This document shows positions 1 to 64,000 of a DNA stretch of 64,000 bases, piece after piece. The notes beneath the pieces are model-generated. The model made no database searches and was not told the DNA's origin. It saw only the letters and a list, made by a program, of their open reading frames with translations. The DNA is taken from positions 1 through 64,000 of the forward strand of contig NZ_BONE01000017.1 of NCBI RefSeq assembly GCF_016862555.1, written 5' to 3'. Every line of letters begins with the position of its first letter. Positions within the stretch are counted from its first letter, which is position 1. Origin of the DNA: Asanoa siamensis (GTDB lineage Bacteria; Actinomycetota; Actinomycetes; Mycobacteriales; Micromonosporaceae). The translations under genes and the position numbers were made by a program.

Positions 1-1
1 C

Positions 2-1270
2 GTAACCACCGGCAACCAGGTAGCCGAGATGTTGAACCGCAAGTCGGTTTCGGCCGAACGCAACCTGATGCGCCCAGGACGGTTCGACGCCGTCGACATT
101 CGCTGCGTGACACGAGACGAACTCTGCGAGCTGTACAAGCGGGCGACCCAGGCCGTGCCGGCGACGTTCGAGATGGCCAAGAAGCTTTCGCTGCCCCGGA
201 TGCCAGGAGTCGAGGAGTCCCTGCTCGGCTTGCTCTCCGCGCGAGAGCTGGTCACCAAGGTATTGACCGACCCGACGGGACACATCCGGAAGGCACTTTT
301 CCACGAGAACGTGCGGGACTTCCAGGGCTACAACGGCGTGAACGCCCAGATCCGCGATACGGTCCGGGACGAACAGGGGCACCGTCGGTTCGCGGTGTTG
401 AACAACGGCGTCACCATCGTCACCCGCAACCTCCGGGTCGTCGGCGACGAGGTGCACATCCGCGACTTCCAGGTCGTCAACGGCTGCCAGACCTGTCACG
501 TGCTCTTCGACGAGCGTGACCGCCTCTCGGACGATATACAGCTCAGCGTACGGGTCGTGCACAGTGAAGATGAGAGGGTCATTGCCGGCATCATCGCGGC
601 GACGAACCGGCAGACTGCGGTGAGCGAGGACGACCTCTCCTCCCGGGAGGACTTCCACAAGCGGCTGGAGGATTGGTTCGCCGCGCAGGAACCGTCCCAA
701 CGGCTCTGGTACGAGCGCCGGTCGAAGCAGTACGCCACCCGGCAGGACGTCGAAAAGACCAGGGTGATCAACCGCGCGCAACTCACCCGCGCATACGCTG
801 CGATGTTTCTCGGCGCGCCATCGGAGGTTGGCCACTACCGGGAGCTGACGACGCAACGTCGCGACGAGTTGTTCCAACCCGAGCATCTACCCGATGCGTA
901 CTACGTAGCGGCGGCTACGTACTACCGCGTCGAATGGCTCCTGCGGACACGCCGCGTCGGGACGACGTTCCGACCGACGCGCTACCACCTGATGGCGGCG
1001 CTGCGCTATCAGGTCCTGGGGCCGGACCGGCTGGCCGCGAATCCCCGCCGCGCCGCCGAGCAATGTCGACAGATGATCGAGCTCATGTGGGATGCCGGCG
1101 CGGCCGAGCGCGCAGTCCTCAAGCTCCTGCCGACCTTCAACCGAATCATGGCAGAGGAGGCTTCCGCAGGAGTTCCACCCGGCGAGATGGTGCGCAACCG
1201 CCGATTCGCCGAGGCGGTTCGAACGGCAGTGTTGCCGGCGCAGCGCCGCGACGTCGGGTCGGGCCGCTAG
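2..1270 (+). CDS. AIPR-family (abortive phage infection) protein, 5' partial
   Basis: The frame is already open at base 2 and the first ATG (29) has no ribosome binding site, so the gene very likely begins outside the window; 413 residues follow that ATG. Blocks typical of the AIPR family are visible: FHENVRDFQGYNGVN (from residue 91), FAVLNNGVTIV (121), DFQVVNGCQTC (146) and IIAATNRQTAV (188). Family members are usually 550-700 residues, are linked to abortive-infection phage resistance and often sit beside restriction-modification genes; their biochemistry is not settled. Nothing downstream in the window looks like a partner, so any associated system would lie to the left. The family call is fairly secure; a defence role here is inferred from the family. 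Confidence 0.85.
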   Translation, partial: VTTGNQVAEMLNRKSVSAERNLMRPGRFDAVDIRCVTRDELCELYKRATQAVPATFEMAKKLSLPRMPGVEESLLGLLSARELVTKVLTDPTGHIRKALFHENVRDFQGYNGVNAQIRDTVRDEQGHRRFAVLNNGVTIVTRNLRVVGDEVHIRDFQVVNGCQTCHVLFDERDRLSDDIQLSVRVVHSEDERVIAGIIAATNRQTAVSEDDLSSREDFHKRLEDWFAAQEPSQRLWYERRSKQYATRQDVEKTRVINRAQLTRAYAAMFLGAPSEVGHYRELTTQRRDELFQPEHLPDAYYVAAATYYRVEWLLRTRRVGTTFRPTRYHLMAALRYQVLGPDRLAANPRRAAEQCRQMIELMWDAGAAERAVLKLLPTFNRIMAEEASAGVPPGEMVRNRRFAEAVRTAVLPAQRRDVGSGR

Positions 1271-1301
1271 CAACCGGCGACGGCGCTGCGGGGCGCGGTC
1301 G

Positions 1302-1316
1302 GCCGCCGCCGGCGGC
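1302..1316. terminator. Candidate hairpin between convergent genes
   Basis: GCCGCC and GGCGGC arms flank a 3-base loop in the 90-bp gap between the convergent AIPR and ROK-kinase genes. There is no T-tract, so this is only a weak terminator candidate. Confidence 0.35.
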
Positions 1317-1360
1317 TTCGTTGCCGCCAGGTCGTCTTGCCGTTGGTCAGTGCGTGGGTG

Positions 1361-2251
1361 TCATCCGTCGGCCTGTGCCGCGAGGGTCAGCGCGCCGAGC
1401 AGCGCCGCGTCCTGGGCGAAGCTCGACAACACCACCTCGGGCACGTAGGGCAGCGCCGCCGAGAGGCGTTCGATCAGCAGGTCGCGGACCAGGTCGTTGC
1501 CGGCCACGCCGCCGACCAGGACGATGCGTTGGGGGTCCAGCAGCAGGCAGCAGGTGACGACGTGTCGGGCCAGTTCGTCGACGCCCGCGACCAGGGCATC
1601 GCGGGCCGCGCCCGGCGACGCCGCGGCCGCGCAGAGACCGGCCGCGCCGCCGGCCACGGGCAGCTCGTCGGCCAACTCGTCGAGGGCCCGCCCCGAGAAC
1701 GCCTGCTCCAGCAACGGCTCGGGCGACGCCGGCCAGTCCGGCCCCGCGACCGCGTAGGCGATCTCCCCCGCCGCGCCGTGGTGACCGGACACGACCGCGC
1801 CGCCCACGGTGATGGCGGCCGCGACGCCCGTGCCCAACCCGATCACGAGGCCGGGGTCGGCGTCGCGCAGCGCGCCGTGGCGCAGCTCGGCCAGCGCGGC
1901 GGCGTTGAGGTCGTTGGCCACCGACACCCGGGCGATGCCCAGGTGGTCGCAGACCGCCTCGGCGAGCCGCAGCTCCTCCCAGCCCGGCACGTTCGGCGCG
2001 AGGTCGATGCCGTCCTCGCGGACCAGGCCCGGTGAGGCGATCCCGGCCGCGTGCAGGGTGCCGCCGGTGTCGGTGATCAGCTTCTGGGCCAGGTCGAGGG
2101 CGCGGTCGAGCGCCTGCCGCGCGCCGCGGGCCGCGAGGGTGGGCAGCCGCTCCGAGACCAGCGGCGTGCCGGCGGCGTCGCCGATGCCGATCGCCATCTT
2201 CGTGCCACCGAAGTCGATGCCCAACAACCGCCGGTCGGTCGAAGGGTTCAC
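1361..2251 (-). CDS. ROK-family kinase (sugar-kinase-like)
   Basis: A 296-residue ROK protein. The N-terminal phosphate-binding block LLGIDFGGTKMAIGI and the later VIGLGTGVAAAI block are intact, as is the catalytic-loop region VANDLNAAALAE. ROK kinases phosphorylate hexoses or amino sugars in the cytoplasm. The usual ROK zinc motif (CxCGxxGCxE) is missing: after the GHHGAAGEIAYAV stretch the sequence runs on without the cysteines, so the substrate is uncertain. The GTG start at 2251 overlaps the stop of the upstream lyase by 4 bases (GTGA), which points to translational coupling. It is the last gene of the 1361-9652 operon and probably phosphorylates the product released by the lyase or amidohydrolase. 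That role is inference. Confidence 0.82.
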   Translation of the reverse strand: MNPSTDRRLLGIDFGGTKMAIGIGDAAGTPLVSERLPTLAARGARQALDRALDLAQKLITDTGGTLHAAGIASPGLVREDGIDLAPNVPGWEELRLAEAVCDHLGIARVSVANDLNAAALAELRHGALRDADPGLVIGLGTGVAAAITVGGAVVSGHHGAAGEIAYAVAGPDWPASPEPLLEQAFSGRALDELADELPVAGGAAGLCAAAASPGAARDALVAGVDELARHVVTCCLLLDPQRIVLVGGVAGNDLVRDLLIERLSAALPYVPEVVLSSFAQDAALLGALTLAAQADG

Positions 2252-3702
2252 CGAGCGACCCTCTGCGCCACCGCGCCGGCGAGCGTGGCGTCGGCGTCCT
2301 GGAGGCGTTGGCGGAGGGCGGCGACGCGGGACAGCACCTCGTCCAATGTGGATCCTATCTGTTTCACCTGGTTCCGCACGGCGGCCTCCCCCGGACCGTC
2401 CGCCTGGGCCCGCTGGAGCACCAGCTCCGGGCGCAGCGCGGCGGCGACGAGGTCGGCCACGGCCGCGTCGCTCAGCGACTCGGCACCGGCGGCGGCCCGG
2501 GCCTCCGCGCGGACCGCCTCGGGAGTCCAGGTCGCGGGCTCCCCGGCGCGGATGAGCCGGCCGACCACCGAGTGGGCGGCGCGGAACGGCAGCCCGTGGC
2601 GGGTCAGCGCGTCGGCCGCGGCGGTCGTGGTCGCACCCGTCGCGACGACGGCTTCGCTCGTGGGTGGCCGCAACGGCTCCAGGAGCTGGAACAGTCCACC
2701 GAGGAGCGAGAAGAACCGGTGCGCGCGGTCGTTGCTGTCCCACAGCCGCGCCTGCACGTCGGTGGTCGCGTTGTTGGAGTCCTCCCACCACGCCGCGCCG
2801 ACGTTGTTGAACACCGAGGCGGCGTCGGCGGCCGCGGCGCCGGCCATCGAGACGAGGTGCTCGAGCACGACCGGGTTGCGCTTCTGCGGCATGATGCTGC
2901 TGCCCTGGGTGAACTCCTCGGGCGTGCGCACCCATTCCCAGCTCAGCCAGTCCATCAGCGTACGGGCGAGCCGCGCGCCGGTGGCCAACGCCTGCGCGTT
3001 GAGGGCGGAGGTCCGCATCAGGTGGTCGGCGCCGGCGACGGCCTCGTAGGAGTTGACGACGATCTCGTCGAAGCCCAGCAGCTCGGCGACCCGGCCCGAG
3101 CTGATGTCGAGGTCGGTGCCGGCGAAGGCGCAGGAGCCCAGCGGCGACCGGTTCATCTCGGCGAGCAGGGCCGCGTAGGCCGCCGCCTCGCCCGCCAGCG
3201 CCTCGGCGTAGCCGGCCAGCACGTGGCCGATGGTGGTCGGCTGGGCGGGGCGGCGGTGGGTGTATCCGATGACCACCACGTCGGCGTACCGGTCTGCCCG
3301 TTCGAGCAGGGTGGCGCCGGCCGTCCCGAGCGCCGCGACCACCTCGAGCAACTGGTCGCGCAGCACCATCCGGAAGACGCCGGCGTCGAGGTCGTTGCGG
3401 CTGCGGGCGAGCTGGACGCTGAGCTCGCCGGTCGCCATCCCGCTCGCCTCGGCCAGCCGCTTCTCCAGGGTGAAGTAGACGTCCTCGACGGAACCGTCGT
3501 ACGTCAGCGAACCCGGCTCGTCGTCCCGCAGCACGACCAGCCCGCGCAGCATCCGGGCCGCCGCCTCGGCCGGGACCAGACCCTGCTCGGCCAGCATCAC
3601 CACGTGTGCCTCGCTGGCCTTGACCATGGCCGGGTAGAGGCGGGTGACGTGGTGGTCGAACACGACCCGCAGGTGGTGCTGCTGGTAGGTGGTCAAGGTC
3701 AT
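2248..3702 (-). CDS. Argininosuccinate-lyase-like enzyme (fumarase/aspartase superfamily)
   Basis: A 484-residue protein with the superfamily signature GSSIMPQKRNP (about residue 266; this mobile loop carries the catalytic serine in the family) and the ASL-type block GYTHRRPAQPTTIGH. Enzymes of this fold cleave C-N or C-O bonds of succinyl adducts and release fumarate. The gene lies in an ABC-import operon, with no other arginine-biosynthesis gene near, so it is more likely a catabolic paralogue than housekeeping argH. In the ASL block the usual HTHLQ is altered to YTHRR, which may reflect another substrate. ATG 3702 overlaps the creatininase stop by 4 bases. EDDS-lyase-like activity on aminopolycarboxylates is one family precedent, but nothing here proves it. 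Confidence 0.82.
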   Translation of the reverse strand: MTLTTYQQHHLRVVFDHHVTRLYPAMVKASEAHVVMLAEQGLVPAEAAARMLRGLVVLRDDEPGSLTYDGSVEDVYFTLEKRLAEASGMATGELSVQLARSRNDLDAGVFRMVLRDQLLEVVAALGTAGATLLERADRYADVVVIGYTHRRPAQPTTIGHVLAGYAEALAGEAAAYAALLAEMNRSPLGSCAFAGTDLDISSGRVAELLGFDEIVVNSYEAVAGADHLMRTSALNAQALATGARLARTLMDWLSWEWVRTPEEFTQGSSIMPQKRNPVVLEHLVSMAGAAAADAASVFNNVGAAWWEDSNNATTDVQARLWDSNDRAHRFFSLLGGLFQLLEPLRPPTSEAVVATGATTTAAADALTRHGLPFRAAHSVVGRLIRAGEPATWTPEAVRAEARAAAGAESLSDAAVADLVAAALRPELVLQRAQADGPGEAAVRNQVKQIGSTLDEVLSRVAALRQRLQDADATLAGAVAQRVAR

Positions 3703-4532
3703 GACGCTCCCTCGTGATGCGGTTGTGGTGCGAGATCGGCGCCGGGCGGCCCGGGCGGCGGTGCCGCGACCCACGCCCGCAGGATCTCGCCCAGTCGGGC
3801 GGCGGCCAGCTCGCGTACGCGTCGCCCGGCCGGCTCGGTGGCCAGTGACACGTGCCCGGACCAACCGTTCCACGGTGACGGTCGCGACTCCACCAGGACG
3901 TACGGGTACGGGGTCGGCAGCTTGGGTCGGGGCGGAAGGTCGGTCGCGGCGGCCAGGTGCACGGCGGCCGGGTCGAAGCCGAGCACGGCCGAGGTCTCGT
4001 AGGCGCCACCGTGGCCCCGGGCCGGCAGCGGGCCGAACAGCTCACCGGTCTCGCCGGCGTCGACGAGCTGGAACCAGTTGACCAGCATCAGGCTCGCCTG
4101 CCGGCGGCCGGACACCCACTCCATGGCCGCCCGCGCGGTCGACATGTTGGCGTCGTGCCCGTTGACGACGAGGACCCGCGAGAACCCGGCCGCCACGATG
4201 CCCTCGAGCACGTCGCAGAGGTAACCGACGGCGACCTCGGGCCGCACCGCCACGGTGCCGGGCCATGGCCGCGTCTGTCCCGGGCAGGCGGCGTACGCCA
4301 CGGCCGGGAACGCCACCGCACGCACGCCGGCCCCCGCGACCTCCGCCGCGAAACCCTCGGCGAGGATGAGGTCCGTGCCCAGCGGCAGGTGCGGCCCGTG
4401 CCACTCGACGGCGCCGACCGGCAGCACCGCCAGGTCGGCGGCGGCCGCCACCCGGTCGAGCAGGTGCCCGGGGATCCGCCCGGCCGGCAGCAGTCCCCCG
4501 CCGTCGACCCAGGCGTCGATCAGTTCGTCCAT
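3699..4532 (-). CDS. Creatininase-family amidohydrolase
   Basis: A 277-residue protein of the creatininase/MftE/ArfB fold. Metal-site motifs are visible: VGAVEWHGPHLPLGTD near residue 38 (Glu, His and Asp ligands), VVNGHDAN in the middle and GGAYETSAVLGF further on. Family members are metal-dependent hydrolases of amide or cyclic amide bonds and include creatininase, a formamidopyrimidine deformylase (ArfB), the mycofactocin peptidase MftE and an inosose hydrolase. The ATG at 4532 lies inside the 3' end of the permease gene (13-base overlap), and the stop overlaps the lyase start by 4 bases. It therefore belongs to the import and breakdown operon and probably acts on the imported compound in the cytoplasm. 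The substrate is unknown. Confidence 0.85.
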   Translation of the reverse strand: MDELIDAWVDGGGLLPAGRIPGHLLDRVAAAADLAVLPVGAVEWHGPHLPLGTDLILAEGFAAEVAGAGVRAVAFPAVAYAACPGQTRPWPGTVAVRPEVAVGYLCDVLEGIVAAGFSRVLVVNGHDANMSTARAAMEWVSGRRQASLMLVNWFQLVDAGETGELFGPLPARGHGGAYETSAVLGFDPAAVHLAAATDLPPRPKLPTPYPYVLVESRPSPWNGWSGHVSLATEPAGRRVRELAAARLGEILRAWVAAPPPGPPGADLAPQPHHEGAS

Positions 4533-6271
4533 TGCTCCGCCCCTCGTGACGCGGCCCGTCCGCCGCCTTCGAGCCGTCCCGAGAACCACATCACCACGAA
4601 GATGAGGACCACCTGGAGCATGCCGTACGCGGCCGCCGTACCGATCTCGAAGGAGTACATGCGGTTGTTGATCGCGACCGAGATCGGCGTCGTCGAGGAG
4701 GTGTAGATGAGCACCGAAGCCACGAACTCGCCCACCCCGTGCACGAAGGCCAGCAGCGCGCCGACGATGACGCCGGGGAGCATGAGCCGCACCGTGATGC
4801 TCAGGAACGCCCGCCACCAGGACGCGCCGAGGTTGCGGGCGGCCTCCTCGAGCGACGGGTCGATCAGCGCCAGCGACGCCGAGCTCGCCCGGAAGACCAG
4901 GGGCAGGAAGCGCACGAAGTACGCCAGCGGCAGGATCCAGAACGTGCCGATCAGCGCCTGCCCGAAGCTGAACCCGTTGCCGGTGCTGAACGCCGAGATC
5001 AGGTTGATCGCCACGACGGTGCCCGGCAGCGCCCAGGCGATCATGACGCCGACGTCCAGCAGGCTCCGGCCGACGAACTTCAACCGCCGCACCGCGTACG
5101 CGATGAGGACGCCGACGACGACGCAGCCGGCGGTGGCCAGCACGCTCATCTTCAGGGAGTTGAGGATCGGCTCGAACGCCCGCGGCTCGGAGAAGATGGT
5201 GACGAAGTTGTCCATCGTGTACGCGGACGGGATGACCTCCGTCGTCCAGGAACCGTCCGCCGAGAACGCGACGAGCGCGATCGTCGCTACCGGGGCCAGC
5301 AGCACGAGCGCCGCCAGCACCGAGGCGACCGGCGCGAGCCAGCGGCCGATCGGGTTGGCGATCTCACGCCGCTGCGCGGAGACACCCTTGGACTGCGACA
5401 GGTAGCTGCGGCGACCCTCGTACCAGCGCATCAGCAGCAGGAACGCGATCGACACCAGACCGAGCACGGCCGCGTAGGTCGACGCCATCGGCAGGTCGCC
5501 GTTGGTGCGGTTGATGTAGATCTGCATGGTCATGGTCTGGTCGACACCGAACAGCAACGGCGCGGTGTACGAGGCCAGCGAGGTCATGAACACGAGCAGC
5601 GACGCCGAGACGAGCGCGGGGGTCAGCATCGGCAGCAGCACCGTGCGCCAGACCCGGATCCGGCCCGCGCCCAGGTTGTAGGCGGCCTCCTCGATGGACG
5701 GGTCGAAGCCCGCCAGCGCCGCGGAGGCGGCCAGGTAGAAGAACGGGTACATGGTGAACGTGTGCACGACCAGCACGCCGGCGATGCCGTCGAAGGCCAG
5801 CACCGGTTGGGCGGTGCCGAGCAACTGCTGCAGGCCGCGCGGGAGGATGCCGATCTCGCTGTAGAGGAGCTGGAAGGAGATCGCCCCGATCAGCGGCGGC
5901 AGGGCCGCCGGCACCAGGATGAACGCCTCGATGAGCCGGCGGCCGGCGAACGAGAACCGCTTGAGCAGGAACGCCATCGCCACGCCGACGACGCCGCAGA
6001 GCAGCACGCTGGCCGCCGAGATGACGAGCGAGGTGATCAGCGAGGTGCGGGCGACACCCGACGAGGTGAGGAACTGCGTGTAGTTGGCGGTGCCGTCGTC
6101 GCTGACGCTCTCCGCGAACGTCGCGAGCATCGGCTGCACGACGTAGCCCCAGAGGATCAGCACCAGCGGCGCGACGAGCAGATACGGGAACCAGGCCGCG
6201 CTCGCGCCACCGCGCAGGCGCCGCGCCCACTCGCCGCGGCGGGACGGGACGGTCGAGGACACCGCGGTCAC
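4520..6271 (-). CDS. ABC transporter permease, two fused MetI-type domains (FbpB-like)
   Basis: A 583-residue inner-membrane protein made of two permease domains in tandem, as in FbpB/AfuB-type importers. Each half has about six hydrophobic segments and its own EAA loop, which docks the ATPase: EEAAYNLGAGRIRVWRT in the first half and EEAARNLGASWWRAF in the second. GTG 6271 is chosen because it overlaps the ATPase stop by 4 bases (GTGA); longer readings run back into the ATPase gene. It forms the channel of the importer with the ATPase at 6268-7350 and the lipoprotein at 7408-8460. This architecture serves ferric iron, thiamine, aminoethylphosphonate and sugar phosphates in different bacteria, so it does not give the substrate. 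Confidence 0.9.
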   Translation of the reverse strand: MTAVSSTVPSRRGEWARRLRGGASAAWFPYLLVAPLVLILWGYVVQPMLATFAESVSDDGTANYTQFLTSSGVARTSLITSLVISAASVLLCGVVGVAMAFLLKRFSFAGRRLIEAFILVPAALPPLIGAISFQLLYSEIGILPRGLQQLLGTAQPVLAFDGIAGVLVVHTFTMYPFFYLAASAALAGFDPSIEEAAYNLGAGRIRVWRTVLLPMLTPALVSASLLVFMTSLASYTAPLLFGVDQTMTMQIYINRTNGDLPMASTYAAVLGLVSIAFLLLMRWYEGRRSYLSQSKGVSAQRREIANPIGRWLAPVASVLAALVLLAPVATIALVAFSADGSWTTEVIPSAYTMDNFVTIFSEPRAFEPILNSLKMSVLATAGCVVVGVLIAYAVRRLKFVGRSLLDVGVMIAWALPGTVVAINLISAFSTGNGFSFGQALIGTFWILPLAYFVRFLPLVFRASSASLALIDPSLEEAARNLGASWWRAFLSITVRLMLPGVIVGALLAFVHGVGEFVASVLIYTSSTTPISVAINNRMYSFEIGTAAAYGMLQVVLIFVVMWFSGRLEGGGRAASRGAEQWTN

Positions 6272-7350
6272 GGACGGACCACCCAGAGACGTTCGGCCGG
6301 GAGCCGCAGGCCGACCCGGTCGCCCACGTCGACGCGGTCGGGGACGTCGACGGCCGCCACGGTCACGTCGCCGTCGGCGCCGGCTCCGATGTCGACGGTC
6401 ACGTGCGTGGCCATGCCGGTGAACTCGACGCCGGTCACCGTGCCGCGGATGGCGTCGGGCTCCTCGGGGCTCACGAGGACCACGTGCTCGGGCCGCGCCG
6501 CGACCAGCGCCGTGTCGCCCTCCCCCAGGCCGTGCCCGTCCGGTGCCGTCGCCGTCACGCGGCCACCGCCTGGCAGGGCGACGCCGACGCGGGTCGCCTC
6601 CGCGCTGGTGACCGGCAGGGACAACACGTTGCTGCGCCCGATGAACCGGGCGACGAACGCGTTCGCCGGCTCGTGGTAGACCTCGCGCGGCGTGCCGATC
6701 TGCTGCACCTGGCCCGACCGCATCACCGCGATGCGGTCGGACATGGCCATCGCCTCGGCCTGGTCGTGGGTGACGTAGAGGGACGTGGTGCCGGACTCGC
6801 GCTGGATGCGGCGGATCTCGGTGCGGGTCTCCTCGCGCAGCTTGGCGTCCAGGTTGGACAGCGGCTCGTCGAGCAGCAGGGTGCGCGGCCGGATCACCAG
6901 CGCCCGGGCCAGCGCGACCCGCTGCTGCTGCCCGCCGGAGAGCTCGTCGATGCGCCGTGTCCCGTACCCGTCGAGGTGCACCTCGGTCAGGGCCTGCGCG
7001 ACCCGCCGGGCCGTGTCGGCGCGCGACACCTTGCGCACCTTGAGGCCGTAGGCCACGTTCTGCGCCACGGACATATGCGGGAACAGGGCGTAGTTCTGGA
7101 ACACCATGCCGGTGTCGCGCTTGTTGGGCGCGAGCCGGGTGACGTCCTGCTCGCCGAAGTGGATGTGGCCCGCCGTGGGGAAGTAGAACCCCGCGACCAT
7201 CCGCAACGTCGTGGTCTTGCCGCACCCGCTGGGCCCCAGCAGGGTGAAGAACTCGCCCGCGGCGATGGTGAGGGTGACGTCGTCGACGGCAGCCGCCTCA
7301 CCTGAGCGGGTGAAGCGTTTGCTCACCGATTCCAGCTTGACGTCAATCAT
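6268..7350 (-). CDS. ABC transporter ATP-binding protein (PotA/FbpC type)
   Basis: A 360-residue ATPase of the CUT1/PotA-FbpC group. Walker A is GPSGCGKTTT (about residue 39), the signature is LSGGQQQRVALARAL, Walker B is LLLDEPLSNLDAKLR with the D-loop, and the H-loop is YVTHDQAEA. A C-terminal TOBE-like beta domain starts near residue 240. It powers the fused permease encoded just downstream, with which it shares a 4-base overlap. It follows the binding-protein gene after a 57-base gap containing a strong hairpin, so its expression may be set below that of the binding protein. Confidence 0.93.
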   Translation of the reverse strand: MIDVKLESVSKRFTRSGEAAAVDDVTLTIAAGEFFTLLGPSGCGKTTTLRMVAGFYFPTAGHIHFGEQDVTRLAPNKRDTGMVFQNYALFPHMSVAQNVAYGLKVRKVSRADTARRVAQALTEVHLDGYGTRRIDELSGGQQQRVALARALVIRPRTLLLDEPLSNLDAKLREETRTEIRRIQRESGTTSLYVTHDQAEAMAMSDRIAVMRSGQVQQIGTPREVYHEPANAFVARFIGRSNVLSLPVTSAEATRVGVALPGGGRVTATAPDGHGLGEGDTALVAARPEHVVLVSPEEPDAIRGTVTGVEFTGMATHVTVDIGAGADGDVTVAAVDVPDRVDVGDRVGLRLPAERLWVVRP

Positions 7351-7368
7351 GGTTTCCCTCCCCAGGGT

Positions 7369-7396
7369 GGGCCGGACCGCCGCGGCGGCCCGGCCC
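7369..7396 (-). terminator. Intra-operon hairpin between binding protein and ATPase genes
   Basis: GGGCCGG and CCGGCCC arms enclose a second palindrome, CCGCCGCGGCGG, in the gap between the importer's binding-protein and ATPase genes. There is no T-tract. Such structures in binding-protein-first operons typically stabilise the upstream message or partly attenuate the downstream genes. That role is inferred. Confidence 0.5.
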
Positions 7397-7407
7397 GTCG
7401 AGGGCTG

Positions 7408-8460
7408 TCAGCCCTTGTTCTTGATCTCGGCGTTCCAGTGGTTGATCCAGTCGGTCTCGTTCTTGGCGATGACGTCCCAGTCGACGTCCATCGGCTTGAG
7501 CCCGAGGTTGGCCAGCCACTCGGGCTGCTCGGCGATCGGCACCGCCGGGATCTGGAAGAAGTCCTTGGCCAGGTTGGCCCGCAGCGTGCCGTCGAAGAGG
7601 AACTCCAGGAACTTCTTGGCGCCCTCGGAGTTGCCGCCCTTGATGATGGCGACGCCGTCGACCAGGACCGGCGCGCCGGAGGCCGGCATGACGTAACCGA
7701 ACGGCATCTTGGACCGCTCGGACTGCAGCAGGATGTCCTGCAGGTTCCAGGCGCTCAGCACCCCCTGCTCGCGGGACATCTTGACGTAGAGGTCGGTCGG
7801 GTTGGCGGCGTACTCGACGGTGTTGGCGTCGAGCTTCTTCAGCCAGTCGTAGCCGGGCTGCGGGTTGCTGCCGTCGGGCGAGAGCCGCTGGATCATCGCC
7901 GAGTAGATCGACCGCATCGTGCCGGAGGCCGGCACGTCACGGATGATCACCTTGTCCTTCCACTGTGGTGCGATCAGGTCGTCCCAGTCCTTCGGCGCCT
8001 GGTCGGCCGGGATCGCCTTGTTGTTGTACATGATGACCTCGGGCAGCAGGATCTCGCCGAACCAGCGGCCCTGGGCGTCCTTGTAGCGGGCGTCCATCGT
8101 GCCGGCGAACGAGGGCTGCCAGGCCTCCAGGAGGTCCTCGTTGGCGCCGGTCGACAGGCCCTGCTGGGTGCCGCCCCACCAGACGGAGCCCTGCGGGTTG
8201 GCCTTCTCGGCGCGGGTGCGCTCCAGGACCTCCTGGGCGCCCATGTTGAGCACCTCGACCTTGCCCTTGTACTCAGGGTTCTTCGCGACGAACTGCTCGA
8301 CGACGAAGTCGGTGACCTTCTTGTCGCGCGCGCTGTAGACGACGAAACTCTCGGCGGTGGTGCCGCCGGGCGTCTCGGCGCCCTCATCTCCACTTCCACA
8401 CGCCGTAAGGCCGCCGACCAGGGTGGCGAACGCGACGGCAAGTGCCAGGCGACGTCTCAT
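7408..8460 (-). CDS. ABC importer extracellular solute-binding lipoprotein
   Basis: A 350-residue secreted protein with a lipoprotein signal: basic MRRRLALAVAF start, hydrophobic core and lipobox LTAC with Cys21 as the lipidation site. The body resembles the Fe3+/AfuA/aminoethylphosphonate binding-protein class (VVYSARDKKVTDFVVEQF at the start of the mature domain, later WWGGTQQGL and EILLPEVIMYNNK). It captures the substrate outside the membrane for the permease and ATPase encoded downstream. AfuA-like members bind sugar phosphates rather than iron, so the class alone does not settle the ligand. The gene is the first structural gene after the ROK regulator. Confidence 0.88.
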   Translation of the reverse strand: MRRRLALAVAFATLVGGLTACGSGDEGAETPGGTTAESFVVYSARDKKVTDFVVEQFVAKNPEYKGKVEVLNMGAQEVLERTRAEKANPQGSVWWGGTQQGLSTGANEDLLEAWQPSFAGTMDARYKDAQGRWFGEILLPEVIMYNNKAIPADQAPKDWDDLIAPQWKDKVIIRDVPASGTMRSIYSAMIQRLSPDGSNPQPGYDWLKKLDANTVEYAANPTDLYVKMSREQGVLSAWNLQDILLQSERSKMPFGYVMPASGAPVLVDGVAIIKGGNSEGAKKFLEFLFDGTLRANLAKDFFQIPAVPIAEQPEWLANLGLKPMDVDWDVIAKNETDWINHWNAEIKNKG

Positions 8461-8506
8461 GAGTCCTCCGCTTGCGGAACGAGGGGGTTATCGGGGGAAT
8501 GACAGG

Positions 8507-9652
8507 TCAGGAAAGGGTGGGAAGGCGGACCGCTGCCGACAGCGCGTAGCTGATCGCGCCGTGCAGCACCGCCTGGTCTCCGAGGACGGCCCGGCGCACG
8601 TCGGTCGCGGCCGGTGCCTTGGCGGAGACGAGGTTCTGGATGTGGTCCAGCGACGCGTCGTCGAGCTGTGCCGCCGCGCCGCTGAGCAGTACCCGGCCCG
8701 GGTCGACGACGCAGGCGCAGGAGATGACGAGCCGCGCCCAGGCGTCGAGCACCTCGTCGAGGTACGCCCGCGCGGCGGCGTTGGTGCCGGCGAGCGCGAT
8801 CAGCTCGCCGACCGGCGCCTCGGGGCGCCGGCCCGGATGCAGTGCCACGACCCGCTCGGCGATGGCGTTGGCCGACCATCGCGCCTCGAACGGCCCGACC
8901 CCGCCGTAGGCACGGTCCGGTTCCGGGTCGAGCGGCAGGAAGCCGACCTCCCCGGCGGCGCCGCTGGCACCGCGGCGGACCTTGCCGTCGAGGATGAGGC
9001 CGGCGCCGATGCCGTCGGCGACGTGCAGGAGCAGCAGGTCGTCGACGTCCTTGCCGGCACCGGCCACGCGCTCGCCGGCGGCCATCAGGTTGACGTCGTT
9101 GTCGACGACGACCGGAACACCGAGCTGCTGCTGCACCGACTGCCCGATCGGCCGCGCCTCGACGAGGCCGACCGAGGGGGCGAGCCGGACCGCGCCGTCC
9201 GACGAGACGCCGGGCACCGCGATCGCCACCCCGTAGAGGGCCGGCCGGTCGTCGCCGACGAGCTCCGCGACGAACTGGCAGACGGTCTCCACCACGTCGC
9301 CGCCCAGCCGGGCCGTGCGGTGCGCGATCACCGAACCGTTGCTGTCGGCGATCTCGCACGTGATCCGCGGTGGCTCCAGGGAAACGGCGGCCACCAGCTC
9401 GGCGCGCGGGTTGAACTCGAGCATCGCCCGCGGCCGCCCCGTCGTGGTGGCACCGGGGCCGCGTTCGATCAGGTAGCCCTCGGCGATCAGGTCGCGCACC
9501 AGGTTGGTGAGCGTCGCCGGGGGCAGCCCGGTGAGCTCGGCCAGGTCGGCGCGGGACAGGAGCTGCGCTTCCCGCGCAGCCGAGATCACCGACTGGCGCT
9601 TGATCTCACGCGACCGCTCCCGGCTGACCGGGCTGGTCGGTGTCTTCCCCAC
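8507..9652 (-). CDS. ROK-family transcriptional regulator
   Basis: A regulator of about 381 residues with an N-terminal winged helix (KRQSVISAAREAQLLSRADL then LTGLPPATLTNLVRDL, roughly residues 18-55) fused to a ROK sugar-binding domain (VPVVVDNDVNLMAAGERV and HVADGIGAGLILDGKV). As in the operon's ROK kinase, the cysteine zinc motif is absent. GTG 9652 is preferred over GTG 9661 because AAAGGG lies 8 bases upstream of it, while at 9661 the site would touch the start codon. It is the first gene of the operon and probably represses the importer and enzymes until the pathway substrate or a phosphorylated product binds. Confidence 0.88.
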   Translation of the reverse strand: MGKTPTSPVSRERSREIKRQSVISAAREAQLLSRADLAELTGLPPATLTNLVRDLIAEGYLIERGPGATTTGRPRAMLEFNPRAELVAAVSLEPPRITCEIADSNGSVIAHRTARLGGDVVETVCQFVAELVGDDRPALYGVAIAVPGVSSDGAVRLAPSVGLVEARPIGQSVQQQLGVPVVVDNDVNLMAAGERVAGAGKDVDDLLLLHVADGIGAGLILDGKVRRGASGAAGEVGFLPLDPEPDRAYGGVGPFEARWSANAIAERVVALHPGRRPEAPVGELIALAGTNAAARAYLDEVLDAWARLVISCACVVDPGRVLLSGAAAQLDDASLDHIQNLVSAKAPAATDVRRAVLGDQAVLHGAISYALSAAVRLPTLS

Positions 9653-9667
9653 GTCGATCACCCTTTC

Positions 9668-9696
9668 TTACTAGTGTGAAAAAAGTAGCGGGTCAA
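9668..9696 (-). promoter_or_regulatory. Promoter of the ROK/ABC/creatininase operon
   Basis: Read on the minus strand: -35 TTGACC (9691-9696), a 17-base spacer, then -10-like TAGTAA (9668-9673), just upstream of the regulator gene. TACT and AGTA half sites in the spacer and -10 form a loose inverted repeat that could be the ROK operator. Confidence 0.5.
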
Positions 9697-10119
9697 GTAA
9701 CGAAAAGATCTCGCTCAACGTCCCCCGCGTGGCCCGAACCGACCCGCGCTGGCCTGCGAAAACGACCTAATGTGGACGGACTGGCGAACCAAATCTGGAC
9801 AGGTTGCTTCAGATCGGCGGCCGGCCGATGGCCGGCGTCGGCTGGATTCTTTGGAGAACGAAAAAAATCGCCGCGCAAGTATTGACGGGTCTCCCGATAG
9901 ATCCTTAGCGTTGCGCACCGAAGGTCCTTCCAGCGCTGACGGCCCGGGCGGCGCTGCACCGCACCCCGTGACCGTCCACTGCGGACGCGGATTGTACGCG
10001 GTCTGAAACCGCGTGCCCACGCCACTTGTCACTCCCCCTGAACCGGCGGGTCGCAACGCGACAGACGTTGCGCCGCGCCGCGGCGTACCCCCGTATCCAC
10101 GACACGAAGAGGGATGCCT
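9697..10119. other. Divergent intergenic region with candidate promoter and hairpin
   Basis: This stretch has no gene. For the PIG-L gene a plausible promoter is TTGACG (9882-9887), a 17-base spacer and TTAGCG (9905-9910). Further on, ACGCGGT (9996-10002) and ACCGCGT (10008-10014) form a perfect 7-bp stem with a 5-base loop that would lie in the 5' leader. Otherwise I see no structure. Confidence 0.4.
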
Positions 10120-12807
10120 ATGAAATGGCGCGCCAAAACCGTGATCGCCGCGTGCGGCCTGTTGCTGCTGGGCCTGGCAAGCCCGGTGCAGGCCAAGCCG
10201 AGCGGGCCGATCGACCTGGACATCATGTTCATCGGCGCACACCCGGACGACGAGGCCGGCCAGCTCGGCATGTTCGGGTACTGGAACGAGACCCACGACA
10301 TGAAGGCGGGCGTCATCACGATGACGCGCGGCGAGGGCGGCGGCAACGCGGTCGGCCTCGAGGAGGGACCTGCGCTGGGCATCCTGCGGGAGGCCGAGGA
10401 GCGTCGCGCCGTCGGGTGGGCCGGGGTCGAGAACGTCTACAACCTCGACGCGCTGGACTTCTACTACACGGCGAGCGCGCCGCTGTCGGAGCAGATCTGG
10501 GGCTACCAGAACTCGCTGTCGCGCATCGTGCGGACCATCCGGACCACCCGGCCCGAGGTCATCGTCACGATGAACCCGTCGGCGACGCAGGGCAACCACG
10601 GCAACCACCAGGAAGCCGCGATGCTCGCCGTCGAGGCCTTCTACGCCGCGGCGGACCCCAACGCCTTCCCCGAGCAGATCCGCGACGAGGGGCTGAAGCC
10701 GTTCCGCGTCGCGCGCCTGTTCCAGGCCGGCGGCAGCGCGAGCGGCGCGAGCGGGCAGGCCTGCGAGACGTCGTTCACCCCGAACACGCCGACCGACGTC
10801 GTCTTCGGCACGTGGCAGGGCTACGAGTCCGCGCGCTACGACGGCACGCGATGGAACCAGATCAACGTCTTCGCCCGCCGCGAGTACGCGTCGCAGGGCT
10901 GGGGCAACACGGGTGACGCCACGACCAACCCGGCGAGCATCGGCTGCAACCGGATCACGATGATCGACAGCCGGACGCCGTACCCGAACCCGACCGTCGG
11001 CGGCACCGCGGCCCTGCAGGGCACCAGCATCCGGGCCCAGGGCGGCCTGCCGCTCGGCACCGAGTTGCACGTCCGCCCGCAGAACTGGGAGGTGCTGGCC
11101 GGTCAGCCGTTCGAGGTGAAGACCAACGTCCGCGCCGACAACGCACTCCCCGGTGCGAAGGTGACGCTGCGGGCGCCGGCCGGCTGGACCGTCCAGGGTC
11201 GCGGCGACATCGGCACGGTCACGCCGAACCGCGAGAAGGTCGCCACCTTCACCGTCACCCCGCCGGCGACGCTGGTGGCCGGCGAGCGGTTCCGGCTCGA
11301 CGCGACCATGACGACCAAGAAGGACGGTGCCGGCAGCAACTCCGCGCTGGTGCAGGCCACCGCTCCCGTCCGCGGCACGCTCGAGCCGCTGCCCGAGGTG
11401 GGCGACTTCCGCGAGTGGACCGAGCGCAACAAGGTGCAGTCGCTCGACGCGCTCATCAACGCGATGCTCAGCATCCCCAGCGGCGGCACCCGGCCGGTCC
11501 GGGTCGACCTCGACAACCACAGCGACCAGGTGCAGTCCGGCACGGTCGCGCTCAGCGTCCCCGCCGGCTTCGCCGTGGCCGAGGCGGAGCAGTCCTACAG
11601 CGGCCTGCGGCCGGGGACGCGCGGATCGGTCACCTTCACCGTGACCAACACCGACGCCTCGCTGCCGACGGCCAACCGGGCACCCAACGACGGCGCCTAC
11701 CCGGTGCGGATCACCACCAGCTACAACGGCGGCAGCGCCGTCGAGCCCGGCATCCTCAACCTGGTGCCCGTCACGACCGTCCCCAAGGCGGCCGCGGCGC
11801 CGGTCGTCGACGGCACGGCCGACGCGGGTGAGTACACCGGCGAGGTCATCGACATCTCGACCCGCTGGGAGGGCACGGCCGCGCCGGCCGCCGACATCTC
11901 CGGCACCGCCCGGCTGACCTACACCGACGACGCGATCTACGCGCTGTTCGACGTCACCGACGACGTGCTCGGCTCGGTGCTGCCGCCGGAGGACTGCAAG
12001 CGGCCGCGGCGCAACGACAACATCGAGTTCGGCATCGACCCGCGCGGCGGCTCGCCGAACACCTCCACGGTGTTCAACGTGGCGCTGTTCCCGACGACCA
12101 AGGACCCGGCCAACGGCAACCCGCCGTGCTACGCCCGTGAGCGGGACAACCACCAGGGTGCCGGTCCGGAGACGGCGCCGGGGATGCAGGTCGCCTCGGT
12201 CGTGTCCACCAGCCCGTACACGGGTTACCGGATCGAGGTGAAGGTCCCGTTCAGCGTGCTGCCGGACGGCATCGACGCGGCCCGGATGGGCCTCAACATC
12301 CTCGTGAACGACTCGGACACGCAGGACCTGGCCGGCCAGACCCGGGTGGGCTGGTCGACGTGGAGCGGCGTGCGGGCCGACCCGTGGCGCTGGGGCGTGG
12401 CGCGCCTGGCCGGGTTCACCACCCAGCCGTCGGCGCCGAAGGAGCCGATCATCCCGGACACCGCGGCGATGAGCGTCAACTCGCCGCAGACGATCCTGCA
12501 GTCGAGCCGGGACAAGGTGGCCCCGGGCGGCTGGACGGCGCTGCGGGACGACACGATCCGGATCAGGGACGTGCGTACGCGGCACAACGCGGTGCAGGTC
12601 GAGCTCAAGGCGCGGGAGAAGGGCGTCGCCCGGCTGTTCGTCTGGGACGGCACCCGGATCCTGTCGAGCGCGACCGTCGAGTTCGGCCGCGGCGGCGAGA
12701 AGTCGGCGTCGCTGCCGCTGACCGGGGCGCTACCGGCCGGCACAGACCTGCTGGTGTCGTACCAGGCCGGCGACGCCACCACCGGGATCGCCCGGAAGCT
12801 CCGCTGA
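10120..12807 (+). CDS. Secreted PIG-L-family deacetylase with sugar-binding C-terminal domain
   Basis: An 895-residue exported protein. A signal peptide (KWRAKTVIAACGLLLLGLAS, cleavage after VQA) is followed by a PIG-L/LmbE deacetylase domain with the zinc motif AHPDDE (about residue 40) and the second ligand site NHGNHQEAA. The domain removes acetyl groups from N-acetylglucosaminyl compounds. The middle is made of Ig-like beta domains. From about residue 560 a CBM9-like carbohydrate-binding domain follows (VVDGTADAGEYTGE, then TYTDDAIYALFDVTDDVL). The second ATG (10120) is chosen because AGAGGG lies 6-7 bases before it, whereas ATG 10114 abuts that site. It probably deacetylates extracellular glycans and is transcribed alone, ending at a strong terminator. 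Confidence 0.88.
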   Translation: MKWRAKTVIAACGLLLLGLASPVQAKPSGPIDLDIMFIGAHPDDEAGQLGMFGYWNETHDMKAGVITMTRGEGGGNAVGLEEGPALGILREAEERRAVGWAGVENVYNLDALDFYYTASAPLSEQIWGYQNSLSRIVRTIRTTRPEVIVTMNPSATQGNHGNHQEAAMLAVEAFYAAADPNAFPEQIRDEGLKPFRVARLFQAGGSASGASGQACETSFTPNTPTDVVFGTWQGYESARYDGTRWNQINVFARREYASQGWGNTGDATTNPASIGCNRITMIDSRTPYPNPTVGGTAALQGTSIRAQGGLPLGTELHVRPQNWEVLAGQPFEVKTNVRADNALPGAKVTLRAPAGWTVQGRGDIGTVTPNREKVATFTVTPPATLVAGERFRLDATMTTKKDGAGSNSALVQATAPVRGTLEPLPEVGDFREWTERNKVQSLDALINAMLSIPSGGTRPVRVDLDNHSDQVQSGTVALSVPAGFAVAEAEQSYSGLRPGTRGSVTFTVTNTDASLPTANRAPNDGAYPVRITTSYNGGSAVEPGILNLVPVTTVPKAAAAPVVDGTADAGEYTGEVIDISTRWEGTAAPAADISGTARLTYTDDAIYALFDVTDDVLGSVLPPEDCKRPRRNDNIEFGIDPRGGSPNTSTVFNVALFPTTKDPANGNPPCYARERDNHQGAGPETAPGMQVASVVSTSPYTGYRIEVKVPFSVLPDGIDAARMGLNILVNDSDTQDLAGQTRVGWSTWSGVRADPWRWGVARLAGFTTQPSAPKEPIIPDTAAMSVNSPQTILQSSRDKVAPGGWTALRDDTIRIRDVRTRHNAVQVELKAREKGVARLFVWDGTRILSSATVEFGRGGEKSASLPLTGALPAGTDLLVSYQAGDATTGIARKLR

Positions 12808-12822
12808 CAAACCACCTGTGAC

Positions 12823-12850
12823 GAGGGGGCCGGCATCCGCCGGCCCCCTC
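12823..12850. terminator. Bidirectional terminator, 12-bp perfect stem
   Basis: GAGGGGGCCGGC (12823-12834), loop ATCC, GCCGGCCCCCTC (12839-12850), followed on the plus strand by ATCGCTTTT. It serves the PIG-L gene and overlaps the stop codon of the convergent TetR gene. Confidence 0.85.
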
Positions 12851-13451
12851 ATCGCTTTTCGGCGAGCAGGGCGTCGACGAGGTCCGAGACGGGGCCGAGG
12901 AGGTCCTGTTCGGTCGCGGCGGCGAGCGGTTGGATGCTCATCGAGGTGCGCAACAGGGCCATGCCCAGCGTGGTGGCCAGCAGGATCTGCGCGCGCAGCA
13001 GGGTCTCGGGCCCCGCCGGCGACGCCGCGGCCATCCGTTCGCTGAGCGACTGCAGGAACTCGCGGCGCACGTTGTCGACGTGCTCGTCGCCGGAGGAGCG
13101 CAGGAGCAGCAGGAGCGTGTCGGGCAGGCGGCCGCCGTCGCTGGTGGCGCCGACCATCCGGCGGGCGATGCTCGGCGCGATCGCCTCGAGGCTTGTGTCG
13201 CCCGCGTCGCGGCGCAGGTCGGTCACCGCGGCCGCCAGGCACGCCTCGAACAGGCCCTCCTTCGACGCGAAGTACCGGCTGATCAGCGCGACGTTCACAC
13301 CCGCCTCGTCCGCGATCTCCCGCACCGTCGTCGACGCGTAGCCGTCGCGGGCGAACCGCCGGCTCGCCACCTGCAGCAGCGCCTCGCGGGTCTGCGCCGC
13401 GTTGCGCGTGCGGCGCACACCGCCGGCGGTGTCCTGGCTCGTCGCGCGCAC
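12849..13451 (-). CDS. TetR-family transcriptional regulator
   Basis: A 200-residue regulator. The helix-turn-helix is TVREIADEAGVNVALISRYF followed by ASKEGLFEACL, the usual TetR arrangement near residues 30-60; the C-terminal helical part is the ligand domain. GTG 13451 is chosen because AGGAGG lies 5 bases upstream of it; the longer reading from 13508 would put extra residues ahead of the family's normal start and run into the operator. It is divergent from the MFS exporter at 13576, the classical arrangement of a drug-efflux repressor. Imperfect palindromes between the two genes are its likely operators. Confidence 0.9.
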   Translation of the reverse strand: MRATSQDTAGGVRRTRNAAQTREALLQVASRRFARDGYASTTVREIADEAGVNVALISRYFASKEGLFEACLAAAVTDLRRDAGDTSLEAIAPSIARRMVGATSDGGRLPDTLLLLLRSSGDEHVDNVRREFLQSLSERMAAASPAGPETLLRAQILLATTLGMALLRTSMSIQPLAAATEQDLLGPVSDLVDALLAEKR

Positions 13452-13498
13452 CGTGACCTCCTCGCGTCCGGTACAGAGCGTAACGCCTTCGGAATGTG

Positions 13499-13557
13499 AA
13501 GTAAACAACTGTTGACTTAGTCCGGCGAAGATCCATAATAAGTAAGCGCACGTTTAC
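13499..13557 (+). promoter_or_regulatory. MFS promoter with two candidate TetR operators
   Basis: -35 TTGACT (13512-13517), a 16-base spacer, -10 CATAAT (13534-13539). A 20-bp inverted repeat at 13499-13518 (AAGTAAACAACTGTTGACTT, 8 of 10 pairs complementary) covers the -35, and a second imperfect one, GTAAGCGCACGTTTAC (13542-13557), lies after the -10. Both contain TAA/TTA-type half sites, as expected for a repressor of this gene pair. Confidence 0.6.
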
Positions 13558-13575
13558 ATCTAGCCGGGGGACGTC

Positions 13576-15075
13576 ATGACCCAGACCATCGCGGAGCCGC
13601 GCGCGACCGCTTCCACCACCGCCGACGGCGCGGCCCGCCACGGCGGCCTGCTGGTGCTCTACCTGTCCCTGGGTGGCCTGGCCTTCGCCGTGCTGCAGTC
13701 GCTCGTCGCGCCCGCGCTGTCGACGATCGGCCGGGACCTCGGCGTCTCCACCGCCGACGCCAGTTGGGTGATCACGGCGTACCTGCTCTCGGCCTCGGTC
13801 CTGACGCCCATCCTCGGCCGCCTCGGCGACATGGTCGGCAAGCGCAAGGTCCTGATCGGCGTCCTGGTCGCCCTCGGCGCGGGCACCCTGATCTCGGCGC
13901 TGGCGCCGAACCTGTCCGTGCTGATCGTCGGCCGGGCGCTGCAGGGCGCGGCCGGCGCGATCCTGCCCCTGTCGATCGGCATGGTCCGCGACGAGTTGCC
14001 CCGCGAGAAGGTCAGCGTCACGGTCGGCCTGCTGTCCGCGATCTTCGGCATCGGCGCCGGCGTCGGCATCGTCGCCGCCGGGCCGATCGTGGAGCACCTC
14101 TCCTGGCACTGGCTGTTCTGGCTGCCGCTCGTCCTGGTCGTCGTCGCCCTGCTCGGCGCCGTCTTCGGCATGAAGGAATCACCGGTACGCACACCCGGCC
14201 GGCTCGACGTGCTCGGCGCCGGCATCCTCTCGGTCTCGCTCGTCTCCCTCCTGCTGGCCATCAGCAAGGGCCAGGGCTGGGGCTGGGGCGACGCGAAGAC
14301 CGTCACGCTGCTCGCGCTGGGCGTCGTCACGCTGGTCGCGTTCGTCGTCGTCGAGACCCGGGTCAAGGCGCCGCTCATCGACATGCGCCTGATGCGCCTG
14401 CGCGGGGTCTGGCCCACCGACCTCGTCGCCCTGATCCTCGGCTTCGCGATGTTCGGCACGTTCGTGCTCGTGCCGACGCTGCTGCAACTGCCCGCGGCCA
14501 CCGGTTACGGCTTCGGCAAGTCCGTCTCGCAGTCGGGTCTGTTCCTGCTGCCGACCGTCGTCACGATGGTGGTCTTCGGCCCGCTGGCCGGCATGCTCAA
14601 TCGGCGGTACGGCCCGAAGCTGCCCATGTTCCTCGGCTCCGTCGCCGTCGTCGCCGCGTTCCTCCTGCCGGCCCTGAGCCACGGCGCGACCTGGCAGATC
14701 CTGGCCTCGGGCATCCTCACGGGCGCCGGCATCGGCTTGTCCTTCGCGGCCATGTCCAACGCGCTGATCGAGGCCGTCCCGCCCACGCAGACCGGCGAGG
14801 CCACGAGCGTCAACACCATCGCCCGTACGATCGGCAGCAGCATCGGCACGGCCGTCGTCTCGATGATCATCACGTCGAACTCCACCCCGCAGGGCCTCCC
14901 CACCGATGCCGCCTTCACCACCGGCTTCTGGGCCTGCGCCGGCGTGGCCGTGGTCGCCGTCGTCGCGGTGCTGGCGCTGCCGTCGGCCCGCAAGCGTCAC
15001 GAGCAGGCCGTCGCCCTGGGCGTCACCGACGTGCCACCGGAGCCTGAGTTCACGCCGCACCACCAGAAGGCCTGA
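13576..15075 (+). CDS. MFS multidrug exporter, DHA2 (14-TM) family
   Basis: A 499-residue membrane protein with about 14 hydrophobic segments. Motif A appears as GRLGDMVGKRKVLI, and motif C-like glycine-rich stretches (IFGIGAGVGIVAAGPIVEHL) identify a drug:proton antiporter of the EmrB/QacA type. The start ATG has GGGGGA a few bases upstream. It probably exports a hydrophobic toxic compound across the cytoplasmic membrane under control of the divergent TetR repressor. The substrate cannot be read from the sequence. Confidence 0.92.
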   Translation: MTQTIAEPRATASTTADGAARHGGLLVLYLSLGGLAFAVLQSLVAPALSTIGRDLGVSTADASWVITAYLLSASVLTPILGRLGDMVGKRKVLIGVLVALGAGTLISALAPNLSVLIVGRALQGAAGAILPLSIGMVRDELPREKVSVTVGLLSAIFGIGAGVGIVAAGPIVEHLSWHWLFWLPLVLVVVALLGAVFGMKESPVRTPGRLDVLGAGILSVSLVSLLLAISKGQGWGWGDAKTVTLLALGVVTLVAFVVVETRVKAPLIDMRLMRLRGVWPTDLVALILGFAMFGTFVLVPTLLQLPAATGYGFGKSVSQSGLFLLPTVVTMVVFGPLAGMLNRRYGPKLPMFLGSVAVVAAFLLPALSHGATWQILASGILTGAGIGLSFAAMSNALIEAVPPTQTGEATSVNTIARTIGSSIGTAVVSMIITSNSTPQGLPTDAAFTTGFWACAGVAVVAVVAVLALPSARKRHEQAVALGVTDVPPEPEFTPHHQKA

Positions 15076-15174
15076 CCCCGAGCGGGCTTTCCGGGGAAGA
15101 CCGGGGCTCTCCCGGATATGCCCGCGGCCCGCGACCTGGTCACCCTGGTACAGCCGACGAGAAGGGGGACCAGG

Positions 15175-16242
15175 GTGCGGCGCACACATCGGCTGCTGGT
15201 GGCGGCGATCACCGCGGCGGCGCTCGTCGTCGCACCGGCGACCGCCGCCGCCGCGGGCGGGAACGACCTGCGGCGGGAACTGGACGACCTGGTGGCCGCC
15301 GGTGCGGTGGGTGCGCTGGCCGAGGTCCGCGACGGCCACGCGGTGCGGCGGGCCGCCAGTGGTGTCGCCGAGCGGGAGACCACGCGACCGGTGCCGCTCG
15401 ACGGCCGGTTCCGGGCCGGCAGCATCACGAAGACGTTCGTCGCGACCGTCGTGCTGCAACTCGTCGACGACGGGTCGCTGCGGCTGGACGACACGGTCGA
15501 GCGGTGGCTGCCCGGCGGCCATGGCGTCACGGTGCGCGACCTGCTCGACCACACCAGCGGAGTGCCCGACTACCGGCCCACCCTCGTGCTGCCGCCGGCT
15601 CCGGAGTTCCTCGACCACCGGTGGCGCACCTGGACGGCGGCCGAGTTGATCGCTCGGGCCGTCACTCAGGAGCCGCCCGCCGCGGGGTTCTCCTACTCGA
15701 ACACCAACTACCTCCTGCTCGGCGAGATCGTCGAGGCGGTGACCGGCGGCACGTACGGCGACGAGGTCCGGCGGCGGATCATCCGCCCGCTGCGGTTGAC
15801 CGGCACCTCGATGCCGGGGACGGCGACGCGGATCCGCGGGCCGCACCCCCACGGCTACGTGCCGATCGGTCGGGACCTCGTGGACTACACCGAGATGAAC
15901 CCGTCGGTGATGGGCGCGAGCGGGGAACTGATCTCCACGACGCGCGACCTCAACCGGTTCTTCGCCGCCCTGCTCGACGGCCGGCTGGTGCCACGGCGTC
16001 TGCTCGACGAGATGCGGACACCGGGCACCGACGCCGGCCGGTACGGTCTCGGGCTGGCCTGGCGGGACACCTCGTGCGGCACGCGCGTGTACGGCAACGA
16101 CGGCGACGCGCTGGCGTACCAGTCCTGGTCCTTCTCCACCATGGACGGTCGGCGACAGGTCACGCTGGCGCTGACGCCGACCTTCGACAGCGATCTCGAC
16201 CCCGCCGTCGACGCCTTCCTGGACCGGGTCTTCTGCCGGTGA
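15175..16242 (+). CDS. Secreted serine hydrolase, class C beta-lactamase / D,D-carboxypeptidase fold
   Basis: A 355-residue exported protein with an N-terminal signal peptide (RRTHRLLVAAITAAALVVAP, then ATAAAA). The penicillin-binding-type active site is present: SITK (SxxK nucleophile motif), YSNTNY (YxN motif) and a later GNDGDA block in the place of the HxG/KTG element. DLLDHTSGVPDY is typical of the family. GTG 15175 is chosen because GGGGG lies about 6 bases upstream and the signal peptide then starts correctly. Family members are D-alanyl-D-alanine carboxypeptidases, esterases or beta-lactamases; the exact activity cannot be decided. It ends at a perfect terminator shared with the convergent protease gene. 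Confidence 0.87.
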   Translation: MRRTHRLLVAAITAAALVVAPATAAAAGGNDLRRELDDLVAAGAVGALAEVRDGHAVRRAASGVAERETTRPVPLDGRFRAGSITKTFVATVVLQLVDDGSLRLDDTVERWLPGGHGVTVRDLLDHTSGVPDYRPTLVLPPAPEFLDHRWRTWTAAELIARAVTQEPPAAGFSYSNTNYLLLGEIVEAVTGGTYGDEVRRRIIRPLRLTGTSMPGTATRIRGPHPHGYVPIGRDLVDYTEMNPSVMGASGELISTTRDLNRFFAALLDGRLVPRRLLDEMRTPGTDAGRYGLGLAWRDTSCGTRVYGNDGDALAYQSWSFSTMDGRRQVTLALTPTFDSDLDPAVDAFLDRVFCR

Positions 16243-16248
16243 CGAGGT

Positions 16249-16274
16249 GCGGTCGGGCCGCGCGGCCCGACCGC
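16249..16274. terminator. Bidirectional terminator, 11-bp perfect stem
   Basis: GCGGTCGGGCC (16249-16259), loop GCGC, GGCCCGACCGC (16264-16274) in the 47-base gap between convergent genes. Confidence 0.8.
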
Positions 16275-16289
16275 TACCGGCTGCGTGAC

Positions 16290-19200
16290 TCAGTGGACGA
16301 CGAGGTTGCCGCCCGCGAGCCTGATCTCCTGGCTCCTGGCTCCGTTCCACTCGGACGAGTGGAGCAGCGTGCTGCCGTTCCAGAGGGTGATCGCGACCGA
16401 GTCGGCCGTGCCGGGGCTGCCCCGGTCGGTCACCGCCAACCCCAGCGTCAGGCCGCCGGCCACGAGCGTCGGGTTACGCGCGTCGGTGACGTCCGTCAGC
16501 GTGGCCGTCGCGCGGATGTCGGCCCGTTCGACCTGGCTCCCCCCGTCGGACCCGAACGAGTCGAAGGCCGTGCCGCGGATCTCGTACGCGCGTGCTCCAC
16601 TCTGGAACCGCACGGTCGCCGAACCCGTCAGGTCGGTCCCGTTCCTGGCGTACCGGACGTCGAGCGTGACGTCGGTCCGCGCACCGCCGGTCGCGGGATA
16701 GCTGCCGGCGGACCGGAGCCCGCGGACGTACCCGCTGCCGGTGACGGCGCTGCCGTCCGGCCGGGCGACGTCGACCCGGGCGGTGCCGGCGCCCGTGTAG
16801 TAGCCGCCGACCACGGCCGTGACGGTGTGGGCGCCGCGCGGCAGCGGCGCGTCGCACCACGCGGAACCCGTTGTCGGCGCGCCGCCCGTCAGGCCGACCG
16901 GCGCGCTGCACAGCGTCGTGTCACCCTCCTTGAACGTCACCGTGGCGTTGCGGACGTCGCCCGCCGTCCGGTCGGTCGAACCGAGCACGGAGCTGTCCCG
17001 GACGGTCGCCCGCAACCGCACGGTGGTGCCGGAGCCGAGCACGTCGCCGGTGTAGGTCGCCTCGGCGTCCTCCGCGGTCACCGTGACGGTGAAGGAGGTC
17101 GTCCGGGCGACGCCGGCGTCGTCGGTGACCGTGACCGTGACGGGATAGGCGCCGGGTGCGGCCGTCGTGGTCCCGGCGACCCGCCAGGTCCGGCTGCCGG
17201 CGGACGTCGCGGCGACCACGAGTGACAGGCCGGCCGGCAGGCCGGCGGCGGTCGCCGTCAGGCCCGTGCCCGCGGTGTCCGGGTCGCTCGCGCTGACCGT
17301 CATGGTCGGCGACAGGGCGTCACTGTGCTGAACGGTCGCACCGCCCGCCGGCGCGTCGTTCGACACCACCGGAGCCGCCTGTATCGCGATGTCGGCGTCG
17401 TTGAGGTCGAAGAAGACGTTGCCGACCGCCTCGATCCTGATCCGGCCCCGCGTGGTGCCGACGTTCGGCAGCGTGACGGACTCGCTGCCGTCGTTCGCGG
17501 TGCTCTCGGCCAGCACGTGCGGGAAGGTGGCGCCGCCGTCGACGGAGAGCGTGATGCGGACGTCGGTGACCCCGACGGGAGCCACGTCGGTGCCGGCGAC
17601 GTCCCAGCTGATCGCCTGCGCGCTGCCACCCTCCACTGTGGTCGCGGTCGGCTGGGAGGTGACCAGGAAGGGCCCCGCACCGGGCGCGAGGGTGATCGCG
17701 GTCTCCGCGTTGGCGACACCGCCGCCGCCCGGGTGCCCGTCGCGGGCGGTGAGCCGGAAGTGCATCGTCCGGTTGTTGTCGAAGCCGACCCAGTCCGCCG
17801 TGGGCAGGAACTCGGAGTAGCAGTCGCGGACCTCGGGCGAGAGGTTGGAGCCGCCGCTGGTCGGGGGCGGCGGGGCCGGCGGGCAGGTGCCGGTCGCCGC
17901 GTTCGTGTGGCCCGCCGCGATCTGCGCCAGGTCCGGGAAGACCCGGGTCGGATCGGTCGAGACCGCGTTCTCGCCCGGCGAATAGTATTCGAGCGTGTCG
18001 GTCGGGCTGACGATCGCCGCGGTGCCGAACTGGCGGAACAGCGGGCCGTTGGTCTTCACGTTGCTGACGAGCGCGGTGCCGGCCGTGCTGCCACCGGCGA
18101 GCCCGCCACGGTCGTTCTGCTCCCACAGGTAGGTCACCGTGTCGCCCTCGGCGTCGGTGGCGCTGCCGGTGAGCGCGAACGGCGTGCGGACGGGGATCGT
18201 GACGGCGGCCGGGACCGAGACCACCGGCGCGTGGTTGCCGGTCTCCTCGACCACGTTGCCGCCGTTGTCGATCGGGCCGCCCTTGGCCGTCTCTCCGACG
18301 AAGCCCGACGCGCCGACCAGGTTGGACAGAGACAGGGCGCCGACGTTGGTGGCCGCCAGCGGCCCGCCGTTGAACGTGACCTGGAACCCGTCGTCGGTCA
18401 GCACGCCCGTGCCGCCGAACGCCGCCACGGTGACGGTCGTGCCGGCCGGGGCGATCGCCTCGATCGCGGCCTTGATGTCGGCCGTCGTGTAGGTGGTGCC
18501 CCGTACGATGGGCGCCGACTCGACGCCCGCGAGCGCGATGGTGAACGCGTCGCCGGCGGTGTCGAACTCCCGCAACGAGACCGTCTGCACCTCGTTGATG
18601 GCCGGCCGGCTCGACGTGACGTACGTCGTGATCTCGGTGTAGCTGCGCTGCGACCAGTACGGGTCGCTGTGCGGTTGGAGGTCGTCCTGACGGCAGATGC
18701 CCGCGTACGCCATGATGGACGATCCACTGCCCGGCTCCACCGAGTTGGCGGCGCTGCGGTTGCCGCCCGAGCAGTTGACCTGGGTGCCGTTGAACGTGTG
18801 GTTGCCGCCGAACTGGTGCCCCATCTCGTGCGCGACGTAGTCGACCGCGTAGAAGTCACCGACCGGTGTGGGCAGGCCGGTGCAGCCACGTGCCTTGCCG
18901 TCGCCGCCGATGACGCCGAGCCCCGCCACACCGCCGCCCGCGACGCCGAGACCGAGGTGGCCGACGTCGTAGTTGCCGGCGCCGACGAGTTGGCCGAGCA
19001 CGATCCGGTTGCGGTTGAGCGCGCCGCTGGTGCACGCGCTGAGTTGCGACGGCGTGAAGCAGGCCGCGGCACCGCAGGGACCGTTGGGCTCGGTCGCCAG
19101 GGCCGGCGTGTTCAGGTTGGTCTTCTCGGTGTCGTTGATCAGGACCAGCCGGATCGCGGTCTCGTCCTCGTACACCTGCGTCACGCGGTTCATCAGCGTG

Positions 19201-19970
19201 ACCTTCGCGGCGGTCACGTTCTCCGCGCCGAAGAAGGTCGCGTACGACGGGTCGGTGACCAGCGCGACGCGGTAGGTGCGCAGCGACACGGGCGCGCCGG
19301 CCACCGCGGCGACCTCGTCCGCCAGGCCCTCCACCGCCGACGCGACGTCGTCCCGCTCGACGAACTCGCCGTGGCTGTCGGTCAGATCCCGGCCGTAGTA
19401 GCTCGCGTAGAGGCTCTGGTCGCGGTGGTAGTAGGGGTCGACGTACCACGCGCCGTGCGGCGAGCGGACCGACGCGTGGAACCCGAGCGGCGTCAGGTCG
19501 GCCCGGATCGTCGCGGCCGGGTCGTCGATCCCCTTTCCGGCGTACGTCTTGATCTCCGGGTGTCTCGCCGCGAGGCCGGCCTCCATCACCGGCGAGTCGG
19601 CCAGTGCGAAGCGCTGGAAGCCACCGGCGGGCGTGGGCAGCGACACCACCTGAGGCGCCGCGGCGCGCTGCCGCCCGGCCCGCTCGTCGGGCGCCTTGGC
19701 CAACGCCGCGCCCAGGGCGGCCCGGTCGAGGGTGTGGGTGGCGACGCGGTCGGCCCGGACGTCGGGCCGCTGCCCGCCCTTGGTCGCCGCGGGCTTGCCG
19801 GTGACCCGGGTCCAGGGGCCGCTCGGCTCGACCGGGGCGGCGGACGCGGGGGTGGGCGCCAGCATCGGCAGCAGCGCCGCCACGAGCGCGGCGACCACGA
19901 GGGCGGCGAGCCGTCCGCGCCGCCCTCCGTGACCGCCAGGTGGACTGTGGACAAACCGGGTCACGGCCAT
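16290..19970 (-). CDS. Large secreted zinc metalloprotease (reprolysin/M12B-like) with Ig-like repeats
   Basis: A 1226-residue exported protein. After a signal peptide (hydrophobic LAALVVAALVAALLPMLAP, cleavage after ASA) comes a propeptide-like region, then a metzincin catalytic domain with HEMGHQFGGNHTF, residues 381-393, giving the zinc histidines and catalytic Glu382 of the HExxHxxGxxH motif. The C-terminal 600 residues are beta-rich Ig/cadherin-like modules (for example SNDAPAGGATVQHSDALSPT followed by a putative-Ig stretch) that probably bind substrate or cell wall. It is a secreted endopeptidase, monocistronic, convergent with the serine hydrolase. Members of this class are common exoenzymes of actinomycetes and myxobacteria. 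Confidence 0.9.
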   Translation of the reverse strand: MAVTRFVHSPPGGHGGRRGRLAALVVAALVAALLPMLAPTPASAAPVEPSGPWTRVTGKPAATKGGQRPDVRADRVATHTLDRAALGAALAKAPDERAGRQRAAAPQVVSLPTPAGGFQRFALADSPVMEAGLAARHPEIKTYAGKGIDDPAATIRADLTPLGFHASVRSPHGAWYVDPYYHRDQSLYASYYGRDLTDSHGEFVERDDVASAVEGLADEVAAVAGAPVSLRTYRVALVTDPSYATFFGAENVTAAKVTLMNRVTQVYEDETAIRLVLINDTEKTNLNTPALATEPNGPCGAAACFTPSQLSACTSGALNRNRIVLGQLVGAGNYDVGHLGLGVAGGGVAGLGVIGGDGKARGCTGLPTPVGDFYAVDYVAHEMGHQFGGNHTFNGTQVNCSGGNRSAANSVEPGSGSSIMAYAGICRQDDLQPHSDPYWSQRSYTEITTYVTSSRPAINEVQTVSLREFDTAGDAFTIALAGVESAPIVRGTTYTTADIKAAIEAIAPAGTTVTVAAFGGTGVLTDDGFQVTFNGGPLAATNVGALSLSNLVGASGFVGETAKGGPIDNGGNVVEETGNHAPVVSVPAAVTIPVRTPFALTGSATDAEGDTVTYLWEQNDRGGLAGGSTAGTALVSNVKTNGPLFRQFGTAAIVSPTDTLEYYSPGENAVSTDPTRVFPDLAQIAAGHTNAATGTCPPAPPPPTSGGSNLSPEVRDCYSEFLPTADWVGFDNNRTMHFRLTARDGHPGGGGVANAETAITLAPGAGPFLVTSQPTATTVEGGSAQAISWDVAGTDVAPVGVTDVRITLSVDGGATFPHVLAESTANDGSESVTLPNVGTTRGRIRIEAVGNVFFDLNDADIAIQAAPVVSNDAPAGGATVQHSDALSPTMTVSASDPDTAGTGLTATAAGLPAGLSLVVAATSAGSRTWRVAGTTTAAPGAYPVTVTVTDDAGVARTTSFTVTVTAEDAEATYTGDVLGSGTTVRLRATVRDSSVLGSTDRTAGDVRNATVTFKEGDTTLCSAPVGLTGGAPTTGSAWCDAPLPRGAHTVTAVVGGYYTGAGTARVDVARPDGSAVTGSGYVRGLRSAGSYPATGGARTDVTLDVRYARNGTDLTGSATVRFQSGARAYEIRGTAFDSFGSDGGSQVERADIRATATLTDVTDARNPTLVAGGLTLGLAVTDRGSPGTADSVAITLWNGSTLLHSSEWNGARSQEIRLAGGNLVVH

Positions 19971-20089
19971 CTCAGCTCATCTCCTTCGACGGGCAGACGC
20001 ACCGCCCAACCTAAGGAGTCCGTCGATGGCATGACCATGGTCCGTACGGCCAGTAAATCGAGGAATGTAAGACTTTTGATGGGTTCTTG

Positions 20090-20689
20090 TCAGGCGGCCC
20101 AGTCGGGGCGGCGGCCGAGGTACTTCAGCAGGACGGCGACGTCGTCGTCGGCCGGGGTCGGCTCGATCGCCGGCGCGAAGGCGAAGGCCCGCAACGGTTC
20201 CACGATCTGGGTGGCGACCTTCATCAGGGAACGGGCGAGCTCGTCGGTCAGCGGGGACGGCTGTCCGGTCGCCACGGCGATGTCCCAGGCGTGCACGGCG
20301 GCGTCGAGGGCGGCGGCGCCGGATCCGACCCAGGTCGGCAGCGGGCCCAGCGGAAGCGGGGTCATCGCGGTCTCGACCTCCTTGCCCACGGTCGCCCAGG
20401 CGCGGGCCGCCGCGTCGAGGTGTGGGTCCAGGAAGTCCATCGGGTCCTGGGCAAGCTGACCGGACGGCGCGAACGGGTTCTCGGTGGGGCCGCCCTCCCC
20501 CGTGATCGCCGCGGCGTAGCCGAGCTGGTCGCCGGCGGCGTGCTGCAGCACCTGGGTCGCGTTCCACTGGGCGCACGGGGTCGGCCGCCCCCAGTCGCCC
20601 GGAGCGACGCCCGCCACCGTCGCGCGGAGCACGCGGTGCGCCTCGTCCATCAGCTCCCAGCCGCTGACCTGCTGACCGTTCCCGCCCAT
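20090..20689 (-). CDS. TIGR03086-family protein (mycothiol-dependent/DinB-like fold)
   Basis: A 199-residue protein with the pattern of the TIGR03086 family: PTPCAQWNATQVLQHAAGDQ near residue 30, then the AVHAWDIAVATGQP block with the conserved HxWD. Proteins of this family share the four-helix metal-binding fold of mycothiol-dependent maleylpyruvate isomerase and DinB; their reactions are mostly unknown. ATG 20689 is chosen because GGGAG lies 6 bases upstream; the longer reading from 20734 would start inside the promoter region. A good promoter with an inverted repeat in its spacer precedes the gene, so it appears to be specifically regulated. Confidence 0.85.
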   Translation of the reverse strand: MGGNGQQVSGWELMDEAHRVLRATVAGVAPGDWGRPTPCAQWNATQVLQHAAGDQLGYAAAITGEGGPTENPFAPSGQLAQDPMDFLDPHLDAAARAWATVGKEVETAMTPLPLGPLPTWVGSGAAALDAAVHAWDIAVATGQPSPLTDELARSLMKVATQIVEPLRAFAFAPAIEPTPADDDVAVLLKYLGRRPDWAA

Positions 20690-20710
20690 GACCAACTCCC
20701 GTCTCGAATC

Positions 20711-20771
20711 GGAACGGAGGGGCCCGTTCCGCATCTGGTCCCACTCTAGCGGAACAGATCGTTCCGTTCAA
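20711..20771 (-). promoter_or_regulatory. Promoter with GGAAC-GTTCC operator in the spacer
   Basis: Minus strand: -35 TTGAAC (20766-20771), a 17-base spacer, -10 TAGAGT (20743-20748). The spacer is almost exactly filled by the inverted repeat GGAAC-AGATC-GTTCC (20751-20765), and a second copy, GGAACGG-N6-CCGTTCC, follows at 20711-20730 in the leader. Two copies of the same half site argue for a specific repressor of the TIGR03086 gene. Confidence 0.6.
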
Positions 20772-20792
20772 CCCTCTATCTATGCTGAACTA

Positions 20793-20809
20793 TTAGTAAA
20801 GTTTACGAA
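20793..20809 (+). promoter_or_regulatory. 17-bp palindrome upstream of chitinase
   Basis: TT-N-GTAAA-G-TTTAC-N-AA is a perfect 17-bp palindrome about 85 bases before the chitinase start. From memory, similar TAGTAAAGTTT-type sites occur before secreted glycoside hydrolases of actinomycetes, so it is probably a sugar-responsive operator. The regulator is not identified. Confidence 0.55.
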
Positions 20810-20893
20810 CAGAAGGTGTTACAGTCACGACCATCGATCGAAGGCTTCCGGCACTTTTCCGGTCCGGAGCACCCTCCAGAAAGGAGTGATCGC

Positions 20894-21973
20894 ATGTCGA
20901 GACTGCGTGCCGTTCTCGTGGCCCTGGCCATGGTCGTCGCCGGTGGACTGGTCGCGATCATCCCCGCGACGGCGGCGTCGGCCGCCGCGTGTACGGCAGC
21001 CTGGCAGGCGTCGACCGTCTACTGGGGCGGCAACCAGGCGTCCCGCAACGGTCGCAACTACCAGGCCAAGTGGTGGACGCAGGGCGAGGCCCCGCCCGGC
21101 ACCACCGGCGTGTGGCAGGACCTCGGCCCGTGCGACGGCGGTGGCGGCAACCCGGGCAACCCCGGCGGCGGCTGCAACGCCCCGAACTGGGCCGCCGGCA
21201 CCTTCTACGCGGCCGGCACGGTCGTGCGTTACACCAACGGCCAGTACTACATCGCCGAGCACGACAACCCGGGCTACGACCCGATCATCAGCACCTGGTA
21301 CTGGGAGCCCTACACCTGCGGCGGTGGCGGCCCCACCCACCCGCCGCCGACGGGCGGCTTCGTCGTCAGCGAGGCACAGTTCAACCAGATGTTCCCGGGC
21401 CGGAACTCCTTCTACACGTACTCGGGGCTGGTCGCCGCGCTCAGCGCGTACCCGGCGTTCGCGAAGACCGGCAGCACGACCGTCCAGCGCCAGGAAGCCG
21501 CGGCCTTCCTCGCCAACGTGCACCACGAGACCGGCGGGCTCGTCCACATCGTCGAGCAGAACACCGCGAACTACCCGCACTACTGCGACCCGAACCAGCC
21601 GTACGGGTGCCCGGCCGGCCAGGCCGCCTACTACGGTCGCGGGCCGATCCAGCTGAGCTGGAACTTCAACTACAACGCGGCCGGCAACGCGCTCGGCCTG
21701 CCCCTGCTGACGAACCCGTGGCTGGTGCAGAACGACGCGGCGGTCGCCTGGAAGACCGGCATCTGGTACTGGATGACCCAGAACGGCCCCGGCACGATGA
21801 CGGCACACAACGCCATGGTCAACGGCGCCGGCTTCGGCCAGACCATCCGCAGCATCAACGGCTCGATCGAGTGCAACGGCGGCAACCCCGGCCAGGTCCA
21901 GAGCCGGGTCACCCGCTACCAGCAGTTCGTCGGCATCCTCGGCGTCCCCGCCGGGAACAACCTCTACTGCTAG
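20894..21973 (+). CDS. Secreted GH19 chitinase with two chitin-binding modules
   Basis: A 359-residue exported enzyme. Signal peptide (RLRAVLVALAMVVAGGLVA, cleavage near ASA) then two CBM5/12-type modules: the first contains YQAKWWTQGEAP, the second NWAAGTFYAAGTVVRY and STWYWEPYTC, separated by Gly-Asn-rich linkers. The GH19 catalytic domain starts near residue 155; the catalytic acid is Glu212 in HHETGG, and YYGRGPIQLSWNFNY is the family signature. It hydrolyses chitin outside the cell by inversion. ATG 20894 has AAGGAG 8 bases upstream. The gene has its own palindromic upstream site and a terminator, so it is a single-gene unit. Confidence 0.95.
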   Translation: MSRLRAVLVALAMVVAGGLVAIIPATAASAAACTAAWQASTVYWGGNQASRNGRNYQAKWWTQGEAPPGTTGVWQDLGPCDGGGGNPGNPGGGCNAPNWAAGTFYAAGTVVRYTNGQYYIAEHDNPGYDPIISTWYWEPYTCGGGGPTHPPPTGGFVVSEAQFNQMFPGRNSFYTYSGLVAALSAYPAFAKTGSTTVQRQEAAAFLANVHHETGGLVHIVEQNTANYPHYCDPNQPYGCPAGQAAYYGRGPIQLSWNFNYNAAGNALGLPLLTNPWLVQNDAAVAWKTGIWYWMTQNGPGTMTAHNAMVNGAGFGQTIRSINGSIECNGGNPGQVQSRVTRYQQFVGILGVPAGNNLYC

Positions 21974-21986
21974 AACCATCGCGCGT

Positions 21987-22021
21987 ACGCCCGGGCGCGG
22001 CGCACGGTCGCACCCGGGCGT
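21987..22021 (+). terminator. Hairpin after chitinase
   Basis: ACGCCCGGG (21987-21995) and CCCGGGCGT (22013-22021) form a 9-bp perfect stem with a 17-base loop just after the chitinase stop. Confidence 0.6.
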
Positions 22022-22078
22022 CGGCTCGCCCGCGGTAAATGAGAGGAAAGTTGTCGTACCCGGGCGTGAAGATGAGCC

Positions 22079-23383
22079 ATGCTCGCTGACGTCCTCCCCC
22101 GTCGATACGAAGCGCGGCGACTCCTGGCCGCGACGTTGTTCTCGGCGACCGGGCGGGGCCTGACGCTGCCGTTCATGTTCATCTACCTGACCAAGGTCAG
22201 GGACGTGTCCGCGAGCACGGCAGGCCTGATCATCGCGTGGATGGCGGTCTGCGCGCTGGCGATCGGGCCGCTGGGTGGCTGGGCGGTCGACCGGTTCGGT
22301 GCCCGCCGGATCGTGCTGCCGTTGCTGCTCGTCGAGGCGGTCGGGGTGGGCAGCGTCGGCTTCGCACAGACCCACTGGCACGCGTTCCTCTCCGTCACGC
22401 TGATCGGCGTCGGCGGCGGCGTGATCTGGGCGGGGCAGACCACGATCCTGGCGTCGGTGACCGACGGCGCCGAACGGGAGAAGACGTTCGGCCTCAACTT
22501 CGCGCTGCTCAACCTCGGCATCGGCACCGGCACGGTGATCGCCGGCGCGATCGTCGACCTGGACCGCCCCGGCACCTTCCAGGTCATCTACCTGATCGAC
22601 GCCGCGCTCTACCTCGTGCCGTTCGTCAACCTGCTGACGATGCCCGCCGTCGGGCGACGGCTGTCCCCGGTCGTGACCGGCGACCGGGAGGCCACGGCGC
22701 GGCGGCGCGAGCCGGGCTACCGGGAGGTCTTCGCGCACCGCGGCTTCCGGCGACTGCTGGCGTTCAGCGTGGTGCTCACGATCAGTGGCTACGCGCAGAT
22801 CGAGGTCGGCTTCACCGCCTTCGCGATCGACGTGGCGCAGGTCGGGCCGCAGGTCGTGGCCTACGCGTTCACCGCGAACACCCTCGTCATCGTGCTGGCG
22901 CAACTGTTCGTCGTCCGGGTCATCCAGGGCCGCAGCCGCAGCGTCCTGCTGGCCGTGGTCGGCGTGATCATGGCCGGCTCGTGGCTGATCCTCGGCGTGG
23001 CCGGCGCGGTCGACGGCACCAACGCCGCCCTGGCGGCGGTGGGGGTGATCGCCTGCGCCGCGGTGTTCGCGGTCGGCGAGACCCTGCTGTCACCGATCAA
23101 CCCGACGCTGCTCAACGCACTGGCCACCGACGAGCTACGCGGCCGCTTCAACGCACTGGGTTCGATGGTCTGGGGCATCAGCGGCATCGTCGGCCCGGTC
23201 ACCGCGGCCCCACTGATCGGCGGCGGGCACAGCTCGGTCTGGCTCGCCCTCACGGTGGCCGGCTGCCTCACGGCCGCACTGCTGGCGGCATCGCTGCGCA
23301 GGGTGATCACGGCGGAGCAGGACGGCCGCGCCCGCCCCGACGTCGCGGCCGAGGTGGAGGAGGTGGCCCCGGTCAAGAGCTGA
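22079..23383 (+). CDS. MFS transporter (12-TM)
   Basis: A 434-residue membrane protein with about twelve hydrophobic segments. The loop between helices 2 and 3 reads GGWAVDRFGARRIVLP, a form of the MFS motif A, and PINPTLLNALATDELRGRFNA marks the start of the second half. It is probably a drug or metabolite efflux permease; no regulator is adjacent and the substrate is unknown. The ribosome binding site is weak (GAAGATGAGCC before the ATG). Confidence 0.88.
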   Translation: MLADVLPRRYEARRLLAATLFSATGRGLTLPFMFIYLTKVRDVSASTAGLIIAWMAVCALAIGPLGGWAVDRFGARRIVLPLLLVEAVGVGSVGFAQTHWHAFLSVTLIGVGGGVIWAGQTTILASVTDGAEREKTFGLNFALLNLGIGTGTVIAGAIVDLDRPGTFQVIYLIDAALYLVPFVNLLTMPAVGRRLSPVVTGDREATARRREPGYREVFAHRGFRRLLAFSVVLTISGYAQIEVGFTAFAIDVAQVGPQVVAYAFTANTLVIVLAQLFVVRVIQGRSRSVLLAVVGVIMAGSWLILGVAGAVDGTNAALAAVGVIACAAVFAVGETLLSPINPTLLNALATDELRGRFNALGSMVWGISGIVGPVTAAPLIGGGHSSVWLALTVAGCLTAALLAASLRRVITAEQDGRARPDVAAEVEEVAPVKS

Positions 23384-23445
23384 GCTACGCCCGAGAGCGA
23401 GAGCCGCAGGCGGTCCTCTTCGGCCGGACGCAGGCGCGGCTTCCC

Positions 23446-23730
23446 CTAAGGCCCGCCGCACAGCCGGCAGGTCCGCGGACCGGAGGTCACCGGCGGCCAG
23501 GCCCAGGTGCTCGGCGAGCACGACCGGGCGGTAGTAGGGCAAGCCGTTGTCGAGCACGCCCTGGTGCAGCCGGCCAGGGCGAGCAGCGTGGACCCACGCA
23601 GCGGCGAGCGGGTCCTGGTCGTACGCGGGCGACGCAGCGGCGCCCGGCGTGCGAGATCGTCGGCGTCCAGCAACCGGTCGAGAGCCGGCGCCACGTCGTG
23701 CAGGCACGCCCACGGGCCGCCCGCCACCCC
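23446..23730 (-). pseudogene. Possible decayed coding remnant
   Basis: The 470-base gap between the MFS and NRPS genes has no intact gene. On the minus strand two overlapping frames carry protein-like text, for example ACLHDVAPALDRLLDADDLA in one and GVLDNGLPYYRPVVLAEHLG in the other, as if a short gene had been frameshifted. I do not recognise the family, and chance open frames are common at this GC content. Confidence 0.25.
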
Positions 23731-23803
23731 CGGAGATCGCCTTCACCCGGACCGTTCGACCCCCTGTGATGCCAGCCACCGGGTCGGCTCAAACCGGACG
23801 ACA

Positions 23804-23822
23804 AGCGTTAACGCTGCGTTAA
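23804..23822 (+). promoter_or_regulatory. Overlapping palindromes upstream of the Pls-like synthetase
   Basis: AGCGTTAACGCT (23804-23815) is a perfect 12-bp palindrome and overlaps TTAACGC-T-GCGTTAA (23808-23822), a perfect 15-base one; together they form a direct repeat of GCGTTAA. They sit about 32-50 bases before the start codon, where a repressor or activator would act on the NRPS/M1 operon. Confidence 0.55.
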
Positions 23823-23853
23823 GCTCCTCGGTCGGGCCGTCGAAGGGTGGAGT

Positions 23854-26800
23854 ATGCGCGGGAACCTGGCTGTCGTCGATCTGGTCGAGGCGCCCGGCGC
23901 ACCACTAGCCCCACCCGTCGAGCCGCCGATCGCGCGCACCGGGCCGCCGGCGGCGCTGTACGCCGGCGCAGGCACCCCGCCCGCACGTACCCTCCTGGAC
24001 ATCCTCGCCGAAACCGCCCAGCGGCATCCGTCCGCTCCGGCCCTCGACGACGGTGTCACGCTGCTCACCTACCGCGCCCTCGAAGCCGAGATCGGCGAGT
24101 TGTGCGAGCGGCTCGCCGCGGCCGGGATCGGTGTCGGCGACCGCGTCGGGGTCCGCGTGCCGTCCGGCACCGTCGATCTCTACGTCTCTATCCTCGCGGT
24201 GCTGGCCGCGGGCGCCGCGTACGTGCCGGTCGACGCCGACGACCCGGACGAGCGCGCCGAACTCGTGTTCGCCGAAGCCGACGTGTCCGCCGTCCTCGGA
24301 CCCGACCGCACGCTGACACCGCGCCGCGATCCGCGCGGCGAGGCGCGTCGGCCCGGGCCCGACGACGACGCCTGGATCATCTTCACCTCCGGCTCGACCG
24401 GCCGGCCGAAGGGCGTCGCGGTGACCCACCGCTCCGCGGCCGCGTTCGTCGACGCCGAGGCGCGGCTCTTCCTGACCGACGAGCCGATGGGCCCGGGCGA
24501 CCGGGTGCTCGCCGGCCTGTCGGTCGCGTTCGACGCCTCCTGCGAGGAGATGTGGCTCGCCTGGCGGCACGGCGCCTGCCTCGTCGCCGCGCCGCGCTCG
24601 CTCGTGCGCGCCGGGATGGATCTCGGCTCGTGGCTCGTCGAGCAGCGGATCACCGTGGTGTCCACTGTGCCCACCCTCGCCTCCCTGTGGCCGGCCGAGG
24701 CCCTCGACGACGTGCGGCTGCTCATCTTCGGCGGCGAGGCCTGCCCGCCCGAGCTCGCCGAGCGGCTGGCCGTCGAGGGGCGCGAGGTGTGGAACACGTA
24801 CGGGCCGACCGAGGCCACGGTCGTCGCCTGCGCCGCGCAGCTGACCGGCACGGGTCCGGTCCGCATCGGCCTCCCGCTCGACGGCTGGGAGCTGGCGGTC
24901 ATGGGCCCGTGGGGGCACCCGGCCGCGATGGGCGAGGTCGGCGAGCTCGTCATCGGCGGCGTGGGCCTGGCCCGCTACCTGGACGCCGAGAAGGACGCGG
25001 AGAAGTTCGCCCCGCTGCCGTCGCTGGGCTGGTCGCGCGCGTACCGCAGCGGTGACCTCGTCCGGGCCGAGCCCGAAGGGCTCGTCTTCCTCGGCCGCGG
25101 CGACGAGCAGGTCAAGCTGGGCGGGCGCCGGATCGAGCTCGGCGAGGTCGACGCCGCGCTGCAGGCGCTGCCGGGGGTCGCCGCCGCGGCGGCCGCGGTC
25201 CGCACGACCGGGCACGGCAACCAGCTCCTGGTCGGGTACGTCGTGCCGGCGCCGGACGCCGGGTTCGACCGGACGGCGGCGGTCGACCGGCTGCGCGCCG
25301 CACTGCCCGCCGCGCTGGTGCCGCTGATCGCCGTGGTCGACGGCCTGCCCACCCGCACCTCGGGCAAGGTGGACCGCGCCGCGCTGCCGTGGCCGCTGCC
25401 GGAGCTGGATGCCCCGCAGGCCGGCGAGGAGCTGGAGGGCACGCAGGGCTGGCTGGCCGAGTGCTGGGGCGACATCCTCGGCGTCCCGCCCACCGGCCCC
25501 GACGACGACTTCTTCGCCTCGGGCGGCTCGAGCCTGAGCGCCGCGCAGCTCGTCACGCTGCTGCGCGGCCGTTACCCGAGCGCGTCGGTCAACGACGTGT
25601 ACCAGCACCCGACGCTGCGGGCGCTGGCGCGCCGGCTCGACGAGTTCGAGGCCGCCGAGGCCGCCACGCGCGTCGTGCTCCCGACGCCGCGGCGCACGGG
25701 CATCGCCCAGACCGTCCTGATGCTCCCGCTGCTCGGCGTCGTCGGGCTGCGCTGGGTCGTGGTGCTGGCCGCCGTCAACAACGTCGGCGCCTTCCCCTGG
25801 GCGCCCACCGTGTCCTGGTGGTGGGTGCTGGCCGGCTGGCTGCTGCTGATCAGTCCCCCGGGCCGGATCGCGCTCGCGGCCGGCGGCGCCCGCCTGCTGC
25901 TGCGCGGCCTGCGGCCCGGCAGCTACCCGCGCGGCGGCGCTGTCCACATGCGACTGTGGGCCGCCGAACGGCTGGCGGCGTCGAGCGGCGCGACCAACCT
26001 CGCCGGCGTCTGGATCACCTGGTACGCCCGCGCCCTCGGCGCGAAGATCGCGGCGGGCGTCGACCTGCACTCCCTGCCACCCGTGACCGGCATGCTCCGC
26101 ATCGGTCAGGGCGCGGCGGTCGAGCCCGAGGTGGACCTCTCCGGGCACTGGGTCGACGGTGACGTGGTGCACGTCGGGCGGATCCGGATCGGGGCCGGCG
26201 CGACGGTCGGTGCGCGCAGCACGCTGCTGCCCGGCGCGCGGATCGGCAAGCGGGCCGAGATCGCACCCGGGTCGGGCGTGGTCGGCTCGGTGCCCGCGGC
26301 GGAACGGTGGGCCGGTGTCCCCGCGAGCCGCTCCGGCCGGGCGGCCCGCCGCTGGCCGCAGGAGCGCCCCGGGCGGGCGGCGCGGTGGACCCTCGCGTAC
26401 GGGCTGACCTCGCTCGTGCTCGGCTTCCTCCCCGCGATCGCGGCCGTTCCGGCGCTGCTGGTGCTCGGCTGGTTCGTGCGCGACGCCGCCACGCTGCCGG
26501 CCGCCCTCGGCCAGGCGCTGCTCGGTGTGCCGCTCGCGACCGTCGCGGCGATGACCGCGTACGCGCTGCTGATCCTGGTGTTCGTGCGGGCGCTCAGCGT
26601 CGGCCTGCGGGCCGGTCACCACCCCGTGCACGGGCGGGTCGCGTGGCAGGCGTGGGCGACCGAGCGGCTCATGAGCCTGGCCCGGGTGGGCCTGTTCCCG
26701 CTCTACGCGAGCCTGTTCACGCCCGTCTGGCTGCGCGCGCTCGGCATGCGGGTCGGCCGCCGGGTCGAGGCGTCGACGGTCCTCGCGGTGCCGGCGATGA

Positions 26801-27783
26801 CCACCGTCGGCGACGGCGCGTTCCTCGCCGACGACACCATGGTCGCCTCCTACGAGCTGGGCGGTGGCTGGCTGCGGCTCGGCGCCGCCCGCGTCGGCAA
26901 GCGGGCGTTCCTCGGCAACTCGGGCATGACCGCACCTGGCCGGGCCGTGCCGAACCGCGGACTCGTCGGCGTGCTGTCGGCGACCCCGAAGAAGGCCAAG
27001 GCGGGCAGCTCCTACCTCGGCATGCCGCCGATGCGGGTGCCGCGCGCCGTGGACGAGGGCGACCAGAGCCGGACGTTCGACCCGCCGAACCGCCTGATGC
27101 TCGCGCGCGCCGCCGTCGAGCTGTGCCGGGTCGTCCCGGTCATGTGCGCGGTGGCGCTGGCCGTCCTCACCCTCGCGGCGTTCGAGGCCCTCGCCAACGG
27201 GTACGGGTACGCCGCCGCGCTGGTCGCGGGCGGTCCGCTGCTGCTCGCCGCCGGCCTCGTCGCCTGCCTGGTCACCGCCGGCGCGAAGTGGCTGCTGGTC
27301 GGGGCGTTCCGGGCCGGCGAGCGCCCGCTGTGGAGCAGCTTCGTCTGGCGCAACGAGCTCGCCGACACGTTCGTCGAGGTGCTGGCGGTGCCGTGGCTCG
27401 CCGGCTCGGTCGGCGGCACCCCGCTGATGAGCCTGTGGCTGCGGGCCCTCGGCGCGCGGATCGGGCGGGGCGTCTGGTGCGAGAGCTACTGGCTGCCGGA
27501 GACCGACCTGATCCGCATCGGCGACGGCGCGACCGTCAACCGCGGGTGTGTCGTGCAGACCCACCTGTTCCATGATCGGATCATGCGCATGGACCAGGTG
27601 ACTCTCGAGGAGGGCGCCACGCTCGGCCCGCACGGGATCGTGCTGCCCGGCGCGGCGGTGGGGGCACACGCCACGGTCGGACCGGCGTCGCTGGTCATGC
27701 GCGGCGAGACCGTGCCGGGCGGCGGCCGGTGGCTGGGCAACCCGATCGCGGCGTGGCCGGCGGACCGGACCCGCCGCGGGTGA
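23854..27783 (+). CDS. Pls/PosA-like single-module NRPS (A-PCP-membrane domain), candidate poly-lysine-type synthetase
   Basis: A 1309-residue protein. Residues about 40-520 are an adenylation domain (IIFTSGSTGRPKG; NTYGPTEATVV; SGKVDR). The carrier domain follows with phosphopantetheine Ser560 in GGSSLSAAQ. There is no condensation or thioesterase domain; instead the rest contains about six hydrophobic segments and three left-handed beta-helix-like segments, which is the layout of epsilon-poly-L-lysine synthetase (Pls) and relatives. By alignment to the GrsA pocket I read the specificity residues as D-A-E-S-I-G-T-V-V-K, one change from the lysine code as I remember it. It probably activates lysine or another basic amino acid and links it into an isopeptide homopolymer at the membrane. 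Its stop overlaps the M1 peptidase start. Confidence 0.88.
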   Translation: MRGNLAVVDLVEAPGAPLAPPVEPPIARTGPPAALYAGAGTPPARTLLDILAETAQRHPSAPALDDGVTLLTYRALEAEIGELCERLAAAGIGVGDRVGVRVPSGTVDLYVSILAVLAAGAAYVPVDADDPDERAELVFAEADVSAVLGPDRTLTPRRDPRGEARRPGPDDDAWIIFTSGSTGRPKGVAVTHRSAAAFVDAEARLFLTDEPMGPGDRVLAGLSVAFDASCEEMWLAWRHGACLVAAPRSLVRAGMDLGSWLVEQRITVVSTVPTLASLWPAEALDDVRLLIFGGEACPPELAERLAVEGREVWNTYGPTEATVVACAAQLTGTGPVRIGLPLDGWELAVMGPWGHPAAMGEVGELVIGGVGLARYLDAEKDAEKFAPLPSLGWSRAYRSGDLVRAEPEGLVFLGRGDEQVKLGGRRIELGEVDAALQALPGVAAAAAAVRTTGHGNQLLVGYVVPAPDAGFDRTAAVDRLRAALPAALVPLIAVVDGLPTRTSGKVDRAALPWPLPELDAPQAGEELEGTQGWLAECWGDILGVPPTGPDDDFFASGGSSLSAAQLVTLLRGRYPSASVNDVYQHPTLRALARRLDEFEAAEAATRVVLPTPRRTGIAQTVLMLPLLGVVGLRWVVVLAAVNNVGAFPWAPTVSWWWVLAGWLLLISPPGRIALAAGGARLLLRGLRPGSYPRGGAVHMRLWAAERLAASSGATNLAGVWITWYARALGAKIAAGVDLHSLPPVTGMLRIGQGAAVEPEVDLSGHWVDGDVVHVGRIRIGAGATVGARSTLLPGARIGKRAEIAPGSGVVGSVPAAERWAGVPASRSGRAARRWPQERPGRAARWTLAYGLTSLVLGFLPAIAAVPALLVLGWFVRDAATLPAALGQALLGVPLATVAAMTAYALLILVFVRALSVGLRAGHHPVHGRVAWQAWATERLMSLARVGLFPLYASLFTPVWLRALGMRVGRRVEASTVLAVPAMTTVGDGAFLADDTMVASYELGGGWLRLGAARVGKRAFLGNSGMTAPGRAVPNRGLVGVLSATPKKAKAGSSYLGMPPMRVPRAVDEGDQSRTFDPPNRLMLARAAVELCRVVPVMCAVALAVLTLAAFEALANGYGYAAALVAGGPLLLAAGLVACLVTAGAKWLLVGAFRAGERPLWSSFVWRNELADTFVEVLAVPWLAGSVGGTPLMSLWLRALGARIGRGVWCESYWLPETDLIRIGDGATVNRGCVVQTHLFHDRIMRMDQVTLEEGATLGPHGIVLPGAAVGAHATVGPASLVMRGETVPGGGRWLGNPIAAWPADRTRRG

Positions 27784-29081
27784 ACGCCAAGGCGGAGCCG
27801 TACCTCGCGAGGCACGGCAACACCGGCTACCGGACGACGCACTACGACCTCGACCTGGACTACCGGGTCGGTCCCGCCCGGCTCGCCGGCCGCGCGACGA
27901 TCTCCGCCGTCGCCGACCGTACGCTCCCGGAGATCAGCCTTGATCTCGGCATCTTCCGCGTCGACCAGGTGCTGGTCGACGGCGTGGCGGCCCGGCACAG
28001 CCACCGTGCCGGCAAGCTGCGGATCCGTCCGGCCCGGCCCCTGCCGGCCGGTGCGCCGTTCACGGTCACGGTGCGCTACGCGGGCACGCCCAAGCCGATC
28101 CCCAGTCGCTGGGGCGACCTCGGGTGGGAGCGGCTCGACGACGGCGCGCTGGTCGCGAGCCAGCCGACGGGCGCGCCGTCCTGGTTCCCGTGCAACGACC
28201 ACCCGGCCGACAAAGCCAGTTATCGGATCGCGGTGACGGCACAGGCGCGGCACACCGTCGTCGCCAACGGGCGCCTCGCGTCACGCGAGACCCGGGCCAA
28301 CAGAACCACCTGGGTGTACGAGCAGCCGGCGCCGATGCCCACCTACCTCGCCACCGTCCAGATCGGACGGTACGCCCTGGTCGACCTCGCCGCCGGCCCG
28401 GTGCCGCAGCGCGCGGCCGTGCCGCCGCGGCTGGTCAGCCCGATGGCGCACGACTTCGCCCGACAGCCGGAGATGATGACGACCTTCGCGCGCGTCTTCG
28501 GGCCGTACCCGTTCGGCGAGTACGCCGTCGTCGTGGTCGACGAGGAGCTCGAGGTGCCGGTCGAGGCGCACGGACTGTCGATCTTCGGCGCCAACCACGT
28601 CGACGGGCGCCGCGGGTCCGAGCGCCTCGTCGCCCACGAACTCGCGCACCAGTGGTTCGGCAACAGCCTGACCGTGGCCGACTGGCGCCACATCTGGCTG
28701 AACGAGGGCTTCGCGAAGTACGCGGAGTGGCTCTGGTCGGAGCTGTCCGGCGGTGAGCCGGCCCGGGTGCACGCGGCCCGGTCGCGGCGCCTGCTGGTCG
28801 GCCTCCCGCAGGACCTGCGGGTGGCCGACCCGGGGGAACGGCGCATGTTCGACGACCGGGTCTACCAGCGCGGCGCCCTGACCCTGCACGCCCTGCGCCT
28901 GGCGATGGGCGACGCGACGTTCTTCGCGCTGGTACGGGACTGGTCGCGCACCCACCAGCACGGCACGGTGACCACGGAGGCGTTCACGACGATGGCGCGC
29001 CGCCACACGGCCGTGCCGCTCGACGCACTGTTCACCGCGTGGCTGTACGAACCGACCCTGCCGCCGGCGAATCCGTCCTGA
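27780..29081 (+). CDS. M1-family zinc aminopeptidase, coupled to the NRPS
   Basis: A 433-residue metallopeptidase with HELAHQWFGNS (His286, Glu287, His290) and the third ligand Glu309 in WLNEGF, the HExxH-18-E motif of M1. The usual GAMEN exopeptidase motif is replaced by a degenerate EAHGLSIFG. GTG 27780 overlaps the NRPS stop by 4 bases; the longer frame would run into the NRPS gene. In epsilon-poly-lysine producers the polymer-degrading aminopeptidase is, as I recall, an M1-type zinc enzyme, so the pair suggests polymer turnover or self-protection. No signal peptide is evident. The function is inferred from family and position. Confidence 0.88.
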   Translation: MNAKAEPYLARHGNTGYRTTHYDLDLDYRVGPARLAGRATISAVADRTLPEISLDLGIFRVDQVLVDGVAARHSHRAGKLRIRPARPLPAGAPFTVTVRYAGTPKPIPSRWGDLGWERLDDGALVASQPTGAPSWFPCNDHPADKASYRIAVTAQARHTVVANGRLASRETRANRTTWVYEQPAPMPTYLATVQIGRYALVDLAAGPVPQRAAVPPRLVSPMAHDFARQPEMMTTFARVFGPYPFGEYAVVVVDEELEVPVEAHGLSIFGANHVDGRRGSERLVAHELAHQWFGNSLTVADWRHIWLNEGFAKYAEWLWSELSGGEPARVHAARSRRLLVGLPQDLRVADPGERRMFDDRVYQRGALTLHALRLAMGDATFFALVRDWSRTHQHGTVTTEAFTTMARRHTAVPLDALFTAWLYEPTLPPANPS

Positions 29082-29169
29082 GGGAGTCAGCCTCGATCAC
29101 GCCGACGGCTGACGCGCCGGGCCCGGTGCTACGGTGGTTGCGGTTGACGGACAAGCAGGGAGACGAGAC

Positions 29170-29199
29170 ATGGTGGGTGACGACGACATCTCCGGGTGA
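29170..29199 (+). CDS. Possible 9-residue leader peptide before ABC-F genes
   Basis: ATG at 29170 with GGGAG 7 bases upstream opens a MVGDDDISG reading frame that stops at 29199. A candidate promoter (CTGACG 29109-29114, TACGGT 29130-29135) lies before it and a hairpin after it. Leader peptides that sense stalled ribosomes are known before antibiotic-resistance ABC-F genes; the assignment is tentative. Confidence 0.35.
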   Translation: MVGDDDISG

Positions 29200-29215
29200 G
29201 ACCGGACATGTGACC

Positions 29216-29253
29216 GGCCACCGGCCGCGCCTGTGAGCGCGATCGCCGTGGCC
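29216..29253 (+). promoter_or_regulatory. Candidate attenuator hairpin upstream of ABC-F genes
   Basis: GGCCAC (29216-29221) pairs with GTGGCC (29248-29253), and inside it GCGC pairs with GCGC around CTGTGA. A pyrimidine-rich CTTTCGTCGTTTC follows, as in an imperfect intrinsic terminator. It lies between the short reading frame at 29170 and the ABC-F start, so it could be opened by ribosome stalling. Confidence 0.45.
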
Positions 29254-29333
29254 CTTTCGTCGTTTCTCGAGGCCATGTCCCCCTGTCGGGCGGCCAGCGT
29301 CCGCCTGCCCTCACATCCGAGGTTGCTTCTCCG

Positions 29334-30959
29334 ATGTCCGATGCGTTCATCGTCTGCTCGAACCTGACCTTCTCCTGGCCGGACGACACACCGGTCTTCC
29401 AGAACCTGTCCTGCACCATCGGTGGCGGCCGCACCGGGCTGGTCGCGCCGAACGGTGCCGGAAAGAGCACATTGCTCAAGCTGATCGCCGGCGAGTACCG
29501 GCCCAGCGCCGGGTCCGTCTCGGTCCAGGGCGTGCTCGGCTACCTTCCGCAGAGCCTGCCCCTGGTCGGTGACCTGACCGTGGCCGAGGTCCTCGAGATC
29601 GCTCCGCTGATCCGGGCGCTGCACGCCATCGAGTCCGGCGACGCCGCCGAGGAGCACTTCACCACGATCGGCAACGACTGGGACATCGAGGAGCGGACCC
29701 GCGCCCAGCTCGACCGGCTGGGCCTGCGCGACCTCGCCTTCGACCGGCGGCTGCACACGCTCAGCGGCGGCCAGGTCGTCTCGCTCGGCCTGGCGGCGCA
29801 GCTGTTGAAGCGGCCCGACGTCCTGCTGCTGGACGAGCCGACCAACAACCTCGACCTCGCGGCCCGGCACCAGCTCTACGACGTGCTGGAGCAGTGGAAC
29901 GGCTGCCTGCTGCTGGTCAGCCACGACCGGGCGCTGCTCGACCGGATGGACCGCATCGCCGAGCTCGACCGCGGCGAGGTCCGGCTCTTCGGCGGGAACT
30001 TCACCGCGTACGAGGCGTCGGTGCGGGCCGCGCAGGAGGTGGCGGAGAAGAACGTCCGCAACGCCGAGCAGGAGCTCAAGCGCGAGAAGCGGGAGATGCA
30101 GGAGGCCCGCGAGCGGGCGGCGCGGCGGGCCAGCAACGCCTCCCGCAACCTCAAGAACGCCGGCCTGCCGAAGATCTTCGCCGGCACCATGAAGCGGGAC
30201 GCGCAGGAGTCCGCGGGCAAGGCGAACGAGACGCACTCCGCGCGCGTCAACGAGGCCAGGGCGCGGCTCGACGAGGCGGGGCGGGCGCTGCGCAACGAGC
30301 AGAAGTTGTCGTTGGAGCTGCCCGACACGAACGTGCCGGCCGGCCGCACGCTGGTCACCGGTGCGGGCCTGCGGGTGCGGTCGCTGTTCGCCGGCGACGG
30401 CGTCGACCTGACGATCCGCGGGCCGGAACGGATCGCCCTGCTCGGCCCCAACGGCGCCGGCAAGTCCACCCTGCTCCGTCTGGTCAGCGGCGATCTGGCG
30501 CCCGAGGGCGGCCAGGTCAAGCGCGCCGACGGCCGCGTCGCGTACCTGTCGCAGCGGTTGGACCTGCTGGATCTCGACCGCACCGTGGCCGAGAACCTGG
30601 CCGCGTTCGCGCCGCGGACCCCGGACGCGCAGCGGATGAACCTGCTCGCCCGCTTCCTGTTCCGCGGTCCCCGCGCCCACCTGCCGGTCGGCGTGCTCTC
30701 CGGCGGCGAGCGGCTGCGCGCCACCCTGGCCTGCGTGCTCGGTGCCGAGCCGGCGCCGCACCTGCTGCTGCTCGACGAGCCGACCAACAACCTCGACCTG
30801 GTCAGCGTGGGCCAGTTGGAGAGCGCACTGCACGCGTACGAGGGCGCGCTGCTGGTGGTCAGCCACGACGAACGGTTCCTCACGGAGATCAAGGTCGACC
30901 GCTGGCTCCGGCTCTCCGACGGGCGCCTGCTGGAGACCGGCGCACCGGACGTCGACTGA
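29334..30959 (+). CDS. ABC-F family ATPase (ribosome-associated), first of tandem pair
   Basis: A 541-residue soluble protein with two ABC domains and no membrane segment. Walker A motifs are PNGAGKST near residue 39 and GPNGAGKST near 365; signatures are TLSGGQVVSLGL and LSGGERLRATLA; both Walker B boxes end in DEPTNNLDL. The linker between domains (about 220-320) is long, charged and helical (EKNVRNAEQELKREKREMQE), as in ABC-F proteins that insert into the ribosomal E site. Such proteins relieve ribosomes stalled by antibiotics or adjust translation. The 252-base leader with a possible leader peptide and attenuator fits drug-inducible expression. The exact drug class cannot be predicted. 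Confidence 0.9.
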   Translation: MSDAFIVCSNLTFSWPDDTPVFQNLSCTIGGGRTGLVAPNGAGKSTLLKLIAGEYRPSAGSVSVQGVLGYLPQSLPLVGDLTVAEVLEIAPLIRALHAIESGDAAEEHFTTIGNDWDIEERTRAQLDRLGLRDLAFDRRLHTLSGGQVVSLGLAAQLLKRPDVLLLDEPTNNLDLAARHQLYDVLEQWNGCLLLVSHDRALLDRMDRIAELDRGEVRLFGGNFTAYEASVRAAQEVAEKNVRNAEQELKREKREMQEARERAARRASNASRNLKNAGLPKIFAGTMKRDAQESAGKANETHSARVNEARARLDEAGRALRNEQKLSLELPDTNVPAGRTLVTGAGLRVRSLFAGDGVDLTIRGPERIALLGPNGAGKSTLLRLVSGDLAPEGGQVKRADGRVAYLSQRLDLLDLDRTVAENLAAFAPRTPDAQRMNLLARFLFRGPRAHLPVGVLSGGERLRATLACVLGAEPAPHLLLLDEPTNNLDLVSVGQLESALHAYEGALLVVSHDERFLTEIKVDRWLRLSDGRLLETGAPDVD

Positions 30960-30961
30960 CC

Positions 30962-32599
<1,638 letters not shown>

Positions 32600-32602
32600 C
32601 GC

Positions 32603-33862
32603 CTAGCCCACGTAGAGCCAGGCGTGCTCCACGAAGCCCTTCTCCGGCAGCTCGACGGTCATGGCGGTGAACTCGTCGCAGCGCGGGCGTTCCTCGGCGT
32701 GGACGAAGACGTCGCGGTAGAGCACGTCCGGCACGCCGAGCACGAAGTCGGCCCGCGGATGCGCGTGGAGGGCGGCGCGCAGCGGCGGGCTGTCCAGGAT
32801 GCGGTGCACGGCGATCGGTGCGTTGCCGATCCAGCCGTTGGCACCCTCCTTGACCAGTCCACGATGGAGTGCGACCCGGATGCGCATCCGGTCGTCGGCG
32901 TGCGCGTTGAGCGCACGCAGCCCGCGATCCAGCTCGGCCAGCAGCCGCGGGATGACCGCCGACTCGTCGATGCCGACCGGCAGCACGGTGAACTGGCCGT
33001 CGCCCTGCGGCTGGGGTCGCACGGCACCGTCGGCGATCCCCGCGGCCCGCCGCGCGCGGCCGAGCAGCGCGACGATGTCGGCCTGGATCCGTTCGGTGGC
33101 CGCGTTCCGGCGGCGGCTGTAGCCCACGACGTCGGCGGCCATGCACAGCCGCACCGCCGCCGCGTCGGCCGGTGCGGGCGCCGGCGCTCCCAGGCCGCAG
33201 GGCTCGGCGAACGCGACGTGCTCCCGGGCGCTCGTCACCCGTCCCCGCCGGGCGGCCACCTCGACCTGGACGCCGATCGTCCCGGCGACCTGCCGCGCGC
33301 CGGCCGGCAGGGCCAGCACCGCGTGCATGCCGTAGTGGCGCGGGAGCAGCAGATCGCCCCGCGGGTCCTCGTGGACCCAGGCGAACCGGGACGTCTGCAC
33401 GCCGGCGACCCAGGCGCGGGGCGCGCGCTCCCGCCCGGCGAGCCGGCGGAGCCAACCGGGCCGTCGCTCCGCCGCGGCGATCGTCCGGGTCGCCACCGCG
33501 GTCGCGGGCGTCGCCTCGTAGGTCACGCCGAGCGTGTCGGCGTCCGCGTCGACCCGTACGGCCATGGCCTCCGGTTCCGTGAGCGCGACCTCGAACCGCG
33601 CCGAGACGTACCGGTCCCCGTCGGGTAGGCGTTCCAGGTCGAACGCGAAGAGGACGCCGACGTGCTGCTCGCCGCTCACCTCGGCCCGCAGCCGCAGCGG
33701 TGGGGGCAGGTCGTCCGCCGCGATCGGATAGACGAGCGGCCGCCCGCAGCGCACGCCGCCGACCGGGGTGGTGCCGACGTCACCCCGCGCCCGCAGCGCC
33801 ACGAGCTGCCGGCGCTCCAGCAGGTCGGCGTCGCCCAGGTCGTCGATCGGACCGATGGTCAT
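32603..33862 (-). CDS. Class III nucleotidyl-cyclase-like protein
   Basis: A 419-residue protein. The C-terminal half (from about residue 236) resembles the class III adenylate/guanylate cyclase fold: MAADVVGYSRR carries a possible first metal aspartate (Asp244), PQGDGQFTVLP the GDG turn with Asp288, and RMRIRVALHRGLV the next strand and helix. The N-terminal 235 residues are beta-rich and unrecognised. Whether it makes a cyclic nucleotide is open, but both metal aspartates are present. It lies 23 bases after a CRP-like gene, and the gap carries the island's start-site motif ending exactly at this ATG, which supports the start. A cyclase beside a cyclic-nucleotide-binding regulator suggests a signalling pair. 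Confidence 0.65.
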   Translation of the reverse strand: MTIGPIDDLGDADLLERRQLVALRARGDVGTTPVGGVRCGRPLVYPIAADDLPPPLRLRAEVSGEQHVGVLFAFDLERLPDGDRYVSARFEVALTEPEAMAVRVDADADTLGVTYEATPATAVATRTIAAAERRPGWLRRLAGRERAPRAWVAGVQTSRFAWVHEDPRGDLLLPRHYGMHAVLALPAGARQVAGTIGVQVEVAARRGRVTSAREHVAFAEPCGLGAPAPAPADAAAVRLCMAADVVGYSRRRNAATERIQADIVALLGRARRAAGIADGAVRPQPQGDGQFTVLPVGIDESAVIPRLLAELDRGLRALNAHADDRMRIRVALHRGLVKEGANGWIGNAPIAVHRILDSPPLRAALHAHPRADFVLGVPDVLYRDVFVHAEERPRCDEFTAMTVELPEKGFVEHAWLYVG

Positions 33863-33881
33863 GCCCGGTTCTGACGGACAG
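33863..33881 (-). promoter_or_regulatory. Island start-site motif, copy 1 (cyclase-like gene)
   Basis: Minus strand CTGTCCGTCAGAACCGGGC directly followed by the ATG of the cyclase-like gene. It is nearly identical to the sequence abutting the caspase start (40690-40708). The position fits a promoter for a leaderless transcript or an operator at the start site. Confidence 0.6.
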
Positions 33882-33885
33882 CCGG

Positions 33886-34581
33886 TCAGCGGTCGGCCAG
33901 GCCGCGCAGCGCGGCCAGGTTGCGCACGGTGATGTGCCGGTAGCCCGTCCCGATCACGCCGAGGTCGCGCAACATCCGCAGGGCCCGCTGGACCGTGTCC
34001 TCCGCCGCGCCGACCAGCGCCGCGAGCTCCGCCTGGTTCAGCTCGACGGCGATGTGCACGCCGTCGTCGGCCCGCTCGCCGCAGCTCGTCGCGATGTCGC
34101 TGAGCACCCGCGCGAGCCGGACGTGCACCGGGAACGCCGAGAACTCGGACCGCCGCGCGTTCGCCCAGCGCAGCCGCTCGCCCACCGTCGCGGTCACCTG
34201 GGAGGCGGCCCGCGGGTGCGCGTCGATGAAGCGCAGGAACGCCACCCGGCCGACCACGGTCGACACCACCGGACCACAGGTGGTCACGGTCGCCGAGCGG
34301 CCCTGCCCCGTGATGGCGGCGAACTCGCCGACGATGTCGCCGGCCAGCCTGATCGCGAGCAGGCGGGACACTCCCCCGACCAGGGTGGTGACCTTGACGT
34401 AGCCCCGCCGGATCACCTCGACGTGGCCGTCGGTGCGGCCCTCGACGAGCAGATGCCGGCCGGCCGTGAGCTCCCTCGTGGTGCCCAGCCGGAACAGGGC
34501 CTCCCGCTCGGGCGCGCGCAGCCGCCCGACGAACGACCCGGGTGCGTAGGTGTGCCACTCGCGCGGCCCCACGAAAGACAT
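33886..34581 (-). CDS. CRP/FNR-family transcriptional regulator
   Basis: A 231-residue regulator. The N-terminal cyclic-nucleotide-binding barrel keeps the phosphate cassette (GEF at 85-87, then RSATV at 95-99), so it could bind a cNMP. The C-terminal winged helix is LNQAELAALVGAAEDTVQRALRMLRD (about residues 170-200, in two parts). No FNR-type cysteine cluster is evident at the N-terminus. Its partner is the class III cyclase-like gene directly downstream. It may sense that protein's product and control the island, for example through the motif shared by the effector genes, but the motif is not a typical CRP site (TGTGA-N6-TCACA). No clear ribosome binding site precedes the ATG. Confidence 0.9.
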   Translation of the reverse strand: MSFVGPREWHTYAPGSFVGRLRAPEREALFRLGTTRELTAGRHLLVEGRTDGHVEVIRRGYVKVTTLVGGVSRLLAIRLAGDIVGEFAAITGQGRSATVTTCGPVVSTVVGRVAFLRFIDAHPRAASQVTATVGERLRWANARRSEFSAFPVHVRLARVLSDIATSCGERADDGVHIAVELNQAELAALVGAAEDTVQRALRMLRDLGVIGTGYRHITVRNLAALRGLADR

Positions 34582-34773
34582 TTCAGCGCACGCGCCTCGC
34601 CCTGGGAAAGGGCGATTCCGCCTTTTGCCGGATTCCGCCCGCCGACATCAGGTTCGAATGCCGTCAACCCGGTCTTTTGCCGTCGCGGTACCGGGGAAAC
34701 GGCGGGAGGTGGCACCATGGAGTCGCATTGACGGACGCCCGCGCGCCGACGACCCTTGGCGATGTGGCCGGTG

Positions 34774-34792
34774 CTGTCCGTCAGGAAGCAAC
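34774..34792 (+). promoter_or_regulatory. Island start-site motif, orphan copy
   Basis: CTGTCCGTCAGGAAGCAAC shares the CTGTCCGTCAG core with the copies before the cyclase-like and caspase genes, but no start codon abuts it. It lies in the 442-base gap between the CRP-like and first sigma-like genes, upstream of two small reading frames (34832 and 34886). The rest of that gap shows nothing else I can name, apart from a core variant TCCGTCAA on the minus strand near 34727-34734. Confidence 0.4.
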
Positions 34793-34831
34793 GGTACGTC
34801 CAGTGCGGCCGTTGTGCGACGGAGGTGTCGG

Positions 34832-34889
34832 CATGATCGTGCAGAATGATCCCGTGACCGTCCAGCGAACCAGCCCGCGGTGCCGGTGA
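34832..34889 (+). CDS. Possible 18-residue peptide upstream of small ORF
   Basis: ATG 34832 has a strong GGAGG 7 bases upstream and reads MIVQNDPVTVQRTSPRCR to a TGA that overlaps the GTG of the next reading frame by 4 bases (GTGA). It could be a leader peptide that couples translation. Only the signals support it. Confidence 0.3.
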
Positions 34890-35104
34890 ATCTGTCGCCG
34901 GCGCAGCGCGCGGAGCTCCGCCAACTGCTCGAAGCGGAGCTGCGCGACGCTTCGCGTGCGGCCGTCGCCGCGGGCGCCCGCCCCGAAGCTGTCGCCGAGG
35001 CCCTCGACGCCCGCCGACGCGCCTTAGAGGCGACCGTCGAGGTCCCGCACGATCCGGTGGACGGCCCGGACGATCCGGCCGACCACGGCCGGGTCCGCGA
35101 GTAG
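34886..35104 (+). CDS. Small helical hypothetical protein (72 residues)
   Basis: GTG 34886, coupled by GTGA to the short frame before it. The product is mostly helical, with NLSPAQRAELRQLLEAEL and EAVAEALDARRRALEAT. Its pattern resembles the segment encoded at 50071-50200 ahead of the third CHAT gene (ALRALLVEELRTAADGGA... LRRLRAAT), which suggests a small-protein family in the island. Against it, the last 81 bases overlap the 3' end of the convergent sigma-like gene. Function unknown. Confidence 0.35.
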   Translation: MNLSPAQRAELRQLLEAELRDASRAAVAAGARPEAVAEALDARRRALEATVEVPHDPVDGPDDPADHGRVRE

Positions 35105-36043
35105 CGCCGGGACCTGCTCGTCGTACGCCGTCGCTGTGCCGGGCACCCGCGCGAGATCCTCGTACGCCGTGCCCTCCCCGAACACGGCGGTGACGATGCG
35201 CGTGACGGCCTCCGCCGGGTCGGCCCCGCGCCGGAACGCGTCGGCGAGCGCCTCGACGCCGGCCGCGGCGAGCGCGGTGAGCACCGCCTCGTCGACCTCG
35301 CCGCCGGCCGCCACGACGGCCGGGTGCTCCGGGTCGTCGACCGGCGTCGGCGCGACCGGCGCGGGCCGTGCGAGCAGTGGACGCCGCACGTACTTCTCGT
35401 ACCAGAGCGGTCGTCGTCGCATCGCCGCGAGCACCCGCTCGACGTCGCGCGTGACGGTGGCCTTGTCGCTCGCCTGCCAGTCCCCCGTCGCGGCGACCCG
35501 GCGCGCCGCCCACGTCTCCAGCGGCCACAGGTCGGTGCCGGCGCTGGCAGTGCCGCCGACCCAGGTGAGGATCTCCTTGGCGAGCGCCGTCAACCACGCG
35601 TCGTGCCCCAACGCGTCCGCGAGCCAGACCGGCACCCGGGGGCGCTGCAGCGCTCCCCTGCTCCCCCGCCGCCGGCGGTGCGCGTCCACGGTCACCGCGC
35701 GGACCCGGCTCGCCATCCAGGCCTCCACGTCCCGGATCGGTTCCGTGGCATGCGTCAGCAGGTCGCCGACGACCGCCTCGACGTCGTCGTGGAAGCCGTC
35801 GACGCACTCGTCGGACAGTCGGGTCAGGGCGATCGCGCACACGTAGTGCCCGCGCCGGCGTTCGATCGGCTGTGTCACCTTCTGGTAGACGACCGGCCAG
35901 GCCAGCGTCCAGGCACCCGCGGTCAGCCGGCGGCGCTCGGCGGGATCGGCCGTGCGGGCCGTGGCCGCGAGGTCACCGCGCCCGGCTAGTAGTCGGACGT
36001 CGACGGGATCGCTCCGCGCCGGACAGAGTTCTATGGAGCCCAC
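35024..36043 (-). CDS. Sigma-region-2-like island protein, paralogue 1
   Basis: A 339-residue protein, clearly paralogous to the one at 43624-44655 over its whole length. The best-conserved block is GFHDDVEAVV, then EAWMASRVRAVTVDAHRRRRGSRGALQRPRVPVWLADALG; its helix with W, VD and an Arg cluster resembles sigma-70 region 2.3-2.4, the part of ECF sigma factors that reads the -10 element. No clear region 4 is visible. The C-terminal 90 residues (from about ALAAAGVEALADAFRRGADP) form a helical domain found alone in the gene at 37157. GTG 36043 has GAGAGG 6 bases upstream. I infer a transcription factor for the island; an unrelated role is possible. Confidence 0.6.
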   Translation of the reverse strand: MGSIELCPARSDPVDVRLLAGRGDLAATARTADPAERRRLTAGAWTLAWPVVYQKVTQPIERRRGHYVCAIALTRLSDECVDGFHDDVEAVVGDLLTHATEPIRDVEAWMASRVRAVTVDAHRRRRGSRGALQRPRVPVWLADALGHDAWLTALAKEILTWVGGTASAGTDLWPLETWAARRVAATGDWQASDKATVTRDVERVLAAMRRRPLWYEKYVRRPLLARPAPVAPTPVDDPEHPAVVAAGGEVDEAVLTALAAAGVEALADAFRRGADPAEAVTRIVTAVFGEGTAYEDLARVPGTATAYDEQVPALLADPAVVGRIVRAVHRIVRDLDGRL

Positions 36044-36216
36044 AATGGTCCTCTCGAAGGAGTCAGAAGATTGGCGATCGGGCCGGATCCCGCGGCTCCC
36101 GTCCGACCTGAACCGGACGGCGGTCCACCGCGCGGTGGCTGATCAATCCTGGATGACCCCACCGCCGCGCACTGGCCTCGTTCTGGCCGAGTCTCTGGCC
36201 ATGGGCTGACCACGCC

Positions 36217-36230
36217 TATAGTCGGCAGTG
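36217..36230 (+). promoter_or_regulatory. Leaderless promoter of the 36228 gene
   Basis: -10 TATAGT (36217-36222) is followed after 5 bases by GTG 36228, the spacing of a leaderless transcript. There is no ribosome binding site, and the -35 is poor. Confidence 0.5.
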
Positions 36231-37181
36231 TCCCTTCAGGATGATCTACGTGCGGAGCTCGTCCGGCTTCGGCAACGGCGCGGCCTGCAGAGCCGCGATC
36301 TCGGCGCTCGCGTCGGGCCGCGGCTGCACGAGCTGTGCGGGACGACGCCGGCCGACTCCGACAGGGTGATCCGGGAGCGGGTCAGCGCGACGCTGCTGTC
36401 GTTCGTCAGCGACCAGTCCGCGAACGTCGTCCGCGTCGTCCAACTCGCGTTCGCGCTGGACCCGGACCACGCGCACGACGATCTCACCGACCGGCAGGCC
36501 ACCCTGAGCGCGGAGCAGCAGTACGACGCGCGGACCGCCCGCCGGCGCACCGACGAGGCCACCGAGATCCTCGTCGCGGCGGCCGAGGCGGGCTGGGCGG
36601 CGCGGCACGCGGCCGGGTCCGACTCGGGCTGGCGCGTCCGGACGTTGGAGACCCTCCTGCGGCTCGACACGCCCACCCCCGAGCTGTACGAGACGCGGAC
36701 CATCGTCGCCACCAGGGACCTGCCCGAGATCGTGGTCCGGCTGGACCTGCCCCGACCGCCGGACGGGGAGCCGGACGCGGGCGAGGTCGCCGTGGACGTG
36801 CTGTACGGGGCCCGCATCAGCGCCGTCGCGCGCGGCAACGGCAACCGCCACGTCGCGGTCACGCTCGCCCTGCCCGGCGTGCTGCCCCGGGACCGCGAGC
36901 ACCGGCTCTGCGTGCACTTCCGGGTGCCACCAGGCCAACGGATCCGCCACCGCTACGTGATCATTCCCCTCGACCCGTGCGAGTACGGGCTGGTCAAGGT
37001 CAGGTTCGCCGACAACCGCCGGCCGGCGTCCGTGTGGCGCCTGAACGGGGTGCCGCCGGGGCTGCTGGACGACCCGACCCGCCGGCACCCGCGGCTGGAG
37101 ATCGACGGCGTGGGCGAGGTGGTCGAGAGCTTCCGGCAACTCCGCGAGGGCCGGGGCTACGGCGTCGGCTGGGCACCCTGA
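36228..37181 (+). CDS. Conserved-type actinobacterial hypothetical protein, two-domain
   Basis: A 317-residue protein. The N-terminal 110 residues are helical and charged (DDLRAELVRLRQRRGLQSRD, then VGPRLHELCGTT, and SAEQQYDARTARRRTDEATE), a pattern I recall from many actinobacterial proteins of unknown role, possibly a DNA- or protein-binding domain. The remainder is beta-rich (RTLETLLRLDTPTPELYETR, later HRLCVHFRVPPGQRIRHRY) without a catalytic motif I can identify. It is probably translated from a leaderless message, divergent from the first sigma-like gene and convergent with the small gene at 37157, whose end it overlaps by 25 bases. Membership of the island is inferred from position. 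Confidence 0.6.
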   Translation: MSLQDDLRAELVRLRQRRGLQSRDLGARVGPRLHELCGTTPADSDRVIRERVSATLLSFVSDQSANVVRVVQLAFALDPDHAHDDLTDRQATLSAEQQYDARTARRRTDEATEILVAAAEAGWAARHAAGSDSGWRVRTLETLLRLDTPTPELYETRTIVATRDLPEIVVRLDLPRPPDGEPDAGEVAVDVLYGARISAVARGNGNRHVAVTLALPGVLPRDREHRLCVHFRVPPGQRIRHRYVIIPLDPCEYGLVKVRFADNRRPASVWRLNGVPPGLLDDPTRRHPRLEIDGVGEVVESFRQLREGRGYGVGWAP

Positions 37182-37474
37182 CGGCCGGCCGCGGTCTCCT
37201 CGACGATCCGCAGGGCGAGCGCGACGATCCTGTCCACGGTGGACCTGTCCGCGAGACCACCGAACATCGTGGCGACGACGTCGGCGACGACCGCCGCCGG
37301 CGACTGCCCACGTGCGACGCGGTCGCCGATGGCGCGCACCGCTCCCGCCACCAGCCGCGTCAGCCCCGCGTCGATCTCCGCGTCGAGGGCGACCTGTTCG
37401 CGTGGGTGCGGCAATCCGCCGCCGGCACCGTGCATGAAGTCCCATTCGTGGGACTTCGTCTCAGCAGCACCCAC
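37157..37474 (-). CDS. Small protein equivalent to the sigma-like C-terminal domain
   Basis: A 105-residue protein. Its segment LVAGAVRAIGDRVARGQSPA then VVADVVATMFGGLADRSTVD matches the C-terminal domain of the two sigma-like proteins (for example VDLIEARIDAGEEPHIVVTE then VVRAVFGGLP in the one at 43624). It lacks their sigma-region-2-like part, so it could compete with them for a partner, as an anti-sigma-type or dominant-negative regulator. GTG 37474 is chosen because AAAGGGG lies 6 bases upstream. A perfect 9-bp inverted repeat lies within its first codons. Function is inferred from homology inside the window only. Confidence 0.6.
   Translation of the reverse strand: MGAAETKSHEWDFMHGAGGGLPHPREQVALDAEIDAGLTRLVAGAVRAIGDRVARGQSPAAVVADVVATMFGGLADRSTVDRIVALALRIVEETAAGRQGAQPTP
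37436..37457. repeat. Perfect 9-bp stem with TTCG loop
   Basis: GAAGTCCCA-TTCG-TGGGACTTC. It is inside the first codons of the small gene at 37157-37474 and could act as an RNA hairpin (UUCG loop on the plus strand) or as a dimeric protein site. On the plus strand it could also help to end transcription from the 36228 gene. Confidence 0.45.
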
Positions 37475-37789
37475 CGTGCACCCCTTTCGGAATTGACCGA
37501 GGCGAAACGCCGCTGTCAAGCCAGGGAATTGCTTGCGATTGACGCAGCCTCCTCTGGGACGCGCCGATGCGCGATAGGGAATGGCGTCGAAAACGGCGGA
37601 CCATCGAGTTTCAGTCCCTTCAGCGGAACCGTGTTACCGCGAAAGGGCACCTGACGCACAACCTGACCGCGAGAATCCCTCGTCATCCGACGACGGCCGT
37701 GCGCCGATTCGGCCGATCCTCCCTGGACGTCCCGCTGTAGCCGTTCTGGGGTCTTGCACAGGGAGCGATCATGTGGTCACGTCGAGAGC
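37475..37789. other. Divergent gap between small gene and LAL regulator
   Basis: No gene is evident. A 10-residue frame (ATG 37771 after GGGAG, stop 37801-37803) overlaps the likely LAL start at 37790 in another frame and might couple or limit LAL translation. I see no clear promoter consensus or repeat here. Confidence 0.3.
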
Positions 37790-40675
37790 ATGCTCGCGGG
37801 TGAATCCGTCTTCGTCGGCCGCGCGAACGAACTGGCCACATTGCAGCGTCGGCTGTCCGAGGTCCGCCTCGGCACAGCCCGGACGGTGCTGGTCGGCGGC
37901 CGGCTCGGCGTCGGCAAGAGCCAGTTGCTGAGCAGGTTCGCGGTCGAGGCGCGGCAGTCCGGCGCCCAGGTGCTGTCGGGCGCCTGCGAGCCGCACTTCG
38001 GCAACCCGATGCCCTACGGCCCGCTGCTCGAGGTGCTGGAGACGTTCGGCCGGGCGCACGGCGCCCGGGCCGCGGATCTCGGCGGCCCGGCCTACACCAA
38101 GCTCAGCGCCTTCTTCGATCTCGAGAGCGACGCGACCTGGACCCCGCACCACGTGTTCCTCGCGGTGCGCCGGATGCTGGAGCACATCGGTGCGCGGGCG
38201 CCGGTCGTGCTGATCATCGAGGACCTGCACTGGGCCGATCCGTCCACACTCGACCTGGTACGCCACCTCGCCCAGGCCGACCCGGACGGCCGCCCGCTGC
38301 TGCTCGTCGCCAGCTACCGACCGCCGCTGCGCGATGATCCACTGTGGCAGCTCTTCGCCGGCACGACGTTCCTGCGCCGCACCGAGCGCTTCGAGCTGCC
38401 CGTCTTCGAGTCCGCGGAGATCCGCGGCCTGATCGCCGCGACGGTCGCCGGCCGGGTCGATCCGCGGCTGGTCGAGCGCTGCCTGCTGTGGTCCGGCGGC
38501 GTGCCGCTCTTCGCCGAGCAGCTCATCACCAACGGCGCCCTGACCGGCGGCGACGACGACATCGAGGTGCCGCCCGATCTGCGCTCCGTGATGCTCGCCC
38601 CGCTGCGCGAGTTGGGCCCCGACGCCCGCAAGGTGCTCCGGGTGGCCGCCGTCGCGGGTCGGGCGATGAGCCGGCGCCTGCTGGGCGCCGTCAGCGGCCT
38701 GCCCGCCGAGACGCTGGGCGACGCCCTGCAGGAATGCGCCGACCGGCAACTGCTCGTCGCCCGCCGTGGCGAGGACGTCTACCGGTTCGCGCACGTACTG
38801 CTGCGGGAGGCGGTCTACGAGGACACGGTCCCGGACACCCGCGTCCGCCTGCACGTCGCGATGGCCGAGGCGCTGGCCGCGGACCCGCGGCTGTGCGTGA
38901 CCGAGGGTTCGGCGGCCGCGGAGCAGGCGAACCACTGGTACCAGGCGGGCAGTTGGCCGCAGGCGCTCACCTTCGCGGTCCAGGCGGGCCGGGCCGCCGC
39001 GCGGACGCTGGCGTTCGGCTCGGCGAAGGCGCAGTTCGACCGGGCGCTGGAGCTGTGGCCGACGGTCGACGACGCCGAGGGCCGCGCCGGCGTCTCCCGG
39101 TCCCGGCTGCTCGCCGACGCGGCCGAGGCCGCCCGCTGGTCGAGGCAGGTCGGGCGGGCGGTCACGCTGGTCGAGGAGGCGATCGCGGCCGCGGACGACG
39201 GGCGCCTGGGTGAGCTGCAGGAACGCCGGGCGACCTATCTGTGGGAGGCCGGCCGGCGGGCGGAGTCCGTGGCGGCCTTCCAGGAGGCCGACGCGTTGCT
39301 CGCGGGCAGCCCACCGTCGGCGGTCCACGCGCGGGTCCTGGCCGCCCTGGCGCTCGCGCGGATGCAGAACGGCCAGTACGTCGAGGGGGGCCGGATCGCC
39401 GAGGCCGCGCTGGCGATGGCGACCGAGGTCGCGGCGGAGGCCGAGCGGGGCCGGGCACTGAACGTCTCCGGTCTCGGCCTCGGCATGCGGCGCGAGCCCG
39501 GAGGCGAGGAACGGCTGCGCGCGGCCCTCGACATCGCCCGGTCGGTCAACCACATCGAGGACCTGCTGCGGGCGTACGGGAACCTGGGCCTGATCCTGGA
39601 AGAGGCCGGCCGCCTGCGCGAGTCCGCCGAGGTGACGACGGAGGGGCTGGCGGAGGCGCGCCGGCTCGGGCTGGCCGACACGCGCCAGGGCACGATCCTG
39701 GCCAACAACTCGAGCGCGGCCCTGGTGCTGCTGGGCGACTGGGAGGACGCCGAGAAGATCATCACCGAGGTGACCCTCGACCACCCCGTGGCCGAGAGCC
39801 TCTATCCGCGACTGACGCTCGCCGAGATCAAGGTCGGCCGGGGCGACTACGCGCAGGCGGGCAAGCTGCTCGCGTCGATCGACGAGGTGCCGTTGCCCGC
39901 GGACCCGCGGTTCGTCGGGCCGCTGCACGTCGTGCGGGCCGAGTTGGCGCTCGCCGCCGGCGACCTGGCGCGGGCGGCCGACGAGGTGCTCCGGGGCGTC
40001 GACGCGGTCAGCGGCGGCGAGAACGCCCTCGAGCTGCTCCGGCTGTGCGCGGTGGGCATGCGGTGCGCCGCCGACTGGGCCGCCACGGAGCCCGGGCGCG
40101 CGGCCGGCCTCGGCGACCGCCTCGCCAACGCGGCGTGGGCGCCCGGGCAACGGCCGTCGACCGACGAGGTCAGGCGGATCGTCGAGCTGTGCGCGGTGGA
40201 ACGGCAGCGCATCCGCGGCGCCGACACCGCGCCGGGCTGGAAGGTGGTCGCCGACGGCTGGGCCGCGCTCGACCGGCCGTACCCGGCGGCGTACGCCCGG
40301 TGGCGTCAGGCGCGGGCGGCGTACGCGGCCGGCGATCGCGACGGTGCGCGGGAACCGGCCCGTAACGCGTACCGGGCGGCGACGTCCCTCGACGCCGGGC
40401 CGCTGCGGGACCGGGTGCACGCGCTGGCCGGCAAGCTCGGGATGGACCTGGCGGACCGACCGGTCTCCGCGCTACGGCCCTACGGCCTGGCCGCCGTGGA
40501 GTTCGAAACCCTCAGGCTGCTGTACGAGGGGAAGAACGCCGCCGAGATCGCGACCGTGCGGGGTGTCTCCCGGCGCACGGTGGAGACGCAGTTCCGCAAG
40601 GTGTACGCCAAGTTGGACGTGCACAAGGCCATCGAAGCGATCGCCCGCGCCCGCGACGAGAAGCTGTTCGGCTGA
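37790..40675 (+). CDS. LAL-type LuxR regulator with AAA ATPase and TPR-like region
   Basis: A 961-residue regulator. An ATPase domain starts at once: FVGRANELATLQRRL, Walker A GGRLGVGKSQLL (about residue 36), Walker B VVLIIEDLHWADPSTLDLV. The middle 500 residues are alpha-helical repeats of the MalT/TPR type. The C-terminus is a LuxR-type helix-turn-helix (LAAVEFETLRLLYEGKNAAE, then IATVRGVSRRTVETQFRKV). LAL proteins act as ATP-dependent switches that activate nearby genes. The start is uncertain: ATG 37790 has a weak site, and a TTG at 37754 would add 12 residues. It ends 33 bases before the caspase gene, so it may control that operon. Confidence 0.9.
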   Translation: MLAGESVFVGRANELATLQRRLSEVRLGTARTVLVGGRLGVGKSQLLSRFAVEARQSGAQVLSGACEPHFGNPMPYGPLLEVLETFGRAHGARAADLGGPAYTKLSAFFDLESDATWTPHHVFLAVRRMLEHIGARAPVVLIIEDLHWADPSTLDLVRHLAQADPDGRPLLLVASYRPPLRDDPLWQLFAGTTFLRRTERFELPVFESAEIRGLIAATVAGRVDPRLVERCLLWSGGVPLFAEQLITNGALTGGDDDIEVPPDLRSVMLAPLRELGPDARKVLRVAAVAGRAMSRRLLGAVSGLPAETLGDALQECADRQLLVARRGEDVYRFAHVLLREAVYEDTVPDTRVRLHVAMAEALAADPRLCVTEGSAAAEQANHWYQAGSWPQALTFAVQAGRAAARTLAFGSAKAQFDRALELWPTVDDAEGRAGVSRSRLLADAAEAARWSRQVGRAVTLVEEAIAAADDGRLGELQERRATYLWEAGRRAESVAAFQEADALLAGSPPSAVHARVLAALALARMQNGQYVEGGRIAEAALAMATEVAAEAERGRALNVSGLGLGMRREPGGEERLRAALDIARSVNHIEDLLRAYGNLGLILEEAGRLRESAEVTTEGLAEARRLGLADTRQGTILANNSSAALVLLGDWEDAEKIITEVTLDHPVAESLYPRLTLAEIKVGRGDYAQAGKLLASIDEVPLPADPRFVGPLHVVRAELALAAGDLARAADEVLRGVDAVSGGENALELLRLCAVGMRCAADWAATEPGRAAGLGDRLANAAWAPGQRPSTDEVRRIVELCAVERQRIRGADTAPGWKVVADGWAALDRPYPAAYARWRQARAAYAAGDRDGAREPARNAYRAATSLDAGPLRDRVHALAGKLGMDLADRPVSALRPYGLAAVEFETLRLLYEGKNAAEIATVRGVSRRTVETQFRKVYAKLDVHKAIEAIARARDEKLFG

Positions 40676-40689
40676 CTTCGGCGCGCGTC

Positions 40690-40708
40690 CTGTCCGTCAG
40701 AGACGGGC
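40690..40708 (+). promoter_or_regulatory. Island start-site motif, copy 2 (caspase gene)
   Basis: CTGTCCGTCAGAGACGGGC ends exactly at the caspase ATG. CCGT-N5-ACGG inside it is an inverted repeat. There is no GGAGG-type ribosome binding site, so a leaderless transcript is plausible. Confidence 0.6.
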
Positions 40709-43222
40709 ATGACGCGAACAGCCCTCCTGATCGGTGCGCAGACCAACGGCCTGGCCGGTGTCGCCAACGACGTCCAGGCGATGGCGGCGGCGTTGGAGCC
40801 GCGCGGTTTCGTCGTCCAGCCGCTGGTGACGCCCGACGCCACCCGCGCGGCGATCCTCGACGCGTACGAGAAGCTCATCGCCGACGCCGGGCCGGACGAC
40901 GCGGTGGTCGTCTATTACAGCGGCCACGGCGGCCGGCTCGTGGCTCCGGACGGGCGGGACCTGCAGTTCATCCTCCCGGACGACTACGTCGAGTCCAGCG
41001 ACGGCGACTTCCGCGGCATCACCGACGTCGAGCTGTCCGTGCTGCAGAGCCGGCTGACCGAGCGCGCCACCAACGTCACCGTGCTGATCGACTGCTGCCA
41101 CGCCGCGCACATGTCGCGGTACGCGGGGCTGCGGGTCCGGACGCCGGTGCGGCCGGACGCGGGAAGCTGGCTGCCGACGTACGAGAGCGTCCAGCGGCAC
41201 GTGTCGAGCCTCGTCGCGGGCGGGCTGCCGATCGACCGGCGCCCGTTGGTCAGCAACACGCGGGCGGTGCGGGTGGTCGCCTGCTCCCCGTCCGAGTCGG
41301 CCTGGGAGGGCACCAACCGCGACGGCGTCGAGATGGGCATCTTCACGGACGCCCTGACCCGCGCGCTGCGCGAGACGCAGGGGCTGCGGCTCACCTGGTC
41401 CACGCTGCTGGACGCGGTCCGCAAGGAGGTGCAGACGTTCGTCACCACCCAGCGGCCCGAGGTGGAGGGGCCGTCGGCGCGGCAGCCGTTCGAGACCACC
41501 GAGTGGGAGCCGCTGGACTCGCTGCCGGTGCACAGCGACGGCTCCGATCGGATCGAACTGCTCGGCGCGCCCCTGCTCGGTGTCGAGGTGGGCGACGAGT
41601 TCGCGATCATGTCGAGCGACGCGACCGGCCCCGACGACGGCCCGGTGCTCGGCACCGCGACCGTGACGCGGCTGCTGGCCAGCACGGCCGTCGCCCGGCT
41701 GCGGCTCGCCGCCGCCGGGCCGCCCCTGCCCGCCGACGCCCGCGCCCACCGCACCCGCGCCGGCGCGCCCGCGCTGCCGGTGCGCCTGCCGACGGACCAT
41801 CCGGTCGCCGCGGATATCCTGCCGACCCTGGCCGCGCGGTCGATGCTGCGCCCGGCGACACCCGACGACCAGGCGACCGTCGAGGTCGCGGTGGACGGCA
41901 ACGGGTGGCTGGTGGTGCGCGACGCGCTCGGCCCGCTGCACGCGCCCTATCCCCCGACCACCGCGGGCATCGGCTCGATCGTCGGCAACCTGCAGAGGCT
42001 CGCCCAGGCCGCGGCGCTGCGCCGGCTCGACGGCGACCCGGACCGGCCCCTGCGGCACGCCGTGCGGGTCGAGTGGGGCCGGGTGCACGACGGCGTGCCG
42101 GAACCGCTCCCGCTCTCCGGCGCGCTGCTGTTCGCCGACGCCGGCGAGCACGTGTACGTCCGGGCGATGAACGCGGGAGACCGCCCGGTGTTCGTCTCGC
42201 TGCTCGACATCGGCGTCTCGTCGCGCATCGAGATCCTCACCCGGTCCGACCTGAGCGGCATCCGGCTCGCGCCCGGCGCCTCGTACACGTTCGGCTGGAA
42301 CGAGGACAAACAGCGGCTGGACGGCGTGCGGGTCACCTGGCCGGACACCGTGGACAGCACGGTCGCCCGGCCGGAGACGGTGCTGGCGCTGATCAGCGAC
42401 GGTGCGGTCGACGTCTCGGCACTGGCGCAGCGGGGCGTACGCGGAAAGGGCCCGCTCGTCGGGTCCACTCTGGAGGCCCTGCTGGCCCAGGTCGCGACGG
42501 GCGCCACCCGCGAGTTCGGTGATCCGCCAGCGGCGCAGGTGAGGTACGCCGTCCAGCCGATCGACTTCATGGTGAGCCCGACGGCGGCGCCGACCGCCGA
42601 GCGGGCCGTCTTCCGGATCGACGACCGGCCGGAGCAGTCGGTGCGGCTGCTGTCGCCGCGCAGCGCCGCGCCCACCGAGGTGGCGGTCCGCATCGCGGAC
42701 CTGATGGTGCACCGCAACCGGGCGCTGGCCAGCGCCGACATCCGGGTCGACGCGGTCGTGCTGACCGGCGGTTCCGGCGATCAACCGGTCTACCGCGCGC
42801 AGACGATGCGGTTCGCCAACATCCGCGACGGCGAACGGCTGCCGCTCGAGAACGTGCTGATCTACCACGGGCCGGCGGTCGACTTCCTCGACATCGCGGT
42901 CTGGGTCTCCCGGGACACCGCCGGCAGCCTCGCGCTCAGCGCGCTGCTCGAGGAGAAACTCAGCAGTTCCACCGTGCAGGCGGCGGGCGCCCAGGTGGCG
43001 CAGTTGGCGCTGGCCGCGCCGCACGCCGCCGCCGCGGTCGCCGTCGTCGGAGCCGGCGCGGTGCTGGTCAACACGGCCTACGAGCTGTTGACCGGTGTGG
43101 TGGGTGCCAGCATCGGGCTGTACCGGACCTCGCTGCTGGCGCAGGAACAGTTCGGAATCGGCCGCCACGTGCGGCACCCGCAGGACTTCTCGTTCACGTT
43201 CACCGTGGACGAGGTGGAGTGA
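40709..43222 (+). CDS. Caspase-like (peptidase C14) protease with DUF4384-like and C-terminal domains
   Basis: An 837-residue protein. The N-terminal 250 residues are a caspase/metacaspase domain: catalytic His73 in YYSGHGG and Cys130 in LIDCCHAAH, with the usual spacing. A DUF4384-like beta domain follows (GALLFADAGEHVYVRAMNAG about residue 470, then SGIRLAPGASYTFGW). The last 100 residues contain a long Ala/Val-rich hydrophobic stretch (LAAPHAAAAVAVVGAGAVLV) that could be membrane-inserting or a buried helix. Bacterial caspase-like proteases serve programmed death and conflict systems and prefer cleavage after Arg/Lys or Asp. It starts flush with the island motif and is followed by a 74-residue protein and a sigma-like protein, which may be partners or substrates. 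Confidence 0.9.
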   Translation: MTRTALLIGAQTNGLAGVANDVQAMAAALEPRGFVVQPLVTPDATRAAILDAYEKLIADAGPDDAVVVYYSGHGGRLVAPDGRDLQFILPDDYVESSDGDFRGITDVELSVLQSRLTERATNVTVLIDCCHAAHMSRYAGLRVRTPVRPDAGSWLPTYESVQRHVSSLVAGGLPIDRRPLVSNTRAVRVVACSPSESAWEGTNRDGVEMGIFTDALTRALRETQGLRLTWSTLLDAVRKEVQTFVTTQRPEVEGPSARQPFETTEWEPLDSLPVHSDGSDRIELLGAPLLGVEVGDEFAIMSSDATGPDDGPVLGTATVTRLLASTAVARLRLAAAGPPLPADARAHRTRAGAPALPVRLPTDHPVAADILPTLAARSMLRPATPDDQATVEVAVDGNGWLVVRDALGPLHAPYPPTTAGIGSIVGNLQRLAQAAALRRLDGDPDRPLRHAVRVEWGRVHDGVPEPLPLSGALLFADAGEHVYVRAMNAGDRPVFVSLLDIGVSSRIEILTRSDLSGIRLAPGASYTFGWNEDKQRLDGVRVTWPDTVDSTVARPETVLALISDGAVDVSALAQRGVRGKGPLVGSTLEALLAQVATGATREFGDPPAAQVRYAVQPIDFMVSPTAAPTAERAVFRIDDRPEQSVRLLSPRSAAPTEVAVRIADLMVHRNRALASADIRVDAVVLTGGSGDQPVYRAQTMRFANIRDGERLPLENVLIYHGPAVDFLDIAVWVSRDTAGSLALSALLEEKLSSSTVQAAGAQVAQLALAAPHAAAAVAVVGAGAVLVNTAYELLTGVVGASIGLYRTSLLAQEQFGIGRHVRHPQDFSFTFTVDEVE

Positions 43223-43260
43223 CCTGACCCCCAACCCCATCAGTGCGAAGGAGTACGCGC

Positions 43261-43485
43261 ATGCGCAAGAGGCTGTTCATCGACGGTGCCGAGTGGTACA
43301 TCCCCAACGCCAACGCCGAAGAGGTGACCCGCCTCGTCCGCGAGGCGATGACCGAGGGCAGGACCGTCGAGCTGGAGCTCGACGACGCCTCCGGGCGCGC
43401 GGTCACCGTGTTCCTCAACGGCACGACGGCCGCCTCCGTGGTGGTCGACCTCGGCCGCGACCCCCGCCCAAGCGAGATGTCCTGA
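43261..43485 (+). CDS. Small caspase-associated protein (74 residues)
   Basis: ATG 43261 has AAGGAG 7 bases upstream. The product is a compact alpha/beta protein (KRLFIDGAEWYIPNANAEEV, then AVTVFLNGTTAASVVVDLG). I do not recognise a named family. Its place between the caspase and sigma-like genes suggests a role as protease cofactor, inhibitor or substrate. That is inference. Confidence 0.7.
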   Translation: MRKRLFIDGAEWYIPNANAEEVTRLVREAMTEGRTVELELDDASGRAVTVFLNGTTAASVVVDLGRDPRPSEMS

Positions 43486-43623
43486 TCGAACGGTCGGTGC
43501 GTGGCCCGTACGTATGCGACGGGCCACGTACGTAGTTCCCGGTATTTCCGCGGCCGGGCCTCGTCCGGGCCGTTGCCTCCACACGACGATCGACGCAACC
43601 GGTCGATCGAGGAGGAGCGTGCC

Positions 43624-44655
43624 GTGGCTCAGCAGAGAAGACCGCCCACCGCGGCGGAGGTGTTCCGCGAGCTGGTCCGCCGAGGGCTGCTCGCCAAGGC
43701 CCTGCGGGACGCGCCCGCCGACGAGCGGCGGCGGCTGCGCGCCGGGGCCACCGAGATCGTCTGGCCGCTGGTCTTCCTGCGGGTGACGCGGGGGGTCGAG
43801 CGCACCCGCGGCCACCACCGGTGCACCCTGGGCGTGCACCGGCTCGCACCCGACTGCCTCGACCGCTTCCACGACGACGTCGAAGCCGTCGTCGACCACC
43901 TGCTCGCCCACGCGAACCAGCCGATCGACAACCTCGAGGGCTGGATCACGGCGACGCTGCGGCGGGCCACTGTGGATGGTTACCGGCGGCGCCGCGGCGC
44001 CCGTGGCGCCCTGCAGCGGCCGCGGGTGCCGGGCTGGCTGGCCGACGCGCTGGGTCGCGAGGCGTGGCTGGTCGAGCTGGCCAGGTCGGTCCTGGAGTGG
44101 GTCGGCACCGACGCGACGGCCGGCACCTCGCTGTGGCCGGTGACGGCCCTGGCGCAACGCCGGGCCGCGTTCACCGGCGACCACGTCGCCGGGGAGCCGG
44201 TGGTCCGCGCCGAGATCGAGATCGTGCTGGACGTGATGCGGCAACGCCCCGCCTGGTACGCGAAGCACGTCGACGGGCCGTTGGGCCACAAGCGGGCACC
44301 GGTCCACTTCGCGGCCCGCGACGAGTCCGGCGGGTACGCCGAGCCGGAGCCGCTCACCCTCGTCGACCCGCACGAGCAGAACGACGCGCTGATGCTGGCG
44401 CTGGCCGCCGCCGCCGTCGACCTGATCGAAGCGCGGATCGACGCCGGCGAGGAGCCGCACATCGTGGTCACCGAGGTGGTGCGCGCGGTGTTCGGTGGTC
44501 TGCCCGCCGGGCACGACCTGGACCGGGCGCCGGGTGCCGACCCGGCCGGGCCGGACCAGGTGGTCGCCCTGATCAGCGACCCGGATCGGCTGAACCGCGT
44601 CGTCGAGGCGGTGCTGGAGCTGCTGAACCGCCGGGATCGTCCGTCAGAAGCGTAG
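43624..44655 (+). CDS. Sigma-region-2-like island protein, paralogue 2
   Basis: A 343-residue paralogue of the protein at 35024-36043. Residues 80-140 carry the shared block (RFHDDVEAVVDHLLAHANQP, then GWITATLRRATVDGYRRRRG and GALQRPRVPGWLADALG), with the W, VD and Arg-cluster pattern of sigma-70 region 2.3-2.4. The C-terminal helical domain (about 260-340) is the one found alone at 37157. GTG 43624 is preferred over the earlier starts because GGAGGAG precedes it. It lies between the caspase and the first CHAT gene, so it could be the output of the protease system (freed or destroyed by cleavage) or the factor that reads the island motif. Its DNA-binding role is inferred. Confidence 0.6.
   Translation: MAQQRRPPTAAEVFRELVRRGLLAKALRDAPADERRRLRAGATEIVWPLVFLRVTRGVERTRGHHRCTLGVHRLAPDCLDRFHDDVEAVVDHLLAHANQPIDNLEGWITATLRRATVDGYRRRRGARGALQRPRVPGWLADALGREAWLVELARSVLEWVGTDATAGTSLWPVTALAQRRAAFTGDHVAGEPVVRAEIEIVLDVMRQRPAWYAKHVDGPLGHKRAPVHFAARDESGGYAEPEPLTLVDPHEQNDALMLALAAAAVDLIEARIDAGEEPHIVVTEVVRAVFGGLPAGHDLDRAPGADPAGPDQVVALISDPDRLNRVVEAVLELLNRRDRPSEA
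44637..44655 (+). promoter_or_regulatory. Island start-site motif, diverged copy before CHAT 1
   Basis: TCGTCCGTCAGAAGCGTAG keeps the GTCCGTCAG core but its second half is diverged and coincides with the sigma-like stop codon. It is 27 bases before the CHAT 1 ATG; a short frame (GTG 44659) starts 3 bases after it and ends ATGA at that ATG. Confidence 0.4.
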
Positions 44656-44681
44656 GACGTGGAGCAGAGGGGTGCGGGCCG

Positions 44682-47057
44682 ATGACGCGACAGGACCGGT
44701 CGGAGACCGTCGGACGGGCGCGGGCCATCGCCCGCATCCAGGACGTGCTGGGCGCGGCGGCGGACCGGACGCTGGTCGATCCGCACGCGGCGATCGCCGA
44801 GATGGCCGGCCTCGCCGCCGCGTTCGCCGGCGACCAGCAGGTCCGGGCGCTGGCGCTCGGCGCCCGGTCCGCGCTGGAGCTGGCGAGCGGATATCCGCTG
44901 GGTGACGCCCACGCGATGCGGGCGGCACTGGCGGACCTCGGGGAGCTGGCCGAGGAGGGCCACGAGGGCGCCGAGGTGCTCGCGCTGATGCCGGACTACC
45001 TCGACGCGGTGCGCGCGCACCAGGACGGCGACACGGAGACCGCCTTCGCCATCTTCGACGACGTGCGCGCGCGGGCCGGCGCGCTGCCGCCCGGCAACGT
45101 GCTGCGCGCCGCGCTGGAGGAGATCGCACCGATGCTCGATGCGATGCGCGGGACGGACCCCGCTCCGGTGCCGGCCGCCCCGCCGGGTGCGTCCCCCGCG
45201 ACGCGGGCGCTGCACCTCGTCGCCCGGGGTGGGATGGCGATGCGCCAGGGCGCCGAGACGAACCTGTCCGCCATCGACGCCGGAATCGACGACCTGCGCG
45301 AGGCGGTGACCCTGACGCCCGACAACCATCCGGACCACGTCTTCCACCTGGCGTCGCTCGCGCTCGGGCTGGGGCACCGCGCCGAGGTGACCGGCGCCGG
45401 CGCCGACGTCGACCAGGCGATCGCGACGCTGGAGCGGGCCCGTGAGCTGGCCCGCGGGCCGGAACACCCGCAGTGGTCCTTCGTCAACGAGATGCTCGCC
45501 GGCCTGCGGCGCCGGCGCGGTGAGGCACCGCCGGCCCGGCTCGCCGCCCTCGACGGGCTCCAGGGCTACACCTGGCGGGTCTTGCTGGAGCCGGATCCGG
45601 CCTCCGCGCGCGCCTACGCCCGGGAGGCGGCCGAGGAGGCGATGGCGACCGCCGGCCGGTGCCTCGTCGACCATCAGCCCGCGGACGCGCTGCGGGCCCT
45701 CGACTCGGGGCGGGCGCTGATGCTGTTCGCCGCGACCGAGTTGCGCGACCCGTACACGCGGCTGGTCGAGGCCGGCCGCGCCGACCTCGCCGACGCCTGG
45801 CGGGACGCGGACGATCCCCCGCCCCGCCTGCGCGAGCAGGTCCTCGACGTCCTGGTCCGGGACACCGGTGTGCTCGACCCGCCCGACCTCGGCGCGATCC
45901 AGGACGCGCTGCGCCGGCTCGGGGCGGACGCGCTCGTCTATCTGGTGCCCGCCCGGTCACCGGCGCCGGGCTGGGCGGTGATCGCGCCGGCCGACGGCCC
46001 GCCGCGCTACCTGGCGCTGCCCCACCTCGCGATCGAGCCCGGCACCGACGTCGAGCGGCATCTCGCCACGATGACCTCGGGCGACCGCGGTCTCCCGCGC
46101 GAGATCGGGCCGGCCGGGACCGACCCATTCGCCGGCAGCGTCGACGCGCTGTGCGGATGGGCGTGGAAGGCCGCGATGGGGCCGGTGGTCCGGCCGTACC
46201 TCGGCCAGGAAGGCGTTCCGCGGCTCGTGCTCGTCCCGATGGGCGAGCTCGCCCGGGTGCCGTGGCAGGCGGCGCGCGGCCCGGACGGGACGCACGTCGT
46301 GGAGCACGTCGCCGTCTCGCAGGCCGCCTCGGCGCGGATGCTCTGCGCCACCGCGGCGGCCGAACCGGTCCGGGTCGGCTCGGGCGGACTGGTGCTGGCC
46401 GACCCCGACACCGCCGGCCGGGCCGCCGCCCTGCGTTCGGCGCGCCTCGAGGCGTACGCGATCCAGCAGGTCTTCTATCCCGGCGCGACCTACGTCGGCC
46501 GGCGCCCGGACGGGAGCGTCAGCCGCTCCGGCGCGGGCACGCCCGACGACGTGCGGTCCTGGCTGCGGGCCGACGACTCGCGGGGCGCGCTGCTGCATCT
46601 CGCCTCGCACGGGACGATCGAGACGGCGTCGTCGCGCCTCCTGCTGGCGGGCGGCGACCTCACCGCGGGCGAGCTGATCGGTCTGCTCTCGGAGGACGGC
46701 CGGCGCGCGCCGGCGCTGGTGGTGCTCGCGGCCTGCCACACCGGCAGGTCGATCCACGGATACGACGAGGCGTACAGCCTCGGGACCGTCTTCCTGGCCG
46801 CGGGTGCCCGGTCGGTGCTGTCCACCCAGTGGAGCATCCCGGACGAGGACACCTCGCTGCTCATGTACATGTTCCACCACTTCCTCGCGACCGAGCGCCG
46901 CGAGCCGTGGGACGCGCTGCGCCGGGCGCAGCTGTGGATGCTCGACGACGACCGGCGGCCGCCCGACCGGATGCCCGGCCCGCTGCGCCGTGTGCTCGAC
47001 GGCGCCGCGCCGGAGCGCGTCGCGGCCTGGGCCGGCTTCATCCACTGGGGACGGTGA
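44682..47057 (+). CDS. TPR-CHAT protease 1
   Basis: A 791-residue protein. The first 430 residues are helical repeats of TPR type (VDPHAAIAEMAGLAAAFAGD, and later DDLREAVTLTPDNHPDHVFH). The C-terminal half is a CHAT domain (caspase HetF-associated with TPRs), with His643 in HLASHG and Cys685 in LAACHTG. CHAT proteases cleave partner proteins when the TPR part is triggered; known cases activate gasdermin pores or, in the TPR-CHAT protease of type III-E CRISPR systems, release a sigma-factor-related regulator. ATG 44682 is chosen because the upstream short frame ends in an ATGA overlap with it. It is coupled to the pseudo-CHAT gene (4-base overlap). Confidence 0.92.
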   Translation: MTRQDRSETVGRARAIARIQDVLGAAADRTLVDPHAAIAEMAGLAAAFAGDQQVRALALGARSALELASGYPLGDAHAMRAALADLGELAEEGHEGAEVLALMPDYLDAVRAHQDGDTETAFAIFDDVRARAGALPPGNVLRAALEEIAPMLDAMRGTDPAPVPAAPPGASPATRALHLVARGGMAMRQGAETNLSAIDAGIDDLREAVTLTPDNHPDHVFHLASLALGLGHRAEVTGAGADVDQAIATLERARELARGPEHPQWSFVNEMLAGLRRRRGEAPPARLAALDGLQGYTWRVLLEPDPASARAYAREAAEEAMATAGRCLVDHQPADALRALDSGRALMLFAATELRDPYTRLVEAGRADLADAWRDADDPPPRLREQVLDVLVRDTGVLDPPDLGAIQDALRRLGADALVYLVPARSPAPGWAVIAPADGPPRYLALPHLAIEPGTDVERHLATMTSGDRGLPREIGPAGTDPFAGSVDALCGWAWKAAMGPVVRPYLGQEGVPRLVLVPMGELARVPWQAARGPDGTHVVEHVAVSQAASARMLCATAAAEPVRVGSGGLVLADPDTAGRAAALRSARLEAYAIQQVFYPGATYVGRRPDGSVSRSGAGTPDDVRSWLRADDSRGALLHLASHGTIETASSRLLLAGGDLTAGELIGLLSEDGRRAPALVVLAACHTGRSIHGYDEAYSLGTVFLAAGARSVLSTQWSIPDEDTSLLMYMFHHFLATERREPWDALRRAQLWMLDDDRRPPDRMPGPLRRVLDGAAPERVAAWAGFIHWGR

Positions 47058-50056
47058 GCGGCGTGGACGAGACCATCGCCGACCTCCGGGACGCACTGTC
47101 CCGACTGGACGGACCCGCGCGGGTGCCGGTGCTGGTGCGGCTCGGGCACGAGCTGACGAGGCGCTACTGGCGGGCGGGGCCAGGCCAGCCCGCCGCGCTC
47201 GCCGACCTCTCGGCCGCCGTCGAGGCGTGGGACGCCGCCTACCGCCTGCTCGATGCCGGGGACCCGGCCCGTGGTCAGGTCGCCGCCCAGCTCGGCTGGC
47301 TCCTGGCGGCCCGGCACGGCGCGCACGGCGGCGACCAGCAGGACCGGGACACCGGCCTGTTCGTCCTCGGCGAGGCCCTCACGTTCACCAACCTGCCACC
47401 GGCGCTGGCCGCGATGGCCCGGCTGTCGCGCGGTCAACTCTTCCTGGGGCGGGCGACCGAGGCGCTGAGCCCGGCCGGTGCCCGCGCCGGCTTCCGCACC
47501 GGGCTGCCGCCGAGCGCGCGCACGGACGCCGCGGAGGCGCGGCGCCTGTTCCAGGAGGTCCTCGACGGCCCACCCCTGAGCGCCGACGTGGTCGCGATGA
47601 CCCGCACCATGCTCACGATCGCGGAGTCGATCCAGCCGCTGCTCGACGGCGACCTGGCCCGCTTCGACCTGAACCGGATCATGGAAGCGATGGCGGCGAT
47701 GCAGCGCATGCGGCACGACGGCATGCCGCCGATGCCGTGGGTGCCCGGCGACCCGCTCGACTACCCGGTCACGGTCATGCACGGCGAGCCACCGGCCCCG
47801 CCACGACAGGCGACCCCAGCCCCGGCGTCGCCGGCCCGCGCGGCGTCGGCGCCCGGGGTCGGCTCCACCCAAGCACCCGCCACGCCGCCGCCGGTCGACG
47901 CGGAGTCGGCGCGTGGAGTCGCCCCCACCCAAACACCCGCCCCCGCGCCGCCGGGCGACCCGGTGTCGGCGCGCGGGGGCGCGCGCCGCCGGCTCGCGGC
48001 GCTTGCCGGTGGTCCCGATCAGCCCGTCTGGGAGCAGGCTCGCGCCCTGCTCCGCGCCGGGCACACCGCGGTGGCGCCCGCCGACCTGGACGGGTTCGTC
48101 GGCGCGGCGGTGCACGCGGTCGACGCCGACGCGGGCGGCGGGCCGGTCGAGCGCGGGCTCGACCGTCTGCTGTCGACGGTCGGGCTGTGCCTGCGGCAAC
48201 GACGCGACGGCAGCGGGTGGGGCGACGGCGAGGACGACGCAGCCTTCCGCGCCCCGGCGGAGCACCTCGTGGCCGCCGCGGGACTCGTTCCGCCGGAGCA
48301 TCCGGCGGCCGTGGCGGTCGTCGAGGCGGTCGGCGGCCTGCTCGACGACGCCCGGCCGCTGTCGGGGGTGATCGACGAGATCGCCGACACCGTCAGCGCG
48401 TACGCGGCGCGGATGCCGTCCCGCCCGCCGGTGGTGGCCGCGCTGGCCGACCTGTGTCACACGGTTGCCGCGCTGCGGGACGACGCGGCCCCGCCCCCGT
48501 TCGCGGTCGCCGTGCCGAGCGACCATCCCTGGCACCGCGTGCTGTCCACCGCGGTCGCGCACGCGCGGCTCGCCGCGGCGGTCCGCGCCGGGGAGCCGAT
48601 CGACGTCGACCCGGCCCTCGGCCCGCTCGCCGGCGTCCTCGACGCCGTGCTGCGCGACGACGACGCCGCCCTGCGCGCCGCACTCGACGCCGTCCCCGGC
48701 CCGTACCCACCGCGGACCGCCGCCACGCTCGGTGCGGTCCGGCTGAAGCTGGGTGACCTCGACGCCGCGATCGCGGCGCTGTCCCCCGCCGTTCGGGACC
48801 TCGACGACGACGGCCTGCGCGGGCGTGGCTGGTGGCGGCTCGCCGAGGCGTACCGCCGGCGCGGTGCCGCGGGCGATGCCGACCGCAGCCGCGCGGCGGG
48901 GTCGACGGCCCTCCGGTGCCCGGGCGCGGACCGGCGCCGCGCGGCCCGGTTCGCGGGCTGGATGCTGGCGGAGGGCCGGGCCTCCGAGGCGTTCGCCGCG
49001 CTGGAACACGCCGCGGCCGCGCCCGACGAGCCGCCCGACCCCCTGGCGCGGGACCTGCTCTCCGTCCTCGTCGGAGTCGGAGTCGCGCCGCGCGCCGCCG
49101 CGGCCCCGGACGTGCCGAGCCCGGCGGCGGTCGCCGCCGCGGTCCGGGAGATCGGCGCCACCGCGCTGCTGTACCTGCATCCCACCGACGATGCCCGGCG
49201 GACGGCCGGTGTGCTCTGCCTCGACGCGGCGACCGACCGGCTCGACCTACTTGCCAACGTCCCGCTGACCGATCCCCTGGGCGCGGACGACCCGGCCCTG
49301 CCCGCCGTGCTCGGCCGGTGGACCAGCGGCAGCCTGCTGGTCGCCGCGTCGGGCGGCCTCGACCGGCTGGCGCTCGCCGCGGTGCGCGGCCGCGACGACC
49401 GCCGCCTGGTCCAGGACGTCGTGCTCGCGCACGTGTCCTCCGGCGCCGAGGTGATCGACCTGGCCGGCCGCTCCTTCGCGCCGGTGACGGCCGCGCCGGT
49501 GTTCGTGGTCAACCCGCGCGGAGACCGGGACCCGGCGATGGCCGAGGTCATGGCCGTGCGCCGGCTGTTCTACCCGCGCTCGGCGTGCCTCGGCCGCGCC
49601 CTGGAGCCGGTCGACGGCGCGGGGACCCCGGACGACGTGCGCGGCCGCCTGCCCGGCGCGTCCGTCGTACACCTGGCCTGCGGTCTGCGGGGGACGTCGC
49701 TGCAACTCGCCGGCGACGGGTCACTGGACGCGGCGGCCGTCCGCGGCGCCGGCGGTCTGGCGATCCTCACGGAGGGCTGGGCGCCGGCGCTGCTCGACGC
49801 CGGTTTCGCGGGCGTGGTGGGCTGGCAGTGGCAGGTGCCCCCGCAGGTCGCGGCGCTCGCCCTGTTCATGCTCCACCTGCACCTGGTCGACCGAGGTGAA
49901 CCGCCGGCCGCGGCGGTCAACGCGGTGCAGCGGTGGATGCTCGACCCGGCCCGGGACCTGCCGCCGTTCCTCACCGCCGGGCACCTGCACACGATCGCGA
50001 CGACCGACCTGACCAGCCCGACCCTGTGGGCGGCGCTGGCTTACCGCGGCCGCTGA
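47054..50056 (+). CDS. Catalytically dead CHAT-like (pseudo-CHAT) protein with TPR-like N-terminus
   Basis: A 1000-residue protein built like the neighbouring CHAT proteases but with both active-site residues lost. The region equal to HLASHG reads HLACGLRG (His at 873 is the first, non-catalytic one; position 877 is Gly), and the LAACHTG segment reads LAILTEGWA, with Glu907 in place of the cysteine. The fold is otherwise kept (FFVVNPRGD-like strand, RLFYPRS, GTPDDVR, GWQWQVPP). A Pro/Ala-rich linker (about residues 240-300) joins the helical N-terminal part. GTG 47054 overlaps the CHAT 1 stop (GTGA); GTG 47063 with GGTGAG before it is an alternative. I infer a sensor, scaffold or decoy for the active proteases. 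Confidence 0.85.
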   Translation: MSGVDETIADLRDALSRLDGPARVPVLVRLGHELTRRYWRAGPGQPAALADLSAAVEAWDAAYRLLDAGDPARGQVAAQLGWLLAARHGAHGGDQQDRDTGLFVLGEALTFTNLPPALAAMARLSRGQLFLGRATEALSPAGARAGFRTGLPPSARTDAAEARRLFQEVLDGPPLSADVVAMTRTMLTIAESIQPLLDGDLARFDLNRIMEAMAAMQRMRHDGMPPMPWVPGDPLDYPVTVMHGEPPAPPRQATPAPASPARAASAPGVGSTQAPATPPPVDAESARGVAPTQTPAPAPPGDPVSARGGARRRLAALAGGPDQPVWEQARALLRAGHTAVAPADLDGFVGAAVHAVDADAGGGPVERGLDRLLSTVGLCLRQRRDGSGWGDGEDDAAFRAPAEHLVAAAGLVPPEHPAAVAVVEAVGGLLDDARPLSGVIDEIADTVSAYAARMPSRPPVVAALADLCHTVAALRDDAAPPPFAVAVPSDHPWHRVLSTAVAHARLAAAVRAGEPIDVDPALGPLAGVLDAVLRDDDAALRAALDAVPGPYPPRTAATLGAVRLKLGDLDAAIAALSPAVRDLDDDGLRGRGWWRLAEAYRRRGAAGDADRSRAAGSTALRCPGADRRRAARFAGWMLAEGRASEAFAALEHAAAAPDEPPDPLARDLLSVLVGVGVAPRAAAAPDVPSPAAVAAAVREIGATALLYLHPTDDARRTAGVLCLDAATDRLDLLANVPLTDPLGADDPALPAVLGRWTSGSLLVAASGGLDRLALAAVRGRDDRRLVQDVVLAHVSSGAEVIDLAGRSFAPVTAAPVFVVNPRGDRDPAMAEVMAVRRLFYPRSACLGRALEPVDGAGTPDDVRGRLPGASVVHLACGLRGTSLQLAGDGSLDAAAVRGAGGLAILTEGWAPALLDAGFAGVVGWQWQVPPQVAALALFMLHLHLVDRGEPPAAAVNAVQRWMLDPARDLPPFLTAGHLHTIATTDLTSPTLWAALAYRGR

Positions 50057-50070
50057 CGGGAGGCGACGAC

Positions 50071-50950
50071 ATGTCCGACGACGCCCTGCGCGCCCTGCTG
50101 GTCGAGGAGCTCCGCACCGCGGCCGACGGCGGCGCGACCGCCGCCGACCTGGCCTGGCGGCTGAGCCGCCTGCGGCGGCTGCGCGCCGCGACCGGCTCGC
50201 GCCCGTCCGTCAGGAACGGGTGTGTACCTGGTGGACGGCAACACAGCACCGGCGGGCGGCGCCGGCGATCGCAGGCCGCGGTGACAGCCGACTTCGCCGC
50301 CACCGAGCGGGCGCTGCGGGCCGCGCTCGCGGCGACCGACGATCCGGACGAGCGGGCGTCGCTCTGGCTCGAGCTCGGGGGTGTCCACGACGCCTGGTTC
50401 CGGCAGACCGGTGACCCGGCTCAGCAGGACCGGTCCGTCGAGGCCCTCGGCGCCGGGTGGCGCGAAGGGTCCGGCCGGCCCGCGCTCGGCATGGCCTACG
50501 TCGACGTGCTCATCGGGTGGAGCCGACGCTGCGCCGACGGCCTGGCGAAGGGCAGGGCGCTGAGCACCGCACTCGCGACGCTCGCGGAGGTCGACGTCGA
50601 CGCGCTGCCGGAGGCCTGGCAGCCGATGCACCACTACTACGCGATGGAGGCGCACTTCCAGCGCCACGTCCCCGGCGAGGTGACCGACCTGCTGGCCGCG
50701 GGCGAGGCCGCGACCCGGTTCATCGCGCACCCGGCCGCCGACGACGACCTGCGGGCGCAGGCCCGGGCCATCCGCGGCACGGTGCGGATGGACCACCTCT
50801 CCATCACGCGGGACATGACCGGCGACGTCGACCAGGCGATCGAGGACTTCGAGGCGGCCGGCGACCGGGTCAACCCGGGGCTGCGGCACGGCGTCGACAC
50901 CCAGTTGACCCGCGCTCTCGGAGCGGGCGCGCCGCACCTCCGCCGCGCGC
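50071..50950 (+). CDS. TPR-CHAT protein 3, 5' frame (interrupted)
   Basis: ATG 50071 with GGGAGG 7 bases upstream opens a frame with TPR-like helices (AAVTADFAATERALRAALAA, then WLELGGVHDAWFRQTGDPAQ and DQAIEDFEAAGDRVNPGLRH) that should continue into the CHAT frame downstream but is in another register. The crossing lies between 50909 (after a stop at 50906-50908 in the other frame) and about 50950, in a very GC-rich run, so it may be a sequencing error or a real frameshift. An alternative start is GTG 50281, which overlaps the stop of a short frame beginning right after an island motif at 50203. The first 45 residues look like a separate small helical protein. Confidence 0.6.
50203..50221 (+). 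promoter_or_regulatory. Island start-site motif, copy 3 (CHAT 3)
   Basis: CCGTCCGTCAGGAACGGGT ends exactly at GTG 50222, with the same alignment to a start codon as in front of the cyclase-like and caspase genes. That GTG opens a 20-residue frame (stop 50282-50284) that overlaps GTG 50281 of the CHAT 3 frame. Confidence 0.55.
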
Positions 50951-50986
50951 GACGTCGACCGGGCGCTCGGGGCGGCGGAGTCGGCG

Positions 50987-53521
50987 TTGCGGCGGCTGCC
51001 GGCCGGCACGGGGATGCGCGTCGAGGTCTGCTACCACCTCGCTTTCCTGCTGATGCGGCGGGTGGAGGCGGGCCGGGCCGACGCGGCGACGCTGGACCGG
51101 GCCGTCGACCTGTTGCGCGGCGTGGTCGCGTCGGACGTCGCCCACCCGGGCGTGCGGCAGGCCGCCGCCGCGCAACTCGCCGCCGCCCTGATCGGGCGGT
51201 TGTACTACCTCGGCCGGGGCGAGATCGCGGACCTCGACGTCGCGATCGCCCACCTGGACACGGCGCTGCGCACGGGGGCCCTCGACGAGGTCAACCGGTT
51301 CGCCGTCGCGGTGGGTCTGGCGAACGCCGTGATGGTGCGGTTCGAGCTGCGCGGTGACGTGGCCGATCTCCGCTGGTGCGGCGACCTGTTGGCGGGTGTG
51401 CGCGACGAGGCGCCGAACGACCCGAACCGCCACGAGCTGGAGCTCGGCTTCGCCCAGGTGCGGATCGCCCACTCCTTCGCCACGGGCGAGCCTCCCGAGG
51501 CGGACGTGCTGCGGGCCCTCGCGGCGGCGCTGGCGACCGTCGCGCCGGGCAACGTGACGCGCGTGCAGGTCCTGCGTACCCTCGCGGGCGGTTTCGCGAT
51601 GCGGGCCGAGTCGACCCGGGACCCCGAGGACTGGCGTACGGCCGTGCGGTACGCGGACGCGGTCCTGGCGGAGGTGCCCGCGGGCAGCCCGCTCGCCGCG
51701 CTGATGCGCGCCGGCGCCGGCGGCGTGCTGGTGCTGGCGGGCCGGATCCGCGACGACGCCGCGCTCGTGCGCCGCGGGGTCGACGTGCTCGCCACCGTCG
51801 TCTCCGACCCGGCGATCGGGCAACGCGAGCGGTATCTCGGCATGTACGGCATGGCGTTGACGGACCTCCACCGGCACACCCGGGACCCGGAGCTGCCGCG
51901 CCGGGCCCTGCCGGCGCTGGTGGAGGCACACCGCACAGCGGCCGCGCAGCCGGGCGTCCGCGGTGCCGCGGAACTGGCCGCGGCGCTCGCCACGACCGCC
52001 GCGGCGGCCGGTGACCTGGACCTCGCGGCCGAGGCCGGCCGGTCGGGCCTGCAGGCGCACGCCTGGCAGGTGCTGCTGCAGTCCGGCACCCACGAGGCGA
52101 TGACCGTCGCCCGGCGCAGCGCGACCGACGCGCTGCGGGTGGCCCGTGTCCACCTCCGGCGGGGCGACCCGCGCGCCGCCTGCCTGGCGCTGGAGACCGG
52201 CCGCGGGCTCGTGCTGCACGCGGCGACCGTCGCGGCCACCGTCCCGGACCTGTTGCGGCGAGCCGACGAGCCGCTGCTGGCCGACGAGTGGGTCGCGGCG
52301 TCGGCGGGCGCCCGGGCGAGCAGCGACTGGCGGTCCGCGGCCCCGATCGTGCCGACCGACCTGCGGTACCGGGCGCTGCACGTGCTGCGGCGCGAGTCGA
52401 CATTGTTCGACCCGCCGTCGATCGACACGCTGCGCGGCGCGCTGGCGGCTGTCGAGGCCGACGGCCTCGTCTACCTGTTCCCCGGCACCGACGAAGGCCC
52501 GGGCCTGGCGCTCGTCGTCGAGGCGGACGGGCACGTCGGCAGCCTTGACCTGCCGGACCTGACCGGCGACTGGTCCGGGCCGGCCGCGGTCCGGGCCGCC
52601 ACCCGCGAGATCGGCCCGACAGCGCCGGCCGAGACGAGCAGGAGGCTCGCGGACGACTGCGCCGGGGCCTGGGACGTGGCGATCGGGCCGCTCCTCGACG
52701 ACTGGCGACGCCGGCACGCGGGCGAGCCGCACCTGGTGCTGGTGCTCGACGGCTCCCTCGCGACGGTCCCCTGGCACGCCGCGCACAGCCGGGGCACGGC
52801 GCCGCGCTGGGCGATCGACGAGGCCGAGTTCTCCTACATCGCGTCCGGGCGGCTCCTGGTCGACGTCGCCCGCCGCGACGTCCCGACGCCGAGCGGCGCG
52901 GGTCTGGTGATCGGCAACCCCGGCACCGGCGACCCCCGGGACGACCTGCCCGGCGCGGGCGAGGAAGCCAGCACGATCTACCGGCGGCACTACGCCGCGG
53001 GTCGCTACTGCGGCCGACCGGCGGATCCCGCCGTGCGGGCCGACGGCACCGGCACGCCGCGGGACGTCCTCGGCTGGCTCACCGACGACGCGGCCGGGCC
53101 GGTGCTGCATCTCGCCTGCCACGGGGACGTCAGCGCGGACGGGCCCGCCTCCTCGTCGCTGCTGCTCGCCGACGGCGCCGTCCTGTCGGCCGAGGAGATC
53201 CTGCGCGGCCGGCCGGGCCGCGGCGCCGGAGGCCTCGTGACGCTCGCCGCGTGCACCACGCACCGGGCCGCCCGCGCCCACGACGAGGCGGTGACGCTCT
53301 CGACGGCCTTCCTGGTGGCCGGCGCCGCGACCACGATCGGTTCACTGTGGAGTGTGCCCGATCGGGGCACCGCGCGGCTCATGGTCGCGTTCCACGACAA
53401 CCTCGCCGGTCGGGGCATGCCACCCCGCCGGGCGCTGCGCGAGGCACAGCGCGCCATGCGGGACGTCGGCGACGGGACGACGCTGGCGGACTGGGCCGGC
53501 TTCGTCCATCTCGGACGCTGA
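50987..53521 (+). CDS. TPR-CHAT protease 3, main frame
   Basis: This frame is open from 50909; the first possible start is TTG 50987, giving 844 residues. The first 450 are TPR-like repeats (DAATLDRAVDLLRGVVASDV and similar). The CHAT domain at the C-terminus is intact: His712 in HLACHG and Cys756 in LAACTTH, with DDLPGAGEEASTIYRRHYAA and IGSLWSVPDRGTARLMVAFH as further family blocks. The N-terminal part is encoded in another register from 50071, so in this sequence the gene looks frameshifted; without the shift it would make about 1,150 residues, or about 1,080 from GTG 50281. Its role is as for CHAT 1. It ends 4 bases before the convergent MFS gene. Confidence 0.85.
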   Translation: MRRLPAGTGMRVEVCYHLAFLLMRRVEAGRADAATLDRAVDLLRGVVASDVAHPGVRQAAAAQLAAALIGRLYYLGRGEIADLDVAIAHLDTALRTGALDEVNRFAVAVGLANAVMVRFELRGDVADLRWCGDLLAGVRDEAPNDPNRHELELGFAQVRIAHSFATGEPPEADVLRALAAALATVAPGNVTRVQVLRTLAGGFAMRAESTRDPEDWRTAVRYADAVLAEVPAGSPLAALMRAGAGGVLVLAGRIRDDAALVRRGVDVLATVVSDPAIGQRERYLGMYGMALTDLHRHTRDPELPRRALPALVEAHRTAAAQPGVRGAAELAAALATTAAAAGDLDLAAEAGRSGLQAHAWQVLLQSGTHEAMTVARRSATDALRVARVHLRRGDPRAACLALETGRGLVLHAATVAATVPDLLRRADEPLLADEWVAASAGARASSDWRSAAPIVPTDLRYRALHVLRRESTLFDPPSIDTLRGALAAVEADGLVYLFPGTDEGPGLALVVEADGHVGSLDLPDLTGDWSGPAAVRAATREIGPTAPAETSRRLADDCAGAWDVAIGPLLDDWRRRHAGEPHLVLVLDGSLATVPWHAAHSRGTAPRWAIDEAEFSYIASGRLLVDVARRDVPTPSGAGLVIGNPGTGDPRDDLPGAGEEASTIYRRHYAAGRYCGRPADPAVRADGTGTPRDVLGWLTDDAAGPVLHLACHGDVSADGPASSSLLLADGAVLSAEEILRGRPGRGAGGLVTLAACTTHRAARAHDEAVTLSTAFLVAGAATTIGSLWSVPDRGTARLMVAFHDNLAGRGMPPRRALREAQRAMRDVGDGTTLADWAGFVHLGR

Positions 53522-53525
53522 CCCC

Positions 53526-55028
53526 CTACTGCTGGGAGATCTCGAACTCCGCGGGGCCTTCCGGCTGGTCCGGCGTGCGGGCGTTGTGGCGGAAGCGGGC
53601 CAGCAGCGGTGGGCTGTGCCAGGCGGTTCCACCGCCGAACCAGTCCGCCATCGACGGCGACGGCGGTTTCACCCGGGCCGCCCAGTAGAGGGCGATGCCG
53701 GTGAGCGCACCGGCCGCGGAGAGGCCGAGGCAGATCCACAAGGCCGTGCGTACGCCGTCGACCGTATTGCTCATGACCGTCGTGGCGATGTAGACGAGGA
53801 TCGGCGCGATCATGAACGCGGCCACGGCACGCAGGAGCTCGACGATCGCGAAGACGCGTTGCAGTGCGGCGTTGCGTAACGAGAAACCGGCGATGAACAA
53901 CGCCGGTGCGACCGACGCGCCCACGCCGACGCCGATCAGGCCCGTGCCGAGGAGCGCGAGGATCGTGCTCGGCGGGAGCACGCCGGCGATCAGCGCGATG
54001 CCGGCGCTCAGGCAGATCAGTCCTGTCAAGGCGAAGTAGTGCAGGCCCTTCGTCGTGAACAGGATGGCGAACAGGATCGTCGTGAGCACCGCTCCGCCGA
54101 ACTCGGGCAGGAAGATCAGACCCAGCTTGAGCGGCGAGTAGCGCTCGGTCAGGATGAGGCCGGCCAGCGTGATCGCGGAGACCGACGCCGCCGCGGCCGA
54201 CATGGCCGCCACGATGCCGGACACGGGCAGGGTGCTCGTCAGCGGCCGGACGATCAGCAATGGTCGTCGGGACACGTACTGGTTGACGAGGAGCACGACG
54301 ATCACCAGTACGCCCGCGGTCAACGGCGCCAGTGTGGCGGCGTTGAGGTCCCGGTGCGTCAGCAGCTGAGACGCGCCGTAGAAGGCGGCGATGCAGCCCG
54401 TGGCCGCCAGCGCCACCGCGAGCGGCGAGCGCGTCGAGGTCGGGTCGGCCGCCGGGACGTCGCGGTAGGTCGCGAGAATCAGCACCAGCGCCAGCACGGA
54501 GATGCCGGCGATCACCCAGAACAGCGGCCGCCAGCCGTTGGCGTCGGCCTGGATACCGCCGATCAGCGGGCCCAGCGCGACCGCGCCGAAGATGCACAGG
54601 TTGAGGACGACGGCCGTGTAGCGCAGTTTGGACGGTGGGAAACCGGTGACCAGCGGTGGCACAGCGGCGATCAGCAGCAGGCTGGTGCACAGGCCCTGCA
54701 GCACGTGTCCGGCCATGAACGTGACGGCCCCGGTCGCCGACGCGGCGAGGACCGACCCGACCACCAGCAGGACGCCGTAGATGACCAGCAGCCGGCGTTG
54801 GGGTAGGTGCTGGGCGAGCTGCACCGACAGCACGGTGCCCAGCGCGTACCCCGCGTTCGCGAGGCCCTGCGCCAGGTTGATCTCTTCCGTGCTCATCTGG
54901 AGCTGGTCGCCGATGATCCCCAGGAGCGGCTGCAAGGCGGCCGACAACACGAGGTACGGGATCAGCGCGGCTACGACCATCGTCGCCACTGCGGGATAAT
55001 GGCCTGCCAGCGGACCATGCCATTTCAT
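53526..55028 (-). CDS. MFS transporter, 14-TM drug-efflux type
   Basis: A 500-residue membrane protein with about fourteen hydrophobic segments (for example VATMVVAALIPYLVLSAALQ at the start, HVLQGLCTSLLLIAAVPPLV in the first half). The layout is that of DHA2-type exporters. ATG 55028 is chosen because GGAGG lies 8 bases upstream; the longer frame to 55199 has a basic, non-membrane extension that the family lacks. It is convergent with CHAT 3 and has no adjacent regulator. Substrate unknown. Confidence 0.88.
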   Translation of the reverse strand: MKWHGPLAGHYPAVATMVVAALIPYLVLSAALQPLLGIIGDQLQMSTEEINLAQGLANAGYALGTVLSVQLAQHLPQRRLLVIYGVLLVVGSVLAASATGAVTFMAGHVLQGLCTSLLLIAAVPPLVTGFPPSKLRYTAVVLNLCIFGAVALGPLIGGIQADANGWRPLFWVIAGISVLALVLILATYRDVPAADPTSTRSPLAVALAATGCIAAFYGASQLLTHRDLNAATLAPLTAGVLVIVVLLVNQYVSRRPLLIVRPLTSTLPVSGIVAAMSAAAASVSAITLAGLILTERYSPLKLGLIFLPEFGGAVLTTILFAILFTTKGLHYFALTGLICLSAGIALIAGVLPPSTILALLGTGLIGVGVGASVAPALFIAGFSLRNAALQRVFAIVELLRAVAAFMIAPILVYIATTVMSNTVDGVRTALWICLGLSAAGALTGIALYWAARVKPPSPSMADWFGGGTAWHSPPLLARFRHNARTPDQPEGPAEFEISQQ

Positions 55029-55231
55029 GCCGCGAGCCTCCGGCGTGCAGGGAAGCCGGGTGGCGGAAAGACGTGCGGCCTGCCGACGACGGCGACCTGG
55101 GCCCTTGGACGATGGGCCGGCACCCGGCTTGGGCGTCACCATCAAGCTACCCCGCGTGGTGGCCGGTTCGGGGCGACATAGCCGGAGATCGGCGGTCACA
55201 TCGGTCCCGCCGGCAACGGGCGTACAAACGC

Positions 55232-55264
55232 CGGGTGCCCGGGTCGTGAGGACCCGGGCACCCG
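55232..55264 (-). terminator. Terminator of the Xaa-Pro peptidase gene, 14-bp perfect stem
   Basis: CGGGTGCCCGGGTC (55232-55245), loop GTGAG, GACCCGGGCACCCG (55251-55264), 14 bases after the peptidase stop in the direction of its transcription. The rest of the gap to 55028 shows nothing I can name. Confidence 0.85.
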
Positions 55265-55277
55265 ATGTCGGAAGAGG

Positions 55278-57155
55278 TCAGAAGCCGAGAACGGCCCGTC
55301 CGCCGACGACCGGCAGGCGCAGCTCGCTGTCGTTCGGCGCCACCCGCAGCGCGGTGCCACCGAGCGGCAGGAGCGTGTAGTCCTGGTCGCTCGAGAAGAC
55401 CACGACACCGATCCGGTGCCCCGCCTGGAAGATGTAGTCCTTCGGCTCCAGGGTCCACCGGAAGTCGTACATCTTGCCCTGCTCGAGCTTTTCGGTGCGC
55501 GACGCGCTCTTACGGTTCTGCGGGTCCATCCAGCCCCGGGTCACCACGACCGGGGCGGCGGTCGAGCCGGCCGGACCGTAGTCCACCAGGTAGGTGGTGA
55601 GGTTCGCGTCCGGCTTGTTGTCGATGGCCATCCGCAGCCGCATCTCCGGACGCCCGGAGATGCGGACGTTCTGGCCGAGCGCCGGGGAGAGGTAGGCGAG
55701 CCGGTTGGGGCTGGCCGTCTCGGGAACCGCCACGAGCGTGCTCGGGGCGATCGTGCGGCCCTCGTCGACGAAGCGCTGCTCCACCTTGGACTTCGGCGCC
55801 TTGCCGGTGGTCAGCGTGCCGGTCCCGGTCGCGCTGGTCGCCGCGAGCCGCACCGCGACCTCCTTGGCGGCCTTGTCGGGCCAGTTCGCGTACGTCGTGT
55901 AGTTGCGGTCCTCCCGCTGCACGACGGCCGTCGGCTCGTCCATGATGCCGTTGCGGACGTTCCACAGCCAGAAGTCGAACCAGCGGTTCTCGGTCTGCTT
56001 GTAGGTCCAGGTCTGGCCGCTCGGCAGGGTCACCGACGCGTTGCTGCCCGGACCGCCGTGGCCGCCCTGGTGCAGCCAGATCTTGCGGGGCACGTCGCGC
56101 TTGGCGAGCTCGTCCCACCAGCCGGCGAAGTTCTCGGTCTTCACGTTCCAGTCGTTCAGGCCGTGCACCACGAAGACGCTCGCCGTGACGTCGCGCGCGT
56201 CGCGGTAGTCGCGGTCCTCCCAGAACGTGGAGTAGTCACCGGTGACCCGGTCCTGCTTCTCGGTGATCCGCGCGAGCTCGTCGACGCAGTCGCCCTGTGC
56301 CCGGGCCTGGCCGGCCGTGTACTGGGCCAGGATGTCGAGGTCCTCGCCCTGGAACGTGCCGGGGGCGACGACGAGGCCGTTGGCCCGGTAGTAGTCGTAC
56401 CAGCTGCTGATCGCGGAGACCGGGACGATCGTCTTGAGCCCCTTGACACCGGTCGTGGCGACCTGGTTGGGCAGCGTGCCGTTGTAGGAGACACCGGTCA
56501 TGCCGACCGCGCCGGTGGTCCAGGTGGCCGCGACGGGCGCGCCCGCGGCGTCGAACGCCTTCGCGCGGCCGTTCAGCCAGTCGATGACGGCCTTGGTGCC
56601 GAGCGTCTCGGCCTGGTCGCCGCTGGTCGGGCAGCCGTCCGAGTCGCCGGTGCCGACGCTCTGGCCGAGCACGACGGCGTAGCCGCGGGGCACGTAGTAG
56701 TCGTCGAGCGAGCCGGGAAGGTTGGCCTTGGCGTCGGCGCCGGCGGTCGGGCCGGCGAGCGCGCGGGACCGGCTCGACAGGCCGTTCTGCGGCAGGTCGT
56801 CGACCAGGACGCTCGGGTACGGCACGTCGCCCCAGGTGCCCTTGCGGTACGGGCTGTGTTCGAAGATCACCGGGACCTTGAAGCCCTGGGTGGCGGTCTC
56901 GGCCGGGCGGGAGATGTCGATCGCGACCCGGTCGAGCCGGCCGTCGTGATCGGTGTCCACAGGGGTCTGGACGTAGACCCGCTCCTCGATCGCGTCGGCG
57001 AGCGAGAAGACCGGCTGGGTCATCCCGTCGGCGACCACGATGTGCGGAACCGGCGTCGCGTTCGGATGGGCTGCGGCCGGGGTGGCGACGGCGGCCGCGA
57101 TCAGCGTGCCGGACATCGCGACGCCGAGCAGTGCCAGACTGTGAGGTCTGCGCAT
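55278..57155 (-). CDS. Secreted Xaa-Pro dipeptidyl-peptidase (S15)
   Basis: A 625-residue exported enzyme. The signal peptide (RRPHSLALLGVAMSGTLIAA) ends after TPAAA. The serine hydrolase domain has the nucleophile block GMTGVSYNGTLPNQ, and QGGHGGPG near residue 360 fits the catalytic histidine region; a C-terminal beta-sandwich follows (RLAYLSPALGQNVRISGRPE). Family S15 removes Xaa-Pro dipeptides from peptides outside the cell; related esterases (cocaine-esterase-like) share the fold. ATG 57155 is chosen because GGAG lies 6 bases upstream and the signal peptide then begins properly. It is a single-gene unit with a strong terminator, divergent from the pectin operon. Confidence 0.92.
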   Translation of the reverse strand: MRRPHSLALLGVAMSGTLIAAAVATPAAAHPNATPVPHIVVADGMTQPVFSLADAIEERVYVQTPVDTDHDGRLDRVAIDISRPAETATQGFKVPVIFEHSPYRKGTWGDVPYPSVLVDDLPQNGLSSRSRALAGPTAGADAKANLPGSLDDYYVPRGYAVVLGQSVGTGDSDGCPTSGDQAETLGTKAVIDWLNGRAKAFDAAGAPVAATWTTGAVGMTGVSYNGTLPNQVATTGVKGLKTIVPVSAISSWYDYYRANGLVVAPGTFQGEDLDILAQYTAGQARAQGDCVDELARITEKQDRVTGDYSTFWEDRDYRDARDVTASVFVVHGLNDWNVKTENFAGWWDELAKRDVPRKIWLHQGGHGGPGSNASVTLPSGQTWTYKQTENRWFDFWLWNVRNGIMDEPTAVVQREDRNYTTYANWPDKAAKEVAVRLAATSATGTGTLTTGKAPKSKVEQRFVDEGRTIAPSTLVAVPETASPNRLAYLSPALGQNVRISGRPEMRLRMAIDNKPDANLTTYLVDYGPAGSTAAPVVVTRGWMDPQNRKSASRTEKLEQGKMYDFRWTLEPKDYIFQAGHRIGVVVFSSDQDYTLLPLGGTALRVAPNDSELRLPVVGGRAVLGF

Positions 57156-57294
57156 GAACGTCTCCGTTCGAAAGGGACGCACCGAGGGGTATCGGTGGGG
57201 GTGGATCATGATGATCCACAGCTCATGCTATGCCCGACGCGCGTTCCGTCCCGTCCTGCGCCCCGTGAAGATGATCACGGCCCGAGCGATGTCG

Positions 57295-57370
57295 TGAAAC
57301 GTTCCAGTTGACCCCGTCGAAACGGTTGACCAACGACGGCCGTCGATGCAGACTGCAGGAAAGCGCTTAC
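57295..57370 (+). promoter_or_regulatory. LacI-type operators before the rhamnogalacturonan operon
   Basis: TG-A-AACGTT-C-CA (57295-57306) is a LacI-family-like palindrome (5 of 6 pairs), and GAAAGCGCTTAC (57359-57370) is a second one with the AGCGCT core (5 of 6 pairs). GTTGACC occurs twice between them. They lie 80-150 bases before the first permease gene and suggest repression by a LacI-type regulator not in the window. Confidence 0.5.
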
Positions 57371-57447
57371 CTCAACCTTCGTCAGCGGCGACACGCCGGT
57401 GCGACGGTGCGACACGCCCTCGACCCCACACCTGAAGGGAAGGTCGT

Positions 57448-58344
57448 GTGAATGCTCCCGCTCAGCTCCGCCGGAAGCGGGACAACAAGGCCGCGTTCCT
57501 GTTCCTGCTGCCCTGGTTCGCCGGCCTGACGCTGGTCACCGCCGGCCCGGTCGTGGCCTCCTTGGTGCTCGGCTTCACCGACTACAACCTCATCCAGGCG
57601 CCCGAGTTCAACGGCCTGGAGAACGTCCGCCGGATGCTCTCCGACGAGCGCCTCCACCAGGCGCTGCGCGTCACCTTCAGCTACGTCTGCGTGTCCGTGC
57701 CGCTGCAACTGGCCGCGGCGCTGGGGCTCGCCATGCTGCTGGACCGCGGACTGCGCGGCCTGGCGTTCTACCGCTCCGCGTTCTACCTGCCCTCGCTGCT
57801 CGGCTCCAGCGTCGCCATCGCCGTGCTGTGGCGACAGGTCTTCGGCGCCGAAGGGTTGCTCAACCAGGTGCTCGGCCTGTTCGGCGTCGAGGGCCGTGGC
57901 TGGATATCGGACCCGCGCACCGCGCTGTCCACGCTGATCGTGCTGAACGTGTGGACCTTCGGCGCGCCGATGGTCATCTTCCTGGCCGGCCTGCGGCAGA
58001 TCCCGGTCATGTACTACGAAGCGGCCGCCGTCGACGGGGCGAGCCGGTGGACGCAGTTCCGCCGGATCACCGTGCCGCTGCTCTCGCCGATCATCTTCTT
58101 CAACCTCGTGCTGCAGATCATCCACGCCTTCCAGGCGTTCACCCAGGCCTTCGTGGTCTCGGGCGGCACCGGCGGGCCGTCGGACTCCACGTTGTTCTAC
58201 ACGCTCTACCTCTACCAGCGCGGATTCAACAACTTCGACATGGGGTACGCGTCGGCGCTGGCCTGGCTGCTCCTGCTGATCATCGCCGCCTTCACCGCGC
58301 TCAACTTCTGGGTGGCCAAGCGTTGGGTCTTCTACGATGACTGA
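57448..58344 (+). CDS. ABC sugar transporter permease 1 (CUT1, MalF-like)
   Basis: A 298-residue membrane protein with six hydrophobic segments, from AAFLFLLPWFAGLTLVTAGP near the start. The EAA loop is YYEAAAVDGASRWTQFRRIT (about residue 190). It pairs with the permease encoded 8 bases upstream of its stop (overlap) and with the binding lipoprotein at 59213 to import an oligosaccharide, most likely rhamnogalacturonan fragments given the lyase and rhamnosidase that follow. No ATPase gene is present, so a shared MsiK-type ATPase encoded elsewhere is expected, as is usual in actinomycetes. GTG 57448 has AAGG about 5 bases upstream. Confidence 0.92.
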   Translation: MNAPAQLRRKRDNKAAFLFLLPWFAGLTLVTAGPVVASLVLGFTDYNLIQAPEFNGLENVRRMLSDERLHQALRVTFSYVCVSVPLQLAAALGLAMLLDRGLRGLAFYRSAFYLPSLLGSSVAIAVLWRQVFGAEGLLNQVLGLFGVEGRGWISDPRTALSTLIVLNVWTFGAPMVIFLAGLRQIPVMYYEAAAVDGASRWTQFRRITVPLLSPIIFFNLVLQIIHAFQAFTQAFVVSGGTGGPSDSTLFYTLYLYQRGFNNFDMGYASALAWLLLLIIAAFTALNFWVAKRWVFYDD

Positions 58345-59176
58345 CCTTCCCCGGGCGTCCCGCTCGGCCGCCAAGCACACCGGCCTGATCCTGCTGGGGC
58401 TGGTCATGCTCTACCCGGTGATCTGGATGGTGGTCAGCTCACTGCGGCCGAACAACGAGATCTTCCGGTCACCGGGGCTCGTCCCGGACAGCGTCCAATT
58501 GAGCAACTACGGCGACGGGTGGACCGCGCTCGCCTCGCCGTTCGGCCACTACCTCGTCAACTCGGCGATCGTCGTGCTGGGCTGCGTCATCGGCAACCTG
58601 GTCTCCTGCTCGATGGCGGCGTACGCGTTCGCGAGGCTGGACTTCACGGGCCGGAAGCTGTTCTTCGCCACCATGCTCGGCACCATCATGCTGCCGATCC
58701 ACGTGATCATCGTGCCGCAGTACATCCTGTTCTCCGAGCTCGACTGGATCAACACGTTCCTGCCGCTGATCGTGCCGAAGCTGCTCGCCACCGACGCGTT
58801 CTTCGTGTTCCTCATGGTCCAGTTCATCCGCGGGCTGCCCCGGGAGCTCGACGAGGCCGCCCGCATCGACGGCGCGGGCCACCCCCGCATCTTCCTGCGG
58901 GTGATCCTGCCGCTGATGGTCCCGGCGCTCGCGACCACGACGATCTTCACGTTCATCTGGACCTGGAACGACTTCTTCAGCCAGCTCATCTACCTGACCG
59001 ACCCCGAGATGTACACGGTCCCGGTCGCGCTGCGCTCCTTCGTGGACTCCACGGTCGCCACCTCGTGGGGCGCCATGTTCGCCATGAGCGTGGTCTCGCT
59101 GCTGCCGATCTTCCTCGCGTTCCTCGTCGGCCAGCGGTACCTGGTCAAGGGCATCGCCACCACCGGCATCAAGTAG
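58337..59176 (+). CDS. ABC sugar transporter permease 2 (CUT1, MalG-like)
   Basis: A 279-residue membrane protein with six hydrophobic segments (GLILLGLVMLYPVIWMVVSS first) and the EAA loop ELDEAARIDGAGHPRIFLRV. ATG 58337 lies inside the end of the first permease gene (8-base overlap), so the two halves of the channel are made together. It is the second channel subunit for the sugar taken up by this operon. Confidence 0.92.
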   Translation: MTDLPRASRSAAKHTGLILLGLVMLYPVIWMVVSSLRPNNEIFRSPGLVPDSVQLSNYGDGWTALASPFGHYLVNSAIVVLGCVIGNLVSCSMAAYAFARLDFTGRKLFFATMLGTIMLPIHVIIVPQYILFSELDWINTFLPLIVPKLLATDAFFVFLMVQFIRGLPRELDEAARIDGAGHPRIFLRVILPLMVPALATTTIFTFIWTWNDFFSQLIYLTDPEMYTVPVALRSFVDSTVATSWGAMFAMSVVSLLPIFLAFLVGQRYLVKGIATTGIK

Positions 59177-59212
59177 GACCCACCCCCGCACCCCACACGG
59201 AAGGACATTCTC

Positions 59213-60523
59213 ATGAACGACGGCATGAGCAGGCGCTCCGTGCTCACCCTGGCCCTCGGCGTCGGCGCCGGAGCGGCCCTGGCCGCCTGCGGAAGCGGTG
59301 GCGGCGACGCCGGCGGCGAGATCTCCGCCGAGCCGGTCACCCTGCGCTTCACCTGGTGGGGCTCGGACGCCCGGCACAAGCGCACGCAGCAGGTGATCGA
59401 CCTGTTCACCAAGGCGAACCCGACCATCACCGTCAAGGGCGAGTTCAAGGAGTGGAACGGCTACTGGGACAGCCTCGCCACCACGGTCGCCGCCAACGAC
59501 GCGCCCGACATCATCCAGATGGACGAGCTCTACCTCTCCTCGTACGCCGAACGTGGGGCCCTGCTCGACCTCGGCACGGCCGCCAAGCACCTGAGCACGG
59601 CGGACTTCGAGCCCAGCGCGCTGGACACCGGCAAGGTCGGTGGCAAGCAGTACGCGGTGCCGACCGGCCTGGCCGCGTACGCCATCGTGGTCAACACCGA
59701 CCTGCTCGCGCAGTACAAGGTCGCCCTGCCCGACGACGCCACCTGGACCTGGGACGACCTGAAGACGATCGGCGCCCAGATCTCCAAGGCCAGCGGCGGC
59801 AAGGTCACCGGCGTGCAGTCCTGGGGCTTCGACACGGGTGGCGTCAACATCTGGGCGCGGCAGGCGGGCGCGTCCCTCTACGACGACAAGGGCGACGTCG
59901 CGATCCCGCCAGAGGTGCTGGCCAGCTTCTGGCAGTACCTGCTCGACCTGACCAGGCAGGGCATCACGCCGCCGCCGTCGGTCACGATCGAGCGGGCCGG
60001 TGCGGCCCTCGACCAGTCCGGCACGGCCACCAACACCTCGGTCTTCGGCACCTGGTGGAACACCCAGCTCACCTCGTTGACGGCGGCCAGCGGGCAGAGC
60101 CTCAAGCTGCTGCGGCAGCCGAGCGAGGCGCGGGCCGGCTCCCCCGGCGCCTACTACAAGCCCTCCATGTTCTGGTCGATCTCGGCGCGGTCGCAGCACC
60201 CGGCCGAGGCGGCGCTCTTCGTCAACTTCCTCGCCAACACCACGGAGGCGGGCGACATCCTCCTCACCGACCGTGGCGTGCCGGCGAACACCAAGGTCCG
60301 GTCGGCGATCACACCGAAGCTCACCGACGCCGACAAGGCGGCGGCGGAGTACCTGGGTGCGATCAAGGTCGGCCCGGCGCCGCGGGTCACGCCGAACGGC
60401 GCCAGCGGCATCGAGGCCATCCTCAAGCGCAACACCGAAGGGGTGCTCTTCGAACGACAGACCCCGCAGCAGGCCGCCGCCGCCTTCATCAAGGAGTTGC
60501 AGGCCGAGATCGACGCCGCCTGA
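59213..60523 (+). CDS. ABC sugar-binding lipoprotein
   Basis: A 436-residue extracytoplasmic solute-binding protein of the CUT1 type. It starts with a twin-arginine-like signal (MSRRSVLTLALGVGAGAAL) ending in lipobox LAAC, so it is probably exported by Tat and anchored as a lipoprotein. FTWWGSDARHKRTQQVIDLF and WNGYWDSLATTVAANDAPDI are typical of the family. It binds the imported oligosaccharide, by context probably unsaturated rhamnogalacturonan products. The start ATG has GGAAGG 8 bases upstream. It follows the second permease by 36 bases. Confidence 0.92.
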   Translation: MNDGMSRRSVLTLALGVGAGAALAACGSGGGDAGGEISAEPVTLRFTWWGSDARHKRTQQVIDLFTKANPTITVKGEFKEWNGYWDSLATTVAANDAPDIIQMDELYLSSYAERGALLDLGTAAKHLSTADFEPSALDTGKVGGKQYAVPTGLAAYAIVVNTDLLAQYKVALPDDATWTWDDLKTIGAQISKASGGKVTGVQSWGFDTGGVNIWARQAGASLYDDKGDVAIPPEVLASFWQYLLDLTRQGITPPPSVTIERAGAALDQSGTATNTSVFGTWWNTQLTSLTAASGQSLKLLRQPSEARAGSPGAYYKPSMFWSISARSQHPAEAALFVNFLANTTEAGDILLTDRGVPANTKVRSAITPKLTDADKAAAEYLGAIKVGPAPRVTPNGASGIEAILKRNTEGVLFERQTPQQAAAAFIKELQAEIDAA

Positions 60524-60542
60524 GCCGAGAGGAGACCGTGCG

Positions 60543-62824
60543 ATGAGTACCCGTCCCACCCTGCTGCGCGCCGGCGCGGCCGCGGCCTGCGCCGTGACGC
60601 TGGTCCTCGGCGGACCGGCGCCGGCCGGTGCTTCCGGCGATCGGGCCGGCATCCGGCTGGAGCGCCTCGACCGCGGCCTCGTCGCCGTGCCCACCGCCGA
60701 GGGAGTCTTCCTGAGCTGGCGGCTGCTGCGGCACGAGGCGTCCGGGTCGTCGGCCACCGGGCTGACCGGAGCCGACTTCCACGTGTACCGCGACGGCCGG
60801 CGGGTCGCGACCGTCACCGACAGCACCAACTACCTCGACCGCGATGCGACCGCGTCCGCGTCGTACCGGGTCGCGGCCGTCGTCCGCGGCAGGGAGATCG
60901 ACCGCGGCGCGGCCGTCTCGCCCTAGTCGGCCGGGCACGACGACCTGCCCTTGCGCAAGCCGGCCGACGGCGTCACCCCGGCCGGCGAGACCTACACCTA
61001 CGCGGCGAACGACATGAGCGTGGGCGACGTGGACGGTGACGGCCAGTACGAGTACGTCGTCAAGTGGGACCCGTCGAACTCCAAGGACGTCTCCCAGGTC
61101 GGCTGGACCGGACCGGTCTACATCGACACCTACGAACTCGACGGCACGCTGCGACACCGCATCGACCTGGGCGTCAACATCCGCGCGGGCGCGCACTACA
61201 CGCAGTTCCTGGTCTACGACTTCGACGGTGACGGCCGCGCGGAGATCATGCTCAAGACCGCGCCCGGCACGAAGACCATCCGGTACGGCCGCGACGGCGC
61301 GGTCGCCTCGCAGCGCTTCATCACGATGCCACGCGCCGACGTGCGGGCCGGCTTCGCCCACACCGACGACTACCGGCTCAGCGCCGCGGGCTACTACGAC
61401 CACCTCGTCGAGATGTTCCAGGGTTGGCACCGGCACCCCGAGGTCGTGGCCGGGAACTGGCCGGCCACATTGGAGGAAGCGTTCGGCATCGCGCCCGCCT
61501 ACACCTATCCGCTCAGCCGGGCGGACGCATCGGCGCTGGTGGACCATTTCATGGACGTCTACGCGCCGTCCCGCAGCGCCCGCAACGTCCTGCGGGCCTT
61601 CGAGGGCTTCATCCTCGACGGCCCGGAGTACCTCACCGTCTTCGAGGGCGCGACCGGCCGGGAACTCGAGACGATCCGCTACAAGCCGGGGCGCCACGAC
61701 GACGGGCTGATGTGGGGCGACTACGCGATGGCGCGGATCGAGCCGGGCAACCGGGTCGACCGGTTCCTGGCGGGCGTGGCCTATCTCGACGGTCGCCGGC
61801 CGTCCGCGGTCCTCGCCCGCGGCTACTACACCCGCTCCACCATGGTCGCGTACCGGTGGGACGGCCGCCGGCTCGTCGAGGACTGGTACGTGGACAGCGG
61901 CTGGACGCCGATGACCAACCCGTTCAACGACGCGCCGCACGGGCGCGACGGCACCGACCCGGAGTTCGGCTCGCTGACCACGCAGGGGTTCCACTCGCTC
62001 AGTGCGGCGGACGTGGACGGCGACGGGCGCCAGGAGATCGTGTACGGCGCGGCCACCGTCGACGACGACGGCAGCCTGCTGTACTCGTCGTTCGGTGTGC
62101 TGCCCGAGGGCAGCGCCGCGCCGGGGCAGCGCGTCCGGCTCGGGCACGGCGACGCCATGCACGTCACCGACATCGACCCGGACCGCCCGGGCCTGGAGGT
62201 CTTCACCGTGCACGAGGGCGCCACCTCCGCGCCGTACGGCATGGCGATGCGGGACGCGCGCACCGGCGAGGTGCTGTTCGGCGCGTACTCGGGCCGCGAC
62301 ACCGGGCGCGGGATGATCGGGGACGTGCTGCCGGACGTGCGCGGCATCGAGTCGTGGGCGAGCATGCCCGGCGGGTCCGCGGCCCTCGGCGTGCACACCG
62401 CGACCGGTCAGGTGTGCCCCTCCCCATCCCGGGCACCAACCAGAGCATCCGGTGGGCCGCCGACCTGACCACGCAGATCGTCGACGGGGCCGGCGACGCG
62501 ACCCCGACGATCGACGACCGGCGGCGCGGCGTGCTGTTGACCGCCGAGGGCACGCGCACCAACAACGGCACGAAGGGCAACCCGAGCCTGGTGGCCGACG
62601 TCCTGGGCGACTGGCGCGAGGAGCTGCTGGTGCGCACTGTGGACAGTTCGGCGATCCGGATCCACCTGAGCACCGAGGTGACCGGCCACAAGCTCTACAC
62701 GCTGATGCACGACCCCCAGTACCGGGTCGAGGTGGCGCGGCAGCAGACGACGTACAACCAGCCGTCGTACCCGGGCTTCTACCTCGCCTCGGACACCGAC
62801 TGGGCGCGCGTCCCGCGCGGTTGA
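60543..62824 (+). pseudogene. PL11 rhamnogalacturonan lyase, broken by a stop codon and a frameshift
   Basis: ATG 60543 (AGGAG 8 bases upstream) opens a signal peptide and an Fn3-like start (GIRLERLDRGLVAVPTAEGV), but TAG at 60924-60926 interrupts the frame where PL11 lyases have VxPW..., so a TGG to TAG change is likely. Translation of the same frame continues with RKPADGVTPAGETYTYAAND and DVDGDGQYEYVVKWDPSNSK, the family's calcium/DVDGDG repeats. Near 62411-62420 the register changes and the protein ends in another frame (IPGTNQSIRWAADLTTQIVD ... ASDTDWARVPRG). The intact enzyme would cleave rhamnogalacturonan I by beta-elimination outside the cell. Both lesions could be sequence errors; if real, the operon has lost its lyase. 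Confidence 0.85.
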
Positions 62825-62849
62825 CCACCCGCCAAGGAGGAGCGAGAAC

Positions 62850-64000
62850 GTGTCACACCTTTCGGCCACCTCTCCCCGCACCGCCGTGATCGCCGCCGCC
62901 GTCCTGGTCGCCGGCGCCGTGCTGGCCGGCGCGCCACCAGCCGTCGCGGCCGACGGACACCGTCCGGACGCACCCGCGGGGCTGCTGGTCAACGACCGCG
63001 TGCGTCCGCTCGACGTCGAGGGCACGCCGCGGTTCGGGTGGCTGCCGCGCGACCGCGACCCCGCGGAGGTGCAGACCGCGTACCGCCTCACCGTCACAGG
63101 CCGGGGCGGCGCCCGCGTCTGGGACTCGGGCAAGGTCGCGTCCAGCCAACAGTCCTCCGTCGGCTACGGCGGGCCCGCGCTGCGGTCCGGCACGGCCTAC
63201 AGCTGGACCGTCCGCACCTGGGACCGGTCGGGGCAGGAGTCGCCGGCCGGCCGCGGCGCCTTCGAGACGGGCATCGCCGACAGCGACTGGGAGGGAGCGG
63301 CCTGGATCCGGCGCACCACCGACGACGCCGACGACTACACGCTGGCCCGCACGGAGGTGGCCGTCGGCGCGAGTCCCGTCGTCCGGGCCCGCGCCTACAC
63401 CGCCGCCGATCACACCTACGAGCTCTTCGTCAACGGCCGGCGGGCGGACCGGGGCACCTCGTTCGGCTACCCCGGCGAGGACTACTACCAGGCCGCCGAC
63501 GTCACCGACCTGGTGACCGCGGGTGGTCCGCTGACCCTCGGCGTGCGCTACCACTGGTACGGCAGCGGGCAGGGCCGGCCGGCCGGCGCCCGCGGCCTGC
63601 TGCTGAAGCTCGTCGTCGAGCACGCCGACGGGTCCCGCGAGGTCGTCGCGACCGACGGCTCCTGGCGGGTCACCCGCGACACGCAGTTCCCCAACGGCTC
63701 GCCGCGCCGCAACGGGGAGGGCGACCGGATCGAGCGGCAGGACGCGCGCACGGAGGTGACCGGCTGGACGACAGCCGGGTACGACGACAGCGCCGCGCCC
63801 TGGACAGCGGCGGAGGTCGTCGGCGCCCGCCCGGTCGCGCCGTACACCCATCTGATCGGGCAGGAGACCCGGCTGGTCGAGACGGTCGCGGCGCCCGTGG
63901 CACTGACCAGGGCCGACGACGGCACCGTCGTGGCCGACTTCGGCGTCGTCATCCCGGCCCGACCCGCGGTCCGGTTCGACGACGGAATCGCCGGCCGCAC
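62850..64000 (+). CDS. GH78 alpha-L-rhamnosidase, 3' partial
   Basis: The frame from GTG 62850 (GGAGG about 11 bases upstream) stays open to the window end, 383 codons. A signal peptide (AVIAAAVLVAGAVLAGAPPA, cleavage after VAA) is followed by the N-terminal GH78 domains: an Fn3-like part (FGWLPRDRDPAEVQTAYRLT) and the rhamnosidase N domain (ARAYTAADHTYELFVNGRRA, then FGYPGEDYYQAADVTDLV). The catalytic (alpha/alpha)6 domain would follow beyond the window. It removes terminal rhamnose from rhamnogalacturonan fragments outside the cell, working with the lyase and importer of this operon. Confidence 0.88.
   Translation, partial: MSHLSATSPRTAVIAAAVLVAGAVLAGAPPAVAADGHRPDAPAGLLVNDRVRPLDVEGTPRFGWLPRDRDPAEVQTAYRLTVTGRGGARVWDSGKVASSQQSSVGYGGPALRSGTAYSWTVRTWDRSGQESPAGRGAFETGIADSDWEGAAWIRRTTDDADDYTLARTEVAVGASPVVRARAYTAADHTYELFVNGRRADRGTSFGYPGEDYYQAADVTDLVTAGGPLTLGVRYHWYGSGQGRPAGARGLLLKLVVEHADGSREVVATDGSWRVTRDTQFPNGSPRRNGEGDRIERQDARTEVTGWTTAGYDDSAAPWTAAEVVGARPVAPYTHLIGQETRLVETVAAPVALTRADDGTVVADFGVVIPARPAVRFDDGIAGR

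Follow-up and report, generated by a model that had tools for sequence, protein, structure and literature searches.

The window analysed here, a 64,000-nucleotide stretch of the Asanoa siamensis genome, carries two coupled genes on its forward strand. The first is a pls-like gene (23854–27783) that encodes a protein of 1309 aa from an ATG and is assigned by TIGR02353 and by its position in the Pls tree; it is organized as an adenylation domain, a carrier domain and a membrane/beta-helix polymerising part, and its start at 23854 is supported by the homologue from Asanoa hainanensis, whose alignment begins at residue 1. The second (27780–29081) encodes a PldII-type M1 zinc peptidase of 433 aa, recognized by PF01433 and PF17900 and by its place in the clade of linked M1 proteins, with an N-terminus free of an export signal and a HELAH zinc motif encoded at 28635–28649. 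The peptidase frame is open from a GTG at 27729; the fitting start is the GTG at 27780, where the tetranucleotide GTGA (27780–27783) lays the peptidase start over the TGA stop of the synthetase, giving an offset of −4 and a 4-bp overlap. The coupling of an M1 zinc peptidase through GTGA, set out in a preliminary description of this DNA, is thus borne out by domain content and overlap alike. Third-position GC is 0.96 in the synthetase ORF and 0.94 in the M1 ORF, and the window yielded neither a tRNA in ARAGORN nor an Rfam match at gathering score. Among solved structures, the closest relative of the peptidase by sequence is 6A8Z (E 3.9e-53, 474-residue chain), a short M1 zinc metalloprotease that we take to be from Deinococcus; the likeness is one of sequence match.

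Domain and structural organization of the synthetase

The adenylation domain spans residues 52–511 (24007–25386) on the evidence of PF00501, 7WEW and an alignment with 1AMU; the PF00501 match itself covers residues 52–374 (E 8.1e-62), and AMP-binding_C stays under its Pfam cut-off (22.0 versus 24.5). The peptidyl carrier protein follows at residues 533–595 (25450–25638; PF00550, E 8.7e-14) and contains the motif GGSSL, presumably the phosphopantetheine serine site. Pfam listed one AMP-binding domain, one PP-binding domain and one hexapeptide repeat on the synthetase, and no condensation or thioesterase domain.

The Pls/PosA terminal part (25705–27747) is marked by TIGR02353, the NCBIfam model of Pls/PosA family NRPS, which aligned with residues 618–1298 at 757.4 bits against a cut-off of 423.1 and was matched at positions 2–695, the full length of this C-terminal family model. 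Hydropathy gave six peaks in this part, arranged as three pairs, and two further peaks inside the adenylation domain that represent no membrane helices. An AlphaFold model of residues 605–1309 (pLDDT 91.3, pTM 0.91; alignment input of 47 of 49 listed rows) predicts three repeats, each with long helices and then a ladder of short strands forming a putative beta-helix. TIGR02353, hydropathy and the model together yield the three units of helix pair plus beta-helix by which a Pls is recognized. With the Pfam domains added, they bear out the layout already proposed for this gene, namely A–PCP–membrane without C or TE domains. The matches listed for the terminal part (50 from Foldseek and 60 from profile searches) were mostly proteins of the hexapeptide type, acyltransferases and gamma carbonic anhydrases among them, and covered little of the query; query TM-scores among the 50 Foldseek matches lay between 0.10 and 0.15, and no solved Pls membrane part was among the matches listed.

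PosA, the delta-poly-L-ornithine synthetase, belongs to the same family but differs in using a monomer other than lysine. Its published C-terminal model comprises six helices and three beta-helices according to an excerpt of PMC10522769, an arrangement that the window model also suggests; the same paper gives 36% identity between PosA and epsilon-poly-L-lysine (epsilon-PL) synthetase in the Acore.

Substrate pocket and phylogenetic placement

The best PDB match of the adenylation domain is 7WEW, an epsilon-poly-L-lysine synthase that we take to be from Streptomyces albulus (E 1.9e-201, residues 27–517), with 68% identity over 490 columns; alignment with a known Pls was the check proposed at the outset. 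When the pocket was aligned on GrsA, with the stretch checked against 1AMU, it read DAESIGTVVK, exactly the residues reported in the preliminary description. The accompanying statement that this lies one change from the lysine code does not hold, the pocket being the same as that of 7WEW at all ten positions. Partial text of PMC10522769 describes 7WEW as the adenylation domain of epsilon-PL synthetase.

Of the first 94 loci, 93 gave a Pls match, and every one of these carried DAESIGTVVK; in this count the locus of the window appears twice and two records are duplicated. A further set of 63 rows, which has some members in common with the first and from which GrsA, 7WEW and the window were excluded, gave DAESIGTVVK in 56 rows and DAESVGTVVK, with V for I, in two (L114 and L123). 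The remaining five rows were the distant paralogues L124–L128, whose pockets read DFEYLGTVTK, DFEYMGTVTK or DFECLSVVTK. These data bear on the alternative that a diamino acid other than lysine (ornithine, beta-lysine or diaminobutyrate) serves as the monomer, so that the product would be something other than poly-lysine. Pls/PosA enzymes with different monomers do have the same layout (as stated in passages of PMC10522769), but the identity with the 7WEW pocket at 10/10 positions, the DGESISVVNK code given there for the beta-lysine enzyme, and the other codes of the five paralogues, which stand at about 30–35% identity and have no adjacent M1 gene, make a different monomer highly improbable.

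In the Pls tree, a clade of 52 rows including the window and 7WEW was set apart from the five distant Pls/PosA-family paralogues with their other pockets. This tree was built by a quick method with a midpoint root, represents 7WEW by its adenylation domain and leaves out PosA and other characterized enzymes; L127, L128 and L150 were flagged for length and L122, L125–L128 and L150 for composition. Placement outside the Pls clade had been named in advance as grounds for abandoning the assignment; the window lies inside, and identification as a Pls-type synthetase is further supported by the 68% identity to 7WEW, the shared pocket and the complete C-terminal model. The clade divides into two sister groups, 12 rows with 7WEW (the S. 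albulus group) and 40 rows with the window (hereafter the wide clade).

Conservation of the peptidase partner

An M1 gene lay downstream of pls on the same strand in all 80 named loci. These are the best 80 of at least 591 matches and therefore tilt towards the window's own clade. In the same set (best 80 of at least 591), the nearest possible M1 start fell −13 to +96 nt from the pls stop, with overlaps of 4 bp in 32/80, 13 bases in 17/80 and 1 base in 7/80. Given the TIGR02353 score of 757.4 bits and the same gene order at 80/80 loci, the synthetase–peptidase pair is no chance find. The catalytic and metal-binding residues were equally constant: the His, Glu, His, second Glu and Tyr, together with the GAMEN-like Glu, were kept in 80/80 named loci (best 80 of at least 591), and so were the zinc ligands, the catalytic Glu and Tyr and the GAMEN-like Glu in 10/10 rows of the S. 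albulus clade, a figure in which one record is counted twice.

A survey of 200 Micromonosporaceae genomes, with E ≤ 1e-110 as the cut-off for a PldII-type match, placed such a match in 62 genomes and a Pls/PosA terminal domain in 95. Of the PldII-type matches, 61/62 lay within 400 nt of a terminal domain, and the remaining one (G035) was 491 nt away. Under the 400-nt rule, 44 of 105 terminal domains had no PldII-type partner, G035's included; these were often lower scoring, but G903, G034 and G886 each hold a high-scoring one that lacks the partner. Across the wider collection, 20 of 154 Pls-type loci were without M1: L103–L108 were taken around the adenylation domain with too little flanking DNA, L124–L128, L134 and L151–L154 belong to the distant paralogues, which leaves L116, L122, L140 and L156 as genuine Pls exceptions, with no M1 nearby within the examined flanks.

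The peptidase might instead be a housekeeping aminopeptidase that merely shares a transcript with pls, since M1 paralogues are common and the window's own genome holds five other M1 matches, one of them a 39-residue fragment. This is improbable in view of the M1 tree, in which the 39 sampled linked rows group in a single clade (100/100) that excludes all 28 sampled unlinked paralogues, and of the Micromonosporaceae survey, in which each of the 62 PldII-type matches has a Pls/PosA terminal domain no more than 0.5 kb away. The tree was midpoint-rooted and carries a long-branch warning where linked and unlinked rows join; it took three of the five matches from the window's genome, leaving out L164 (31%, partial) and the fragment L165, and the M1 samples comprise matches with an assigned locus. 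Independent recruitment of M1 genes was considered as well and rejected, since the linked rows form a single clade.

Exported and non-exported forms of the partner

Export was judged by our own measure, 13-residue hydropathy combined with a twin-arginine (RR) motif, rather than by a trained predictor; that it does detect signals is seen from the unlinked M1 paralogues, 28/28 of which have a hydrophobic N-terminal stretch scoring at least 1.77. By this measure, PldII of the S. albulus clade carries an RR motif together with a hydrophobic segment at its N-terminus in 9/9 distinct loci (hydropathy 1.54–1.92; nine rather than ten, as L110 and L155 are one record). Among the linked peptidases of the wide clade, such an N-terminus was found in 0/80 named loci (best 80 of at least 591), with a maximum of 1.22 and with N-termini also read up to 60 in-frame codons upstream. 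The window peptidase showed no export signal by hydropathy, scoring −0.65 from the chosen start and −0.33 with upstream codons included; an upstream start supplying a signal was rejected, as nothing hydrophobic lies within 60 in-frame upstream codons. A phylum sample, whose loci may partly duplicate strains of the named loci, contained M1 in 20/22 loci, none of the 20 above 1.15.

The division of the Pls tree into 12 and 40 rows mirrors this split between exported and non-exported peptidases, and in three genomes with both Pls kinds each copy is paired with its own peptidase kind (L113/L114, L118/L119 and L120/L121). Since the signal is missing both from the window and from the wide clade, the window holds the common form of the pair, with a probably cytosolic peptidase. 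The split itself was not found in the literature covered, to which the primary PldII source does not belong.

Functional interpretation and comparison with characterized systems

In S. albulus, the neighbouring genes pls and pldII share an operon and overlap by 4 bp (excerpt of PMC4361855), and passages of PMC9223678 describe it as a 1404-bp, translationally coupled aminopeptidase gene whose product is located outside the membrane. The M1 gene beside pls in Streptomyces sp. NBC_01454 (L158) is likewise 1404 bp long with a 4-bp overlap and is annotated as an M1 family metallopeptidase, and the Pls of this strain falls in the same clade as 7WEW; PldII is taken to be an M1 enzyme because of this annotation and the match to the published pldII length. 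By sequence, the window partner groups with PldII, which supports the earlier reading of the partner as being of the type reported for poly-lysine-degrading enzymes. The window resembles the S. albulus pls–pldII pair in domain order, the 7WEW pocket, the 4-bp overlap and a related M1 peptidase, but differs in that its Pls is 57–60% identical to sampled members of that clade and lies in the sister clade, and in that its peptidase is 49% identical to the L158 PldII-type protein and has no twin-arginine signal. S. albulus itself entered this comparison through 7WEW, and the other clade members are close relatives. A pls–peptidase operon has also been published for Corynebacterium (excerpt of PMC8117764), and the C. 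variabile operon, compared here by its published description, is like the window in combining Pls and a peptidase outside Streptomyces. Since both the S. albulus and the Corynebacterium operons are published, the pair belongs to a known kind and is not a new prediction (PMC4361855 and PMC8117764, each in part).

We favour, with a probability of about 0.78, the reading of the pair as a Pls–PldII unit in which epsilon-poly-lysine would be made and then cut inside the cell by the M1 enzyme. The adenylation domain would activate L-lysine and load it onto the carrier domain, and the membrane part would join each lysine to the next via the epsilon-amino group, giving a short cationic chain of epsilon-poly-L-lysine. 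The M1 zinc peptidase, as a predicted PldII orthologue, would cut this polymer; it is most likely cytosolic because it has no signal peptide, and may act beside the synthetase to clear polymer retained in or re-entering the cell, returning lysine and perhaps protecting the cytosol. The literature covered gave no enzyme assay and no detection of polymer for the window's close relatives, and a search found no paper combining Asanoa with poly-L-lysine. The role of PldII is itself disputed: according to part of the review PMC8506220, inactivation of Pld and PldII was without effect on production or chain length, whereas CRISPRi repression altered growth and product in the account excerpted from PMC9223678.

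A different purpose is conceivable for the wide-clade polymer, namely an intracellular store of lysine and nitrogen, on which the cytosolic peptidase would draw much as cyanophycinase draws on cyanophycin, instead of a secreted antimicrobial. The lack of a signal in 80/80 named loci (best 80 of at least 591), set against export in the S. albulus clade, would fit a store, as would the fidelity of each Pls kind to its own peptidase kind in the three genomes holding both and the patchy presence of the synthetase over many genera. The gene neighbourhood points the same way: of eight window neighbours tested within flanks of up to 8 kb, none recurred in more than one of the 80 named loci (best 80 of at least 591), so that a larger conserved cluster is unsupported. 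A GH19 chitinase (L003, 92.9%), an MFS protein (L018, 32%) and an ABC-F protein (L067, 50%) each recurred in 1/80, and a metallopeptidase, a mycothiol-type enzyme, a Crp-type regulator and two unknowns in 0/80; a gene common to other loci could be missed, because the neighbours tested were the window's own. Against a store stand the membrane location of Pls, the secretion of the polymer by S. albulus and the absence of any report of intracellular polymer from the literature covered; moreover, the C. variabile pls yields epsilon-PL in culture extracts of S. coelicolor (excerpt of PMC8117764). On balance, we regard storage as unlikely. Equally tentative is the broader view that most actinobacterial Pls–M1 pairs might run an intracellular poly-lysine cycle, for storage or polymer control, and not be antibiotic producers with self-protection outside the cell, the exported S. 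albulus form then being the departure.

The consistent split between exported and non-exported partners can be used to test directly where the polymer is dealt with: extracellularly, as a weapon, or within the cell. Epsilon-poly-lysine serves to preserve foods, and pls genes occur in actinobacteria with no observed product: passages of PMC8117764 report no epsilon-PL from C. variabile culture, nor from C. glutamicum expressing the C. variabile pls. Asanoa and other Micromonosporaceae would now join the candidate epsilon-poly-lysine producers. Within Asanoa, the synthetase is present in five of six genomes (G002 being the one without it), the window's included, and the closest named match among those listed is that of A. 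hainanensis (L003), at 86% identity.

Pls-type genes without an M1 partner, and further Pls-type matches

Pairing of a Pls-type synthetase with an M1 peptidase is not universal among the loci compared. Plasmid pROB01 of Rhodococcus opacus B4, typed as mobilizable, carries a lysine-pocket Pls gene (locus L156) that lacks an M1 partner. Its neighbours are a MarR-type regulator on one side and small hypothetical genes on the other; genes for phosphate transport lie a few kilobases further on. Plasmids of Mycobacterium avium and M. intracellulare also carry Pls matches, among the matches listed. Within the downstream DNA examined, no M1 gene follows the Pls genes of L116 and L122, both of the S. 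albulus clade. An M1 neighbour is likewise absent at Micromonosporaceae loci L124–L128; these are paralogues from the Pls/PosA family, and their pockets read DFEYLGTVTK, DFEYMGTVTK or DFECLSVVTK. The control genome, Corynebacterium glutamicum, has its own match to TIGR02353 (the terminal-part model of Pls/PosA-family NRPSs) above the family cut-off; this species served as expression host in PMC8117764.

Zinc site of the M1 peptidase

PMC9223678 describes a model in which PldII binds two zinc ions at D44, T45, D173 and K174. However, the HExxH-E zinc site is conserved across the M1 proteins compared, and the placement described there does not fit it.

Other genes in the window

A large reprolysin-type metallopeptidase of 1226 aa with Ig/PKD-like repeats (16290–19970, minus strand) has no match in the 80 named pls loci, the best 80 of at least 591 matches, within flanks of up to 8 kb. 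Downstream of the synthetase–peptidase pair, an ABC-F ribosome-protection-like gene (29334–30959, plus strand) scores 379.4 bits with NF000355, against a cut-off of 380. It is preceded on the same strand by a short ORF, MVGDDDISG (region including the upstream leader, 29130–30959), which could be a translation-attenuation leader; compared with shuffled versions, the folding of this leader is only weakly better (z = −1.4).
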